Source of the DNA: Simplicispira psychrophila DSM 11588
GTDB taxonomy: Bacteria; Pseudomonadota; Gammaproteobacteria; Burkholderiales; Burkholderiaceae_C
Assembly (NCBI RefSeq): GCF_000688255.1
Contig: NZ_JHYS01000020.1
Span: 1-44,118 of the forward strand
DNA: 44,118 nucleotides
Direction of reading: 5' to 3'
Part shown: one piece after another, positions 1-44,118 of the stretch
Position numbering within the stretch: the first letter of the stretch is position 1
Layout of the letters: the number at the start of each line of letters is the position of its first letter
Translations under genes and position numbers: made by a program
The notes under the pieces: model-generated
Told to the model about the DNA's origin: nothing
Seen by the model: only the letters and a program-made list of their open reading frames with translations
Databases searched by the model: none

Positions 1-16
1 CGTGCGGCTTGACCCT
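1..16 (+). rRNA. 23S rRNA, 3' terminal bases (partial)
   Basis: The first bases read CGTGCGGCTTGACCCT, which matches the conserved end of bacterial 23S rRNA (E. coli ends in GAGGCTTAACCTT). The rest of the rrn operon lies before the window. The exact mature end is inferred by analogy. The 5S rRNA that follows about 155 bases later on the same strand supports the call. Confidence 0.75.
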
Positions 17-170
17 ATAACTTTGATAGCCTTTGCTTAAAGAAATTTAAGTGATCTTCAAAGATTGTTATGCCAAAGCTGACGCAGTCAAAATACAAAT
101 TCGAAAAAAACTGATTCCAGACTCTATGAATTGGCTGTGCTGATCAATGATCAGCGCGGCAACCCTTTAT

Positions 171-284
171 GCCTGATGACCATAGCAAGTTGGCCCCACT
201 CCTTCCCATCTCGAACAGGACAGTGAAACGACTTCGCGCCGATGATAGTGCGGGTTCCCGTGTGAAAGTAGGTCATCGTCAGGC
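171..284 (+). rRNA. rrf: 5S rRNA
   Basis: The sequence has the hallmark 5S blocks: GCCTGATGACCATAGC at the 5' side, the CCACTCCTTCCCATCTCGAA loop region, and a 3' strand (GTCATCGTCAGGC) that pairs with the 5' end to close helix I. The length of about 113 bases is usual for Burkholderiales. It follows the 23S end on the same strand and is followed by an intrinsic terminator, so it is the last gene of an rrn operon. Ends are good to one or two bases. Confidence 0.95.
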
Positions 285-302
285 TCTTACAGCCAGCAAA
301 TA

Positions 303-334
303 CCCCCCGCTCAGCAATGTGCGGGGGGTTTTGT
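303..334 (+). terminator. Intrinsic terminator of the rRNA operon
   Basis: A perfect 8-bp stem, CCCCCCGC (303-310) paired with GCGGGGGG (321-328), encloses a 10-base loop and is followed by TTTTGTCTTTCT. This is a textbook Rho-independent terminator about 20 bases after 5S rRNA. Confidence 0.93.
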
Positions 335-382
335 CTTTCTGCTTTGTGTTCTTGCACTAGGTAAAATTTACTGGATCTGAAT

Positions 383-1132
383 ATGCAATTGCAGGATATT
401 CTTTTTTCTCAGGGCTTTGGAACGCGACGTGTGTGTTCAGGTTTGGTGCAGCATGGGCTGGTGGAGATTTACGGAGCTGATTCGAAAGAGTCCCCTGTTT
501 TATGCACTGACTCAAGTGCTCGCTTTGAGCCAGAAAACTTATGTTTGCGGATACAGGGAGTGGATTGGCCTTACTATGCAAAAGCCTATGTAATGTTGCA
601 CAAGCCAGCAGGAACTGAGTGTTCACAAAAACCATCGACCTATCCCAGTATTTACACTTTGCTTCCGGCTGCGTTGCGCCAGCGCCCGACAAAAAGTGCC
701 GTGCAAGGGGTGCAGGCGGTTGGGCGATTAGATCAAGATACGACCGGGCTTTTATTGCTCAGTGACGACGGACAGTTCATCCATCGCATGAGTTCGCCGA
801 AAAAACATGTCCCCAAGATCTATCAAATCACTGCCAAACATCCAGTGACACCCGAGCAAAAGGAGCGCCTGCTGGCAGGTGTGGTTTTGGATGATGATCC
901 CAAGCCAGTGCGCGCCGCCACCTGTACGCTAGTGGATGAACATCGGTTGGATCTGACTTTGACTGAGGGAAAATATCACCAGGTCAAGCGTATGTTGGCC
1001 GCTGTGGGTAACCGTGTGGAATCCTTACACCGCTCGCGCATTGGCGCATTGGAGTTGCCTACGGATCTCGCCGTAGGCCAATGGCGGTGGTTGGCCCAGG
1101 AAGATCTGGAAAAGCTGCGTTCGATTAGCTGA
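383..1132 (+). CDS. rsuA: 16S rRNA pseudouridine(516) synthase RsuA
   Basis: Converts a uridine of 16S rRNA (U516 in E. coli numbering) to pseudouridine during 30S assembly in the cytoplasm. The 249-residue protein has the RsuA layout: an N-terminal S4-like RNA-binding part (about 1-60), the HKPAG segment (73-77) and the catalytic motif GRLDQDTTGLLL (114-125), in which Asp117 is the expected catalytic residue. A KYHQVKRM block follows towards the C-terminus. E. coli RsuA is about 231 residues, so the length fits; RluB/E/F relatives are usually longer or differ at the N-terminus. The ATG start is the first in frame after the rRNA terminator, with only a weak GGAT-type ribosome binding site. 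The gene starts about 100 bases after 5S rRNA on the same strand, but the terminator between them suggests its own promoter. Confidence 0.85.
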   Translation: MQLQDILFSQGFGTRRVCSGLVQHGLVEIYGADSKESPVLCTDSSARFEPENLCLRIQGVDWPYYAKAYVMLHKPAGTECSQKPSTYPSIYTLLPAALRQRPTKSAVQGVQAVGRLDQDTTGLLLLSDDGQFIHRMSSPKKHVPKIYQITAKHPVTPEQKERLLAGVVLDDDPKPVRAATCTLVDEHRLDLTLTEGKYHQVKRMLAAVGNRVESLHRSRIGALELPTDLAVGQWRWLAQEDLEKLRSIS

Positions 1133-1146
1133 TCAAAAAATAGAGA

Positions 1147-1572
1147 TCAATCACTGCCATCCACCGAGGCACTCCAGCGGCTGCCCCAAGAGTTGGCACG
1201 CTCCATGTCACGTCGGTTGCGTTTGGTGGGACGACCTTCCATCAAAGTATGGGCCGGCTCGGGCGCCAAGCGGCGTTGTTCGGCGGTTTGTTCACGGGCA
1301 CTGATACTTTCGGCCGTTTCTTCATAAAGTTGCTGCGCTACAGGTGCCGGGCCGCGTGCGTTGCTCAAGCCGCGCACCACCACTGTGCGTGCTATGAGCC
1401 CCTGCCGCAGGGCAACGGTGTCGCCACAGTGCACTTCACGTGAGGCCTTGGCCGCTTGACCATTAATGGTGACATGGCCTTTAGCGATTTCATCTGCCGC
1501 TAGGCTGCGCGTTTTGAAAAAACGTGCGCACCAGAGCCATTTGTCGATGCGCAAGATGTCGAGCTGGTTCAT
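1147..1572 (-). CDS. hslR: Hsp15-like S4-domain RNA-binding heat-shock protein
   Basis: Hsp15 binds free 50S subunits carrying nascent chains after heat stress and helps recycle them. The 141-residue protein opens with an S4 domain (about residues 7-70; RIDKWLWCARFFKTRSLA, then GHVTINGQAAKASREV and GDTV), followed by a basic, arginine-rich tail typical of the family (E. coli Hsp15 is 133 residues). The frame stays open well upstream, but the family starts right before RIDKWLW, so I chose the ATG at 1572 (MNQLDILRID). An alternative ATG 16 codons upstream would give MHVLQHK. Its 3' end converges on rsuA with only 14 bases between the stop codons. Confidence 0.85.
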   Translation of the reverse strand: MNQLDILRIDKWLWCARFFKTRSLAADEIAKGHVTINGQAAKASREVHCGDTVALRQGLIARTVVVRGLSNARGPAPVAQQLYEETAESISAREQTAEQRRLAPEPAHTLMEGRPTKRNRRDMERANSWGSRWSASVDGSD

Positions 1573-1937
1573 AGTGCTTATTTTGCCGTGGCGGGGTTTG
1601 TGCTGAAGCACGTGCATACCCGCATCAACCCGGAAAAGGATGGGGCAACGATGCCTTGGTGCAGGCCGCGCTATCCACAGTTTGTGCTCAATCTTCCCTG
1701 AGAGCGCGTTGAGCGTTCCGTATTGAGAAATCCGACTGGTGGCTGTAGAGCTGCATGTCACCGCGTAGCCGGTGCTGCACCGGGCAGGGTATGGGCCGCG
1801 CCGCTGTATCGAGCCCCCTTGCTTTGTACGGATGTAGCGCCGGGCTATGCTGTCGGCCGTGGGCGGCCCGCTGGCCGAGTGGGCGTGCACCGGATCCTTT
1901 GCATATACCGGTTTTATTTTTATAAGGAGAATTTTCT
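1573..1937. other. 365-base region without a recognised gene
   Basis: This region separates hslR (leaving on the minus strand) from the 76-residue gene, so it must hold both promoters. The minus strand is open for about 100 codons upstream of hslR, but the translation looks like GC-rich noise with no recognisable motif. Locally self-complementary GGCC-rich segments lie around 1855-1880. I recognise no riboswitch or RNA gene. The last 40 bases turn AT-rich, as expected for a promoter and leader. Confidence 0.4.
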
Positions 1938-2168
1938 ATGACTGAAAATTGGCTTCCGACGCTACTGACCGCCACGCCCCAGGAAGGATTTGAACTGGCT
2001 ATTACGCTGAGCCGCCGTGGCGTCAAATATACGCAGCCTGATCCTGAGAAGTTGAAAAAAATGCGCCCTGAATACGCAGATTCGGCCGATGCACTGACGG
2101 CAGCATCCCAAGTGATTGCCATCAATTTTCAGACAGCCTCCGCTGCGAACAACTACTGGCGCAAGTGA
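1938..2168 (+). CDS. Small uncharacterised protein, 76 residues
   Basis: I do not recognise this protein. The gene is credible because it has a strong Shine-Dalgarno sequence (AAGGAG at 1924-1929, 8 bases before the ATG) inside an AT-rich leader. The product is soluble and mixed charged: MTENWLPTLLTATPQEGFE, then a basic stretch (LSRRGVKYTQPDPEKLKKMRP), then an Ala/Ser-rich helix-like C-terminus ending in NNYWRK. There are no cysteines, membrane segments or signal peptide. It stands alone between hslR and the convergent glycerate kinase gene. Strong translation signals with short length suggest an abundant small cytoplasmic protein; its function is unknown. Confidence 0.7.
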   Translation: MTENWLPTLLTATPQEGFELAITLSRRGVKYTQPDPEKLKKMRPEYADSADALTAASQVIAINFQTASAANNYWRK

Positions 2169-2253
2169 TGCGTTAATCGAGTCATGCCGTGATGAACCGC
2201 GGGCGTCTATGGGATGCCCTTTTTTGTGGATCACTTCACACACTGCATTGCAT

Positions 2254-2310
2254 CAAAAAAATAGCTACTACTGCATGGCCGATAAAGGTTTGGCCCAGTT
2301 TTGGCCTAAT
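2254..2310 (+). repeat. Dispersed 3'-flank repeat, copy A
   Basis: The left arm is recognisable as AAAAATAGCTACTACTGC (ATAGCT at 2261-2266). The right arm is weaker, with GGCC-N6-GGCC ending in TTTTGGCCTAAT. It lies in the convergent gap between the 76-residue gene and glycerate kinase. See copies B to I for the family. Confidence 0.6.
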
Positions 2311-2318
2311 ATTTATTT

Positions 2319-3632
2319 TCAGGGCAGGTAAAGCGCGCGGAAGTCGTTGACATTGGTGAAGCTTGGCCCGGTCATGACCAGATCGCCGAGCGCGGCAAAG
2401 AAGCTGTAGCTGTCGTGGCGATCCAGATGCTCGGCAGGCGACAGGCCGAGTGCGGCGGCGCGTGCCAACGTGCTGGGCGTGGCGAGGGCGCCGGCGTTGT
2501 CTTCGCTGCCGTCGATGCCATCGGTGTCAGCGGCCAGTGCGTATACCCCAGGCTCGCCTTGCAGCGCGATGGTGCAGCTGAGCAAAAACTCGCTGGCGCG
2601 GCCGCCCCGGCTGGGTGCTTTAGTGGGTTTGCTGGCGCCTAGCGTGACGGTGGTTTCGCCGCCCGAGAGGATGACGCAGGGCCGGGTAAACGGCTGGCCA
2701 TGCTGCGCCACCTGCCGGGCGATGGCGGCGTGCATCTGGCCGATGTCGCTGCTTTCGCCTTCCAGCGCATTGGACAAGATGTGTGCCGCCACGCCATGCG
2801 ATTGCGCCAGTGCAGCGGCGGCTTCCAGGCTGTGCTGGGGCGTGGCGATGAGCTGCACGCGCTGGCTGGCAAAGCGCGCGTCGCCGGGTTTGGGTGTTTC
2901 AAATTGGCCGCTGCGCAGTCCGGCTAACGCGGCTGCGGGCAAAGTCAACTGATAGCGCTGGCAAATGGCCAAGGCCTCGGCGCAGGTGCTGGCGTCGGGC
3001 ACGGTCGGGCCGCTGGCGATGGTGGCTGGGTCGTCGCCGGGTACGTCGCTGATCAGCAACGTCACCACGTGCGCCGGTGCGGCCAGTGCTGCCAAGCGCC
3101 CGCCTTTGAGGGCCGAGAGGTGTTTGCGCACGCAGTTGATCTCGGCAATGGTGGCGCCGCTGCGCAGCAAGGCAGTATGGATGGCCTGTTTTTCGGCCAG
3201 CGTCAGGCCAAGCGCGGGCTGCGCCATCAGCGCCGAGCCGCCGCCCGAGAACAGGGCGATCACCAAATCATCAACGTCCAAACCCTGTACCTGCTGCGCG
3301 ATGCGCTCAGCGGCGTCTTGGCTGGCGGTATCCGGCACCGGGTGCGCCGCTTGGAGGATGGCAATGCGGCTAGAGGTGTGCCGAGCGCCTATCGGTACAT
3401 GGCCATAGCGGGTGACAACCAAGCCGCTCAGCGGTGCCTGCACCGGCCACAGCGCCTCCAGCGCTGCGGCCATGGCCGCGCTGGCCTTGCCGGCGCCAAT
3501 CACCACCGTACGCCCGGCGGGCGGTGCGGGCAGAAACGGCGCCAGCGTGTCCGCCGTTGGCTGGGCGCGCGCCACGGCGACGTCGTAGAGTGCGCGCAAG
3601 AAGGCGCGCGGTGCGTGGCTGGCGGGGGTCAT
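2319..3632 (-). CDS. gckA: Glycerate 2-kinase, MOFRL family (GckA/TtuD type)
   Basis: Phosphorylates D-glycerate to 2-phosphoglycerate with ATP, feeding glyoxylate, tartrate or serine-cycle carbon into glycolysis. The 437-residue protein has the two-domain family layout: an N-terminal DUF4147 domain with the VVIGAGKASAAMAAALE loop (about 43-60) and a C-terminal MOFRL domain containing ALAADTDGIDGSEDNAGA (roughly 370-390). Related proteins are often annotated as hydroxypyruvate reductase (TtuD), a historical label; kinase activity is what I expect from the family. The ATG at 3632 gives the standard N-terminus. It follows the Lon-like protease gene on the same strand with a 14-base gap, so co-transcription is likely, although the functions are unrelated. 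Confidence 0.88.
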   Translation of the reverse strand: MTPASHAPRAFLRALYDVAVARAQPTADTLAPFLPAPPAGRTVVIGAGKASAAMAAALEALWPVQAPLSGLVVTRYGHVPIGARHTSSRIAILQAAHPVPDTASQDAAERIAQQVQGLDVDDLVIALFSGGGSALMAQPALGLTLAEKQAIHTALLRSGATIAEINCVRKHLSALKGGRLAALAAPAHVVTLLISDVPGDDPATIASGPTVPDASTCAEALAICQRYQLTLPAAALAGLRSGQFETPKPGDARFASQRVQLIATPQHSLEAAAALAQSHGVAAHILSNALEGESSDIGQMHAAIARQVAQHGQPFTRPCVILSGGETTVTLGASKPTKAPSRGGRASEFLLSCTIALQGEPGVYALAADTDGIDGSEDNAGALATPSTLARAAALGLSPAEHLDRHDSYSFFAALGDLVMTGPSFTNVNDFRALYLP

Positions 3633-3646
3633 GCCGTTGATACTTT

Positions 3647-6178
3647 CTATGGTTTCTTTGCTGGCGCGACCGTACCGTTATGGCGTGGCCGGCTGGGAAA
3701 GCGCAGGCGTGTGTGCCCTGCCACTTGGCAGGCGCGGCGAAAGTCGCGTAGGGTCCGCTCGGCTAGTGCCAAGACGCTGTCCGCTGCTGCCGGCGTGGCG
3801 CTGGCGTCTTGGCCGGTGAGCACGGTGATGCCATCGCTGACGTGACCGGCGGTGTAGATGTGAAAGCGCCCGGCGGCCACGGCATCGACCACGCGCTGCT
3901 CTAGCATCAGTTGCTGCAGGTTGCGCGCCGGAATCAGGGCGCCTTGCGTGCCGTCCAGACCGGCGGCCTCGCAGACCTTGAACCAGCCTTCGATCTTTTC
4001 ATTGATACCGCCCACCGGCAGCACCTGACCATGCTGGTTCAGTGCGCCGGTCACGGCAATGCCCTGCGCCAGCGGTACGCCTGATAGGGCAGACAGCAGC
4101 GCATACAGTTCGGCGCATGAGGCCGAATCGCCTTCGACGCCGCTGTATTCCTGTTCAAAAACGACAGAGGCGTTCAACGCCAGCGGGGCAATGTGCTCAA
4201 ACAGGGCGGTCAGGTAGCTGTGTAGGATCAGCACGCCTTTGTCGTGGATGGGGCCGGACATTTCGACCTCGCGCTCGATGTTCAGTAGCCCTTCGTGGCC
4301 GGCAAAAGCATGTGCCGTGATGCGCACCGGAAAACCAAAGCGGTAGTCGCCCTGGTCGATTTGCGTCAGCGCATTGACTTGCCCGATGTGGCTGCCGTGC
4401 AGGGTGATCAGGCGCTCGCCATCGGCAATGGACTCGTGCAGGCGCTGTTCGGTGTAGTTGTGGCGCAGCGTGCGCGCTTGCAGGGCGGCCTCGATATCGG
4501 CAGCTTCGACCCAGGTACCGGCGCGTGCGCGGCACAGTGCGGCGCTTTCCGTAGCCAGGGCTTCGGTCTGCGCAAACAGCGCGCTTTGGCGCGTCTGGTC
4601 GTCGGCCTCGCGGTGCGATTGCTCCAGCAGGCGCGCCACGGCGGCGGCTGAAAAATCAGGCAAGCGGCGTTTGCGTGCCATGTGCGCAATGAACACGGCG
4701 GTGGCGTGGCGCGTCTCGGGGGTGCTGCGAAAGGATTCGGCGAAATCGACCTTGGCGCGAAAGCGTTGTGAGACTTCGGGGTCGGCGGCTTGCAGGGCGT
4801 AGTACTCCTCCACCGAGCCGATCAGCACAATTTTGACTTCCACCTCGACCGGCTCGGGCTGCAGCACCAAGCGGCTGGCGTGGCCGGGGGCACTGGCCGG
4901 GGTGTCGTCTTGTTGCACCCGGGCACAGCGCAAAAAGCGGCGCAGGCGCTCCCACAACCCCTCGGCGGCAGCCACGTCGCGCAGGTGCAACATTAAAAAA
5001 CCACCATGCGCCTTGAGTAGGCTGCCGGCGTGGATGGCGCCCAAGTCAGTGGGTGCGGCATCTTCGTCCGTGCTGGCCTCGACGCTGCCAAACAGACTGC
5101 GCAGCTGCGGGTTGTCTTCAATGATTACTGGCGCGGCCGTGCGCCCGCTGTTGTCTACGGCCAGGTGAATGCGGCACTGCGCCAACAAGGCCTCCAGGGC
5201 GTCCTTGCGATCTTCCTCGTCGTCTGTGGCGGCCTCGGTGCTGCTGTCGTCGCCCACGCCGTCACTGCCATCGTTGTTCGATGGCAGGAACAGCGCCAAC
5301 TGTTCTAGCAGCGCTTTTTGTACCCGGCCCAGCCAGTCGGTCAGTTGGGTGTTGACTGGCGTGGGGTCTGGCAGACTGGCGCGCACTGCGCTGTGCAGCC
5401 CCTCCAGCGCCTGTGCCAGCAGTGGTGCGATGGTGGTGCGGCGCAGATCGGTGCGGGCCTGCTGGTAGCTGCGTTCGATCGGGCGCAGGGCCGCCAGCAC
5501 GCGGGCAATTTCTGCACGCAATGCCTGCTCGGCCTCGGCGATGGCGGTGCGCTGCCCGGTGGGCAGGGCGCTGGTTTGGGCGGGTGTTTGTGGCTTGCCG
5601 TGGCTATCGAGCAGGGTGAACACCATGTGGCCGCTGTCGCGTGTCAGGGCAAATTGGCGCTGACGTGCAAACGTCTCCAGCGCGGCAAAGGCCTGGTCCT
5701 GTTCGGTCTGGTGGCTTTTGTCCAGATCGGTGTTGTCGGCGCGAAAGTCGGCTTCTTCCAAGCGTTTGGCGATGTCGTTTGGCAGCAATTGCAGTGCTTT
5801 GTCCATGCCCGCGCGCAGCACGCGTCCCTGGCCTGCGGGCAGGCGCAGCGCGTGCGGGCGCTCGGGTTGATCGAAGTGGTATAGGTAGCACAAATCAGGC
5901 GGCACTGGGCACAGCGCGGCGGCTTCGTGCATGGCTTGGGTCAGGAGCGAGGTGCGGCCACTGCCTAGCTCGCCCAGTACGAACAGGTGGTAGTCGGGCT
6001 GCTGCATCCCCAGGCCAAAACGTGCGGCTGCGGCGGCGCGCTCTTGGCCAATCCAGGGCAGGGGTAAGTTTTGCAGCTCGCCGGTGTGCGCAAAACCGAG
6101 CGTGGCCGGGTCAATGCGCAGGCGCAATTGCGTGGGAGCGAGGGATTGGGGCGGCGAGACAGGATCGGTGGAAGGCAT
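3647..6178 (-). CDS. Lon-family (S16) ATP-dependent protease, LonB/YcbZ-like
   Basis: A soluble protease of the COG1067 group: an AAA-type N-terminal region, a long central helical segment and a C-terminal Lon S16 protease domain. In the 843-residue product the catalytic dyad is visible as Ser685 (GDSASCAE) and Lys728 (GGINEKIEGWF). The spacing of 43 residues equals that of E. coli Lon (Ser679/Lys722). The P-loop is unusual: GELGSGRTS (69-77) has Arg where Lys is canonical, a variant I associate with this subgroup. An acidic insert (about 315-340, rich in D and E) sits in the middle. A TTG 12 codons upstream is possible, but the ATG at 6178 (MPSTDP) fits better. It lacks the N-terminal LAN domain of true LonA. 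Repeat copy B separates it from hemH. Confidence 0.85.
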   Translation of the reverse strand: MPSTDPVSPPQSLAPTQLRLRIDPATLGFAHTGELQNLPLPWIGQERAAAAARFGLGMQQPDYHLFVLGELGSGRTSLLTQAMHEAAALCPVPPDLCYLYHFDQPERPHALRLPAGQGRVLRAGMDKALQLLPNDIAKRLEEADFRADNTDLDKSHQTEQDQAFAALETFARQRQFALTRDSGHMVFTLLDSHGKPQTPAQTSALPTGQRTAIAEAEQALRAEIARVLAALRPIERSYQQARTDLRRTTIAPLLAQALEGLHSAVRASLPDPTPVNTQLTDWLGRVQKALLEQLALFLPSNNDGSDGVGDDSSTEAATDDEEDRKDALEALLAQCRIHLAVDNSGRTAAPVIIEDNPQLRSLFGSVEASTDEDAAPTDLGAIHAGSLLKAHGGFLMLHLRDVAAAEGLWERLRRFLRCARVQQDDTPASAPGHASRLVLQPEPVEVEVKIVLIGSVEEYYALQAADPEVSQRFRAKVDFAESFRSTPETRHATAVFIAHMARKRRLPDFSAAAVARLLEQSHREADDQTRQSALFAQTEALATESAALCRARAGTWVEAADIEAALQARTLRHNYTEQRLHESIADGERLITLHGSHIGQVNALTQIDQGDYRFGFPVRITAHAFAGHEGLLNIEREVEMSGPIHDKGVLILHSYLTALFEHIAPLALNASVVFEQEYSGVEGDSASCAELYALLSALSGVPLAQGIAVTGALNQHGQVLPVGGINEKIEGWFKVCEAAGLDGTQGALIPARNLQQLMLEQRVVDAVAAGRFHIYTAGHVSDGITVLTGQDASATPAAADSVLALAERTLRDFRRACQVAGHTRLRFPSRPRHNGTVAPAKKP

Positions 6179-6210
6179 GGTAGGCGCTGCGGGGCAGCAC
6201 AAAATAAGAG

Positions 6211-6262
6211 TCAAATAAGGCTATAACGCTTACGGTGTAAGCGCTGTAAGCTATTAAATAAG
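6211..6262 (-). repeat. Dispersed 3'-flank repeat, copy B (good hairpin)
   Basis: On the minus strand the arms are AATAGCTTACAGCGCTTAC and GTAAGCGTTATAGCCTTATT with a 3-base loop. The inner stem AACGCTTAC (6225-6233) pairs with GTAAGCGCT (6237-6245) at 8 of 9 positions. It sits about 50 bases past the hemH stop and just ahead of the protease gene. This is one of the clearest copies in the window. Confidence 0.8.
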
Positions 6263-6311
6263 GAGTATCAGTGAGGGGCTCAGGCTCAAAGGTCTGCGTT
6301 ACTGGGCCTGG

Positions 6312-7400
6312 TCAGCGCGGTGCGCCACCGGCCACGGCGTGTGCGCGGGCGCCGGCCAAGGCGATGCTGTCCTCCACCTGCACCGGCCAACCACCCAGGT
6401 GTTGCTGCGCAATGTGGCTCAGTGCGGTGATCCAGTCGGGGCTGTCGTTCAGGCAGGGGATGTAGTGAAACTCTTTGCCGCCGGCGTGCAGAAAGGCTTC
6501 GCGCGCTTCCTGGCTGATTTCTTCCAGCGTTTCCAGGCAGTCGCCGGTAAAGCCGGGGCAGATCACATCCACCCGGCCGACACCGGCTTTGCCCATCTCG
6601 ATCAGCGTTGGCTCGGTGTAGGGCTGCAGCCATTTGGCCTTGCCAAAGCGCGACTGGAAAGTCAGCTGCCAATCGTCTTTATGCAGACCCAGCCTCTCGG
6701 CCAGCAGGCGGGCGGTTTTGTGGCTTTCGCAGTGGTAGGGGTCGCCCAGTTGCAGCGTGCGCTCGGGTACGCCGTGAAAGCTCATCACCAGCTTGTCGGG
6801 CGGGCCGTTGTGTTTCCAGTGCGTTTGCACGCTGCGCGCCAGCGCGTCGATGTAGCCGGGGTCATCGTGGTAGTGGTTGACAAAGCGCAGCTCGGGCACA
6901 TTGCGCGTGCGCGCCGCCCAGCGGTAGACGGCATCGAACACGCTGGCGGTGGTGGTGGCGGAATACTGTGGGTACAGCGGCAGGATCAGGATGCGGGTGG
7001 CGCCTTCAGCCTTGAGAGCGTCGAGTTGACTGGCAATGGATGGGTTGCCGTAGCGCATGGCGTGGCGCACCAGTACGTTGCTGCCGGCTTCGCCCAGCCA
7101 GCCGCGCAACAGCGTCGCTTGTTTGGCTGTCCACACCGCCAGCGGCGAGCCGTCCGGTGTCCAGATGCTGGCGTATTTGGCGGCCGACTTGGCTGGGCGC
7201 GTGCGCAGAATGATGCCGTGCAGGATCAGCCACCAGATCGGCTTGGGGATTTCGACCACGCGCTGGTCAGACAAAAACTCCCCCAAGTAGCGGCGCAGCG
7301 CCGATGCCGTCGGGGCGTCGGGTGTGCCCAGGTTGCACAGCAGGATGGCAGTTCGAGCGGCTTGCCCGTGGATGTAAGGGGGTTCGGTGTGAAAAGACAT
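6312..7400 (-). CDS. hemH: Ferrochelatase
   Basis: Inserts Fe2+ into protoporphyrin IX, the last step of protohaem synthesis, at the inner face of the cytoplasmic membrane. The 362-residue protein shows family blocks throughout: [14 protein letters not shown] (19-32), [15 protein letters not shown] (139-153), the active-site motif SFHGVPERT (His209), and [15 protein letters not shown] (281-295). The frame is open 52 codons further upstream, but the family starts just before NLGTP, so the ATG at 7400 (MSFHTEPP) is preferred. Haem synthesis is relevant to the nearby cytochrome operon, though the two are separated by two other genes. Confidence 0.95.
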
Positions 7401-7488
7401 GCGGCATTCTCGCGCACGGCTTGCAATGGGGATGTCTGCCGCGTGGGCGCCCCCGCCGGTGGCCCGGCTGATACACCTTGCCGGTGCG

Positions 7489-8154
7489 TCAATCGTGTTC
7501 GGTGGCCAGACGCACCAGACGCACTGGCAGCTTGGTGCTGCGCGGAACGTCACCACTGCCCTGGGCGGTCTCCATGTCTACGGCCCAGCCATCCAGCGCA
7601 GTCAAGCGGCTACCGGTGACGCCGGCGTTGCCTTGGGTCATGTTGGTGTAGTTGTACTGGTTATTCGAAAAATTCTTGATGTTGGCCGTACTTGTCCAGT
7701 GCATGCCGAACGGCGCGGCCGGAAAAAGCAGCGGCGGGATACCCGGCGGGTTGGCTTTTTTATCGACCAGGCGGCGCAGTTCATTGACCCGCGGCAGACG
7801 CCAGCGTAGCCCTTCGGCCTTGGCGCGTGCCTGGGCTACGGCGGTGGCTTCAGCGCGTTCAAACAATTGGCGCTGACCGGTACAGGTTTTGCCGTTCCAG
7901 TGCATGCCTTCGACGCAGCGGGCCCAGGCCAGCTTGCTACGCCGGTCAATGATGGCGGTGCCATCAGCAGAGGGCCTCAGAGTCGAAGTGGCAGAGGCGC
8001 TCGCCGCCGCGGCGGCGGCGGCGGCGTCGGGAGCCTGGACATCAGCTGGTGGTGGCATTGACGTCGGGGCGGGCGCCTGGGCCAGCACTGCGGCCGTCCA
8101 GCCCAGCGCTAGGCTGGCAACGACATGACGCCAGACAAAAAGGGCGGATTTCAT
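7489..8154 (-). CDS. Exported Lcl/DUF1566-domain protein
   Basis: 221 residues with a signal peptide ([18 protein letters not shown], cleavage expected near VLAQA, about 26), then a Pro/Ala linker containing a long alanine run (about 46-54) and a C-terminal DUF1566/Lcl-type domain. Family features are [33 protein letters not shown], the HWTSTA segment and the terminal block with [10 protein letters not shown] and RLVR. Two Cys flank MHWNGKT and may form a disulfide in the periplasm. The family occurs in surface and secreted proteins including the Legionella collagen-like Lcl adhesin, but the biochemical role is unclear. The alanine run is coded by a GCC/GCG microsatellite-like tract (about 8009-8030), a place where length could vary between strains. 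Confidence 0.75.
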
Positions 8155-8231
8155 GGGACTATGGCCTTTCTGAGTGCGTGAATGAGGGGTGGCGCACCGC
8201 AGGGCGTGTGGTGCGCGCTATCCGTGCGAGC

Positions 8232-8591
8232 TTAGTGCGCCGGGTGTGTTTTTTCCCAGCGCGACTTGCAGGCCACGCAGTGCTGGGTTTGTGGCTCGAT
8301 TTTCAGTCGCTCAAACGGAATGGTACAGCCGCATTCACCGCAAACACCATAGCTGCCATCGGCCATTTTTTCGAGCGCACGGTCAATACGTACCACGTCG
8401 GTAGCGTCCAGATCGGTCAGCGCCTGGTTGACTTCACGCGCCACATTGCGTTGCAGCACCGCGCCTTCGTCGGCGCTGGGGGGCGTGAGGTTTTCCTGGT
8501 TCTGTTGTATCTGTGCCTGCAGATCATGGCGGCGTGTCAGCAGCAGCGCCTTGAGTTCCTCGTGCTGGGCAAGGGTCATTTTTTGGTTCAT
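8232..8591 (-). CDS. TraR/DksA-family zinc-finger protein
   Basis: A 119-residue cytoplasmic protein with an N-terminal coiled-coil region (about 5-75, LKALLLTRRHDLQAQIQQ) and a C-terminal C4 zinc finger: Cys84 and Cys87 (GVCGECG) with Cys105 and Cys108 (HCVACKSRW). DksA relatives insert the coiled coil into the RNA polymerase secondary channel and modulate promoters, often with ppGpp. It is shorter than true DksA (about 150 residues) and starts nearer the coiled coil, so it is a paralogue rather than the housekeeping DksA. It could share a transcript with the downstream Lcl gene (77-base gap). Confidence 0.85.
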   Translation of the reverse strand: MNQKMTLAQHEELKALLLTRRHDLQAQIQQNQENLTPPSADEGAVLQRNVAREVNQALTDLDATDVVRIDRALEKMADGSYGVCGECGCTIPFERLKIEPQTQHCVACKSRWEKTHPAH

Positions 8592-8691
8592 GGGGGTGTC
8601 TCCGACAAAAGGAAAGGTGGCAGGGAAAGGCTGGCAGCGTGCCCGCTGCGCTCCAGACCAGAATACCTCCTTCAGGCGCCGATATACCAGT

Positions 8692-8741
8692 GGCTAGCCT
8701 CAAGTGTTCGTATTGTCATGCGCCCTTATGGATTTTTTAGA
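8692..8741 (-). repeat. Dispersed 3'-flank repeat, degenerate copy I
   Basis: Read on the minus strand this has AAAAAATCCATAAGGGCGC, then ATGAC, and ends in TTGAGGCTAGCC. It shares GCGCATGAC with copy C (plus-strand GTCATGCGC in both) and the GAGGCTA end with other copies, but the AGCTAT core is lost. It overlaps the rubredoxin stop codon (8737-8739). Lower confidence than the other copies. Confidence 0.45.
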
Positions 8742-8907
8742 ATTCCACCCGCTCGAAATCAGCTTTGCCGACATTGCACTCCGGGCAGCGCCAGTCCACC
8801 GGCACATCGGCCCAAGGTGTGCAGGGTGCGATACCGTCTTGTGGCCAGCCGGCGGCTTCGTCATACACCAGCCCGCAGGCGATACACATATAAATATAGG
8901 TTTTCAT
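8737..8907 (-). CDS. Rubredoxin
   Basis: A 56-residue one-iron electron carrier. The four iron ligands are in the classic pattern Cys8-X2-Cys11-Gly and Cys41-Pro-X-Cys44, with the usual aromatic core (Tyr4, Tyr15, Trp32, Trp39, Phe51). An unusual extra Cys29 replaces the glycine of the normal PGT turn (here APCTPW). The frame is open upstream, but the ATG at 8907 gives a full-length rubredoxin and overlaps the stop of the cytochrome b gene by ATGA, implying translational coupling. Being the last gene of the SHP / dihaem cytochrome c / cytochrome b operon is notable. It may deliver electrons to, or take them from, a cytoplasmic partner; the partner cannot be inferred from sequence. Confidence 0.93.
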   Translation of the reverse strand: MKTYIYMCIACGLVYDEAAGWPQDGIAPCTPWADVPVDWRCPECNVGKADFERVEF

Positions 8908-9647
8908 GAAACATGACTTTCTGTTCGGCTGGGGATCAGTCCGTGGGGCGATTGTTGCCATTCCCAGGCGTCGTAGGCGATGACCGCCAGCAGCAGCGCA
9001 GCGGCCAGCCAGCGGCGATTTTTTTTCACTAGGTCGGGGCCAGCGCCCGGTGCGCGCCCGGTCAGCATCGGCAGGGCCTGGTTTTTGCGCCGCAGCAGGC
9101 TCAGACCGGCGATCAGCGCCAAGTGCAGCAGCACGATGGCCAACATCACCTCGCCAAACCAATCGTGCAGCGCATTGACCCCATCACCGCCCAAAAAATC
9201 GCCCCAGTTGTGGTCGCTGGCGTAGCCGGTCAGCGTCAGTGGCAGCACCAGTGCCAGTAAGGTGACCACGGCCAGCGCGGTCAGCAGGTTTTGGCCTTGG
9301 CGCCAGTTAATTTGTGCCCATGCGAGCAGGTGCGTCAGGGATCGCAGCCACGCCCCCATGCCATGCAGTTTGCGTAGCATCGCGCTTAAGCGCACTGGGC
9401 GTGGGCCGAACAGGCCGTAGGCCAGCCGAAACACCAGCAGACCGGCCAGCGTGTAGCCCAGCGTGAGGTGCAGCAGGCGCCAGCGCTCGCTGTCGGCGCT
9501 CAGGTAGGCGCCGAGAAAACTCAAGGCAAAAAGCCAGTGAAACATGCGCATCGGCGCGTCCACCACCAAACGGCTGGGGTGGGGCACTGACTGGGTCGGT
9601 TGCGCTGTAGCTGTAGCGTGCGGGTGGGGTACAGGAATGGTTTGCAT
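8904..9647 (-). CDS. Membrane dihaem cytochrome b (cytochrome b561 type)
   Basis: A 247-residue four-helix membrane cytochrome b expected to oxidise quinol and pass electrons to periplasmic c-type cytochromes. Likely haem ligands sit in four hydrophobic helices: His37 (RMFHWLFAL), His60 (RLLHLTLGY), His161 (NALHDWFGE) and His175 (VLLHLALIA). A fifth hydrophobic stretch near the C-terminus (AAALLLAVIAYDAW) may be another membrane segment. It lies 13 bases after the dihaem cytochrome c gene and overlaps the rubredoxin start by 4 bases. The pairing of a b561-type cytochrome with SHP and a dihaem cytochrome c is an established operon type in proteobacteria. Confidence 0.9.
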   Translation of the reverse strand: MQTIPVPHPHATATAQPTQSVPHPSRLVVDAPMRMFHWLFALSFLGAYLSADSERWRLLHLTLGYTLAGLLVFRLAYGLFGPRPVRLSAMLRKLHGMGAWLRSLTHLLAWAQINWRQGQNLLTALAVVTLLALVLPLTLTGYASDHNWGDFLGGDGVNALHDWFGEVMLAIVLLHLALIAGLSLLRRKNQALPMLTGRAPGAGPDLVKKNRRWLAAALLLAVIAYDAWEWQQSPHGLIPSRTESHVS

Positions 9648-9660
9648 GGCGGGGCTCGGT

Positions 9661-10212
9661 TCAGTTTTTCCAAGGCAACCAGCGGTTCCAAGTCTTTTTG
9701 GAGTGCTGCATCGGTGCCTCTATGCCGGCAGGGAAGTGGACGTTGTCGTCGTCGTAATCGCCCTCGTCGGCACGGGTGTGGCAGGTGCCGCATTGGGCGG
9801 CGCTCTTGATGCTGGCGTGCTGCCAGACGCTGGGGTTGATCTTGCGGTGCTTGTGCTCAAACCAGGCCGAGCGGGTCAGGCGATCCTCGGGCGGCTCTTC
9901 GCGTACCCGTTTGTAGGTGCCGGCATGGGCCTGCAGCCAGGCACTGAGTTGTTGCGTGGTGGCGCTGTCCAAGGAGGCGTCGGTGCCAAAGTGCTGATTG
10001 AGCCCGACCATGGTGCGCTGCCACGATCGGGCTGGCAACAGGCTGGGCGGGTAGGCGGTGTGGCAGGCACCGCACTCTTGCGTATAGCCGGGCGGGACGT
10101 TGCGTGGCATGGCGCGGCCGCTGTCGGCCTGAGCGTTGCTGAGGGCGGCAAAGGCCAGCGTGGTAGTGGCCAAGGCGGCTTGCCAAGAAGGGAGATAAGA
10201 AATGGTGGCCAT
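9661..10212 (-). CDS. Dihaem cytochrome c (DHC family)
   Basis: A 183-residue periplasmic c-type cytochrome with a signal peptide (cleavage expected near SNAQA, about 29) and exactly two haem-binding motifs: CGACH (47-51) and CGTCH (141-145). The blocks PPGYTQECGACHTAYPPSLLP and SWQRTMVGLNQHFGTDAS are characteristic of the DHC partner of Sphaeroides Haem Protein. Expected role: electron transfer from the membrane cytochrome b to SHP. The ATG at 10212 is 8 bases after the SHP stop, so the two are co-translated in one operon. An upstream in-frame extension exists but would bury the signal peptide. Confidence 0.92.
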   Translation of the reverse strand: MATISYLPSWQAALATTTLAFAALSNAQADSGRAMPRNVPPGYTQECGACHTAYPPSLLPARSWQRTMVGLNQHFGTDASLDSATTQQLSAWLQAHAGTYKRVREEPPEDRLTRSAWFEHKHRKINPSVWQHASIKSAAQCGTCHTRADEGDYDDDNVHFPAGIEAPMQHSKKTWNRWLPWKN

Positions 10213-10220
10213 GCTGGCTC

Positions 10221-10643
10221 CTAGGGTTTGAGGCGGTTGAGGTAGGCCAGCACGTCGGCCTTTTCGTTGGCACTGCATTCCCGTTGCAGCACGTCTTTGC
10301 AGTTGCGGCGAAACCATTTATCGACCTTGGCGGTGTCGGTAAAAACTTTGGGGTTAAACGCTGGTGCCAGCGGCGCGATTTTTTTTCCAGTGCTGGCGTG
10401 TTCACCCTGTTTGGTGGGCGGGGTGCCGTGGCACGAGGCGCAAGACCACTCGCCGCCATGGCGGGCGTTAAAGAAGGTGGCTCCCTGCTCGGCGTTGCCG
10501 GGGCGGCCAGCCTGGGTGCTCCAGTGGCTCAGTTGTTGTGCGGCGGTGGTTTCTGCGGCGTGGCTGGTCAGTGGCAGCCACGCGCTGAGCAGCGTGACCG
10601 ACAGCACGGCTGCCAAGGAAATGGGGCGTTGAAAAAAAGTCAT
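10221..10643 (-). CDS. shp: Sphaeroides Haem Protein-like cytochrome c (DUF1924)
   Basis: A 140-residue periplasmic monohaem c-type protein. After a signal peptide (cleavage near SHAAE, about 30) it carries CASCH (68-72) and the DUF1924 signature TGKKIAPLAPAFNPKVFTD. The segment WFRRNCKDVLQREC follows, in which Asn114 aligns with the unusual haem-ligand asparagine of Rhodobacter SHP and Cys115/Cys123 with its disulfide. SHP binds oxygen and some nitrogen compounds, and its physiological reaction is not settled. It is the first of four co-oriented genes (SHP, DHC, cytochrome b, rubredoxin). I use the ATG at 10643; an ATG 21 codons upstream would put extra residues before the signal peptide. 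Confidence 0.9.
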   Translation of the reverse strand: MTFFQRPISLAAVLSVTLLSAWLPLTSHAAETTAAQQLSHWSTQAGRPGNAEQGATFFNARHGGEWSCASCHGTPPTKQGEHASTGKKIAPLAPAFNPKVFTDTAKVDKWFRRNCKDVLQRECSANEKADVLAYLNRLKP

Positions 10644-10722
10644 GGCAAGGGCTTGGGGGCGGTCAAAAAAGAGAGGTCGGCGCGGCCAGAGTGAATGGAG
10701 AGACATTCTTGGTGTGCGAACT

Positions 10723-10762
10723 TGAATCGGGTTTGAAGGCGCTGTTCATCGTCCATTCAGGT
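10723..10762. promoter_or_regulatory. Candidate response-regulator sites upstream of the SHP operon
   Basis: Two TTCA-N7-TTCA direct repeats with 11-bp period lie 80-120 bases upstream of the SHP start, in opposite orientations: minus strand at 10737-10723 (TTCAAACCCGATTCA) and plus strand at 10745-10759 (TTCATCGTCCATTCA). The second shares GTTCATC-N5-TTCAGGT with a site ahead of the PepSY gene. An 11-bp period is typical of OmpR-family binding sites. The binding protein is inferred, not shown. Confidence 0.4.
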
Positions 10763-11293
10763 GAGCGCGGCCTGCCGATAAAGGCGCAGCGGCACCCGCG
10801 TGCGCTCAGGACGCAGCGGCGCCAAGACCCGGCAGACGGTTTCTGGCGCCGCGTCCACCAATAAGGCGATATGGCGCAGTGCCGGAAACATCAGCTGGCC
10901 ACCCGCGCTGGCTTGTTGCAACAGCGCATGGAAATAGTCGATGCGGTTCTCGACCGAGCCGGTTCTGAGTGCCAGCAGGTGATCGCACGATTGCTGGTGC
11001 TGGCGCACCATGACCGCCGATACCGTCAGGCGCCGTACTGCAATGGCTTTGACAGTGCTGGGGATGATCGCCGTGACTTGTGTGCTTGCGCTCAAGTCAC
11101 ACATCGCTTCGGTGCCCACCCAGTCACTCGGCAGCGCCAGCCGCAGGCTGACCCGTGCACCGGGCATGCTGCGTTCCACCAGTAGCATGCCGTCCAGCAC
11201 CTGCCAGACACTGTTGGCTAGGCTGGCCGGATCCATGACTGCGCTGCGCTTCAACGGCCAGAAGTCGGTTTCGATGGCGTGGAGGGTATTCAT
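10757..11293 (-). CDS. Probable Crp/Fnr-like regulator with a divergent DNA-binding end
   Basis: A 178-residue protein I recognise only through pattern. Residues about 44-90 look like the C-terminal half of a cyclic-nucleotide-binding beta-roll (SDWVGTEAMCDL, then TQVTAIIPSTVKAIAV). Residues 99-160 resemble the Crp dimerisation helix and winged helix (HLLALRTGSVENRIDYF, then LRHIALLVDAAPETVCRVLAPL, where the family consensus is ETVSRVL). It is short for a Crp protein (200-230) and lacks much of the N-terminal roll, so it may be degenerate or sense something else. A GGAG ribosome site precedes the ATG at 11293. It lies directly upstream of the SHP operon on the same strand and could regulate it. 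Confidence 0.55.
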   Translation of the reverse strand: MNTLHAIETDFWPLKRSAVMDPASLANSVWQVLDGMLLVERSMPGARVSLRLALPSDWVGTEAMCDLSASTQVTAIIPSTVKAIAVRRLTVSAVMVRQHQQSCDHLLALRTGSVENRIDYFHALLQQASAGGQLMFPALRHIALLVDAAPETVCRVLAPLRPERTRVPLRLYRQAALT

Positions 11294-11399
11294 GGAGAAC
11301 TCCGTTCTATGGGTGGTTTGTCTTGTCCAGCGCCGTCAAGGCTTCTGGTTTTGTGCGGCAAGCTTGCGTTGCCGTACCTGTACCCAAGCTGAAAGCGGT

Positions 11400-11418
11400 G
11401 TTCATCAACGGTTCAGGT
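11400..11418 (+). promoter_or_regulatory. Candidate response-regulator direct repeat upstream of PepSY-RR-HK
   Basis: GTTCATCAACGGTTCAGGT contains TTCA at 11401 and 11412 (11-bp period), 21 bases before the PepSY start. The same GTTCATC-N5-TTCAGGT arrangement recurs at 10744-10762 near the SHP operon, 15 of 19 positions identical. This suggests autoregulation by the adjacent OmpR-type regulator plus control of the SHP genes. A 6-bp inverted repeat (CGGCAA/TTGCCG, 11356-11374) lies just upstream. Inference from sequence only. Confidence 0.45.
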
Positions 11419-11439
11419 CTCTACCGGACAATCGCCGTC

Positions 11440-11820
11440 ATGTCCTGTGCTTTTCGTTGCTCTCTCGTCCACCCTGTGCGCCACTGTGCGCTGTTGGTGT
11501 GGGTCTGGCTGGTGTGCAGCTTGGGCGCGGCACCCGCCTGGTCGGGCAGCCACGACGACCATGAACGCGCCCTGCAGGCGGTACAGTCCGGCCAAGTGCT
11601 GCCGTTGACCACGGTGCTGGAGCGCCTGGGGCGCGAGCACCCGGGCCAGGTGCTGGAGGTCGAGCTGGAGCAGGACGATGGTCAGTGGATTTATGAAATC
11701 AAGCTGCTGAGCGCCGATGGCCAGTTGATGAAGCTCAAGCTCGACGCCCGCACGGCGCAGGTGCTGCGCTTGAAAGTACGCGAGGCCGGACGCGGCGGCT
11801 CCCATCACCCTGCCCGCTGA
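11440..11820 (+). CDS. Periplasmic PepSY-domain protein
   Basis: A 126-residue protein with a signal peptide (hydrophobic CALLVWVWLVCSLGAAPAW, cleavage near 37) and one C-terminal PepSY-type domain: HERALQAVQSGQVLPLTTV, then DDGQWIYEIKLLSADGQLM and LDARTAQVL. PepSY domains often occur beside or within two-component systems and peptidases, as inhibitors or sensors in the periplasm. It sits 24 bases upstream of the response regulator and is divergent from the Crp-like/SHP genes. I chose the ATG at 11440 because it places the signal peptide at the N-terminus; an upstream in-frame extension (from about 11323) has no merit. Confidence 0.82.
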   Translation: MSCAFRCSLVHPVRHCALLVWVWLVCSLGAAPAWSGSHDDHERALQAVQSGQVLPLTTVLERLGREHPGQVLEVELEQDDGQWIYEIKLLSADGQLMKLKLDARTAQVLRLKVREAGRGGSHHPAR

Positions 11821-11844
11821 AAAACTTTAACCACCGAATCGACG

Positions 11845-12504
11845 ATGCGCATCTTGTTGGTAGAAGACGAACCCACCCTGCGCGCGCAACTGCGCGCCGG
11901 TTTGCAAGACGCCGGCTATGTGGTGGATGAAGCCGACAACGGGCGCGACGCCCACTTCATGGGCGATACGGAAAATTTTGACGCCGTGGTGCTGGATCTG
12001 GGCTTGCCGCTGATCGATGGCCTGACGGTGTTGCAGCGCTGGCGTGAGGCCGGGCGCATCATGCCGGTGCTGATCCTGACTGCGCGCGGCAATTGGTCAG
12101 AGAAGGTGGCCGGCATTGACGCTGGGGCCGACGACTACCTGACCAAGCCGTTTCACATGGAAGAGCTGTTGGCGCGGCTGCGGGCGCTGATTCGCCGCAG
12201 CAGCGGCTTGGCGTCGCCGCTGTTGCAGTGTGGCGATTTGGCGCTGGACACGCGCAGTGGTCGGGTCACGCTGGCTGGACACCCCGTCGCCCTCACCAGC
12301 CATGAATACAAGGTGCTGGGCTATCTGATGCACCGCCAGGGCAGCGTGGTGTCGCGCACCGAGCTGAACGAGCATATCTACGCCCAGGATGCCGACCGCG
12401 ACTCCAACACCATCGAAGTGTTTGTCGCGCGGTTGCGCAAGAAACTGCCGGGCGCGCCGATTGAAACCGTGCGCGGCTTGGGCTATCGCCTGCAGCAGCC
12501 ATGA
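11845..12504 (+). CDS. OmpR/PhoP-family response regulator
   Basis: A 219-residue two-component regulator with an N-terminal receiver domain (1-115) and a C-terminal winged-helix DNA-binding domain (about 125-218). Receiver landmarks are the acidic pair Glu7/Asp8 (LLVEDE), the phosphorylation site Asp51 (VVLDLGLP), LTARG (Thr at the switch position) and TKPF (conserved Lys). The output domain shows LTSHEYKVLGYLMHRQGSVVSR and the terminal VRGLGYRL typical of OmpR proteins. The stop overlaps the kinase start (ATGA), so the pair is translationally coupled. The first gene of this unit encodes a PepSY protein, and the neighbours suggest targets in redox (SHP) or copper uptake; this is inference. 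Confidence 0.93.
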   Translation: MRILLVEDEPTLRAQLRAGLQDAGYVVDEADNGRDAHFMGDTENFDAVVLDLGLPLIDGLTVLQRWREAGRIMPVLILTARGNWSEKVAGIDAGADDYLTKPFHMEELLARLRALIRRSSGLASPLLQCGDLALDTRSGRVTLAGHPVALTSHEYKVLGYLMHRQGSVVSRTELNEHIYAQDADRDSNTIEVFVARLRKKLPGAPIETVRGLGYRLQQP

Positions 12505-13916
12505 GTACGCCGCCGCAGCGCCACTGGGCACAGTCGCTGCGCTTTCGGCTGTTGGCGGCCACGCTGGTCGGTTTGGCGGTGGCACTGCTGCTGGCGGGCT
12601 GGGTGCTGAGCAGCTTGTTTCGGGAGCATGTGCTGCAGCAGTTTGAAGCCACGCTGACCCAGCAGCTCGATCAGCTCACCGCCCAGCTTGAATTTGACGC
12701 GGCGGGCCGGCCGCGTATCGACAGCCAGGCGCTGTCGGACCCGCGCTGGCAGCGGCCATACTCCGGGCTGTATTGGCAAATTGACGAAATGACCCACGAC
12801 GGGCAGGAGCGCAGCGGTGTGCTGCGCTCGCGCTCACTCTGGGACACCCGTTTGCAGCTGCGGCCCGATGCCATGGCCGACGGCGCGCTGCATGTGCACG
12901 AAGGTTTGGGGCCGCAAGGGGCACCCTTGCTGATGCTGGAGCGTTCGTTGCGCGCCGGGGCGGCGCCGGGGTCGCGCTGGCGGCTGGTAGTGGCGGGCGA
13001 TTTGCAGGAGACGCAGCAGGCGGTGCAGCACTTTACCGGCGTGCTGGTGATGTCGCTGGCGGCACTGCTGGTGCTGCTGGCGCTGGCGGCCTGGGCGCAA
13101 GTGGCGGTGGGGTTGCGGCCTTTGCGCGCTTTGCAGCGCAGTTTGCAAGAGGTGCACCAAGGCCATGCCGCGCAGCTGCAGGGCGTGTTTCCGCAGGAGG
13201 TGCAGCCGCTGGTCAACGACTTCAACCAGGTGCTGGAGCGCAATGCCGAAGTGGTGGCGCGCGCCCGCACCCATGCCGGCAATCTGGCCCATGCGCTGAA
13301 AACGCCGCTGTCGGTGCTGGACCAGGCGACGGCGCAGGTCGGCAATGATTTAGAGCGCTTGGTGCAAGAGCAGCTGGCGCTGGCGCGGCGCCATGTCGAT
13401 TGGCATTTGGCGCAAACCCGCGTCGCTGCCACGCAGCGCTTGCCGGGTCAGCGCACCGCGGTGGCGCCGGTGGTGGCGGGCCTGGTGCGGGTGATGGAGC
13501 GGGTGTACGCAGCGCGGGGCTTGGCGCTGAGCGTCGAGCTGGGTGATACCCCCTTGTTGTTTGCCGGCGAGGAGCAGGACTTGCAAGAAATGCTGGGCAA
13601 CCTGCTAGACAACGCCTGCAAGTGGGCCCATACGCGGGTGTGCATTCGCGGTGGCCTGATCGCTGGTGCCATGCCGACACGGCTGCGGTTGCAGATTCAG
13701 GACGATGGCCCGGGGATTGGAGCCGAACACCTGCAAGCGGTGGTCGCCCGGGGCGTGCGTTTGGATGAGGCCGTGCCTGGGACTGGCCTGGGTCTGGCTA
13801 TCGTGCAGGACTTGGTGGCTTTGTACGGCGGGCGACTGGCGTTGCAGCCGCTGGCCAGCGGCGGGCTGGTGGTGACGGTGGAACTGGCTGCGGTCGGCTG
13901 GCGTTCACCAGAGTGA
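12501..13916 (+). CDS. PhoQ-like sensor histidine kinase
   Basis: A 471-residue inner-membrane sensor. It has a membrane segment at about 18-40, a periplasmic sensor region (about 41-178), a second membrane segment (about 180-203), a HAMP-like linker, and a histidine-phosphotransfer motif NLAHALKTPLSVLDQA with the phospho-acceptor His264. The catalytic ATP-binding domain follows: N-box LGNLLDNACKWA, then DDGPGIG and TGLGLAIVQDLVALYGG. The LAHALKTPL motif is the variant found in PhoQ-type kinases rather than the usual HELRTPL. It overlaps the regulator by 4 bases. The ligand is unknown; its periplasmic domain has no His/Met cluster that would clearly mark copper sensing. Confidence 0.92.
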   Translation: MSTPPQRHWAQSLRFRLLAATLVGLAVALLLAGWVLSSLFREHVLQQFEATLTQQLDQLTAQLEFDAAGRPRIDSQALSDPRWQRPYSGLYWQIDEMTHDGQERSGVLRSRSLWDTRLQLRPDAMADGALHVHEGLGPQGAPLLMLERSLRAGAAPGSRWRLVVAGDLQETQQAVQHFTGVLVMSLAALLVLLALAAWAQVAVGLRPLRALQRSLQEVHQGHAAQLQGVFPQEVQPLVNDFNQVLERNAEVVARARTHAGNLAHALKTPLSVLDQATAQVGNDLERLVQEQLALARRHVDWHLAQTRVAATQRLPGQRTAVAPVVAGLVRVMERVYAARGLALSVELGDTPLLFAGEEQDLQEMLGNLLDNACKWAHTRVCIRGGLIAGAMPTRLRLQIQDDGPGIGAEHLQAVVARGVRLDEAVPGTGLGLAIVQDLVALYGGRLALQPLASGGLVVTVELAAVGWRSPE

Positions 13917-13928
13917 TGGTTTGGAGGG

Positions 13929-13978
13929 TTAAATAAGCCTCTAACCCTTGCTGGTCATGCGCTTTAAGCTATTGATAC
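13929..13978 (-). repeat. Dispersed 3'-flank repeat, copy C
   Basis: Minus-strand arms are CAATAGCTTAAAGCGCATGA and GGGTTAGAGGCTTATTTAA; plus-strand AGCTAT is at 13967-13972. It begins 13 bases after the sensor kinase stop, in the convergent gap with the copper receptor gene. Confidence 0.75.
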
Positions 13979-14033
13979 GATAGTTGTTTGCGGGAGTGCG
14001 GGGCCAGGATCGTGGCCTGACCCCGTAAGGGGC

Positions 14034-16277
14034 TTAGAACTTCACCGTCAAACCCACATTGAGAGAGCGTCCCATGCCGGGCACGCGCACGCCCCAGGGC
14101 ACGCCGCCGCCCATGGTTGCGCCCTGGCCCACGTAGGCACCGCCTTGTGGGTGGGCGTACTGACGATCCAACAGGTTGTCTATGCCAGCATCCAAGCTCA
14201 CTTGCTTCCACTCGTAGCTGGCGCGCAGGTTGAGCAGGCCATAACCGGCGCTGCTCAGTTCGTTGCGCTCAGCGGAGACGCGCGTCTTGGCGGTCACCAT
14301 GAGTAGTTCGGCGGTGCTGCTCCAGCCACCCTGGCGCTGCGTCAGCGCCAGGCGGGCATTCAGCGGCATGGTGTTGTAGAGGTTGTCACCCGAGGTGCGA
14401 TTTTTGCCCTTGACGTAGCTGACCATGCCGGTGGCAGTGAACTGGCCCCAGCCACCCAGAGGCCCCAGATCGGCAAAACCGGACAGATCCAGCCCGTGCA
14501 GGCGTGCGTCCTGGTTGGCAAAGCGCAGGTAAACGAATTTGTCGGCGCCGCTCAGGTTGGCGTTGCTGCACGCCGCCATGGCGCCCATGCCGCCGCCGCA
14601 GCGCTGGGCGTCGATGTAGTTGTTGACATAGGTGAGGTACGGCGTGGCTGTGATGCCCCACTTTTGGCCGCTGGCGTCGTGCCAGTTGGCGCTGGCGCTC
14701 AGGGTGTTGGCCACTTCGGGTTTCAGATCGACGTTGCCCACATAGCCATTGCCGTCGCCCGCCAGATTGACCATGCGCATGGCCATGCCGTTGGTGGACC
14801 AGCTGTAGCGCTCGTACAGATTGGGCGAACGGGTCTTGTGCGCGTAGCCAAACTCGTAGCTGGCCATCTCGCTCGGCGTGAAGCGTGCCAAGGCGGTGGC
14901 GTCGAGGTTGTGGTCGGTGCGCTGGCGGTCAAGTGCATTGAAGGCGTTGGCGTCGGCGCTGTAGCTGGCGCTGTAGCCCTGCACCGCGCCGCTGTTGCTG
15001 CGTACGTTAGCGCTGCGCAGACCGATTTGTGACAGCCATTGGGCGCTCCAGCGTGTCTCCCATTCGGCAAACACGTCTAGGCGCTCGCGCTGGCCATTGT
15101 GGATATTGTTGAAGGTGTTGGGCGCCATCATCATGCCGCTGCCGGACGGCAGCCACCAGTCGTCCAGGCGGTAGTTTTGCACCTCGGCGCCGACGCGCAA
15201 GGTGTCGCGTGCCGACAAGATCACGTCCGCCTTGACCGACACGCCGGTGGTCTTGCCTTCGGTGTCCATCGGCATTCCGGGTGCGTCGCCGTACCAGAAC
15301 TGCTTGTCTTCGCCAAAGTTCATAGAGTGGCGGGTTTTCTCGTGGTAAGCACGCGCTTGCAGCTGCCCCCAGTCGTACTGGCCTTGGTAGCGCAGATTGA
15401 TTTGGTGGCTGTCGTTGCGCGTCATGTCCATGCGCTGGTTCGGGTAGTTTTGGTAGGGAATGTCTTGCAGGCCGAGTTTCAGTTCGACCAGATGGGCATC
15501 GCCGCGCAACGCAAAACCTAGCGAATGGTTGCGGGTCTTGTAACTGGTCGAGCCGACTTCGTTGCTATCCAGCCATTGCGTTGGCTTATTGGTCGCGGCC
15601 GGGCCAGCCGCTTTGAAGTCTTTGGCAGAATGGTAATTGTCGGCCTGGGCGGTTGAGCCGTCGTAGCGCAGGCTCATCTGCTCGGTGGCATAGGTGGCCG
15701 AGAGGTTGGCGCCCACGCCGTTGCCGTTGCTGCGGTAGAAAGTCCCCGCTGAGCCCTTGATCAGCGTGCCCTGGCCGGGCGCGGCAAATTCAGGCGGCGT
15801 CGCTTCGACCTGGATGGTGGCGCCAATGCTGTCGCCGCCGACGCTGACCGGCACCGCGCCGGCAAATACGCGCACCGTGCCGACACGGGTCGGGTCAATA
15901 TAAGAAAGCGGTGGGTTCATGTGGTTGGCGCAGGCCGACACCAGATCCATACCATCAATTTGAATGCGCAGCCGGTCGTCCGTCATGCCATGCAGACTGG
16001 GCAGGCCCGAGACACCGCCGGCGCCCTGCACGCTGAAGCCGGGCAAGTTGCGCAATAGGTTGGCGCTGTCACTGCTGGCGCTGCGGCCGGCTTGCAGGGT
16101 GCTGACATCGATGCTGGTGGCACCCACGGTTTGCATGGTTTTATCGGCCTTGACGGTGACAGGCTGGAGCGTGTTGTCTTGCGCTAGTGCAGCAAAGGGC
16201 AGGGCCATGATGAGGGCGCACAAGGGGCGCAGCGCAGGCGTGCGTGAACGTGAATGTGAGCGGGTAGAGAAAGTCAT
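14034..16277 (-). CDS. oprC: TonB-dependent copper receptor, OprC/NosA type
   Basis: A 747-residue outer-membrane receptor that imports copper using TonB energy. It has a signal peptide (cleavage near ALAQD, 31-34), a plug domain (about 38-160; LLRNLPGFSVQGAGGVSGLP) and a 22-strand barrel ending in the aromatic terminus VGLTVKF. The copper ligands known from Pseudomonas OprC are present: the CxxxM pair Cys116/Met120 (SACANHMNPPLSYIDP) and the HxM pair His317/Met319 (TRHSMNFGEDKQFW). An additional Met-rich MMMAP segment lies in a loop. No long N-terminal signalling extension is present, so it is not an ECF-transducing receptor. The DUF2946 gene upstream on the same strand is its usual companion. 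Confidence 0.92.
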   Translation of the reverse strand: MTFSTRSHSRSRTPALRPLCALIMALPFAALAQDNTLQPVTVKADKTMQTVGATSIDVSTLQAGRSASSDSANLLRNLPGFSVQGAGGVSGLPSLHGMTDDRLRIQIDGMDLVSACANHMNPPLSYIDPTRVGTVRVFAGAVPVSVGGDSIGATIQVEATPPEFAAPGQGTLIKGSAGTFYRSNGNGVGANLSATYATEQMSLRYDGSTAQADNYHSAKDFKAAGPAATNKPTQWLDSNEVGSTSYKTRNHSLGFALRGDAHLVELKLGLQDIPYQNYPNQRMDMTRNDSHQINLRYQGQYDWGQLQARAYHEKTRHSMNFGEDKQFWYGDAPGMPMDTEGKTTGVSVKADVILSARDTLRVGAEVQNYRLDDWWLPSGSGMMMAPNTFNNIHNGQRERLDVFAEWETRWSAQWLSQIGLRSANVRSNSGAVQGYSASYSADANAFNALDRQRTDHNLDATALARFTPSEMASYEFGYAHKTRSPNLYERYSWSTNGMAMRMVNLAGDGNGYVGNVDLKPEVANTLSASANWHDASGQKWGITATPYLTYVNNYIDAQRCGGGMGAMAACSNANLSGADKFVYLRFANQDARLHGLDLSGFADLGPLGGWGQFTATGMVSYVKGKNRTSGDNLYNTMPLNARLALTQRQGGWSSTAELLMVTAKTRVSAERNELSSAGYGLLNLRASYEWKQVSLDAGIDNLLDRQYAHPQGGAYVGQGATMGGGVPWGVRVPGMGRSLNVGLTVKF

Positions 16278-16369
16278 ATCGAATCAACCAGAAAGAGGGG
16301 CGGGCACAAGCCCAGGGCGCCGCGCTGGTAGTGCTGCCAGCGGTGCGCAAAAGAGGGAGAAGAAGGAGG

Positions 16370-16388
16370 GAGTCCCGAACCGGGACTC
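16370..16388 (-). other. Perfect hairpin across the DUF2946 stop codon
   Basis: GAGTCCCG (16370-16377) pairs perfectly with CGGGACTC (16381-16388) around a 3-base loop, and the stop codon of the DUF2946 gene (16389-16387 on the minus strand) lies in the stem. The minus-strand transcript continues into a pyrimidine tract (CCCTCCTTCTTCTCCC) rather than a pure U-run. It may act as an attenuator or a stability element between the DUF2946 and copper receptor genes. Function not shown. Confidence 0.5.
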
Positions 16389-16797
16389 AGGCGCGCGGCG
16401 GCGCCTGGGCCGGTGGACGCAGGCTGGCGTGGCGCAGTGCCCGTACCGGGGCGTTGGCTGGCGCGTGCTGGTAGGGCGTGTCACCGGGGGCAGCCAGTGC
16501 CGCTGTGGGCTGGTAACTTGGGGCCAGGCCGGCGGCGGCGACGCTGCACACCGGGCAGTTCGCCATGCGTGACAACGCATCGGAGGAATCGGCGGGATCG
16601 GACGAGTCGGCGCTGGCGTCGAGCGCGGTGAGCGGGCTGTTGTGGACCGTGCAGATCTCGCCCCACAGGGTTTGCTGCCACAGCATTTGCCCCACATGGC
16701 GGGTGCTGAGCTGCGCCATCCACAACTGCGCCAGCACGGCCAGCAGCGCCAGGGCCAAGGCCAGGCGGTGGGGGCGGGGAAGGGAATGTCGCAGCAT
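16387..16797 (-). CDS. DUF2946 protein, probably copper-related
   Basis: A 136-residue exported protein with one N-terminal hydrophobic segment (about 11-30) acting as signal peptide or anchor. It has Cys49 (GEICT) and the family hallmark CPVC (81-84) followed by LAPSYQP; the Cys residues are well placed to bind copper. DUF2946 genes are commonly found next to OprC-type TonB receptors, as here (about 110 bases upstream, same strand). The exact function is not established. I use the ATG at 16797; the codon before it is a GTG. It shares a divergent promoter region (16798-16931) with the HAD gene. Confidence 0.78.
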   Translation of the reverse strand: MLRHSLPRPHRLALALALLAVLAQLWMAQLSTRHVGQMLWQQTLWGEICTVHNSPLTALDASADSSDPADSSDALSRMANCPVCSVAAAGLAPSYQPTAALAAPGDTPYQHAPANAPVRALRHASLRPPAQAPPRA

Positions 16798-16931
16798 CAC
16801 GGTGGGGCATTGTGCCGGTGCCCCCCGCTCTGCCTTTGATGCGCGTCAAGACACCGATGGCCCGCAGCGCGGGCTCTGTTGTCAATGGGCCTGGGGTATT
16901 CTTCAACCCCGTTCTTTTTCGCCCCCTTGCC

Positions 16932-17636
16932 GTGACTCTTGATCTTTCCCGCATCCGTGCCATCACGCTCGACCTGGACGACACCCTGTGGCCGGTCTGG
17001 CCCACTATCGGGCGCGCTGAAGAGGCGCTGCAGAGCTGGCTGGCCGAGCACGCACCCGCCACCCGTGCGTTGCAGGCACAGCCAGGTGTGGGCCGTCAAC
17101 TGCGGGAACAGATGCAGCGTCAGCACCCTGAGCTGGCACATGATTTCAGTGCACTGCGCCGGGGTGCCATCCGCTTGGCTCTGGAGCGCGCCGGCGACGA
17201 CCCGGTGCTGGCCGAGGCCGCTTTCGAGGTTTTTTTTGCCGAGCGCCAGCGCGTCGATTTTTTTGCCGATGCCTTGCCAGCGCTGGAGTATCTGAGCCGA
17301 CGCTACCCGGTGGTGGCCTTGTCGAATGGCAATGCCGATGTGCAGCGCGTCGGCGTCGGGCACTACTTTCATGCCTCGGTCAGCGCGCGTGATGTCGGTG
17401 CGGCCAAGCCCGATGCACGCATTTTTCAGCGTGGCGCGCAGGCCGCCGGCGTAGCGCCCGAGCAGGTGTTGCACATTGGCGATGATGCCCATCTGGACGG
17501 GGTCGGCGCCCTGGCGGTGGGGATGCAGATGGCTTGGGTGAACCGCTCTGGCCAAGTCTGGGAGCATGCAGCGTATGTGCCGCACACCAGCGTGACCGAG
17601 CTGGGCGCCTTGTGCGCGCAGTTAGGCCAAGTCTGA
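16932..17636 (+). CDS. HAD-superfamily phosphatase (YigB-like)
   Basis: A 234-residue cytoplasmic haloacid-dehalogenase-type hydrolase. Motif I is TLDLDDTLWP with the nucleophile and acid/base Asp14 and Asp16; motif II is VALSNGNAD; motif III/IV is GAAKPDARIF followed by HIGDDAHLDGVGA. YigB-type members dephosphorylate the riboflavin intermediate 5-amino-6-ribitylamino-uracil phosphate and other sugar phosphates, but substrate cannot be assigned from sequence. The frame is open 40 codons upstream; I chose the GTG at 16932 (MTLDLSRIRAITLDLDDT) because the family begins about 12 residues before motif I. Confidence 0.82.
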   Translation: MTLDLSRIRAITLDLDDTLWPVWPTIGRAEEALQSWLAEHAPATRALQAQPGVGRQLREQMQRQHPELAHDFSALRRGAIRLALERAGDDPVLAEAAFEVFFAERQRVDFFADALPALEYLSRRYPVVALSNGNADVQRVGVGHYFHASVSARDVGAAKPDARIFQRGAQAAGVAPEQVLHIGDDAHLDGVGALAVGMQMAWVNRSGQVWEHAAYVPHTSVTELGALCAQLGQV

Positions 17637-17660
17637 TGCCTTATGGAACGCCTTGATTAA

Positions 17661-17713
17661 GGGTAAAAATGGCCTTAAAGCACGGATGGACGTGCGGTTT
17701 AAGCTATTTTTTT
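17661..17713 (-). repeat. Dispersed 3'-flank repeat, copy D
   Basis: Minus-strand arms are AAAAATAGCTTAAACCGCAC and GTGCTTTAAGGCCATTTTTA; plus-strand CACG (17681) and CGTG (17691) form the inner stem, extended by CTTAAAG/GTTTAAG. It lies in the convergent gap between the HAD and hpnE genes, 24 bases past the HAD stop. Confidence 0.72.
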
Positions 17714-17744
17714 AGAAGCATTTCAGCGGTGGGCTGCGCAGCTG

Positions 17745-19055
17745 TCAAACCTTGGTCGCCGCCAGGCCGGCGGCAGTGCCGCTGCGCACCGCGCCTTCCA
17801 GCGTTGCGGGGTAGGGGCCGGCGATGTAATCGCCGCAGGCCCACAGACCGGGGGCGAGCTGTGCGCCGGGGCGCTCCAGGGCCGCAGTGCAGGCAAAAGT
17901 GGCGCGTTTATCGACCACGGTTTGCACGGTGTGCAACTCTGACAGGCCCAGTTCGTCCTGGGCTTGCTGCAGCACTTGCTGCTCTAACGTGGCACGTTCA
18001 CCCTGGCTGGTGCTGACCACAAAGGCCAGCAGACCGGACGGGCCGCCGAGCTGGCCCCGGTCAAAAACGAACTGCGCCGGGCGCTCGGTGTTGCTACGCA
18101 GCGCCACCATCGGGCGCGGTAGCAGCGCACCGCTGGGGGGGGCCACGCCTTGTACGTAGACGGTGGTGATGGCTTCAAAGCGCAGTGCCTGCGCGCAGGC
18201 GGCCCAGTCGCACAGGGGCACTGTCATGGCGTAGGGGGCGCTTTGCGCGCAGTGCGATACCAGGCGCGCCGCTTCGGTGCTGGATGTCGCCAGGATGACG
18301 GCATCAAACACCATGCCATCCACGCTCCAGCCACCTTGCGCCGCTGCCACGACCGATTGCACGCGTGTGCCGGTGCGCACAATGGCACCCTGGGCGCGCA
18401 GCCAGCGCGCGGCGGCTTGCGGAAACGCCTCCCCCAGATCGATGCGTGGCAACAGCAGGTTGGAGCCACCGCGCCCACTGAACAGGCTGTCTTTCAGTAC
18501 GCGTAAAAACACTTGGGCGCTGGCCTCGTCGGCGGGGGTGTTCAGGGCGGCGATACACAGCGGCTCAATGAATTCCTGGCGCAGCCGCACTGGCAGTGCC
18601 GCGCACAAATCGGCCACCGAGGTCTGGGGTGCACAGGCAAAGCGCGTGCGCTGCCAGCGCAGTGCCAAGCGCAGCAGCGCCAGGCGCTCACGCCAAGACC
18701 AGCCGCGTGCGCTGGCAATGCCCAGCAGAGCGTCCCACGGCGGTGCCAGTTTGGGCCACTGCAGGCCGCTGCCATCGGCAAAACGCAATGCCAGCGGCAG
18801 GCGCAACAGGGCAATGTCCGGGTTGACACCCACCAGACGCATCAGCCGCAGCGCCTCGGTGTAGGCACCAATCAGAATGTGTTGTCCATTGTCCAGCAGC
18901 AGTGGGGCGCCGCTGGCATCTTGGCCGACGAGGGTCCGGGCGCGCCCGCCGACGGTGCGCGCAGCTTCAAATACGCTGGTGTAGTGGCCAGCCTGCACGA
19001 CCGTTGTGGCCGCTGCCATGCCGGCCCAGCCGGCGCCGATGATGGCCACTTTCAT
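17745..19055 (-). CDS. hpnE: Hydroxysqualene dehydroxylase HpnE
   Basis: An FAD-dependent amine-oxidase-like enzyme that reduces hydroxysqualene to squalene, the third step of the bacterial HpnCDE route to hopanoids. The 436-residue protein begins with the dinucleotide-binding fold MKVAIIGAGWAGMAAA (GxGxxG 7-12), then EAARTVGGRARTL, and has a C-terminal FAD block with GLWACGDYIAGPYPATLEGA. It follows hpnD on the same strand with a 55-base gap, consistent with an operon. An 8-base G run (about 18135-18142) lies inside the gene. Confidence 0.9.
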   Translation of the reverse strand: MKVAIIGAGWAGMAAATTVVQAGHYTSVFEAARTVGGRARTLVGQDASGAPLLLDNGQHILIGAYTEALRLMRLVGVNPDIALLRLPLALRFADGSGLQWPKLAPPWDALLGIASARGWSWRERLALLRLALRWQRTRFACAPQTSVADLCAALPVRLRQEFIEPLCIAALNTPADEASAQVFLRVLKDSLFSGRGGSNLLLPRIDLGEAFPQAAARWLRAQGAIVRTGTRVQSVVAAAQGGWSVDGMVFDAVILATSSTEAARLVSHCAQSAPYAMTVPLCDWAACAQALRFEAITTVYVQGVAPPSGALLPRPMVALRSNTERPAQFVFDRGQLGGPSGLLAFVVSTSQGERATLEQQVLQQAQDELGLSELHTVQTVVDKRATFACTAALERPGAQLAPGLWACGDYIAGPYPATLEGAVRSGTAAGLAATKV

Positions 19056-19110
19056 GCGTGCAGCGTCCCGCAGAGAGGCATTGGCCGGAGGGTGTGCAGA
19101 GACATTGCCA

Positions 19111-19950
19111 TCACATGCGTCCCAAAGCCTGCATTTTCCAGGCTAGCCAGAATTTGCGCAGCGGTGTCAGGCTGATGCGCTGGTGCAGCACCTGGAAGTT
19201 GTCGCGCTCGATCTCGGTCAGCAGCGTGCGGTAGATGCTGGCCATCATCAAACCGGGCTTTTGTGCGCGCCGGTCGGCGGCGGGCAGCAGCGCCAGCGCC
19301 TCGTCGTAGAGGCGGTGCGCACGCTCGGCTTGAAAGCGCATCAGTGCGGTAAAGCGTTCCGAGTAGTCGCGTTTCAGCACTTCGTGCGCCTTGACATCAA
19401 ACTGTTGCAGATCGTTGACCGGCAAATAGATACGTCCGCGCAACGCGTCTTCGCCCACGTCGCGCAGGATGTTGGTCAGTTGCAGCGCTTGGCCCAAGCG
19501 GTGCGCATATTCGGTGGTGGTCGGGTCGGTCTGGCCAAAAATCTGTGCGGCCACTTCACCCACTACGCCCGCCACCAGATGGCAGTAGCGCTGCAGCGCG
19601 GGGTAGTCGAGATAGCGTGTCTGGTCCAGATCCATCTGACAGCCTTCAATGACCGACAGCAAATGGCGTGGCTCGATCTGGTAGGCACTGGTGTGCGGCA
19701 TCAAGGCCTGCATTACCGGGTGCGTGGGCTGGCCTTGGAAGGACTGGGTCACCTCTTTTTGCCACCAGGCTAATTTGGTGCGAGCCACGTTATCGTCAGA
19801 TATTTCATCGACAACGTCGTCAATTTCTCGACAAAAAGCATAAAAAGCTGTAATCGCTGCGCGCCGGGGCCGGGGCAAGAAAAGAAAGGCGTAATAGAAA
19901 CTGCTGCCTGAGGCAGCGGCTTTTTGCTGGACGTACTGTTCCGGATTCAT
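19111..19950 (-). CDS. hpnD: Presqualene diphosphate synthase HpnD
   Basis: Joins two farnesyl diphosphates head to head to make presqualene diphosphate. The 279-residue protein shows the trans-isoprenyl synthase signature: SSFYYAFLFLPRPRR, the first Asp-rich motif DDVVDE (44-49), and the second region LTNILRDVGEDALRGRIYLP. HpnC (hydroxysqualene synthase) is a close relative, but the FREIDDVVDE-type motif, the Arg-rich RPRRAAITAFYAFCR and the linkage to hpnE favour HpnD. The ATG at 19950 (MNPEQYVQQK) fits the family; one six codons upstream is also possible. No hpnC is in the window; the upstream neighbour is a divergent chemoreceptor gene. Confidence 0.87.
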   Translation of the reverse strand: MNPEQYVQQKAAASGSSFYYAFLFLPRPRRAAITAFYAFCREIDDVVDEISDDNVARTKLAWWQKEVTQSFQGQPTHPVMQALMPHTSAYQIEPRHLLSVIEGCQMDLDQTRYLDYPALQRYCHLVAGVVGEVAAQIFGQTDPTTTEYAHRLGQALQLTNILRDVGEDALRGRIYLPVNDLQQFDVKAHEVLKRDYSERFTALMRFQAERAHRLYDEALALLPAADRRAQKPGLMMASIYRTLLTEIERDNFQVLHQRISLTPLRKFWLAWKMQALGRM

Positions 19951-20096
19951 GGGGAGGGATTGTCCCATGGTGGGTGTGCCTCTGCGCCGTCTTGGCGACC
20001 CGGATCGATAAAGCCGGTGCTGGTCTTTGTTACAGCGTGAGTCAAGGAGCGACCAGCTATGATTTCATCGCCTGTAACTAATTGAACTCCTCTTCC

Positions 20097-21746
20097 ATGT
20101 TGAACAACCTGCGCATCACCCAGCGCTTTATCGTCATTCTTTGTGCCTTTTGGCTGTCTGGCGCGGTGGTGATCGCAGTCAGCGTGTGGGGGTTGTCTTC
20201 AGCACGCGACAGCCTGAAAACCGTGCACGAGGATGCCATGCACGCGGCTTTGCTGGCCGATGAGAACATCGTCATTCAGCAGCAGACCCGGATGCAGGTA
20301 CTGCTGGCTTTTCAGCATGCACCCGATAGTGCTCTGGTCGGCGTCCACAACCATCCCGCAACGATGCATCTGGAGACCATTGCGACCAACCAGACACAGG
20401 CGGGAGCTTTGATCAAAGAACTCGAAGCCAGGGCTATCGATCCGCAGGCCCAGCAATTGCTCCAGTCTTCCCAAGGGGTGCGCAAGGTTTGGCGCGAAAA
20501 ATTGGGCCACACCCTGGAGGCGATCAAAGCCGGGGATTTCAGTCCGCAGGTGATGACGAATTTCCTCGAGGCCAGTCGCAACGAAGGTGAAGCCGTTGCC
20601 AAGTCGATGATGGCGTTTCGCGACTATCAGACCAAACGTGCCGATGCGGCCTCCCAGGCGGCCCAAAAGCGCTATGAAATCGCCATGGTGGTGTTTGCAC
20701 TGGCCACCTTTTTGCTGGGTGCTCCGGCCTCGGTGATGGCGCTGGTACTGCTAGCGCGGATGCGCAAGGGCTTTGCATCGGCCAATGCGATGGCGGCGGC
20801 GATTGCCGCCAGTGACCTGACGCACAAAGAGGAGTGCTCGGGGGGCGATGAAATTTGCCAACTGCTCCAGCAGATGGAAACCATGCGCAGCAGCCTGCAC
20901 CATATGATTGTGCAGGTGCGTACCGGCTCTGACACCATTGCCGGCGCTTCTGCCGAGGTCGCCATGGGCACGCAAGATTTGTCCAGCCGCACCGAGGCGC
21001 AGGCCAGTTCGCTGGAGCAGACGGCAGCCGCCACCGAGCAACTCTCCAGCACGGTGCAGACCAATGCCGAAAGCGCCCACCGGGCCAGTCAGCTGGCGGG
21101 CGACGCCACCGGCGTGGCCGAGCGCGGTGGCGCTGCGGTGGCGCAGGTGGTGGGCACCATGGAGGCGATCAACACCTCGTCGCGCAAAATTGTTGACATC
21201 ATTGGCGTTATCGACGGCATTGCCTTTCAGACCAATATCCTGGCGCTCAATGCGGCCGTCGAGGCGGCGCGCGCTGGCGAGCAGGGCCGGGGCTTTGCCG
21301 TCGTGGCATCGGAAGTGCGCAGCCTGGCTGGACGCTCCGCCGACGCTGCCAAAGAGATCAAGGCTTTGATCACCGATTCGGTCGATAAGGTGGGCGTGGG
21401 CACCCAGCAGGTGGCGCAGGCGGGTGCGACCATGCAAGAAATCGTCACCGGTATCCAGCGCGTTTCTGACATCGTGGCAGAGATTGCCTCGGCCAGCCGC
21501 GAGCAGTCGATGGGTATTGTGCAGATCAACCAGGCGGTGACGCATCTGGATACCGTGACGCAGCAAAATGCCGCTCTGGTCGAAGAAACCTCTGCCGCCT
21601 CCGGTGCTCTGCAAGATCAGGCACGCCAGCTGGCCAGCGTGGCTGCGACCTTCAAATTGCAGTCGGGCGCTGGCCTGCAGCACTCCGCTGCCGTGCGTGC
21701 CCCAGCCAGAAAAACAGTCAGCCCCAAAGCCCTGACCATGCACTGA
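20097..21746 (+). CDS. Methyl-accepting chemotaxis protein
   Basis: A 549-residue inner-membrane chemoreceptor. It has membrane segment 1 (about 10-32), a four-helix-bundle periplasmic ligand domain (about 35-190, Gln/His-rich), membrane segment 2 (about 195-222), HAMP, and a long coiled-coil signalling domain. The conserved tip reads [20 protein letters not shown] with [19 protein letters not shown]. The adaptation regions (for example [14 protein letters not shown]) are present. The C-terminus (SPKALTMH) lacks the NWETF-type tether for CheR/CheB. An upstream TTG (20082) is possible, but the ATG at 20097 gives the usual short cytoplasmic start. Ligand unknown; it is not beside other chemotaxis genes. 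Confidence 0.93.
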
Positions 21747-21771
21747 TCTCCCCCCTACACTTACGCCCACT

Positions 21772-22866
21772 ATGGACGTAAAGACAAACTTATTGGTGCT
21801 GGGCATCGAATCCTCGTGTGATGAAACCGGCGTGGCGCTGGTGCAGGCCCACGCCGGCGCTGCTGTGCCGACGCTGCTGGCGCACGCCTTGCACAGTCAG
21901 ATTGAAATGCACCAGGCCTATGGCGGCGTGGTGCCCGAGCTGGCCAGCCGCGACCACATTCGCCGGGTGCTGCCCCTGACCCAAGCCGTGCTGGCCGAAG
22001 CCAGCCGTTCGCTGGCCGAGGTCGATGTGATTGCCTATACGCGCGGCCCTGGCTTGGCTGGGGCGCTGCTGGTGGGGGCTGGTGTGGCCTGCGCCCTGGG
22101 GCTGGCGCTGGACAAGCCCGTGCTGGGCGTACACCACCTGGAAGGGCATTTACTCTCGCCCTTTTTAAGCGCCGATCCGCCGCAGTTTCCGTTTGTTGCG
22201 CTGCTGGTGTCTGGCGGCCACACGCAGCTGATGCGGGTCGATGGCGTGGGTCAGTACCAGATTTTGGGCGAAACCATTGACGACGCGGCGGGCGAAGCCT
22301 TCGACAAATCAGCCAAGCTGATGGGCCTGGGTTACCCTGGTGGGCCGGCGTTGTCGCGTTTTGCTGAGCAGGGCGACCCAGCGGCGTTCAAGCTGCCGCG
22401 CCCACTGCTGCACAGTGGCAACCTGGATTTTTCTTTTGCCGGCCTGAAAACTGCCGTGATGACGCAAGCTAAAAAGCTCGGCGATGCGCTGGAGGCGCGC
22501 AAGGCCGATCTGGCGGCCAGCACGCAGGCGGCCATCGTCGATGTCCTGGTAAAGAAATCGCTAACGGCCTTGCAGGAAACCGGTTTGTGCCGCATCGTGG
22601 TGGCCGGCGGAGTGGGCGCTAACCGTCAGCTGCGCGCGCAGCTGGACACAGCGTGTGCACGCCTGGGAGTGCGTGTGCATTACCCCGAATTGGACTTGTG
22701 CACTGACAACGGTGCCATGATTGCCCTGGCCGGCGCCATGCGCCTGCAGTCCGGCCAGCAGCAGGCGCAGCGCGATTACGCCTTTGACGTCAAGCCGCGC
22801 TGGCCGCTGGATGCGATTGCGCCGGTGGTGGCCAGTGGCGCATCCGCCAACGATGTGCTGCGCTGA
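21772..22866 (+). CDS. tsaD: tRNA threonylcarbamoyladenosine transferase subunit TsaD
   Basis: Catalytic subunit that transfers threonylcarbamoyl from TC-AMP to A37 of ANN-decoding tRNAs, acting with TsaB and TsaE in the cytoplasm; essential in most bacteria. The 364-residue protein has the ASKHA-fold start [14 protein letters not shown] (10-23), [15 protein letters not shown], and the metal-binding HxxxH motif (His122 and His126 in [11 protein letters not shown]). It also has [10 protein letters not shown] and the C-terminal [11 protein letters not shown]. Length is slightly above the E. coli protein (337). The ATG at 21772 follows the chemoreceptor stop by 25 bases. Confidence 0.95.
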
Positions 22867-23020
22867 CCGGCTGCCAGTGCGACTGCGGTGTATGAACGCG
22901 ACGTTGTGACGTCGCTGTTGCGCGCAGCTTTACGCTGCATTCACCTGCCCGAGAAGAAGCCGACGGATGGCACTTGCAGAATGGTCTTTGATGCCATCGA
23001 CCGGAAACAACCCAGATTCC

Positions 23021-24454
23021 ATGATTTCTTTTTTTCTCCATCGCCCGCTGCTGCCTGCTGCGCTGGTCTTGCTGCTGGCCGGTTGCGCCGCTGTGGCGCC
23101 GCCGGCCACTGGCGTCCTCGATGTGGCATTGCCCCCGGCGTGGTCGGCCGCTGCCCCACCCGAACCTCTTGCTGCCACCTCGCTGGTGCAGTGGTGGCAG
23201 CGTTTTGACGATCCGCAACTGACCGCCTTGGTGGCGCAGGCGCTGCAGGCCCACACCAGCGTGCGCACGGCGCAGGCAGCATTGCAACAGGCGCGGGCCC
23301 AGGTCGATGTGCAAAACGCCGGTCTGGCGCCGCTCGTCGGGGTATCGGCATCGGCACAGCGCGGCAAATCGGGCGGCGCTGGCGCCAGCAACAGTTTTCA
23401 GGCTGGGTTCGACGCCAGCTGGGAGCCGGATGTGTTTGGCGGCCAGCGCAGTGCCATTGCAGTCAGCCAAGCCGACGCCCGCGCTGCTCAAGCCAATCTG
23501 GGCGCGGTGCAGGTATCACTGGCGGCCGAGGTGGCGCTGAACTACATCACGCTGCGCAGCTTGCAGGAGCGTCTGGCGATTGCAGGCAACAACCTGGCCA
23601 GCCAGCAAGAAACGCTGCAGATCAGCCAGTGGCGCCTGCAGGCCGGCTTGGTGACGTCCTTGGTGACCGAGCAAGCACGCGCCGCCACGGCGCAGACGGC
23701 AGTGCAGATACCGGCGCTGCAGGCCAGCATGGCGCAGTCGCGCCATGCGCTGGCGGTGCTGACCGGCCAGGCGCCCGGTGCACTTGAAGCGTCTTTGGTC
23801 GCCGTGCAACCAGTGCCGCAACCCGCCGACACGCTGGCGCTGGCCATGCCTGCCGACACCCTGCGCCAGCGTCCCGATGTACTGGCGGCCGAACAGCGCG
23901 TCAGCGCTGCCTGGGCGCGCGTGGCCCAGGCGGATGCAGCACGCTACCCCGACTTTCGCTTGAGCGGCTCGCTGGGCCTGCGCGCGCTCACTCTGGGGGC
24001 GCTGAGCAACGGCGCCTCGGTGGCCAACTCTCTGCTGGCCAGCTTCAGCGGTGTGCTGTTTGATGCCGGTGCTGCGCGCGCGCAGGTGCGGGTGCAAGAA
24101 GCCAGCGCCGAGCAGGTGCGCCTGAACTACCAGGCCACCGTGTTGACTGCGTTGACCGAGGTGGAAGATGCTCTGGTCGCCCTGCGTGGTGACCGCGAGC
24201 GGCTGGTGCAACTGCGCATCGCCGCCGAGGCTGCAGGCAACGCCGCGCTGCTGGCCAACGACCGCTACACCAGTGGGCTAATCGATTTCCAGACGGTGCT
24301 GGAGACCCAGCGCACGCTGCTGGCGACGCAAGACAGCGTGGCCAGCACGGCTGCCAGCCTGAGTGCTGACCATGTGCGCCTGTACAAGGCACTGGGCGGC
24401 GGCTGGCAGCCCGAGGAATTTTTGTCTGTACCCGCCGCGCTGCAGGCGCACTGA
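23021..24454 (+). CDS. RND/MacAB-type outer-membrane efflux lipoprotein (NodT family)
   Basis: A 477-residue TolC-like outer-membrane factor with a lipoprotein signal peptide: LVLLLAGC, lipidated Cys22. Two OEP domains follow, with the typical SLVQWWQRFDDPQLTALV, FDASWEPDVFGGQRSAI, LAAEVALNYITLRSLQERL and LRQRPDVLAAEQRVSAAWARV blocks. It forms the exit duct for the adaptor and ABC transporter encoded directly downstream. An in-frame upstream start exists, but only the ATG at 23021 gives a proper lipoprotein signal. The 154-base gap after tsaD shows no clear promoter that I can name. Confidence 0.93.
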   Translation: MISFFLHRPLLPAALVLLLAGCAAVAPPATGVLDVALPPAWSAAAPPEPLAATSLVQWWQRFDDPQLTALVAQALQAHTSVRTAQAALQQARAQVDVQNAGLAPLVGVSASAQRGKSGGAGASNSFQAGFDASWEPDVFGGQRSAIAVSQADARAAQANLGAVQVSLAAEVALNYITLRSLQERLAIAGNNLASQQETLQISQWRLQAGLVTSLVTEQARAATAQTAVQIPALQASMAQSRHALAVLTGQAPGALEASLVAVQPVPQPADTLALAMPADTLRQRPDVLAAEQRVSAAWARVAQADAARYPDFRLSGSLGLRALTLGALSNGASVANSLLASFSGVLFDAGAARAQVRVQEASAEQVRLNYQATVLTALTEVEDALVALRGDRERLVQLRIAAEAAGNAALLANDRYTSGLIDFQTVLETQRTLLATQDSVASTAASLSADHVRLYKALGGGWQPEEFLSVPAALQAH

Positions 24455-24470
24455 TTTCACCCGGATTGCC

Positions 24471-25832
24471 ATGACTTCTTCTGAAAAAAAATCATCCACT
24501 GCCGCCGCTATGCCCGATTCCTCCAGTGCCACGCCAACCAGCCTGCAGGCCCTGTTGGGCACCGGTGCTGCGCGCCGCTGGTGGCAGCGCGCGCCGCTGT
24601 GGATCGGTGTGGCCGTGCTGCTGGCGGGTGCGGGCGGCTATGTGTATTGGCAAAAGCAGCAAGCAGCCGGCGCTGCGCCGCGTTTTGTCACTGAGCCGGT
24701 GCAGCGCGGCAATCTCACGCTCACGGTGGCGGCTACCGGCACCTTGCAGCCGACGCGCTCGGTGAACATTGGCAGCGAACTGTCGGGCACGGTGCGCCGC
24801 GTGCTGGTGGATGTCAACGACCAGATCAAAAAAGGCCAGGTGCTGGTCGAACTGGACACGGCCAAGCTGTCGGCCCAGGTACTGCGCTCGCGTGCTGCGC
24901 TGGCCGCCGCCTATGCACGCCAGGCGCAAACCGCCGCCACCGTGAAAGAAGCCCAGGCCAGCATGGGGCGGCTGGAAGAAGTGGCGCGCCTGTCGGGCGG
25001 CAAGGTGCCCTCGGCGTCCGAGCTGGATGGCGGGCGCGCCACCCTGGAGCGCGCGCTGGCCGATGCCACCAGTGCCAGCGCCAGCGTGCAGGATGCCAAG
25101 GCGGCGTTGTCCACCGATGAAACCAACCTCTCCAAAGCCTCCATCACCTCGCCCATCAATGGTGTGGTGCTGACGCGCACGGTGGACCCCGGCAACGCCG
25201 TGGCCGCCTCACTGCAGGCGGTCACGCTGTTTACCGTCGCGGAAAATTTGAGCCAGTTGCAGTTGCAGGTGAACGTGGACGAGGCCGATGTCGGCTCGGT
25301 CAAGGTCGGGCAAAAGGCCAGCTTTACTGTCAGTGCCTATCCCTCGCGTCCGTATCCGGCGCGCATCACCCGCGTCGCCTTCGGTTCGACCAAGACCGAC
25401 AACGTCGTCACCTACATCACTTGGCTGGACGTGGACAACTCTGATTTGAGTTTGCGTCCGGGTATGACGGCGGCGGCCACCATCACTTCGACCGAGCGCA
25501 ATGACGTGCTGCTGGTGCCCAACACGGCCCTGCGTTTCACCCCCGTAGCGGCAGGCGCGCCAGGGGCAGCGGCCAGCGGCTCCGGCGGCGGTATCCTGTC
25601 GCAACTCATGCCGCGGATGCCGCGCTCGGGTACACGGCGCAGCGCCGGCGCCTCCGAGAAAGGCACCGCTGGCAAGACGCGCCAGATCTGGCTGCTCAAG
25701 GACGGCGTGGTCGAGCCGCTGCAGGTCAGTGTGGGCATCAGTGACGGGCGCATGACCGAAGTCAGCAGTGCGCAGTTGCAAGTGGGCATGAACGTCATTA
25801 CCGACCAGCGCTCCGCTGCTGCCGCGCCATGA
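24471..25832 (+). CDS. macA: MacA-like periplasmic adaptor (membrane fusion protein)
   Basis: A 453-residue adaptor linking the inner-membrane ABC transporter to the outer-membrane factor. A cytoplasmic Ser/Ala-rich tail (1-38) is followed by one membrane segment (about 42-60). Then come a lipoyl half-motif (VAATGTLQPTRSVNIGSELSGTV), an alpha-helical hairpin, the second lipoyl half (SPINGVVLTRTVDPGNAVA) and beta-barrel/MP domains (LRPGMTAAATI). A Gly/Ser/Arg-rich insert (about 365-405) lies in the membrane-proximal part. It starts 16 bases after the outer-membrane factor and overlaps the ATPase gene by 4 bases. Confidence 0.92.
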   Translation: MTSSEKKSSTAAAMPDSSSATPTSLQALLGTGAARRWWQRAPLWIGVAVLLAGAGGYVYWQKQQAAGAAPRFVTEPVQRGNLTLTVAATGTLQPTRSVNIGSELSGTVRRVLVDVNDQIKKGQVLVELDTAKLSAQVLRSRAALAAAYARQAQTAATVKEAQASMGRLEEVARLSGGKVPSASELDGGRATLERALADATSASASVQDAKAALSTDETNLSKASITSPINGVVLTRTVDPGNAVAASLQAVTLFTVAENLSQLQLQVNVDEADVGSVKVGQKASFTVSAYPSRPYPARITRVAFGSTKTDNVVTYITWLDVDNSDLSLRPGMTAAATITSTERNDVLLVPNTALRFTPVAAGAPGAAASGSGGGILSQLMPRMPRSGTRRSAGASEKGTAGKTRQIWLLKDGVVEPLQVSVGISDGRMTEVSSAQLQVGMNVITDQRSAAAAP

Positions 25833-26590
25833 GCCAAGAGTTGCCGCTGATCCGCCTGCGCGGCGTGACCAAGGTGTACGGCGAAGGCGTGCTGGCGTTC
25901 CAGGCGCTCAAGGGCGTCGATTTGGACATTGCACGCGGTGACTTTGTCGCCATCATGGGCCCCAGCGGCTCGGGCAAATCCACCGCCATGAACACGCTGG
26001 GGTGCCTCGACCGCCCGACCACCGGCGAATATTTGTTCCAGGGCGTGCATGTCGAATCACTGACGCGCGACCAGCGCGCGCTGTTGCGCCGGCGCTATTT
26101 TGGTTTTGTGTTTCAGGGCTTCAACCTGCTGGCGCGCACCTCGGCGCAAGAAAACGTCGAACTACCGCTGTTGTACCGGGGTGAGACGGCCCATGCGCGC
26201 CACACTGCTGCCGCGCGCGCACTGGAATCGGTGGGACTCAAGGGCTGGGAGCACCACACGCCCGCTGAACTGTCGGGTGGGCAACAGCAGCGCGTGGCGA
26301 TTGCCCGCGCCATCGTTACCGAGCCGGCGGTGCTGCTGGCCGACGAGCCCACCGGCAACCTGGACACGCACCGCAGTTTGGAGATCATGGAGTTGATCTG
26401 GCGCCTGAACCACGAGCGCGGCATTACCGTGCTGATGGTGACGCACGAGGCCGACATGGCCGCTTATGCCCGGCGCATCGTGCGCTTTGTTGATGGAGTG
26501 GTGGACAGTGATGCGCCTAACGCCCACCCGGCGGGTTTGCGCATTGCCAGCGTCGAGCCAGCGCCAGTTGCCACAGCGGAGGGGTCCTGA
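25829..26590 (+). CDS. MacB-type ABC transporter ATP-binding protein
   Basis: A 253-residue ABC ATPase of the MacB/LolD type (mechanotransmission exporters). Walker A is GPSGSGKST (44-52), the Q-loop lies in [20 protein letters not shown], the signature is [14 protein letters not shown], Walker B is [12 protein letters not shown] and the H-loop is in [12 protein letters not shown]. Unlike E. coli MacB, the ATPase and membrane parts are separate genes here, a common arrangement in other proteobacteria. ATGA overlap with macA and a one-base gap to the permease gene mean tight co-translation. Confidence 0.93.
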
Positions 26591-26591
26591 C

Positions 26592-27794
26592 ATGTGGCTC
26601 AGTACCCTGCTGCTGGCGCTGCGCTCCATCCGGCGCAACCTGATGCGCTCGTTTTTAACCATTTTGGGCATCGTGATTGGCGTCAGCGCCGTCATTACCA
26701 TGGTCACGCTGGGCAACGGCGCCACGCTGGCGGTGCAGAACCAGATTTCTGGCCTCGGTACCAACCTGCTGCAGGTGCGTCCGGGCCAGCGCATGGGGCC
26801 GGGCAGTGGCGGCGCGGCGGCGTTCAAGGACGTGGATGCCGATGCCATTGCCCAGCAAATCGGCGGCATTGTCGCCGTGGCCCCCGAAGGGCGCACCGGT
26901 GCCACCGTGGTGGCGGGCGGGCGCAACTGGACGACCAGCATCATCGGCAGCACCAATGCCTGGCTGCAAACCGGCAACTGGACGGTGCAAAGCGGGCGCG
27001 AATTTAGCAACGACGAATTGCGCGCCGGCGCAGCGGTGTGCCTGATTGGCTCCACTGTGCAGCGCGAGCTGTTTGGCGGCAAGGATGCCGTCGGCCAGCA
27101 GTTGCGCGTGAAAGCCTTTTCGTGCGAAGTCGTGGGCGTACTCGGCTCCAAAGGGCAGGGCGCTTTTGGCAACGACCAAGACGATGTCGTGCTGGTGCCG
27201 CTCAAAACCTTGCAGCGGCGCGTCACCGGCAGCACCCGCGTGCAAACGCTGCTGGTGTCGATGCAAGACGGCAGCGACCCTGAGCGTGTCAAAGCCAGCC
27301 TGACGCAACTGCTGCGCGAGCGGCGCAAGCTGGCCGAAACCGATGAGGACAACTTCAACGTGCTCGATACCAAGCAGCTGGCCGACACGCTGTCGGGCAC
27401 GACCAAGGTCATGACCACCCTGCTAGGCGCGGTGGCGGCGGTGAGCCTGCTGGTGGGCGGCATCGGCATCATGAATATCATGCTGGTCAGCGTGACCGAG
27501 CGCACCCGGGAAATCGGCCTGCGCCTGGCGATTGGCGCGCTGGAGCGCGAAGTGCTGCTGCAATTCTTGATTGAAGCGGTGGTGCTGGCGGCGCTGGGCG
27601 GCCTGCTGGGCATCGTGCTGGCCACAGGTGCTTCCATGTTGCTGGCCAACGTGATGAGCGTGCCCTACGTCTTCAACGTTAGCGTGAACGTGATGTCCTT
27701 CGTCTTTTCGGCCGGTATTGGTGTGCTGTTTGGCTACTTCCCCGCCCGCCGCGCCGCGCGCATGGACCCGATTGAGGCACTGCGGCATGAATAA
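26592..27794 (+). CDS. MacB-type ABC transporter permease
   Basis: A 400-residue permease with the MacB topology: membrane segment 1 (about 20-45, [18 protein letters not shown]), a large periplasmic MacB_PCD domain (about 50-270), and three C-terminal membrane segments in an FtsX domain (about 278-395). Landmarks are [20 protein letters not shown] and the terminal [19 protein letters not shown]. With the preceding three genes it forms a complete tripartite exporter for a drug, peptide or lipid; the substrate is not apparent. Repeat copy E begins 12 bases after its stop. Confidence 0.93.
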
Positions 27795-27805
27795 AGCGGT
27801 GTTTT

Positions 27806-27868
27806 TGATTTTTAGGTCAAAACAGCCTCTAGCCCAATAGATACGTGCGTTAGAAGCTATCAAAATAA
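27806..27868 (-). repeat. Dispersed 3'-flank repeat, copy E
   Basis: Minus-strand arms are TTTTGATAGCTTCTAACGCA and GGGCTAGAGGCTGTTTTGAC; plus-strand AGCTAT is at 27855-27860. It lies between the permease gene and the binding-protein gene, both on the plus strand. Confidence 0.75.
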
Positions 27869-27983
27869 TATGGCGTGATACAGGGGCTGGGTGGCGCAAT
27901 CTGTTCGTTTTTGCCCGATACACTGCAATCCCGCTTCGGGTGAGCCGCCGTGGGTTTTTGCAGATTTGGAAGAAATTACCACC

Positions 27984-29315
27984 ATGACCTTTTCGTTTAT
28001 CGCTCCCCTGCGCCGCCCGGTATTGACCGCGGCTGCCGCCTTGGCATTGGCTTGCACGCTGGCACCCACCAGCTTTGCGCAAACGGCAGCCCCCGGCACC
28101 CCAGCGGCCGTGGCCACCGCGCAGCCGATCAAAGTGGCGCTGATTGAGAGCCTGTCCGGCCCCTTCGCCAACACCGGCGAGGCGGTCTATCGCAACATCT
28201 TTTGGGCGATGGAGCGTGTCAACGCCCGTGGCGGCGTGGCTTTGCCGGCCGCGGCGGGTGGCGCGCGGCCCCTGGTGCTGCAGCGCTACGACAGCAAGGG
28301 CCAGAATGAAGAAGCGCTGTCGGCACTGCGCGCTGCCATCGACGACGGTGCGCGCGTGGTGATGCAGGGCAACTCGTCCGCCACGGCGGCCGCGCTGATC
28401 GATGCCATCAACAAACACAACGAGCGCGAGCCCGATAAGCGCGTGATTTTCTTGAACTACTCGGCAGTCGATCCGCTGCTGACCAACGAAAAATGCAGCT
28501 TTTGGCACTTTCGTTTTGACGCCCACGCCGATATGCGTATGACGGCGCTGATGGACGTGGTGCGCGCCGACAAAGCATTGAAAAGCGTCTACTTGATTGG
28601 TCAGGACTACAGCTTTGGTCAAGCGGTGCTGCGCGAAGCCAAAAAGCAACTCGCCGCCCAGCGCCCGGATGTCGCCATCGTCGGTGACGAGCTGCACGCC
28701 GTCGGCCGCGTGAAAGATTTCGCCCCCTACGCCGTCAAAATTAAAAGCAGCGGCGCGCAAGCCGTCATCACCGGCAACTGGGGCAACGACTTGACGCTGC
28801 TGGTCAAAGCCGCGCGCGAAGTCGGTTACACCGGAATTTTTTACACCTTCTACGGCAACGCGCTGGGCGCTCCGGCGGCGCTGGGCGATGCGGGTGTCGG
28901 CAAAGTAGTGGCTGTGGCTGACTGGTTGCCGAACGTGCAAAGCGCGCCGAGCGAAGCGTTTTACCAATCGTTTCGCAGCCGCTTTCCCAAGCCGCAAGAC
29001 GATTACGTGCACATGCGGATGCAGTTGATGGTGGAAGCCTTGGCCCAGTCCATCGAGCGTGCTGGCAGCGTGGATGCCACGGCAGTAGCGCGCCAGATGG
29101 AAAGCGCCAGTGTGCAACTGGCCGGTCGCAGCGGCACCATGCGCGCCGGTGATCACCAATTTCAGCAGCCGTTGGTGGTGGGGGTGATGGACAAACAGGG
29201 CAGCACCGGCGTCAAGTTCGACGTTGAAGGCTCCGGCTATGGTTTTCGTGTGCTGCGCGACATTCCTGCCGCGCAAACCCAGCAGCCGCACAGCTGCAAG
29301 ATGCAGCGGTTTTAA
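27984..29315 (+). CDS. Periplasmic substrate-binding protein, Leu/Ile/Val (LivJ) type
   Basis: A 443-residue type-I periplasmic binding protein of the branched-chain amino-acid family. The signal peptide (cleavage near SFAQT, about 33) is followed by IKVALIESLSGPFANTGEAVYRN, a family start block, then YDSKGQNEEALSALRAAID, VYLIGQDYSFGQAV and YTGIFYTFYGN. These transport genes normally sit with LivHMGF; none are present here, so this is an orphan receptor in this window. Substrates of the family include amino acids, amides, urea and aromatic acids, and cannot be narrowed from sequence. I chose the ATG at 27984 because it places the signal peptide at the N-terminus. Confidence 0.88.
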   Translation: MTFSFIAPLRRPVLTAAAALALACTLAPTSFAQTAAPGTPAAVATAQPIKVALIESLSGPFANTGEAVYRNIFWAMERVNARGGVALPAAAGGARPLVLQRYDSKGQNEEALSALRAAIDDGARVVMQGNSSATAAALIDAINKHNEREPDKRVIFLNYSAVDPLLTNEKCSFWHFRFDAHADMRMTALMDVVRADKALKSVYLIGQDYSFGQAVLREAKKQLAAQRPDVAIVGDELHAVGRVKDFAPYAVKIKSSGAQAVITGNWGNDLTLLVKAAREVGYTGIFYTFYGNALGAPAALGDAGVGKVVAVADWLPNVQSAPSEAFYQSFRSRFPKPQDDYVHMRMQLMVEALAQSIERAGSVDATAVARQMESASVQLAGRSGTMRAGDHQFQQPLVVGVMDKQGSTGVKFDVEGSGYGFRVLRDIPAAQTQQPHSCKMQRF

Positions 29316-29379
29316 TGCCATCAGAGCGTTTTTGACTGATTTGTCAAAGGGCGCTTTTTACCTATCCCTGCCCATCAAT

Positions 29380-29430
29380 CAAAAATAATAGCTAATACCG
29401 CTGATATTCATTTGATTTCAGATGATTTTT
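29380..29430 (+). repeat. Dispersed 3'-flank repeat, copy F (left arm only)
   Basis: AAAAATAATAGCTAATACCG matches the left arm and shares TAGCTAATACCGCT with copy G. The right arm has diverged to a TTTCAGATGATTTTTCGTC segment forming its own hairpin with TCTGAAA (29433). ATAGCT is at 29388-29393, about 70 bases past the binding-protein stop. Confidence 0.55.
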
Positions 29431-29543
29431 CGTCTGAAAACAAATAAATACGGGCGCTATATGCTCACTTTTTAGATTTTTTTACACTGGCCGGGTTGCC
29501 AGTCAAACTGCTACCCCAGTCAGCACTCAAGAGGAAGACGCCG

Positions 29544-29603
29544 ATGCAAGGCATGAAAAACTGGTACCAGGAGCACCCACATCTGTTCCACAAGAGACCA
29601 TAG
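29544..29603 (+). CDS. Possible 19-residue ORF or gene remnant
   Basis: An ATG preceded by AGAGGAAG encodes MQGMKNWYQEHPHLFHKRP and stops with TAG. The Trp/Tyr/His-rich composition does not look random, but no family can be named. It could be a leader peptide, a real small protein or the surviving start of a lost gene. Low confidence. Confidence 0.2.
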   Translation: MQGMKNWYQEHPHLFHKRP

Positions 29604-29746
29604 GACCGTCTGGGATGCGACAGATATATCTCCGAAAAAATGCCTGCACCATCAAATAAAAAATACGCAACTTATTGATTTGATTGCAAATTTTATTTTG
29701 CTGTAATTTTAAAATAGATTTAACTGCCGATTTAAAAAACGTCCTG

Positions 29747-29752
29747 TATACT
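29747..29752 (+). promoter_or_regulatory. Possible -10 element for the RTX/DUF4214 gene
   Basis: TATACT matches the sigma-70 -10 box at 5 of 6 positions; a poor -35 candidate (CTGCCG, 29724-29729) lies 17 bases upstream. It would give a leader of roughly 145 bases before the ATG at 29906. An imperfect palindrome GCCAATTTAAATGGC lies in that leader (29847-29861). Confidence 0.3.
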
Positions 29753-29905
29753 GATTTTGACAACAAAAATAAAAAGTTACGAAGAAATCCGTCTCTGCTT
29801 TTTATGCCTCAAGTGATCCTTATTTGCTTGTGGAGTTCTGTTAAACGCCAATTTAAATGGCAACTCAAACGGCGGCTTAAAAAGCGCTAAAAATCGGAGA
29901 TTTTC

Positions 29906-31957
29906 ATGGCTACAAATAAACAAATGATCGCGGCGTTTTACCTGTCCTACTACGGCCGTCCGGCTGATGCGGGTGGACTGGCTTACTGGACAGAGCAGCT
30001 TGACCTGAGCGGCGGAAATCTTGGCGTCATCGTCAATGCGTTTGCCAATTCAGCAGAATCTACCGCAAATTTTGGCGCGCTGACTACAGCACAGCACATC
30101 GCCCAGCTGTATCAGGACTTGCTGGGCCGCGCGCCTGAAGCCGCTGGCGCAGCGTACTGGCTTGGCGAAGTCACCGCGGGTCGCATGACCATCGCCCAGC
30201 TGGCTATCAACGTGTATGTGGGCGCGCTCGGCGCAGACGCCACCACCGTGCAGGTGCGCCAGCAAGTGGCCGACCAACTTACTGCCGCGCTGCCCGCCAA
30301 CGGCACCGGCTACAGCGGTCAGGGCGCCGTTGAAGCGGGCCGGCTGATTATCCAAGCGGCCAAGGCAACCACCAGCGCTGCAGACATCGCCGCCTTGGCT
30401 ACCGCAGGGGTCAAACTGGCCGCCAGCGCAACCGCCAACCCTGCCGTTATGACCGCGCTGATCGGCGCTAATGGCCATCTGACCGACTTGCTGGGCACCA
30501 CCGCAGGTGCAGCCACCCCCCTGGATTTGGTTAACCTGATCAACACCATCATGGATACGGCAGCCGGCAATAGCACTTCTCTGACTACGCTGCTGGGCAC
30601 CACAGGAACGTTAACCGATTTGGTCACTCACCTGCCCTCAGGTGTCACGCTGACAGGCTTGGACAGCGCTATCCATTCAGGCGGATTTGCTGGTGGTGCG
30701 GCGGTAGTGAATTCCGGTGGTGCTACAGACCCAGTATCCATCCTTACCACCGCCCTCGATACCCATATCGGTGGAGGTGAAGATAATTTATTTTCTGGAA
30801 TTTTCAGTGATGGTGGGACCAATACGTTTAATGCGGGGGACACACTCAACGGTGGTCTTGGTTCGGATACGCTGCGGATCGGCAGTAGCATAGCGGCTAC
30901 CGCCATCACATTAGATGACACTTTTTGGACAAATATCTCCAATATCGAAAAAATCGAAATACTGACTACGACTGATGGCGTACAAACATTGACTCTTGGT
31001 AATAATTTTTATGCTGCCTTCACCAGTGTAGATATGAAGACCGATTCCACTGCCGGTGCGATTAATATGACCTTGGGCGGAAATGTCAGTAAAGGGGTCA
31101 AGCTCACGACTACCTCTACTGATGGTATCCAGACCCTCCATACTGGCACAGGTGCGGGTCTTGTGACTGTGGATGCAATTTCTACTGCGGGTGGGTTGAA
31201 TATCAGTGGCTCAGATGTCACTGCAGTCACAACCCAATCTACCGCTGGCAATCAGATTATCAATGTGACCAATGCAGCTTCATCGGCTATCACGGTCAAT
31301 GCAAGTTCTACAGGTGGTACGCAGAGCATTGCCACGGGTGCAGGTGATGATATTATTAATACTACCTCTACTACTGGGGTTGTCTCTATTACCGGGAAAG
31401 CGGGTAATGACATTATCACTCTGAAGACCCATACAGGAGTTGATACGATCATTTTCTCTGGTGTTGCGCTGGCGGACGGCGCCTCCGTCGCCGCTCAAGT
31501 GGCGGCCAATGGTGTGGATGTCATCTCTGGTTTTGTTTCCGCCAGCGATAAAATTAACGTGAGCGCTCTGAATACTGCAGCTGCCATGACGGATGTGACT
31601 ACAGCAGCACTTGCAGATTCTCTGATACTTGTTTCTGGTAAGGCGATCAGCGTCAGCGCGACGGGATTGGCTGCCGGTCTGACGACAGGCGGTACTGCTG
31701 TCATTGCAGCAGGCGAATGGAACAATATGATTAAGGTCGCCGCCTATCTGGATGAGTTGATGACCGTGACCTCAGGGGCTCAACACAACGTCATTGTGTT
31801 GAACGATACTTCTGGCAGCAATAACACGACGTATGTGTATGCACTGTCTAATGTCGGCAGTGATATCACGATTGATGCGGCTGACATCGTCTTGGTGGGC
31901 ACCATCACGCACACGGCTGGTACGGCGATTCTGGCTACTGCCCTTGCCTTTGCTTAA
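29906..31957 (+). CDS. Secreted RTX-like protein with N-terminal DUF4214 domain
   Basis: A 683-residue protein probably exported by a type I system. Residues about 5-100 form a DUF4214 domain (AFYLSYYGRPADAGGLAYWTEQL, then LYQDLLGRAPEAAGAAYWL), known from S-layer-like and RTX proteins. An Ala/Thr-rich part follows with repeated LLGTT motifs (about 190-240). RTX-type glycine-aspartate repeats appear next (GDTLNGGLGSDTLRIG near 315; GAGDDIINTT and GKAGNDIITL near 485-505). The end (ATALAFA) is hydrophobic, as in type I substrates. There is no N-terminal Sec signal. No HlyB/HlyD-like genes adjoin it. Codon use changes inside the gene: the first 260 codons are GC-rich like the genome, while later parts are visibly more AT-rich, suggesting a mosaic. 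A CGGAGA ribosome site precedes the ATG. Confidence 0.8.
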   Translation: MATNKQMIAAFYLSYYGRPADAGGLAYWTEQLDLSGGNLGVIVNAFANSAESTANFGALTTAQHIAQLYQDLLGRAPEAAGAAYWLGEVTAGRMTIAQLAINVYVGALGADATTVQVRQQVADQLTAALPANGTGYSGQGAVEAGRLIIQAAKATTSAADIAALATAGVKLAASATANPAVMTALIGANGHLTDLLGTTAGAATPLDLVNLINTIMDTAAGNSTSLTTLLGTTGTLTDLVTHLPSGVTLTGLDSAIHSGGFAGGAAVVNSGGATDPVSILTTALDTHIGGGEDNLFSGIFSDGGTNTFNAGDTLNGGLGSDTLRIGSSIAATAITLDDTFWTNISNIEKIEILTTTDGVQTLTLGNNFYAAFTSVDMKTDSTAGAINMTLGGNVSKGVKLTTTSTDGIQTLHTGTGAGLVTVDAISTAGGLNISGSDVTAVTTQSTAGNQIINVTNAASSAITVNASSTGGTQSIATGAGDDIINTTSTTGVVSITGKAGNDIITLKTHTGVDTIIFSGVALADGASVAAQVAANGVDVISGFVSASDKINVSALNTAAAMTDVTTAALADSLILVSGKAISVSATGLAAGLTTGGTAVIAAGEWNNMIKVAAYLDELMTVTSGAQHNVIVLNDTSGSNNTTYVYALSNVGSDITIDAADIVLVGTITHTAGTAILATALAFA

Positions 31958-32058
31958 TCGGTAAATTCTTTGGCGAGGCAATTGGCCATTTCACTCAGCG
32001 CTATCAAGATGCGCTAAGTGCTTGGTTATTGCTCTCCTTGCATTGAGGTGCCGCAATG

Positions 32059-32093
32059 AAAAACCCCGCTTCCCAAAAGAAGGCGGGGTTTTC
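32059..32093. terminator. Bidirectional intrinsic terminator
   Basis: AAAACCCCGCTTC pairs with GAAGGCGGGGTTTT (one-base bulge) around a short CCAAAA loop, and both ends carry A/T runs. It can stop transcripts of the secreted protein gene (plus) and of the yadH operon (minus). A shorter AGCGC/GCGCT pair at 31997-32015 lies just before it. Confidence 0.9.
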
Positions 32094-32149
32094 TATTTGG
32101 CTGTCCGAAATCAGCAATCTGGCTGCGCAGCCAGCCCGGCTGCTCCCCC

Positions 32150-32920
32150 TCAGCGCCGAATTCGGTGTCCCGTCTTGAACACCCACCACACCACGCCCAA
32201 ACACGCGGCCATAAAGCCCAGCGTCATGCCGGTGCTGACGCCAATGTGCACATCGGCCTGGCCGTAGAAGGCCCAGCGCAGGCCGCTGATCAGGTAAACC
32301 ACGGGGTTGAACAGCGACACCTTTTGCCAAATGGGCGGCAGCATGTTGATGCTGTAGAAGGCGCCGCCTAAAAAGGTCAGCGGCGTGATGACCAGCAGCG
32401 GAATGACCTGCAGCTTTTGAAAGTTGTCGGCCCACAGGCCGATGATGAAACCGAATAGGCAGAAGGTGATGGCCGTCAGCACCAGAAAGCCCACCATCCA
32501 CACCGGGTGCGCGATTTCGTAGGGCACGAACACGCGCGCCGTGGTCAGGATCAGCGCGGCCACCATCAGTGACTTGGTGGCGGCTGCGCCGACATAGCCC
32601 AGCAGTACCTCCACCCAGTTGATCGGTGCGCTCAACAGCTCGTAGATGGTGCCTGACCACTTGGGCATGTAGATGCCAAAGGCGGCGTTGGAAATGCTCT
32701 CGGACAACAGCGACAGCATCAGCAGGCCGGGGATGATGTAGGCGCCGTAGCTGACGCCACCGATGTCGCCCATGCGCGAGCCAATCGCCGAGCCAAAGAC
32801 GATGAAATACAGCGCCGTGGTCAGCACCGGCCCGACCAGGCTGCCCATCCAGGTGCGCAGGGCACGGTGCATCTCAAAACGGTAAATGGCGCGCACGCCG
32901 TGCAGGTTCAGGCCGGTCAT
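32150..32920 (-). CDS. yadH: ABC-2 type exporter permease (YadH family)
   Basis: A 256-residue inner-membrane permease with six hydrophobic segments (for example [20 protein letters not shown] near 30-50 and [21 protein letters not shown] near 175-195) and the ABC-2 family motif in the latter. It pairs with the ATPase gene upstream, which it overlaps by 4 bases. YadGH homologues and the related NodIJ exporters move lipids, polysaccharides or lipo-oligosaccharides; the substrate here is unknown. It is the last gene of the minus-strand envelope cluster. Confidence 0.9.
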
Positions 32921-33915
32921 GCGGTGGGGGCTTTCTGTTCGCTGGGTTGCGTGTGCACCAGGCTGACGAAGATGTCTTCCAGTGAGCTTTCACTGGAGTG
33001 CAGGTCCTTGAAATCGATGCCGTGTTCGGCCAACGCGCGCAACAGCGCGGCAATGCCGGTGTCTTCCTGCTGGGTGTCGAAGGTGTAGACCAAAGTGGCG
33101 CCGTCCTGGCCCAGCACCAGCGGCCAGCGTGCCAGCGCGTCGGGAATGCGCGCCATGGGTTGCTGCAAGGTCAGCGTGAGTTGCTTCTTGCCGAGCTTGC
33201 GCATTAGCACGTTCTTTTCTTCCACCAGGATCAGTTCGCCCTGGCGGATCACGCCGATGCGGTCGGCCATGTCTTGGGCTTCTTCGATGTAGTGCGTTGT
33301 GAGGATGATGGTGGTGCCGGCGCGCTGCAGTTCGCGCACCAGGCGCCACATGTCGTGGCGCAGTTCCACGTCTACACCGGCGCTGGGCTCGTCGAGGAAC
33401 AAAATTTTGGGCTCGTGCGACAGCGCCTTGGCGATCAGTACGCGGCGTTTCATGCCGCCCGAGAGAGCCAAAATTTTGCTGTCCTTCTTGTCCCAGAGCG
33501 ACAGGTCTTTCAGGATTTTTTCGATCAGCGCCGGGTTGGTGGGCTTGCCAAACAGGCCGCGGCTGAAGCGCACCGTGTCCCACACGGTCTCAAACGAGTC
33601 GGTGTGCAGTTCCTGTGGCACCAGGCCGATGGTGGTGCGCGCGGCGCGGTAGTCGCGCACAGTGTCGTGGCCGTCGGCGGTGATGGTGCCGGCGCTGGCG
33701 TTGCTCATGCCACAGATGATGCTGATCAGCGTGGTCTTACCGGCGCCATTGGGGCCGAGCAGGGCAAAAATTTCGCCCCGGCGGATGTCCAGGTCGATGC
33801 TTTTCAGCGCCTGAAAGCCGCCGGCGTAGGTTTTGCTCACGCCGCGTACGCGCACGATGGCGTCAGCGGTTGGAGCGCGGGGTGGAGTCGAAGAGGTGTG
33901 GGGCATGGAGCGCAT
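32917..33915 (-). CDS. yadG: ABC exporter ATP-binding protein (YadG family)
   Basis: A 332-residue ABC ATPase. Walker A is GPNGAGKTT, the signature is [15 protein letters not shown], Walker B is [12 protein letters not shown] and the H-loop is in [19 protein letters not shown]-terminal extension of about 90 residues resembles those of NodI/CcmA-like ATPases. It lies 23 bases after mltB. Two in-frame ATGs (33915 and 33906) are near each other and neither has a clear ribosome site. Confidence 0.92.
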
Positions 33916-33938
33916 CGGTGCAAGTGAATAAGAGCGGC

Positions 33939-35081
33939 TTAGCGCTGGCGGACGCGTGCGGCAGCCACTTCGCGCCCGAGTTCAATCACTGCCATGGCGT
34001 AGTAGCTTGACCAGTTGTAGCGCGTGATGGCGTAGAAATTGCCGGTGCCGGCCACATAGCTGGGGGTATCGCCGCCGTTTTGCAATTCGATCAGCGCCAG
34101 CGGGCCGTTGTGCTGCGCGCCGCTGCCTTGCAGCACGGCGCCTTTGGCGGCCATCTCGGCGGGGCTGAAGGTGGGCTTGATGTCGGGCGCCATCAGTGTC
34201 GGCATGTCCAAGCGCACGGGGTCGAATTCGACCGGGTAGGTCGGCGCCATGCCGGGGGTCCAGCCGTGCGCGATGAAGTAGTTGGCGACCGAGCCGATGG
34301 CGTCCTGCGGGCTGGCAAACAGGTCGATGTGGTCGTCGCCGTCAAAGTCAACGGCGTAGCGCACCCAGCTGGATGGCATAAACTGGGGCAGGCCCATGGC
34401 GCCGGCATAGCTGCCGCGCGGCTCGAAGGGGTTGGTGTGGCTGCGCTGCATCAGGCTGAGGAACTGCTCCAGTTCACCCCGGAAGAATTCCCGGCGCTCC
34501 AGCGCGCGCGGGTGCGCCGAGGGAAAGTCAAACGACAGCGTGGCCAGCGCGTCGATGACGCGGAAGTTGCCGATGTTCTGGCCGTAGATGGTTTCCACCC
34601 CCAGGATGCCGACGATGATTTCTGCCGGCACACCGTACTGGCGCTCGGCGCGCGCCAGTGCCGCACTGTGCTGTTGCCAAAAGCGCACGCCGGCGCGGAT
34701 GCGAATCGGCTCGATGAAGCGGCTGCGGTAGGCGCGCCAATTCTTGGCGCTGCTGCGGGCCGGTGGCAGCATCAAGGCGGGCACTTGCGGCAAAAAACGC
34801 GCCTGGCCGAGGGCCTCGCGCACCCAGGCAGGATCGAGGTCGCGGCGTGCGGCCAGATCGTCGGCAAATTGCATGGCGTCGGCGCGGCTGGCGTAGGGGG
34901 TGCTGCCTTCTACGGTCTTGCTGCGTGGGGTAGGTGCTTTCTCGGCGGGGGCCGTGATCGCCGTCCTGCGGAGTGTATTTTTAGGGTCATTTTGGGCTAT
35001 AGCGCACGTAGATATTGCGCTTATAGCTATGAAAAAAATAGCGGAAGGGGTGCGTCGAAAGCAAGGCGGAATCAGGATCAT
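33939..35081 (-). CDS. mltB: Lytic murein transglycosylase B
   Basis: Cleaves peptidoglycan glycan strands in the periplasm, leaving 1,6-anhydroMurNAc ends. The 380-residue protein has a signal peptide and an SLT_2-type catalytic domain (about 65-370) with the catalytic Glu163 in [20 protein letters not shown] and [15 protein letters not shown]. Most of the hydrophobic signal core (about residues 14-34, [15 protein letters not shown] within it) is encoded by dispersed repeat copy H. The expected cleavage is AIA before Gln30; the Cys at 26 is not in a convincing lipobox, so it is probably a soluble or Sec-released form. It starts 30 bases after tgpA. No Shine-Dalgarno is visible at the ATG (35081), and there is no other usable start ahead of the mature domain. 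Confidence 0.87.
34979..35040 (-). repeat. Dispersed 3'-flank repeat, copy H, inside mltB
   Basis: Minus-strand arms are TTCATAGCTATAAGCGCAAT and GTGCGCTATAGCCCAAAATG with AGCGC/GCGCT (35001-35005, 35017-35021) as the inner stem; plus-strand AGCTAT is at 35025-35030. It is a very good match to the family. Here it is translated: it codes the hydrophobic core of the MltB signal peptide. Confidence 0.85.
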
Positions 35082-35111
35082 GGAGGGTATTTTCGCCTTT
35101 GGAACAGATTC

Positions 35112-37187
35112 TTACGCGCTCGGGGCCATTGGCCAGGGGAGTTGGCGTGCTTGGCGCCGCAGGGCGTGCAATGGCATGTGGGCGTGGCTGACCGGGGCGT
35201 AGCGCAGGGACTCCAGTTGCAGCAGCCACTGCGCCAGCGGATCGGCGCTGGTACCAAAGTGCGCTCGCGCCAAGCGCGCCATGGTGCGCGGCGGGGTGCT
35301 GTCAGGCAGGCTCAAGCCTGCGCGCGCTAAGCGCTGGCGGGTGCGCTGCAGCAGCCGCAGCCAGGGATCGTGCTGGCGCCGCTCCCACAGCGCCCAGACG
35401 GCGCCAGCCAGCGCCACCGCGCCCACCAGGCTGGCCAGCAGGCGCGCCAGGTCTTGCCCACTGGGCGCCTCAAAGCCCAGCGCCTTGAGCAGGTTGAGCT
35501 GGCGCGTTTGGGTGTAATTCAGTACCCACTGGTTCCAGTGGTTGTTCACCGCCTCCCAGACGGCGCGCAGGTGCTGCGCCATGCCGGGGCTGATGACAGC
35601 GCCCATGGCGTTGCCAAAGGCGCTGCGCGGTGCCAACAGGCGCTGAAACTGCCCCACGCGCCCGGGTGAGACGGCGCCGGTCGGATCGACGCGCACCCAG
35701 CCGCGCCCGGCGATCCACACTTCGGTCCAGGCATGGGCGTCGCTTTGGCGCACCGTCCAGTAGCCATCGACGCTGTTGCGCTCGCCGCCTTGGTAGCCGG
35801 TAACGATGCGCGCCGGGACGTCGGCCGCGCGCATCAGTACGGCGAAGGCGGAGGCGATGTGCTCGCAAAAACCGGCTTTTTTATCAAACCAGAACTCGTC
35901 AGCGGTGTGCTCGCCATAGATGCCGGGCTCCAGCGTGTATGCGTAGTCCCCGGTGCGCAACAGCGTGAGAGCCGCCTCGATCAGCGCTGGCGTGCCGCCC
36001 TGGACTAGGGCGGGATCGGCCAGCAGTTGCTGCGCCAGCGCCCGGGTGCGCGGGTTCGAACCCTTGGGCAGGCGTGAGAACAAGCGCAGTGGGTCCATTG
36101 CCTTGGCGTTATCGGCGCGCTCCAGTGGACCGTAGCGAAACTGTGGGTAGCTGGTGGCGCGGTAGCGCGTGACTTCGGTGATCGGGCGCGTGGTCAACCA
36201 CTGCAGGTCGTTGCCCATGAACACCCCGGTGCCACGGATGTCGGGCCGCTCGGGCGCTGCGTCCAGCACCAGCAGCCACGGGCGACGGTGGGGCTCCAGG
36301 GTGACGGCGTAGTGCAGCGGCTCACCCTGCACCTGCAGGTGGGCGGCGGCTGCAGCGTTGGCGGTCCTCGAATCGGCCACCCAGGCTGGGCCGTTTTCCA
36401 GAGAGCTACTGCGCCAGTTGCGCCCGTCAAACTGTCCCAGCACCGGGCCGCGAAAGTACAGCTGGGACTGCGGCGGTGCCGCGTTGCCGGGGGTATCAAA
36501 CAGCACCCGCAGGGCGACGCTGTCGTCCAGCGCCAGCGCGGCAATGTGGCCCACTTGCATGCTGCCCGACAGCCCGGAGCGCCCGACCCGATCATCGCTG
36601 GGCATGCCCCACAGCGGCGCCATGCGCGGAAACAGCACAAACAGCGCCAGCATGATCGGCGCGCCCAGCAGCGCCATGCGCGCCGCCATGCGCAGCGACT
36701 GCGCCAGCGGCGGGCGCCCGACCGGCAGGTGGGCGTTGACCAGCGCCGTCAGCAGGCCGAGCAGACCAATCAGCATGGCAGCGGCCACGGCCAGCGATTG
36801 CGAGAAGAAAAAATTGCTGAGCAGGGTGAAGAAGCCCAAGAAGAAAATCACCATGGCGTCGCGCCGCGCGCGCATCTCCAGCGTTTTGAGTCCTAGCAAG
36901 ATCACGATGAGCGTGACGCCAGGGTCGCGGCCGATGATGGTGCGGTAGGTGGCCCAAGTGGCGGCGACCGCCAGGCCCAGCAGCAGCATCGCCACCCAGG
37001 AGCGTGGCAGCGGGTGCCCGCGCCAGGCCAACACGCCGCGCCATAACAGCAAGCCGGCAGCAAAAGCGCTGGCCCACAGCGGCAAATGGGCGCTTTGCGG
37101 AGCGATCACCCAAGCAATGACCAGCAACAAAAACAGCGTGTCGCGGGCCTCGCGGGGCAGGGCAGTGAGCGTTTGGCGCAGGCGCAT
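35112..37187 (-). CDS. tgpA: TgpA-type transmembrane transglutaminase-like protein
   Basis: A 691-residue inner-membrane protein with a periplasmic transglutaminase-like domain. The N-terminal DUF3488 part has about six membrane segments (within 15-190), followed by a periplasmic region and the transglutaminase fold, then a membrane segment near residue 590 and a short cytoplasmic tail. The catalytic triad is visible: Cys441 (KKAGFCEHIASAFAVLMR), His485 (QSDAHAWTEVW) and Asp501 (VRVDPTGAVSP). Pseudomonas TgpA is essential, with a role in envelope biogenesis. The moxR, DUF58 and tgpA order is a conserved unit. Confidence 0.92.
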   Translation of the reverse strand: MRLRQTLTALPREARDTLFLLLVIAWVIAPQSAHLPLWASAFAAGLLLWRGVLAWRGHPLPRSWVAMLLLGLAVAATWATYRTIIGRDPGVTLIVILLGLKTLEMRARRDAMVIFFLGFFTLLSNFFFSQSLAVAAAMLIGLLGLLTALVNAHLPVGRPPLAQSLRMAARMALLGAPIMLALFVLFPRMAPLWGMPSDDRVGRSGLSGSMQVGHIAALALDDSVALRVLFDTPGNAAPPQSQLYFRGPVLGQFDGRNWRSSSLENGPAWVADSRTANAAAAAHLQVQGEPLHYAVTLEPHRRPWLLVLDAAPERPDIRGTGVFMGNDLQWLTTRPITEVTRYRATSYPQFRYGPLERADNAKAMDPLRLFSRLPKGSNPRTRALAQQLLADPALVQGGTPALIEAALTLLRTGDYAYTLEPGIYGEHTADEFWFDKKAGFCEHIASAFAVLMRAADVPARIVTGYQGGERNSVDGYWTVRQSDAHAWTEVWIAGRGWVRVDPTGAVSPGRVGQFQRLLAPRSAFGNAMGAVISPGMAQHLRAVWEAVNNHWNQWVLNYTQTRQLNLLKALGFEAPSGQDLARLLASLVGAVALAGAVWALWERRQHDPWLRLLQRTRQRLARAGLSLPDSTPPRTMARLARAHFGTSADPLAQWLLQLESLRYAPVSHAHMPLHALRRQARQLPWPMAPSA

Positions 37188-37226
37188 GGGCGGGCTTTTA
37201 AAGGAAAAGGAGCATTCAATGCGCTA

Positions 37227-37280
37227 CTATATATATAGCTAATACCGCTTTTATATAAAGGGCTAGAGGCTTATTTAATA
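37227..37280 (+). repeat. Dispersed 3'-flank repeat, copy G
   Basis: Arms are TATATAGCTAATACCGCTTT and GGGCTAGAGGCTTATTTAAT around a short AT-rich centre; ATAGCT is at 37235-37240. It overlaps the stop codon of the DUF58 gene (37277-37275, minus strand), so the repeat supplies that gene's terminal codons, and lies between DUF58 and tgpA. Confidence 0.8.
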
Positions 37281-38237
37281 CAAAGCTAATGCCTGCAGGC
37301 AGCGCTGGCGTTGCGCGGCGCCATGGTCGGGGGCGATGTCTGCATTGGGCAGGCGCAGGCCGTAGTCCAGTCCGAGGCGCTCGGCCTCCAGCACCCAGGC
37401 CGTCAGGCGTGACAGGCGTGCTTCGGGGTCTTGCAGGCCGGTGCGCTCGGGCGACAGCCACAGCTGGCTGCGCTGCAGGTGTTCGGCATCGCGGCTGACC
37501 AGGTGGTCGCTGCCCCGGGCAAAGGCCTGTGCGGCTTTTTTCCAGACCACCAGTTTGAGCGGGTCGCCCCGGCGGTAGGCGCGCACACCGTCAAAGTCGC
37601 CACTGCCCTGGCTGGCACTGCTGGCGGTGCTGCCGGCGCTGGGTTCGCCCAGCGGCAGCGGCGGGGGGGGGGGTTCGGGGGTTGGGTAGATCAGCAGCTG
37701 CACTGCGGGCCGCCACAGCGCCCAGACGCGAAAGGTGCCCAGCGGAAAACGCGTTTCTGCCGTCAGCAGCGGCGCAGTGTTGAGGCCGCGGCGCGGCGCC
37801 GTAAACGCCACCTCAACGCTGGCGCTGCCCTGGGCCGGCACGTCGCTAAAGGCCCACTGGCCGCTGCCATGGACCGCCATTCCAATACCAAAGCGCGCAT
37901 TGCGCCGGGTGCTGGTCAGTTGTACTTCCAGTAAGCTGCTGTGGCCCAGAAACTGCGGCTCGGGTGGTTTCAGGTGCAGGCCCATGCCGCGCAGCGTGGC
38001 GTGGCTGATGTGCATGGCGACCACCGCGCTGCCGGCGAGCAGAAAGGTCAGCAAATAGCCCAGGTTGAGCTGAAAGTTGATCGACGTCACCAGCAGCACC
38101 AGCAGGGTCAGCGCCAGCATCCAGCCGGCGCCGGTGGGCACGATGTAGACGTTGCGCTGCGTCAGTTGCAGACTGTCCTGGCGCGGCAGGCGGGACTGCC
38201 ACCAGCGGGTGAGGCGGCTGCGCAGGTTCAAGTCCAT
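37275..38237 (-). CDS. DUF58 protein (MoxR-associated)
   Basis: A 320-residue protein with two N-terminal membrane segments (about 37-55 and 58-76) and a C-terminal DUF58 region. The family motif reads GDFDGVRAYRRGDPLKLVVWKKAA. DUF58 proteins pair with MoxR ATPases, probably in assembly or activation of envelope or secreted factors. The ATG at 38237 overlaps the moxR stop (TGATG). A proline run (about residues 186-194) is coded by an 11-base homopolymer (G11 at 37663-37673 on the plus strand), a likely slippage site. The last codons and stop come from repeat copy G. Confidence 0.9.
   Translation of the reverse strand: MDLNLRSRLTRWWQSRLPRQDSLQLTQRNVYIVPTGAGWMLALTLLVLLVTSINFQLNLGYLLTFLLAGSAVVAMHISHATLRGMGLHLKPPEPQFLGHSSLLEVQLTSTRRNARFGIGMAVHGSGQWAFSDVPAQGSASVEVAFTAPRRGLNTAPLLTAETRFPLGTFRVWALWRPAVQLLIYPTPEPPPPPLPLGEPSAGSTASSASQGSGDFDGVRAYRRGDPLKLVVWKKAAQAFARGSDHLVSRDAEHLQRSQLWLSPERTGLQDPEARLSRLTAWVLEAERLGLDYGLRLPNADIAPDHGAAQRQRCLQALALY
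37663..37673 (+). repeat. 11-base poly-G tract inside the DUF58 gene
   Basis: Eleven consecutive G on the plus strand (C on the coding strand), followed by TTCGGGG. In the present frame it codes Pro residues of a linker. A change of one base would frameshift and truncate DUF58, so this is a candidate contingency locus, or a sequencing-error hotspot. Confidence 0.85.
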
Positions 38238-39157
38238 CAAGGCAAAGGCACCGCGTCCACCATGGCCTGCACCTGTGCCACGGCGCCGCGCCCGGCGCTG
38301 CCTACGGGCACCAAACGGTGGGCAATGGTTTGCGCCAGGATGGCCTGCACATCGTCTGGGGCGACGTAATCGCGTCCGCTGATCAGCGCCTGCGCCTTGG
38401 CGGCGCGCACCAGCGCAATGCCGGCGCGCGGCGACAAGCCCTGCACAAACCACTGGCCCGAGCGCGTGGCGGCAATCAGGTCTTGCACATAGTTGAGCAG
38501 CGGATCGGCCGCGTGCACCGCCAGCACCTGTTGCTGTAGCGCGGCCAGTTCACCTTCTGCCAGCAGCGCGGGCAAGGTGGCGGCCATATGGCGCCGGTCG
38601 CTGCCGGCCAGCAACATGCGCTCGGCAGCGCGGTCCGGGTAGCCGAGCGAGATGCGCATCAGAAAGCGGTCCAGCTGCGATTCCGGCAGGGCGTAGGTGC
38701 CCAGTTGGTCGTGCGGATTTTGCGTGGCGATGACAAAAAACGGCTGCGGCAGGGCGCGGGTTGCGCCTTCCACCGTGACCTGTTTTTCTTCCATGGCTTC
38801 AAGCAGGGCGCTTTGCGTTTTCGGGCTGGCGCGGTTGATTTCGTCGGCCAGCAACACCTGGGCAAATACCGGGCCAGGGTGGAAGACAAAAGCTTCTTTG
38901 CCACGCTCGTAGACCGACAGACCAATGAGGTCGCTGGGCATCAAATCAGCGGTGAATTGCACACGCGCAAATTGCAGTCCGAAGGAATGTGATAAAGCGT
39001 GTGCCAGTGTGGTTTTGCCGACGCCGGGTACGTCCTCAATGAGCAGATGGCCGCCGGCCAAAAGACAGGCCACACAGTCTTGCACACGGGCGTTTTTACC
39101 CACAATCACCGTGTTAAGCTGTTCCAAAAGAGAGTTTATTTTGTGCTGTGCTTGCAT
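38237..39157 (-). CDS. MoxR-family AAA+ ATPase
   Basis: A 306-residue AAA+ ATPase thought to act as a chaperone with DUF58 and associated membrane proteins. Walker A is DVPGVGKTT (42-50), Walker B is LLADEINRASPKTQSALLEAMEE, sensor 1 is FFVIATQNPHDQLGTYALPE, and the arginine finger and lid follow (SQLDRFLMRISLGYP). It is the first gene of the minus-strand unit moxR, DUF58, tgpA, mltB, yadG, yadH. Its start faces the HDAC-like gene 40 bases away, so their promoters overlap or sit within the neighbouring coding region. Confidence 0.93.
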   Translation of the reverse strand: MQAQHKINSLLEQLNTVIVGKNARVQDCVACLLAGGHLLIEDVPGVGKTTLAHALSHSFGLQFARVQFTADLMPSDLIGLSVYERGKEAFVFHPGPVFAQVLLADEINRASPKTQSALLEAMEEKQVTVEGATRALPQPFFVIATQNPHDQLGTYALPESQLDRFLMRISLGYPDRAAERMLLAGSDRRHMAATLPALLAEGELAALQQQVLAVHAADPLLNYVQDLIAATRSGQWFVQGLSPRAGIALVRAAKAQALISGRDYVAPDDVQAILAQTIAHRLVPVGSAGRGAVAQVQAMVDAVPLP

Positions 39158-39197
39158 GGTGTGACGTTATACGAAAACTACAGATGGGGACATAAGT

Positions 39198-40151
39198 GTG
39201 AGCAAAACTGGCTATTTCACCCACCGCGACTGCTGGAAACACGAGATGGGCCCGGGTCACCCCGAGTGCCCGGAGCGGCTTGATGCTATCGAAGACCGGC
39301 TGCTGGTCAGCGGCGTTTTCGATGCCCTGGAGCGCTACGACGCGCCGCAGGCCGCTGCCGCCGATCTGGAACTGGCGCACGACCGAATGCATGTGGCCGT
39401 CATGCGCGGTTACTCCGAATTGCTGGCCGAAGAAGTGCTGGCCGGTGGTCCCGAGTTTTCCCAGATCGATCCTGATACCTCCATCAATGTGCACACTTGG
39501 AACGCTGCGCTGCGCTCGGCCGGTGCTGGCATGGCTGCCACCGACGCCGTGATGGCCGGCGAGATTGAAAACGCCTTTTGCGCCGTGCGTCCCCCGGGCC
39601 ACCACGCCACCCGTAACAAGGCGCAGGGTTTCTGCTTTTTCAACAACGTCGCCATCGCTGCCAAGTACGCCCTGGAGCGCTACCACCTGCAGCGCGTCGC
39701 GGTGGTGGACTTTGACGTGCACCATGGCGATGGCACCGAAAACATTCTGGCGGGCGACATGCGCGCCCTGATGGTCGGCATCTTCCAGCACCCGTTTTAT
39801 CCGTTCTGCGGTGACCAGAATCCGGCGGCCAATATGGTCAACGTGCCCATTCCGGCGTATACGCGCGGCATGGAGATCCGCGAAATGATCGAGATGGCGT
39901 GGATCCCGCGCTTGGAAGAGTTCCAGCCCGAGATGATTTTCATCAGCGCCGGTTTTGACGGGCACCGCGAAGACGACATGGGCCAGCTCGGCCTGACCGA
40001 GCAGGACTTTGCCTGGATCACGCAGCGCATCAAAGACATTGCCAAGCGCTATTCCAAAGGCCGAATCGTCTCCCTGCTCGAAGGCGGTTACGTCATGAAC
40101 CCGTTGGCACGCAGCGTGGAAGCGCACATCCGCGTGCTGGCCGATTTGTAA
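39198..40151 (+). CDS. Histone deacetylase-family amidohydrolase
   Basis: A 317-residue zinc-dependent deacetylase-like enzyme of the arginase/HDAC fold. The active-site blocks are RPPGHHATRNKAQGFCFFNN (general-base His pair), VDFDVHHGDGTENI (zinc-binding Asp and His) and SAGFDGHRED (zinc-binding Asp). Bacterial members act on acetylpolyamines, acetoin-related or acyl-amide substrates; this one is not assignable. I chose the GTG at 39198 (MSKTGYFTHRDC), preceded by GGGGACA. It leads a plus-strand set with an enoyl-CoA hydratase and MscS (11- and 28-base gaps). Confidence 0.9.
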   Translation: MSKTGYFTHRDCWKHEMGPGHPECPERLDAIEDRLLVSGVFDALERYDAPQAAAADLELAHDRMHVAVMRGYSELLAEEVLAGGPEFSQIDPDTSINVHTWNAALRSAGAGMAATDAVMAGEIENAFCAVRPPGHHATRNKAQGFCFFNNVAIAAKYALERYHLQRVAVVDFDVHHGDGTENILAGDMRALMVGIFQHPFYPFCGDQNPAANMVNVPIPAYTRGMEIREMIEMAWIPRLEEFQPEMIFISAGFDGHREDDMGQLGLTEQDFAWITQRIKDIAKRYSKGRIVSLLEGGYVMNPLARSVEAHIRVLADL

Positions 40152-40162
40152 AGGACTCTTCC

Positions 40163-40978
40163 ATGACTGCACCTGTGGTTCCTGCCGCTCCCGCCGTCGC
40201 TGGCGACATGCCTTTGTGTGTGCGCCGCGATGCGCGCGGCGTCGTCACCCTGACGCTGAATGACAGCGCGCGCTTCAATGCGCTGGGCAGCGAGATGCTG
40301 GCGGCGCTGCAGCAGGCGCTCGACACCGTGGCGCAGGACGACAGCGTGCGCGTGGTGGTGCTGGCCGCCACGGGCAAGGCGTTTTGCGCCGGGCACAACC
40401 TGAAAGACATGGCGGCGCACCCCGAGCTGGCCTGGTACCAGCAACTGTTTGCCCAGTGCAGCCGCATGATGCTGAGCCTCCACAAGCTGCCGGTGCCGGT
40501 GATTGCACGCGTCCAGGGCATGGCCACGGCCGCCGGTTGCCAGCTGGTAGCACAGTGCGACCTGGCGGTGGCCGCCGACAGCGCCACTTTTGCCACCAGT
40601 GGTATCCACTACGGCCTGTTTTGCGCCACACCCAGCGTGCCTTTGTTGCGCAACGTGCCGGTCAAGCGCGCCATGGAAATGCTGCTGACAGGCGACTTCA
40701 TCGACGCACCGACGGCGCTGGCGCAGGGTCTATTGAACCGCGTGGTGCCAGCGGCAGCGCTCGATACCGAGGTCGAAAAATTGGTGCAATCGATTTTGCA
40801 AAAGCCGCGCGTGGCCCTTGCCATGGGCAAGGCGCTGGTTTACCAACAGCGCGAACTGGGGGTGGAGGCGGCCTACCAACTGGCCGGCCAGACCATGGCC
40901 ACCAACATGATGGATGCGGCTGCACAAGAGGGCGCGCAGGCATTCGCGGAAAAACGCCTCCCCACCTGGAAGCAGTGA
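40163..40978 (+). CDS. Enoyl-CoA hydratase/isomerase family protein
   Basis: A 271-residue crotonase-fold enzyme acting on acyl-CoA in the cytoplasm. Features include VTLTLNDSARFNALGSEML, the oxyanion-hole segment GKAFCAGHNLKDM, and GMATAAGCQLVAQCDLAVAAD. The usual second catalytic Glu position (E/D after GG in true ECH-1) is not obvious, and the GIHYGLFCATPSVPL segment resembles the ECHDC3-like subgroup, so precise activity is open. The ATG lies 11 bases after the deacetylase stop. Downstream etfBA would accept electrons from acyl-CoA dehydrogenases of the same pathways. Confidence 0.88.
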   Translation: MTAPVVPAAPAVAGDMPLCVRRDARGVVTLTLNDSARFNALGSEMLAALQQALDTVAQDDSVRVVVLAATGKAFCAGHNLKDMAAHPELAWYQQLFAQCSRMMLSLHKLPVPVIARVQGMATAAGCQLVAQCDLAVAADSATFATSGIHYGLFCATPSVPLLRNVPVKRAMEMLLTGDFIDAPTALAQGLLNRVVPAAALDTEVEKLVQSILQKPRVALAMGKALVYQQRELGVEAAYQLAGQTMATNMMDAAAQEGAQAFAEKRLPTWKQ

Positions 40979-41006
40979 TGCCCCGGCGCAGCTGCTGTTC
41001 GTCCTG

Positions 41007-42329
41007 ATGCTGCAAGACTTGAAGAGCTCACTGCACGCCCTGTTGCAGGCCGGTGTGCTGATCGAAATAGCCGTGCTGCTGGGTTGCGTCGGGCTGGCCT
41101 GGGGGCTGTCCACGTTGCTGCGCCGTGCCATGCGGCGCGTTTCCCCGGACTCGATTCTTTTTGGTCACAAGGTGTTTGATGGCGCGTTGTTTCCGCTGTT
41201 GCTGCTGGGGTTGACCTTGGTGGCGCGTGCTGTCTTGCAGCCGCTGATGGCGTTGGCGCTGTTCAAGCTGATCCTGCCGGTGCTGCTGTCACTTTCCCTC
41301 ATCCGCGTTGGTGCCAAGGTGCTGCAGGCCGCCTTTCCTGTGGCCCATGCGGTGCGGGTGATCGAGCACTCGCTGTCGTGGCTGGTCTGGTGTGCTGCGG
41401 TGCTGTGGATCACTGGTGTGCTGCCGCTGGTGCTGCAAGAGCTGGATGACATTTCCTGGAAAATCGGCAGCAGCCGTATGTCGCTGCGTACCCTGCTGGA
41501 TGGGATCATCCTAGCCGGCGTGGTGCTGCTGGTCGCCCTGTGGATCTCTTCCGTGCTGGAGTCGTGGTTGTTGCGCTCGGCCACCGGCGGCGCCTTGTCG
41601 CTGCGCAAGGCACTGAGCAATGCCGTGCGCGCCTTGCTGATCTTCATTGGCCTGATCGTGGCGCTGTCGGCGGTGGGCATTGACCTGACCACGCTGTCGG
41701 TGCTGGGCGGCGCCGTCGGTGTCGGTATTGGTTTGGGTCTGCAAAAACTGGCGGCCAACTACGTCAGCGGCTTTGTCATCCTGGCCGAGCGCAGCATCCG
41801 TATTGGCGACAACGTGCGCGTGGACAGTTTTGAGGGCCGCATCACCGCCATCAATGGACGCTACACACTGATCCAATCGACCAGTGGGCGCGAATCCATC
41901 GTGCCCAACGAGATGCTGATCACCAGCCGGGTAGAGAATTTATCGTTGGCGGACACGCGCGTCTGGCTGTCCACGGTGGTGAGCGTGGGCTATGACAGCG
42001 ATGTCGATCTGGTGATGCGCTTGCTGAAAGACGCAGCGCTGGCCGCCCCGCGCGTACTGCACGAGCCGGCGGCCCATGCGGCGCTGTCGGCCTTTGGTGC
42101 CGACGGGCTGGAGTTCACGCTTGGTTTCTGGATCGCCGATCCGGAAAACGGCGCGCTCGGCCTGCGCTCGCAGATCAACGTGGCCATCCTGCAGGCGCTG
42201 CGTGCGCATGGCATCGATATTCCGTACCCGCAACGTGTCGTGCACCTCCCGGCCGCCACCGTCGCCGCCTTGGCCGTCATGCCCCATCCCCCACCCAGTA
42301 CAACTACCGCCACCGATACGGGTCTATAA
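41007..42329 (+). CDS. MscS-family mechanosensitive ion channel
   Basis: A 440-residue inner-membrane channel with an N-terminal array of membrane segments (about 12-35, 50-115, 120-145, 165-190, 205-245). The pore helix and beta domain follow (GGAVGVGIGLGLQKLAANY, then SGFVILAERSIRIGDNV and INGRYTLIQSTSGRESIVPN). The cytoplasmic domain continues with VSVGYDSDVDLVMRLL. It is longer than E. coli MscS (286), with extra N-terminal helices like the YbdG/YnaI groups. The ATG at 41007 is 28 bases after the enoyl-CoA hydratase stop. The stop codon overlaps a TATAAT sequence. Confidence 0.92.
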   Translation: MLQDLKSSLHALLQAGVLIEIAVLLGCVGLAWGLSTLLRRAMRRVSPDSILFGHKVFDGALFPLLLLGLTLVARAVLQPLMALALFKLILPVLLSLSLIRVGAKVLQAAFPVAHAVRVIEHSLSWLVWCAAVLWITGVLPLVLQELDDISWKIGSSRMSLRTLLDGIILAGVVLLVALWISSVLESWLLRSATGGALSLRKALSNAVRALLIFIGLIVALSAVGIDLTTLSVLGGAVGVGIGLGLQKLAANYVSGFVILAERSIRIGDNVRVDSFEGRITAINGRYTLIQSTSGRESIVPNEMLITSRVENLSLADTRVWLSTVVSVGYDSDVDLVMRLLKDAALAAPRVLHEPAAHAALSAFGADGLEFTLGFWIADPENGALGLRSQINVAILQALRAHGIDIPYPQRVVHLPAATVAALAVMPHPPPSTTTATDTGL

Positions 42330-42330
42330 T
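42325..42330 (+). promoter_or_regulatory. Possible -10 box at the end of the MscS gene
   Basis: A perfect TATAAT straddles the MscS stop codon, about 136 bases before etfB. No good -35 lies 16-18 bases upstream, so it may be chance. A second weaker candidate, TAGAAT (42411-42416), lies nearer to etfB. Confidence 0.3.
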
Positions 42331-42423
42331 TTATAAAAAGCACGATCGTTCTTTTTTGTGCCTTGGTTTTACATAAGTGCCAGATGGCAGTGATGGGTTG
42401 CCGCCCGGCATAGAATGTTTCAG

Positions 42424-42439
42424 TTTACGTAAACGTCAA
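42424..42439. promoter_or_regulatory. Candidate MerR/LiuR-type operator upstream of etfB
   Basis: TTTACGTAAACGTCAA is an imperfect palindrome (7-2-7, one mismatch): TTGACGT-TT-ACGTAAA on the minus strand. It resembles LiuR-type operators known upstream of branched-chain amino-acid and fatty-acid catabolic genes in proteobacteria. It lies 26 bases before the etfB start and just downstream of TAGAAT. The binding factor is inferred. Confidence 0.45.
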
Positions 42440-42465
42440 TTCAATTAACTCTAGGAGCCGCAGCA

Positions 42466-43215
42466 ATGAAGGTTTTGGTCCCGGTCAAACGCGTGGTCGA
42501 CTACAACGTGAAAGTTCGAGTGAAGTCGGACGGCACGGGTATGGACATCGCCAACGTCAAGATGAGCATGAACCCCTTTGACGAAATCGCTGTCGAAGAG
42601 GCCGTGCGCTTGAAAGAAAAAGGCGTGGTCACCGAAGTGATTGCCGTCTCCTGCGGCGATGCCAAGTGCCAGGAAACGCTGCGCACTGCCATGGCCATTG
42701 GCGCCGACCGCGCCATCCTGGTGCAGACCGATGCCGAACTCCAGCCGCTGGCCGTGGCCAAGCTCTTGAAAGCGCTGGTCGATAAAGAGCAGCCCGGCTT
42801 GATCATCCTGGGCAAGCAAGCCATTGACGACGACGCCAACCAGACCGGCCAGATGCTGGCGGCGCTGGCGGATCTGCCCCAGGGCACCTTTGCCAGCAAG
42901 GTGGAAGTGTTGGGCGAGAGCGTGCAAGTGACGCGCGAAGTCGATGGCGGCCTGGAAACGCTCTCGCTGAGCCTGCCGGCGGTGATCACCACCGACCTGC
43001 GCCTGAACGAGCCGCGCTACGTGACGCTGCCCAACATCATGAAGGCGAAAAAGAAACCGCTCGACACCTTCACCCCGCAAGACTTGGGTGTGGACGTGAG
43101 CGCGCGCCTCAAAACCCTCAAAGTATCCGAGCCGCCCCAGCGCGGCGCTGGCATCAAGGTGCCCGACGTGGCCACGCTGGTCGAGAAACTCAAGAACGTG
43201 GCCAAGGTCCTGTAA
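42466..43215 (+). CDS. etfB: Electron transfer flavoprotein beta subunit
   Basis: Partner of EtfA in the soluble FAD/AMP carrier that moves electrons from acyl-CoA and other dehydrogenases to ETF:quinone oxidoreductase. The 249-residue protein starts [20 protein letters not shown] and has [40 protein letters not shown] and the dehydrogenase-recognition stretch near [21 protein letters not shown] ribosome site (AGGAGC) precedes the ATG. etfA follows 58 bases later. Confidence 0.95.
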
Positions 43216-43273
43216 AGCGCCAGCGCACGCACCCCCTGTCCATGACTGAACAAGCTATTTGGAAACCCACACC

Positions 43274-44118
43274 ATGACCGCACTGGTTATTGCCGAACAC
43301 GACAACAGCGCCATCAAGGGCGCCACGCTCAACACCGTCACCGCCGCCCTGGCCTGCGCTGGCGAAGTGCACGTGCTGGTGGCCGGCCACAACGCCGCCG
43401 CTGCTGCGCAGGCCGCAGCGCAAATCGCTGGCGTGGCCAAAGTGATCCATGCCGACAGCGCTGAGCTGGCCGACGCCCTAGCGGAAAACGTCGCTGCGCA
43501 AGTGCTGGCGCTGGCCGCCAACTACAGCCACCTGCTGTTTGCCGCCACGGCAGCCGGCAAGAACGTCGCCCCGCGCGTCGCGGCCAAGCTGGACGTGGCG
43601 CAGGTGAGCGAAATCACCAAAGTGATCAGCGCTGACACCTTCGAGCGCCCGATCTACGCTGGCAACGCCATTGCCACGGTGCAAAGCCTGGACGCTACCA
43701 AAGTCCTCACCGTGCGCAGCACCGGCTTTGACGCCGCAGTGGCGACGGGTGGCAGCGCCGCGGTCGAAACCGTAGCTGCGGCGGCGGGCGCTGGCCAAAG
43801 CCGCTTCCTTGGCCGCGAAGTGACGAAAAACGACCGCCCCGAGCTGACGGCGGCCAAGATCGTGGTCTCGGGCGGGCGCGCGCTGGGCAGCAAAGAGCAG
43901 TTTGACGCGGTGATGGAGCCGCTGGCCGACAAGCTGGGCGCCGCGCTGGGCGCCAGCCGCGCGGCGGTGGACGCGGGCTACGCACCCAACGACCTGCAAG
44001 TGGGCCAGACGGGCAAGATTGTGGCGCCGCAGCTGTATGTGGCCGTCGGCATTTCGGGTGCGATCCAGCACCTGGCGGGCATGAAGGATTCGAAGGTGAT
44101 CGTAGCGATCAACAAAGA
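43274..44118 (+). CDS. etfA: Electron transfer flavoprotein alpha subunit (cut by window end)
   Basis: The reading frame starts with [11 protein letters not shown] and stays open to the last base, so only about 281 residues are seen of an expected 310. The N-terminal domain and most of the FAD-binding domain are visible: [53 protein letters not shown] and [16 protein letters not shown], which bind FAD. The missing part is the very C-terminus. Co-transcribed with etfB. Confidence 0.95.

Follow-up and report, generated by a model that had tools for sequence, protein, structure and literature searches.

The mltB locus and its start region

The window analyzed in this work, a 44,118-nt stretch of contig NZ_JHYS01000020.1 from Simplicispira psychrophila DSM 11588, contains an mltB-like lytic transglycosylase gene on the minus strand (33939..35081), a 380-aa ORF with a Pfam SLT_2 match (E 1.8e-91) and orthologues in 80 loci. 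Directly upstream on the same strand is a tgpA-like transglutaminase gene (35112..37187; Pfam TgpA_N and Transglut_core). A 5S rRNA gene is located at 172-284. The mltB start codon is placed at 35079..35081 (minus strand). This ATG at 35081 is the sole in-frame start upstream of residue 71, no in-frame ATG, GTG or TTG being present between the two, and the nearest in-frame stop 5' of it is 11 codons away. The start and the n-region are conserved in two congeners (L127 and L135), and no Shine-Dalgarno-like run was seen by eye ahead of the ATG. A preliminary description of this DNA had made the same two points, that there is no second start before the mature domain and no visible Shine-Dalgarno sequence, and both hold.

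A copy of a short repeat lies within the 5' end of mltB at 34981..35042; its canonical orientation (plus strand) is antisense to the gene, it is translated in frame as residues 14-33, and it was detected by profiles built without mltB copies. Residues 14-24 (35010..35042, minus strand) form a repeat-encoded hydrophobic core with a best 10-residue Kyte-Doolittle mean of 2.82, preceded by two Arg residues. The c-region carries a putative signal peptidase site AIA-Q at residues 27-30 (34992..35003, minus strand), called by rule from the translation, with cleavage predicted between residues 29 and 30. With RR, the core mean and AIA-Q, the window copy reads by rules as a Sec (signal peptidase I) signal peptide. 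The copy contains a small palindrome, GCTAT...ATAGC (35025..35042, plus strand; other-strand self match, 8.9 bits), whose T-run on the mltB strand encodes AIFFIA, and a larger inverted repeat, AGCGCA...TGCGCT (35001..35021, plus strand), which forms a stem in the computed fold.

Repeat copies in the window and in the genome

The repeat is approximately 65 bp long and partly palindromic, and the window holds seven full copies with a GC content of 30-42%. Besides the mltB copy, these are model matches at 2252..2309 (minus strand), 6206..6267, 13925..13984, 17657..17721 and 27810..27870 (all plus strand), and a copy upstream of tgpA at 37222..37284 (minus strand) that was matched by both profile and model; a partial copy is found at 29381..29402 (minus strand; 13.1 bits, E 0.0037). 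A profile of the six other full window copies detected the mltB copy with E 4.9e-4 in 44 kb. A model made from 22 non-mltB copies matched it at 34993-35043 (18.9 bits, E 5.7e-5, model positions 14-64 of 66). The mltB copy scores lowest among the seven, the other six reaching 35-49 bits. Many of the 80 loci also have repeat matches ∼2.1-2.4 kb upstream of mltB, where the 37222-37284 copy lies, so some noncoding copies look positionally conserved.

At least 150 matches to the repeat model were found in the S. psychrophila genome. The 780 kb of it that was sampled contained 117 copies of 20 bits or more, from which we extrapolate to ∼540 copies per genome. The preliminary description had placed a dispersed repeat inside the 5' end of mltB, translated into the hydrophobic core and the AIA-Q site of a signal-peptide-like N-terminus; with the coordinates and rule-based calls given above, and with many noncoding copies of the repeat, this account is borne out.

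Among 24 genomes of the genus set (own genome included), 21 gave from 107 to at least 130 repeat matches each at E 1e-6. The remaining three, G001, G015 and G022, gave 0, 0 and 3 matches at this threshold and 1, 3 and 6 at E 0.01. Simplicispira metamorpha and Acidovorax sp. 210-6 are both matched by loci of the genus set, and two of its entries (G030 and G005) appear to be the same genome. At E 0.01, a Variovorax genome had no match, a Curvibacter genome 1, Acidovorax soli 6, Paracidovorax valerianellae 146, and Acidovorax sp. Leaf78 at least 150; Polaromonas JS666 had 4 matches. No match was found in 16 genomes of other families at E 1e-6. The repeat family is abundant in many Comamonadaceae. 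Rfam curated models run over the window at the gathering threshold reported only the 5S rRNA and no match to the repeat. RNAalifold gave no consensus pairs on 22 copies, and the repeat model R1 is therefore based on sequence only. A description of the family, or of the repeat in mltB, lolA or gspD, was not found in the open literature searched.

The repeat at mltB in relatives

A profile built without mltB copies gave 71 hits at E<1 over the 80 orthologous loci (523 kb); 35 of these were at the 5' end of mltB, and 34 of the 35 were antisense, in 34 of the 80 loci. To call the repeat at mltB in a larger set, we required at least 8 bits (a threshold of our own choice) and a score that none of 200 synonymous shuffles of the locus reached. 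The window copy scored 23.1 bits against a profile of 65 non-mltB copies, compared to -1.7 for the best of its 200 shuffles. The 104 family loci divide into 69 with the repeat, 8 that are ambiguous and 27 without it. Some genomes are counted twice among the 104 (and likewise in the 67- and 69-copy sets below); among the 93 distinct loci, the repeat was called in 59. None of the 28 other-family loci reached 8 bits. The shuffle test covered 132 loci, with no match in L135. The shuffles drew codons from the mature part, and the AT-rich bias at gene starts favours the real sequences somewhat; this bias is small in signal peptides without the repeat. Because the window copy and 68 further loci beat all of their synonymous shuffles, we take the mltB segment to be repeat DNA and not merely a similar peptide.

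The carriers belong to Acidovorax, Simplicispira, Giesbergeria, Alicycliphilus and Polaromonas, and to one of four Rhodoferax loci. The mltB repeat is absent at four Variovorax loci and at one each from Curvibacter, Xylophilus and Pseudorhodoferax; different signal peptides are seen in Variovorax, Curvibacter and Xylophilus. In L014, at 2758-2821, and in the same gene of L115, a copy in the opposite orientation is found just upstream of mltB, with an unrelated signal peptide. On an mltB tree of 121 distinct rows the repeat label is clustered (at least 17 changes vs. 40.6 in shuffles) and does not form a single clade. Given at least 17 changes, it is likely that the repeat was lost more than once or was in part gained independently. 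The genome of L038 has 146 copies and that of L010 at least 150, though mltB is without the repeat in both; with such copy numbers in some non-carrier genomes, the state of mltB is not simply tied to the abundance of the family.

The preliminary description had held that a similar signal peptide in orthologues without the repeat would speak against a repeat origin. Such peptides do occur, in Paracidovorax L038, in Acidovorax L063 and in G001, G015 and G022, but their bearers are nested among carriers, and on our reading the DNA pattern eroded there afterwards with the peptide kept.

Reading frame, codon usage, and signal-peptide likeness

Of the 69 mltB copies, 67 carry the ATAGC anchor of the repeat, and all 67 have it at codon phase 0 (L069 and L077 have no anchor and were left out of this count). 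Simple n/h/c signal-peptide rules are satisfied by 64 of the 67. The copies do not conform to a lipoprotein signal peptide: the Cys that is invariant after a lipobox is present in 38 of the 67, with Ser in 16, Thr in 6, Gly in 3 and other residues in 4, and the relatives L126 and L129 differ at this position.

Codons that are disfavoured elsewhere in the gene are frequent here. Taking all 104 family mltB loci, with or without a match to the repeat, ATA encodes 126 of 225 Ile (56%) and GCT 237 of 565 Ala (42%) in the most hydrophobic segment. In the mature parts of mltB the figures are 42 of 1254 Ile and 159 of 3893 Ala; in the same segment of the 28 other-family loci, 1 of 21 Ile and 14 of 130 Ala; and in rule-called signal peptides without the repeat from the sampled genomes, 9 of 127 Ile and 100 of 654 Ala. 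We then compared codons for shared residues between Acidovorax-side and Polaromonas-side loci (250 non-independent pairs, 66% mature identity, loci chosen for a matching repeat). In the repeat segment, the same codon was used for 97% of shared Ile and 62% of shared Ala, where codon usage predicts 65% and 38%. In the mature part the observed and predicted values were 65% vs. 67% for Ile and 56% vs. 47% for Ala. The choice of repeat-matching loci inflates the codon figures of both the anchored-copy and the codon-sharing sets. Based on the codon-sharing values, synonymous sites are estimated to be near saturation in the body of mltB and not in the repeat, a hint that the repeat DNA within mltB is being actively maintained.

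In a set of 50 copies from between genes, 14 (28%) are signal-peptide-like in the antisense phase-0 frame and 42% are open in it; for the other five frames the signal-peptide-like share is 0-8%. Markov-resampled controls gave a mean of 3.3 per 50 and a maximum of 8 in 200 resamplings; 73 of 2436 random intergenic segments were signal-peptide-like. In this frame the consensus of the family has A-I-K-stop-I-A across the small palindrome, where the mltB strand has the T-run instead.

Other genes carrying the repeat

Thirty loci were examined for each of lolA, gspD and aroE. In the mltB-like orientation, the repeat covers the LolA signal peptide in 19 of the 21 congeners that could be read (14-43 bits; L231, with masked letters, and L232, without a gene start, were left out) and the GspD signal peptide in 21 of 24 congeners (31-46 bits). 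None of 100 synonymous shuffles reached the score at any repeat-bearing lolA or gspD locus, and phase 0 was found in the one lolA copy and the one gspD copy checked. In other families the repeat was found at 0 of 7 lolA loci (best 1.9 bits) and 0 of 6 gspD loci. An internal stretch of aroE also carries the repeat in 20 of 23 congeners and in 0 of 7 loci of other families; in most congeners this stretch is only a few residues longer than that of the other families. Further in-frame copies are present in thiL, pgi, gph, comEC, rlmD and a cinA-like gene (NCBIfam names) and, by eye, in ileS.

Signal-peptide genes with the repeat are few: of 942 genes sampled in 1.18 Mb (called by codon usage), 165 had a rule-called signal peptide and only one of these, lolA, carries the repeat, although the calling rule missed gspD. 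A sense-orientation copy lies at the start of a likely exported putative metalloprotease (G000:C2:232916-232987), and another copy spans the start of a putative lipoprotein, also likely exported (G000:C2:68384-68448); both proteins were named by eye. By NCBIfam matches, a single ORF at L189:2193-3845 joins a CinA-type nicotinamide-nucleotide amidase domain to PAS and GGDEF domains, with a repeat copy at the N-terminus.

A repeat-poor clade

G001, G015 and G022 form a supported clade nested beside S. metamorpha (97/96; tree rooted on four distant outgroups). From this nested position we infer that the repeat family was lost in the clade. The repeat is also gone at the tested coding sites: no convincing repeat was found in mltB of the three genomes (2.9 bits, -0.7 bits and no hit), in gspD of the three, or in lolA of the two that have the locus, and aroE gave a weak signal or none, not above shuffles. 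The N-termini are still signal-peptide-like and in the same register by eye. This would fit a signal peptide that is retained at the protein level while the repeat DNA has a separate, genome-wide fate. With hardly any copies left in its genomes, the clade provides a natural contrast, and its gene content could point to a factor that maintains the repeat.

Origin of the signal peptide

The antisense frame in which ATA-GCT is in phase, one of six frames of the repeat, often carries a signal-peptide-like segment. In an ancestor of the Acidovorax/Simplicispira/Polaromonas group, a repeat copy would have ended up in the 5' part of mltB, preceded by a start codon and a basic n-region, and would since have been used as the h- and c-regions of a signal peptide sending MltB to the periplasm, with the same kind of event at lolA and gspD. 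We consider it very probable that a repeat copy became the h- and c-regions of the MltB signal peptide in the group ancestor, and likewise those of LolA and GspD. That the repeat-encoded peptide directs export is predicted from its composition, and the change presumably ran from repeat to signal peptide. It may have had one or several origins, with capture by insertion, by relocation of the start or by conversion. Selection on the DNA or RNA, or conversion between copies, may maintain the repeat inside the genes.

The most serious alternative, though an unlikely one, is that the mltB repeat is kept mainly for a function of the DNA or RNA (terminator, mRNA stability or protein binding) and that its coding is tolerated rather than selected. 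The persistence of disfavoured codons between distant clades agrees with this, within a set of loci chosen for bearing the repeat, as does the pairing of the hairpin, which averages 4.40 of 6 pairs compared to 3.90 under a synonymous null (best of 500 null means, 4.18). The fold at the mltB start has a z of -1.78, and 8 of 200 shuffles fold as well. The preliminary description had suggested that a hairpin near the start codon could control translation; this idea has weak support, the excess of pairing being modest and the start codon unpaired in the fold. Against a mainly DNA or RNA function, the three signal-peptide genes share one orientation and the signal-peptide-like frame (the phase was read in a single copy each of lolA and gspD), a T-run on the mltB strand stands where the consensus would place A-I-K-stop-I-A, and the N-termini of the clade without the repeat are, by eye, signal-peptide-like all the same.

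It is very improbable that a signal-peptide gene was the source from which the repeat family spread. Similarity alone does not give a direction, but many copies are intergenic and only 42% of the 50 intergenic copies are open in the frame, and the Variovorax, Curvibacter and Xylophilus loci with their other signal peptides also argue for the order from repeat to gene. The preliminary description had proposed a more local event, in which this lineage recently took up the repeat lying 3' of tgpA. There is a repeat ∼70 bp past the tgpA stop, and the opposite-orientation copies of L014 and L115, upstream of mltB genes with an unrelated signal peptide, would also speak for it, but a repeat-encoded signal peptide common to several genera (69 of 104 family loci) makes capture within the S. 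psychrophila lineage slightly more improbable still. Chance or convergence, under which a hydrophobic signal peptide would look like the repeat simply by being AT-rich, can be practically dismissed: signal peptides without the repeat do lean this way (ATA 7% and GCT 15%, vs. 4% and 9% in all genes), but far less than the mltB signal peptide in all 104 family loci, synonymous shuffles of the same peptides fall short of the scores, and other-family mltB N-termini gave 0 of 28 at 8 bits.

Beyond capture of the repeat as a signal peptide, a broader view can be put forward tentatively, and we rate it at somewhat below even chances. The repeat could be a recurrent, portable source of signal peptides whose DNA keeps its shape inside genes through a process acting on the whole genome (conversion between copies, or a factor that binds them); once the process is lost, the pattern would fade everywhere at once (intergenic copies, mltB, lolA, gspD and aroE) and the signal peptides would survive as plain protein code. 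The question raised is what keeps a repeat with disfavoured codons recognisable inside genes.

Comparison with known repeat systems

The in-frame, stop-free copies inside unrelated conserved genes are of the same kind as protein-coding palindromic repeats. Rickettsia palindromic elements (Ogata 2000) are described as short palindromic repeats of which some are intergenic and others sit in frame within conserved genes unrelated to one another (PMC2229807, PMC2759123). From these descriptions the two are alike in kind and differ in host, and the present repeat has one signal-peptide-like frame that is used at N-termini. GTAG/CGTC REPs, as reported in 2013 (PMC3733652), are also palindromic with intragenic copies, several of them at N-termini, and its authors caution that wrongly annotated starts may lie behind many of the N-terminal cases. 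By inspection, neither GTAG nor CGTC is present in the consensus of 65 repeat copies, which sets it apart from these REP superfamilies.

The BRE element of Bordetella and Comamonadaceae is, like the present repeat, dispersed, with some copies wholly inside coding sequences (Hot 2011, PMC3110155). It is described as ∼90 bp long with a mean GC of 69% in Bordetella and 29 copies in Polaromonas JS666, compared to ∼65 bp, 30-42% GC in the full window copies and 4 matches in JS666 for the present repeat. Identity with BRE was considered and seems less likely, as GC content and copy numbers disagree in this comparison, which is by description and with differing detection thresholds.

A close precedent is the RU-2/YPAL repeat, which forms part of the predicted signal peptide of YPO1552 through an in-frame fusion, with unrelated signal peptides in homologues elsewhere (Delihas 2007, PMC2759123). 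Both are small dispersed repeats that make up part of a predicted signal peptide. YPO1552 is described as a putative exported protein, whereas the present repeat is found in the conserved envelope genes mltB, lolA and gspD common to congeners. In mltB it also extends over several genera and, in contrast to the RU-2/YPAL case as described, is accompanied by controls on synonymous codons and by a clade that lacks it. Going by these accounts, intragenic palindromic repeats and one predicted repeat-derived signal peptide (YPO1552) were already published, and the family described here would be a new form within that known kind. It provides a well-supported case of dispersed repeat DNA built into conserved envelope proteins; several genes are involved, and in mltB the feature extends over more than one genus.
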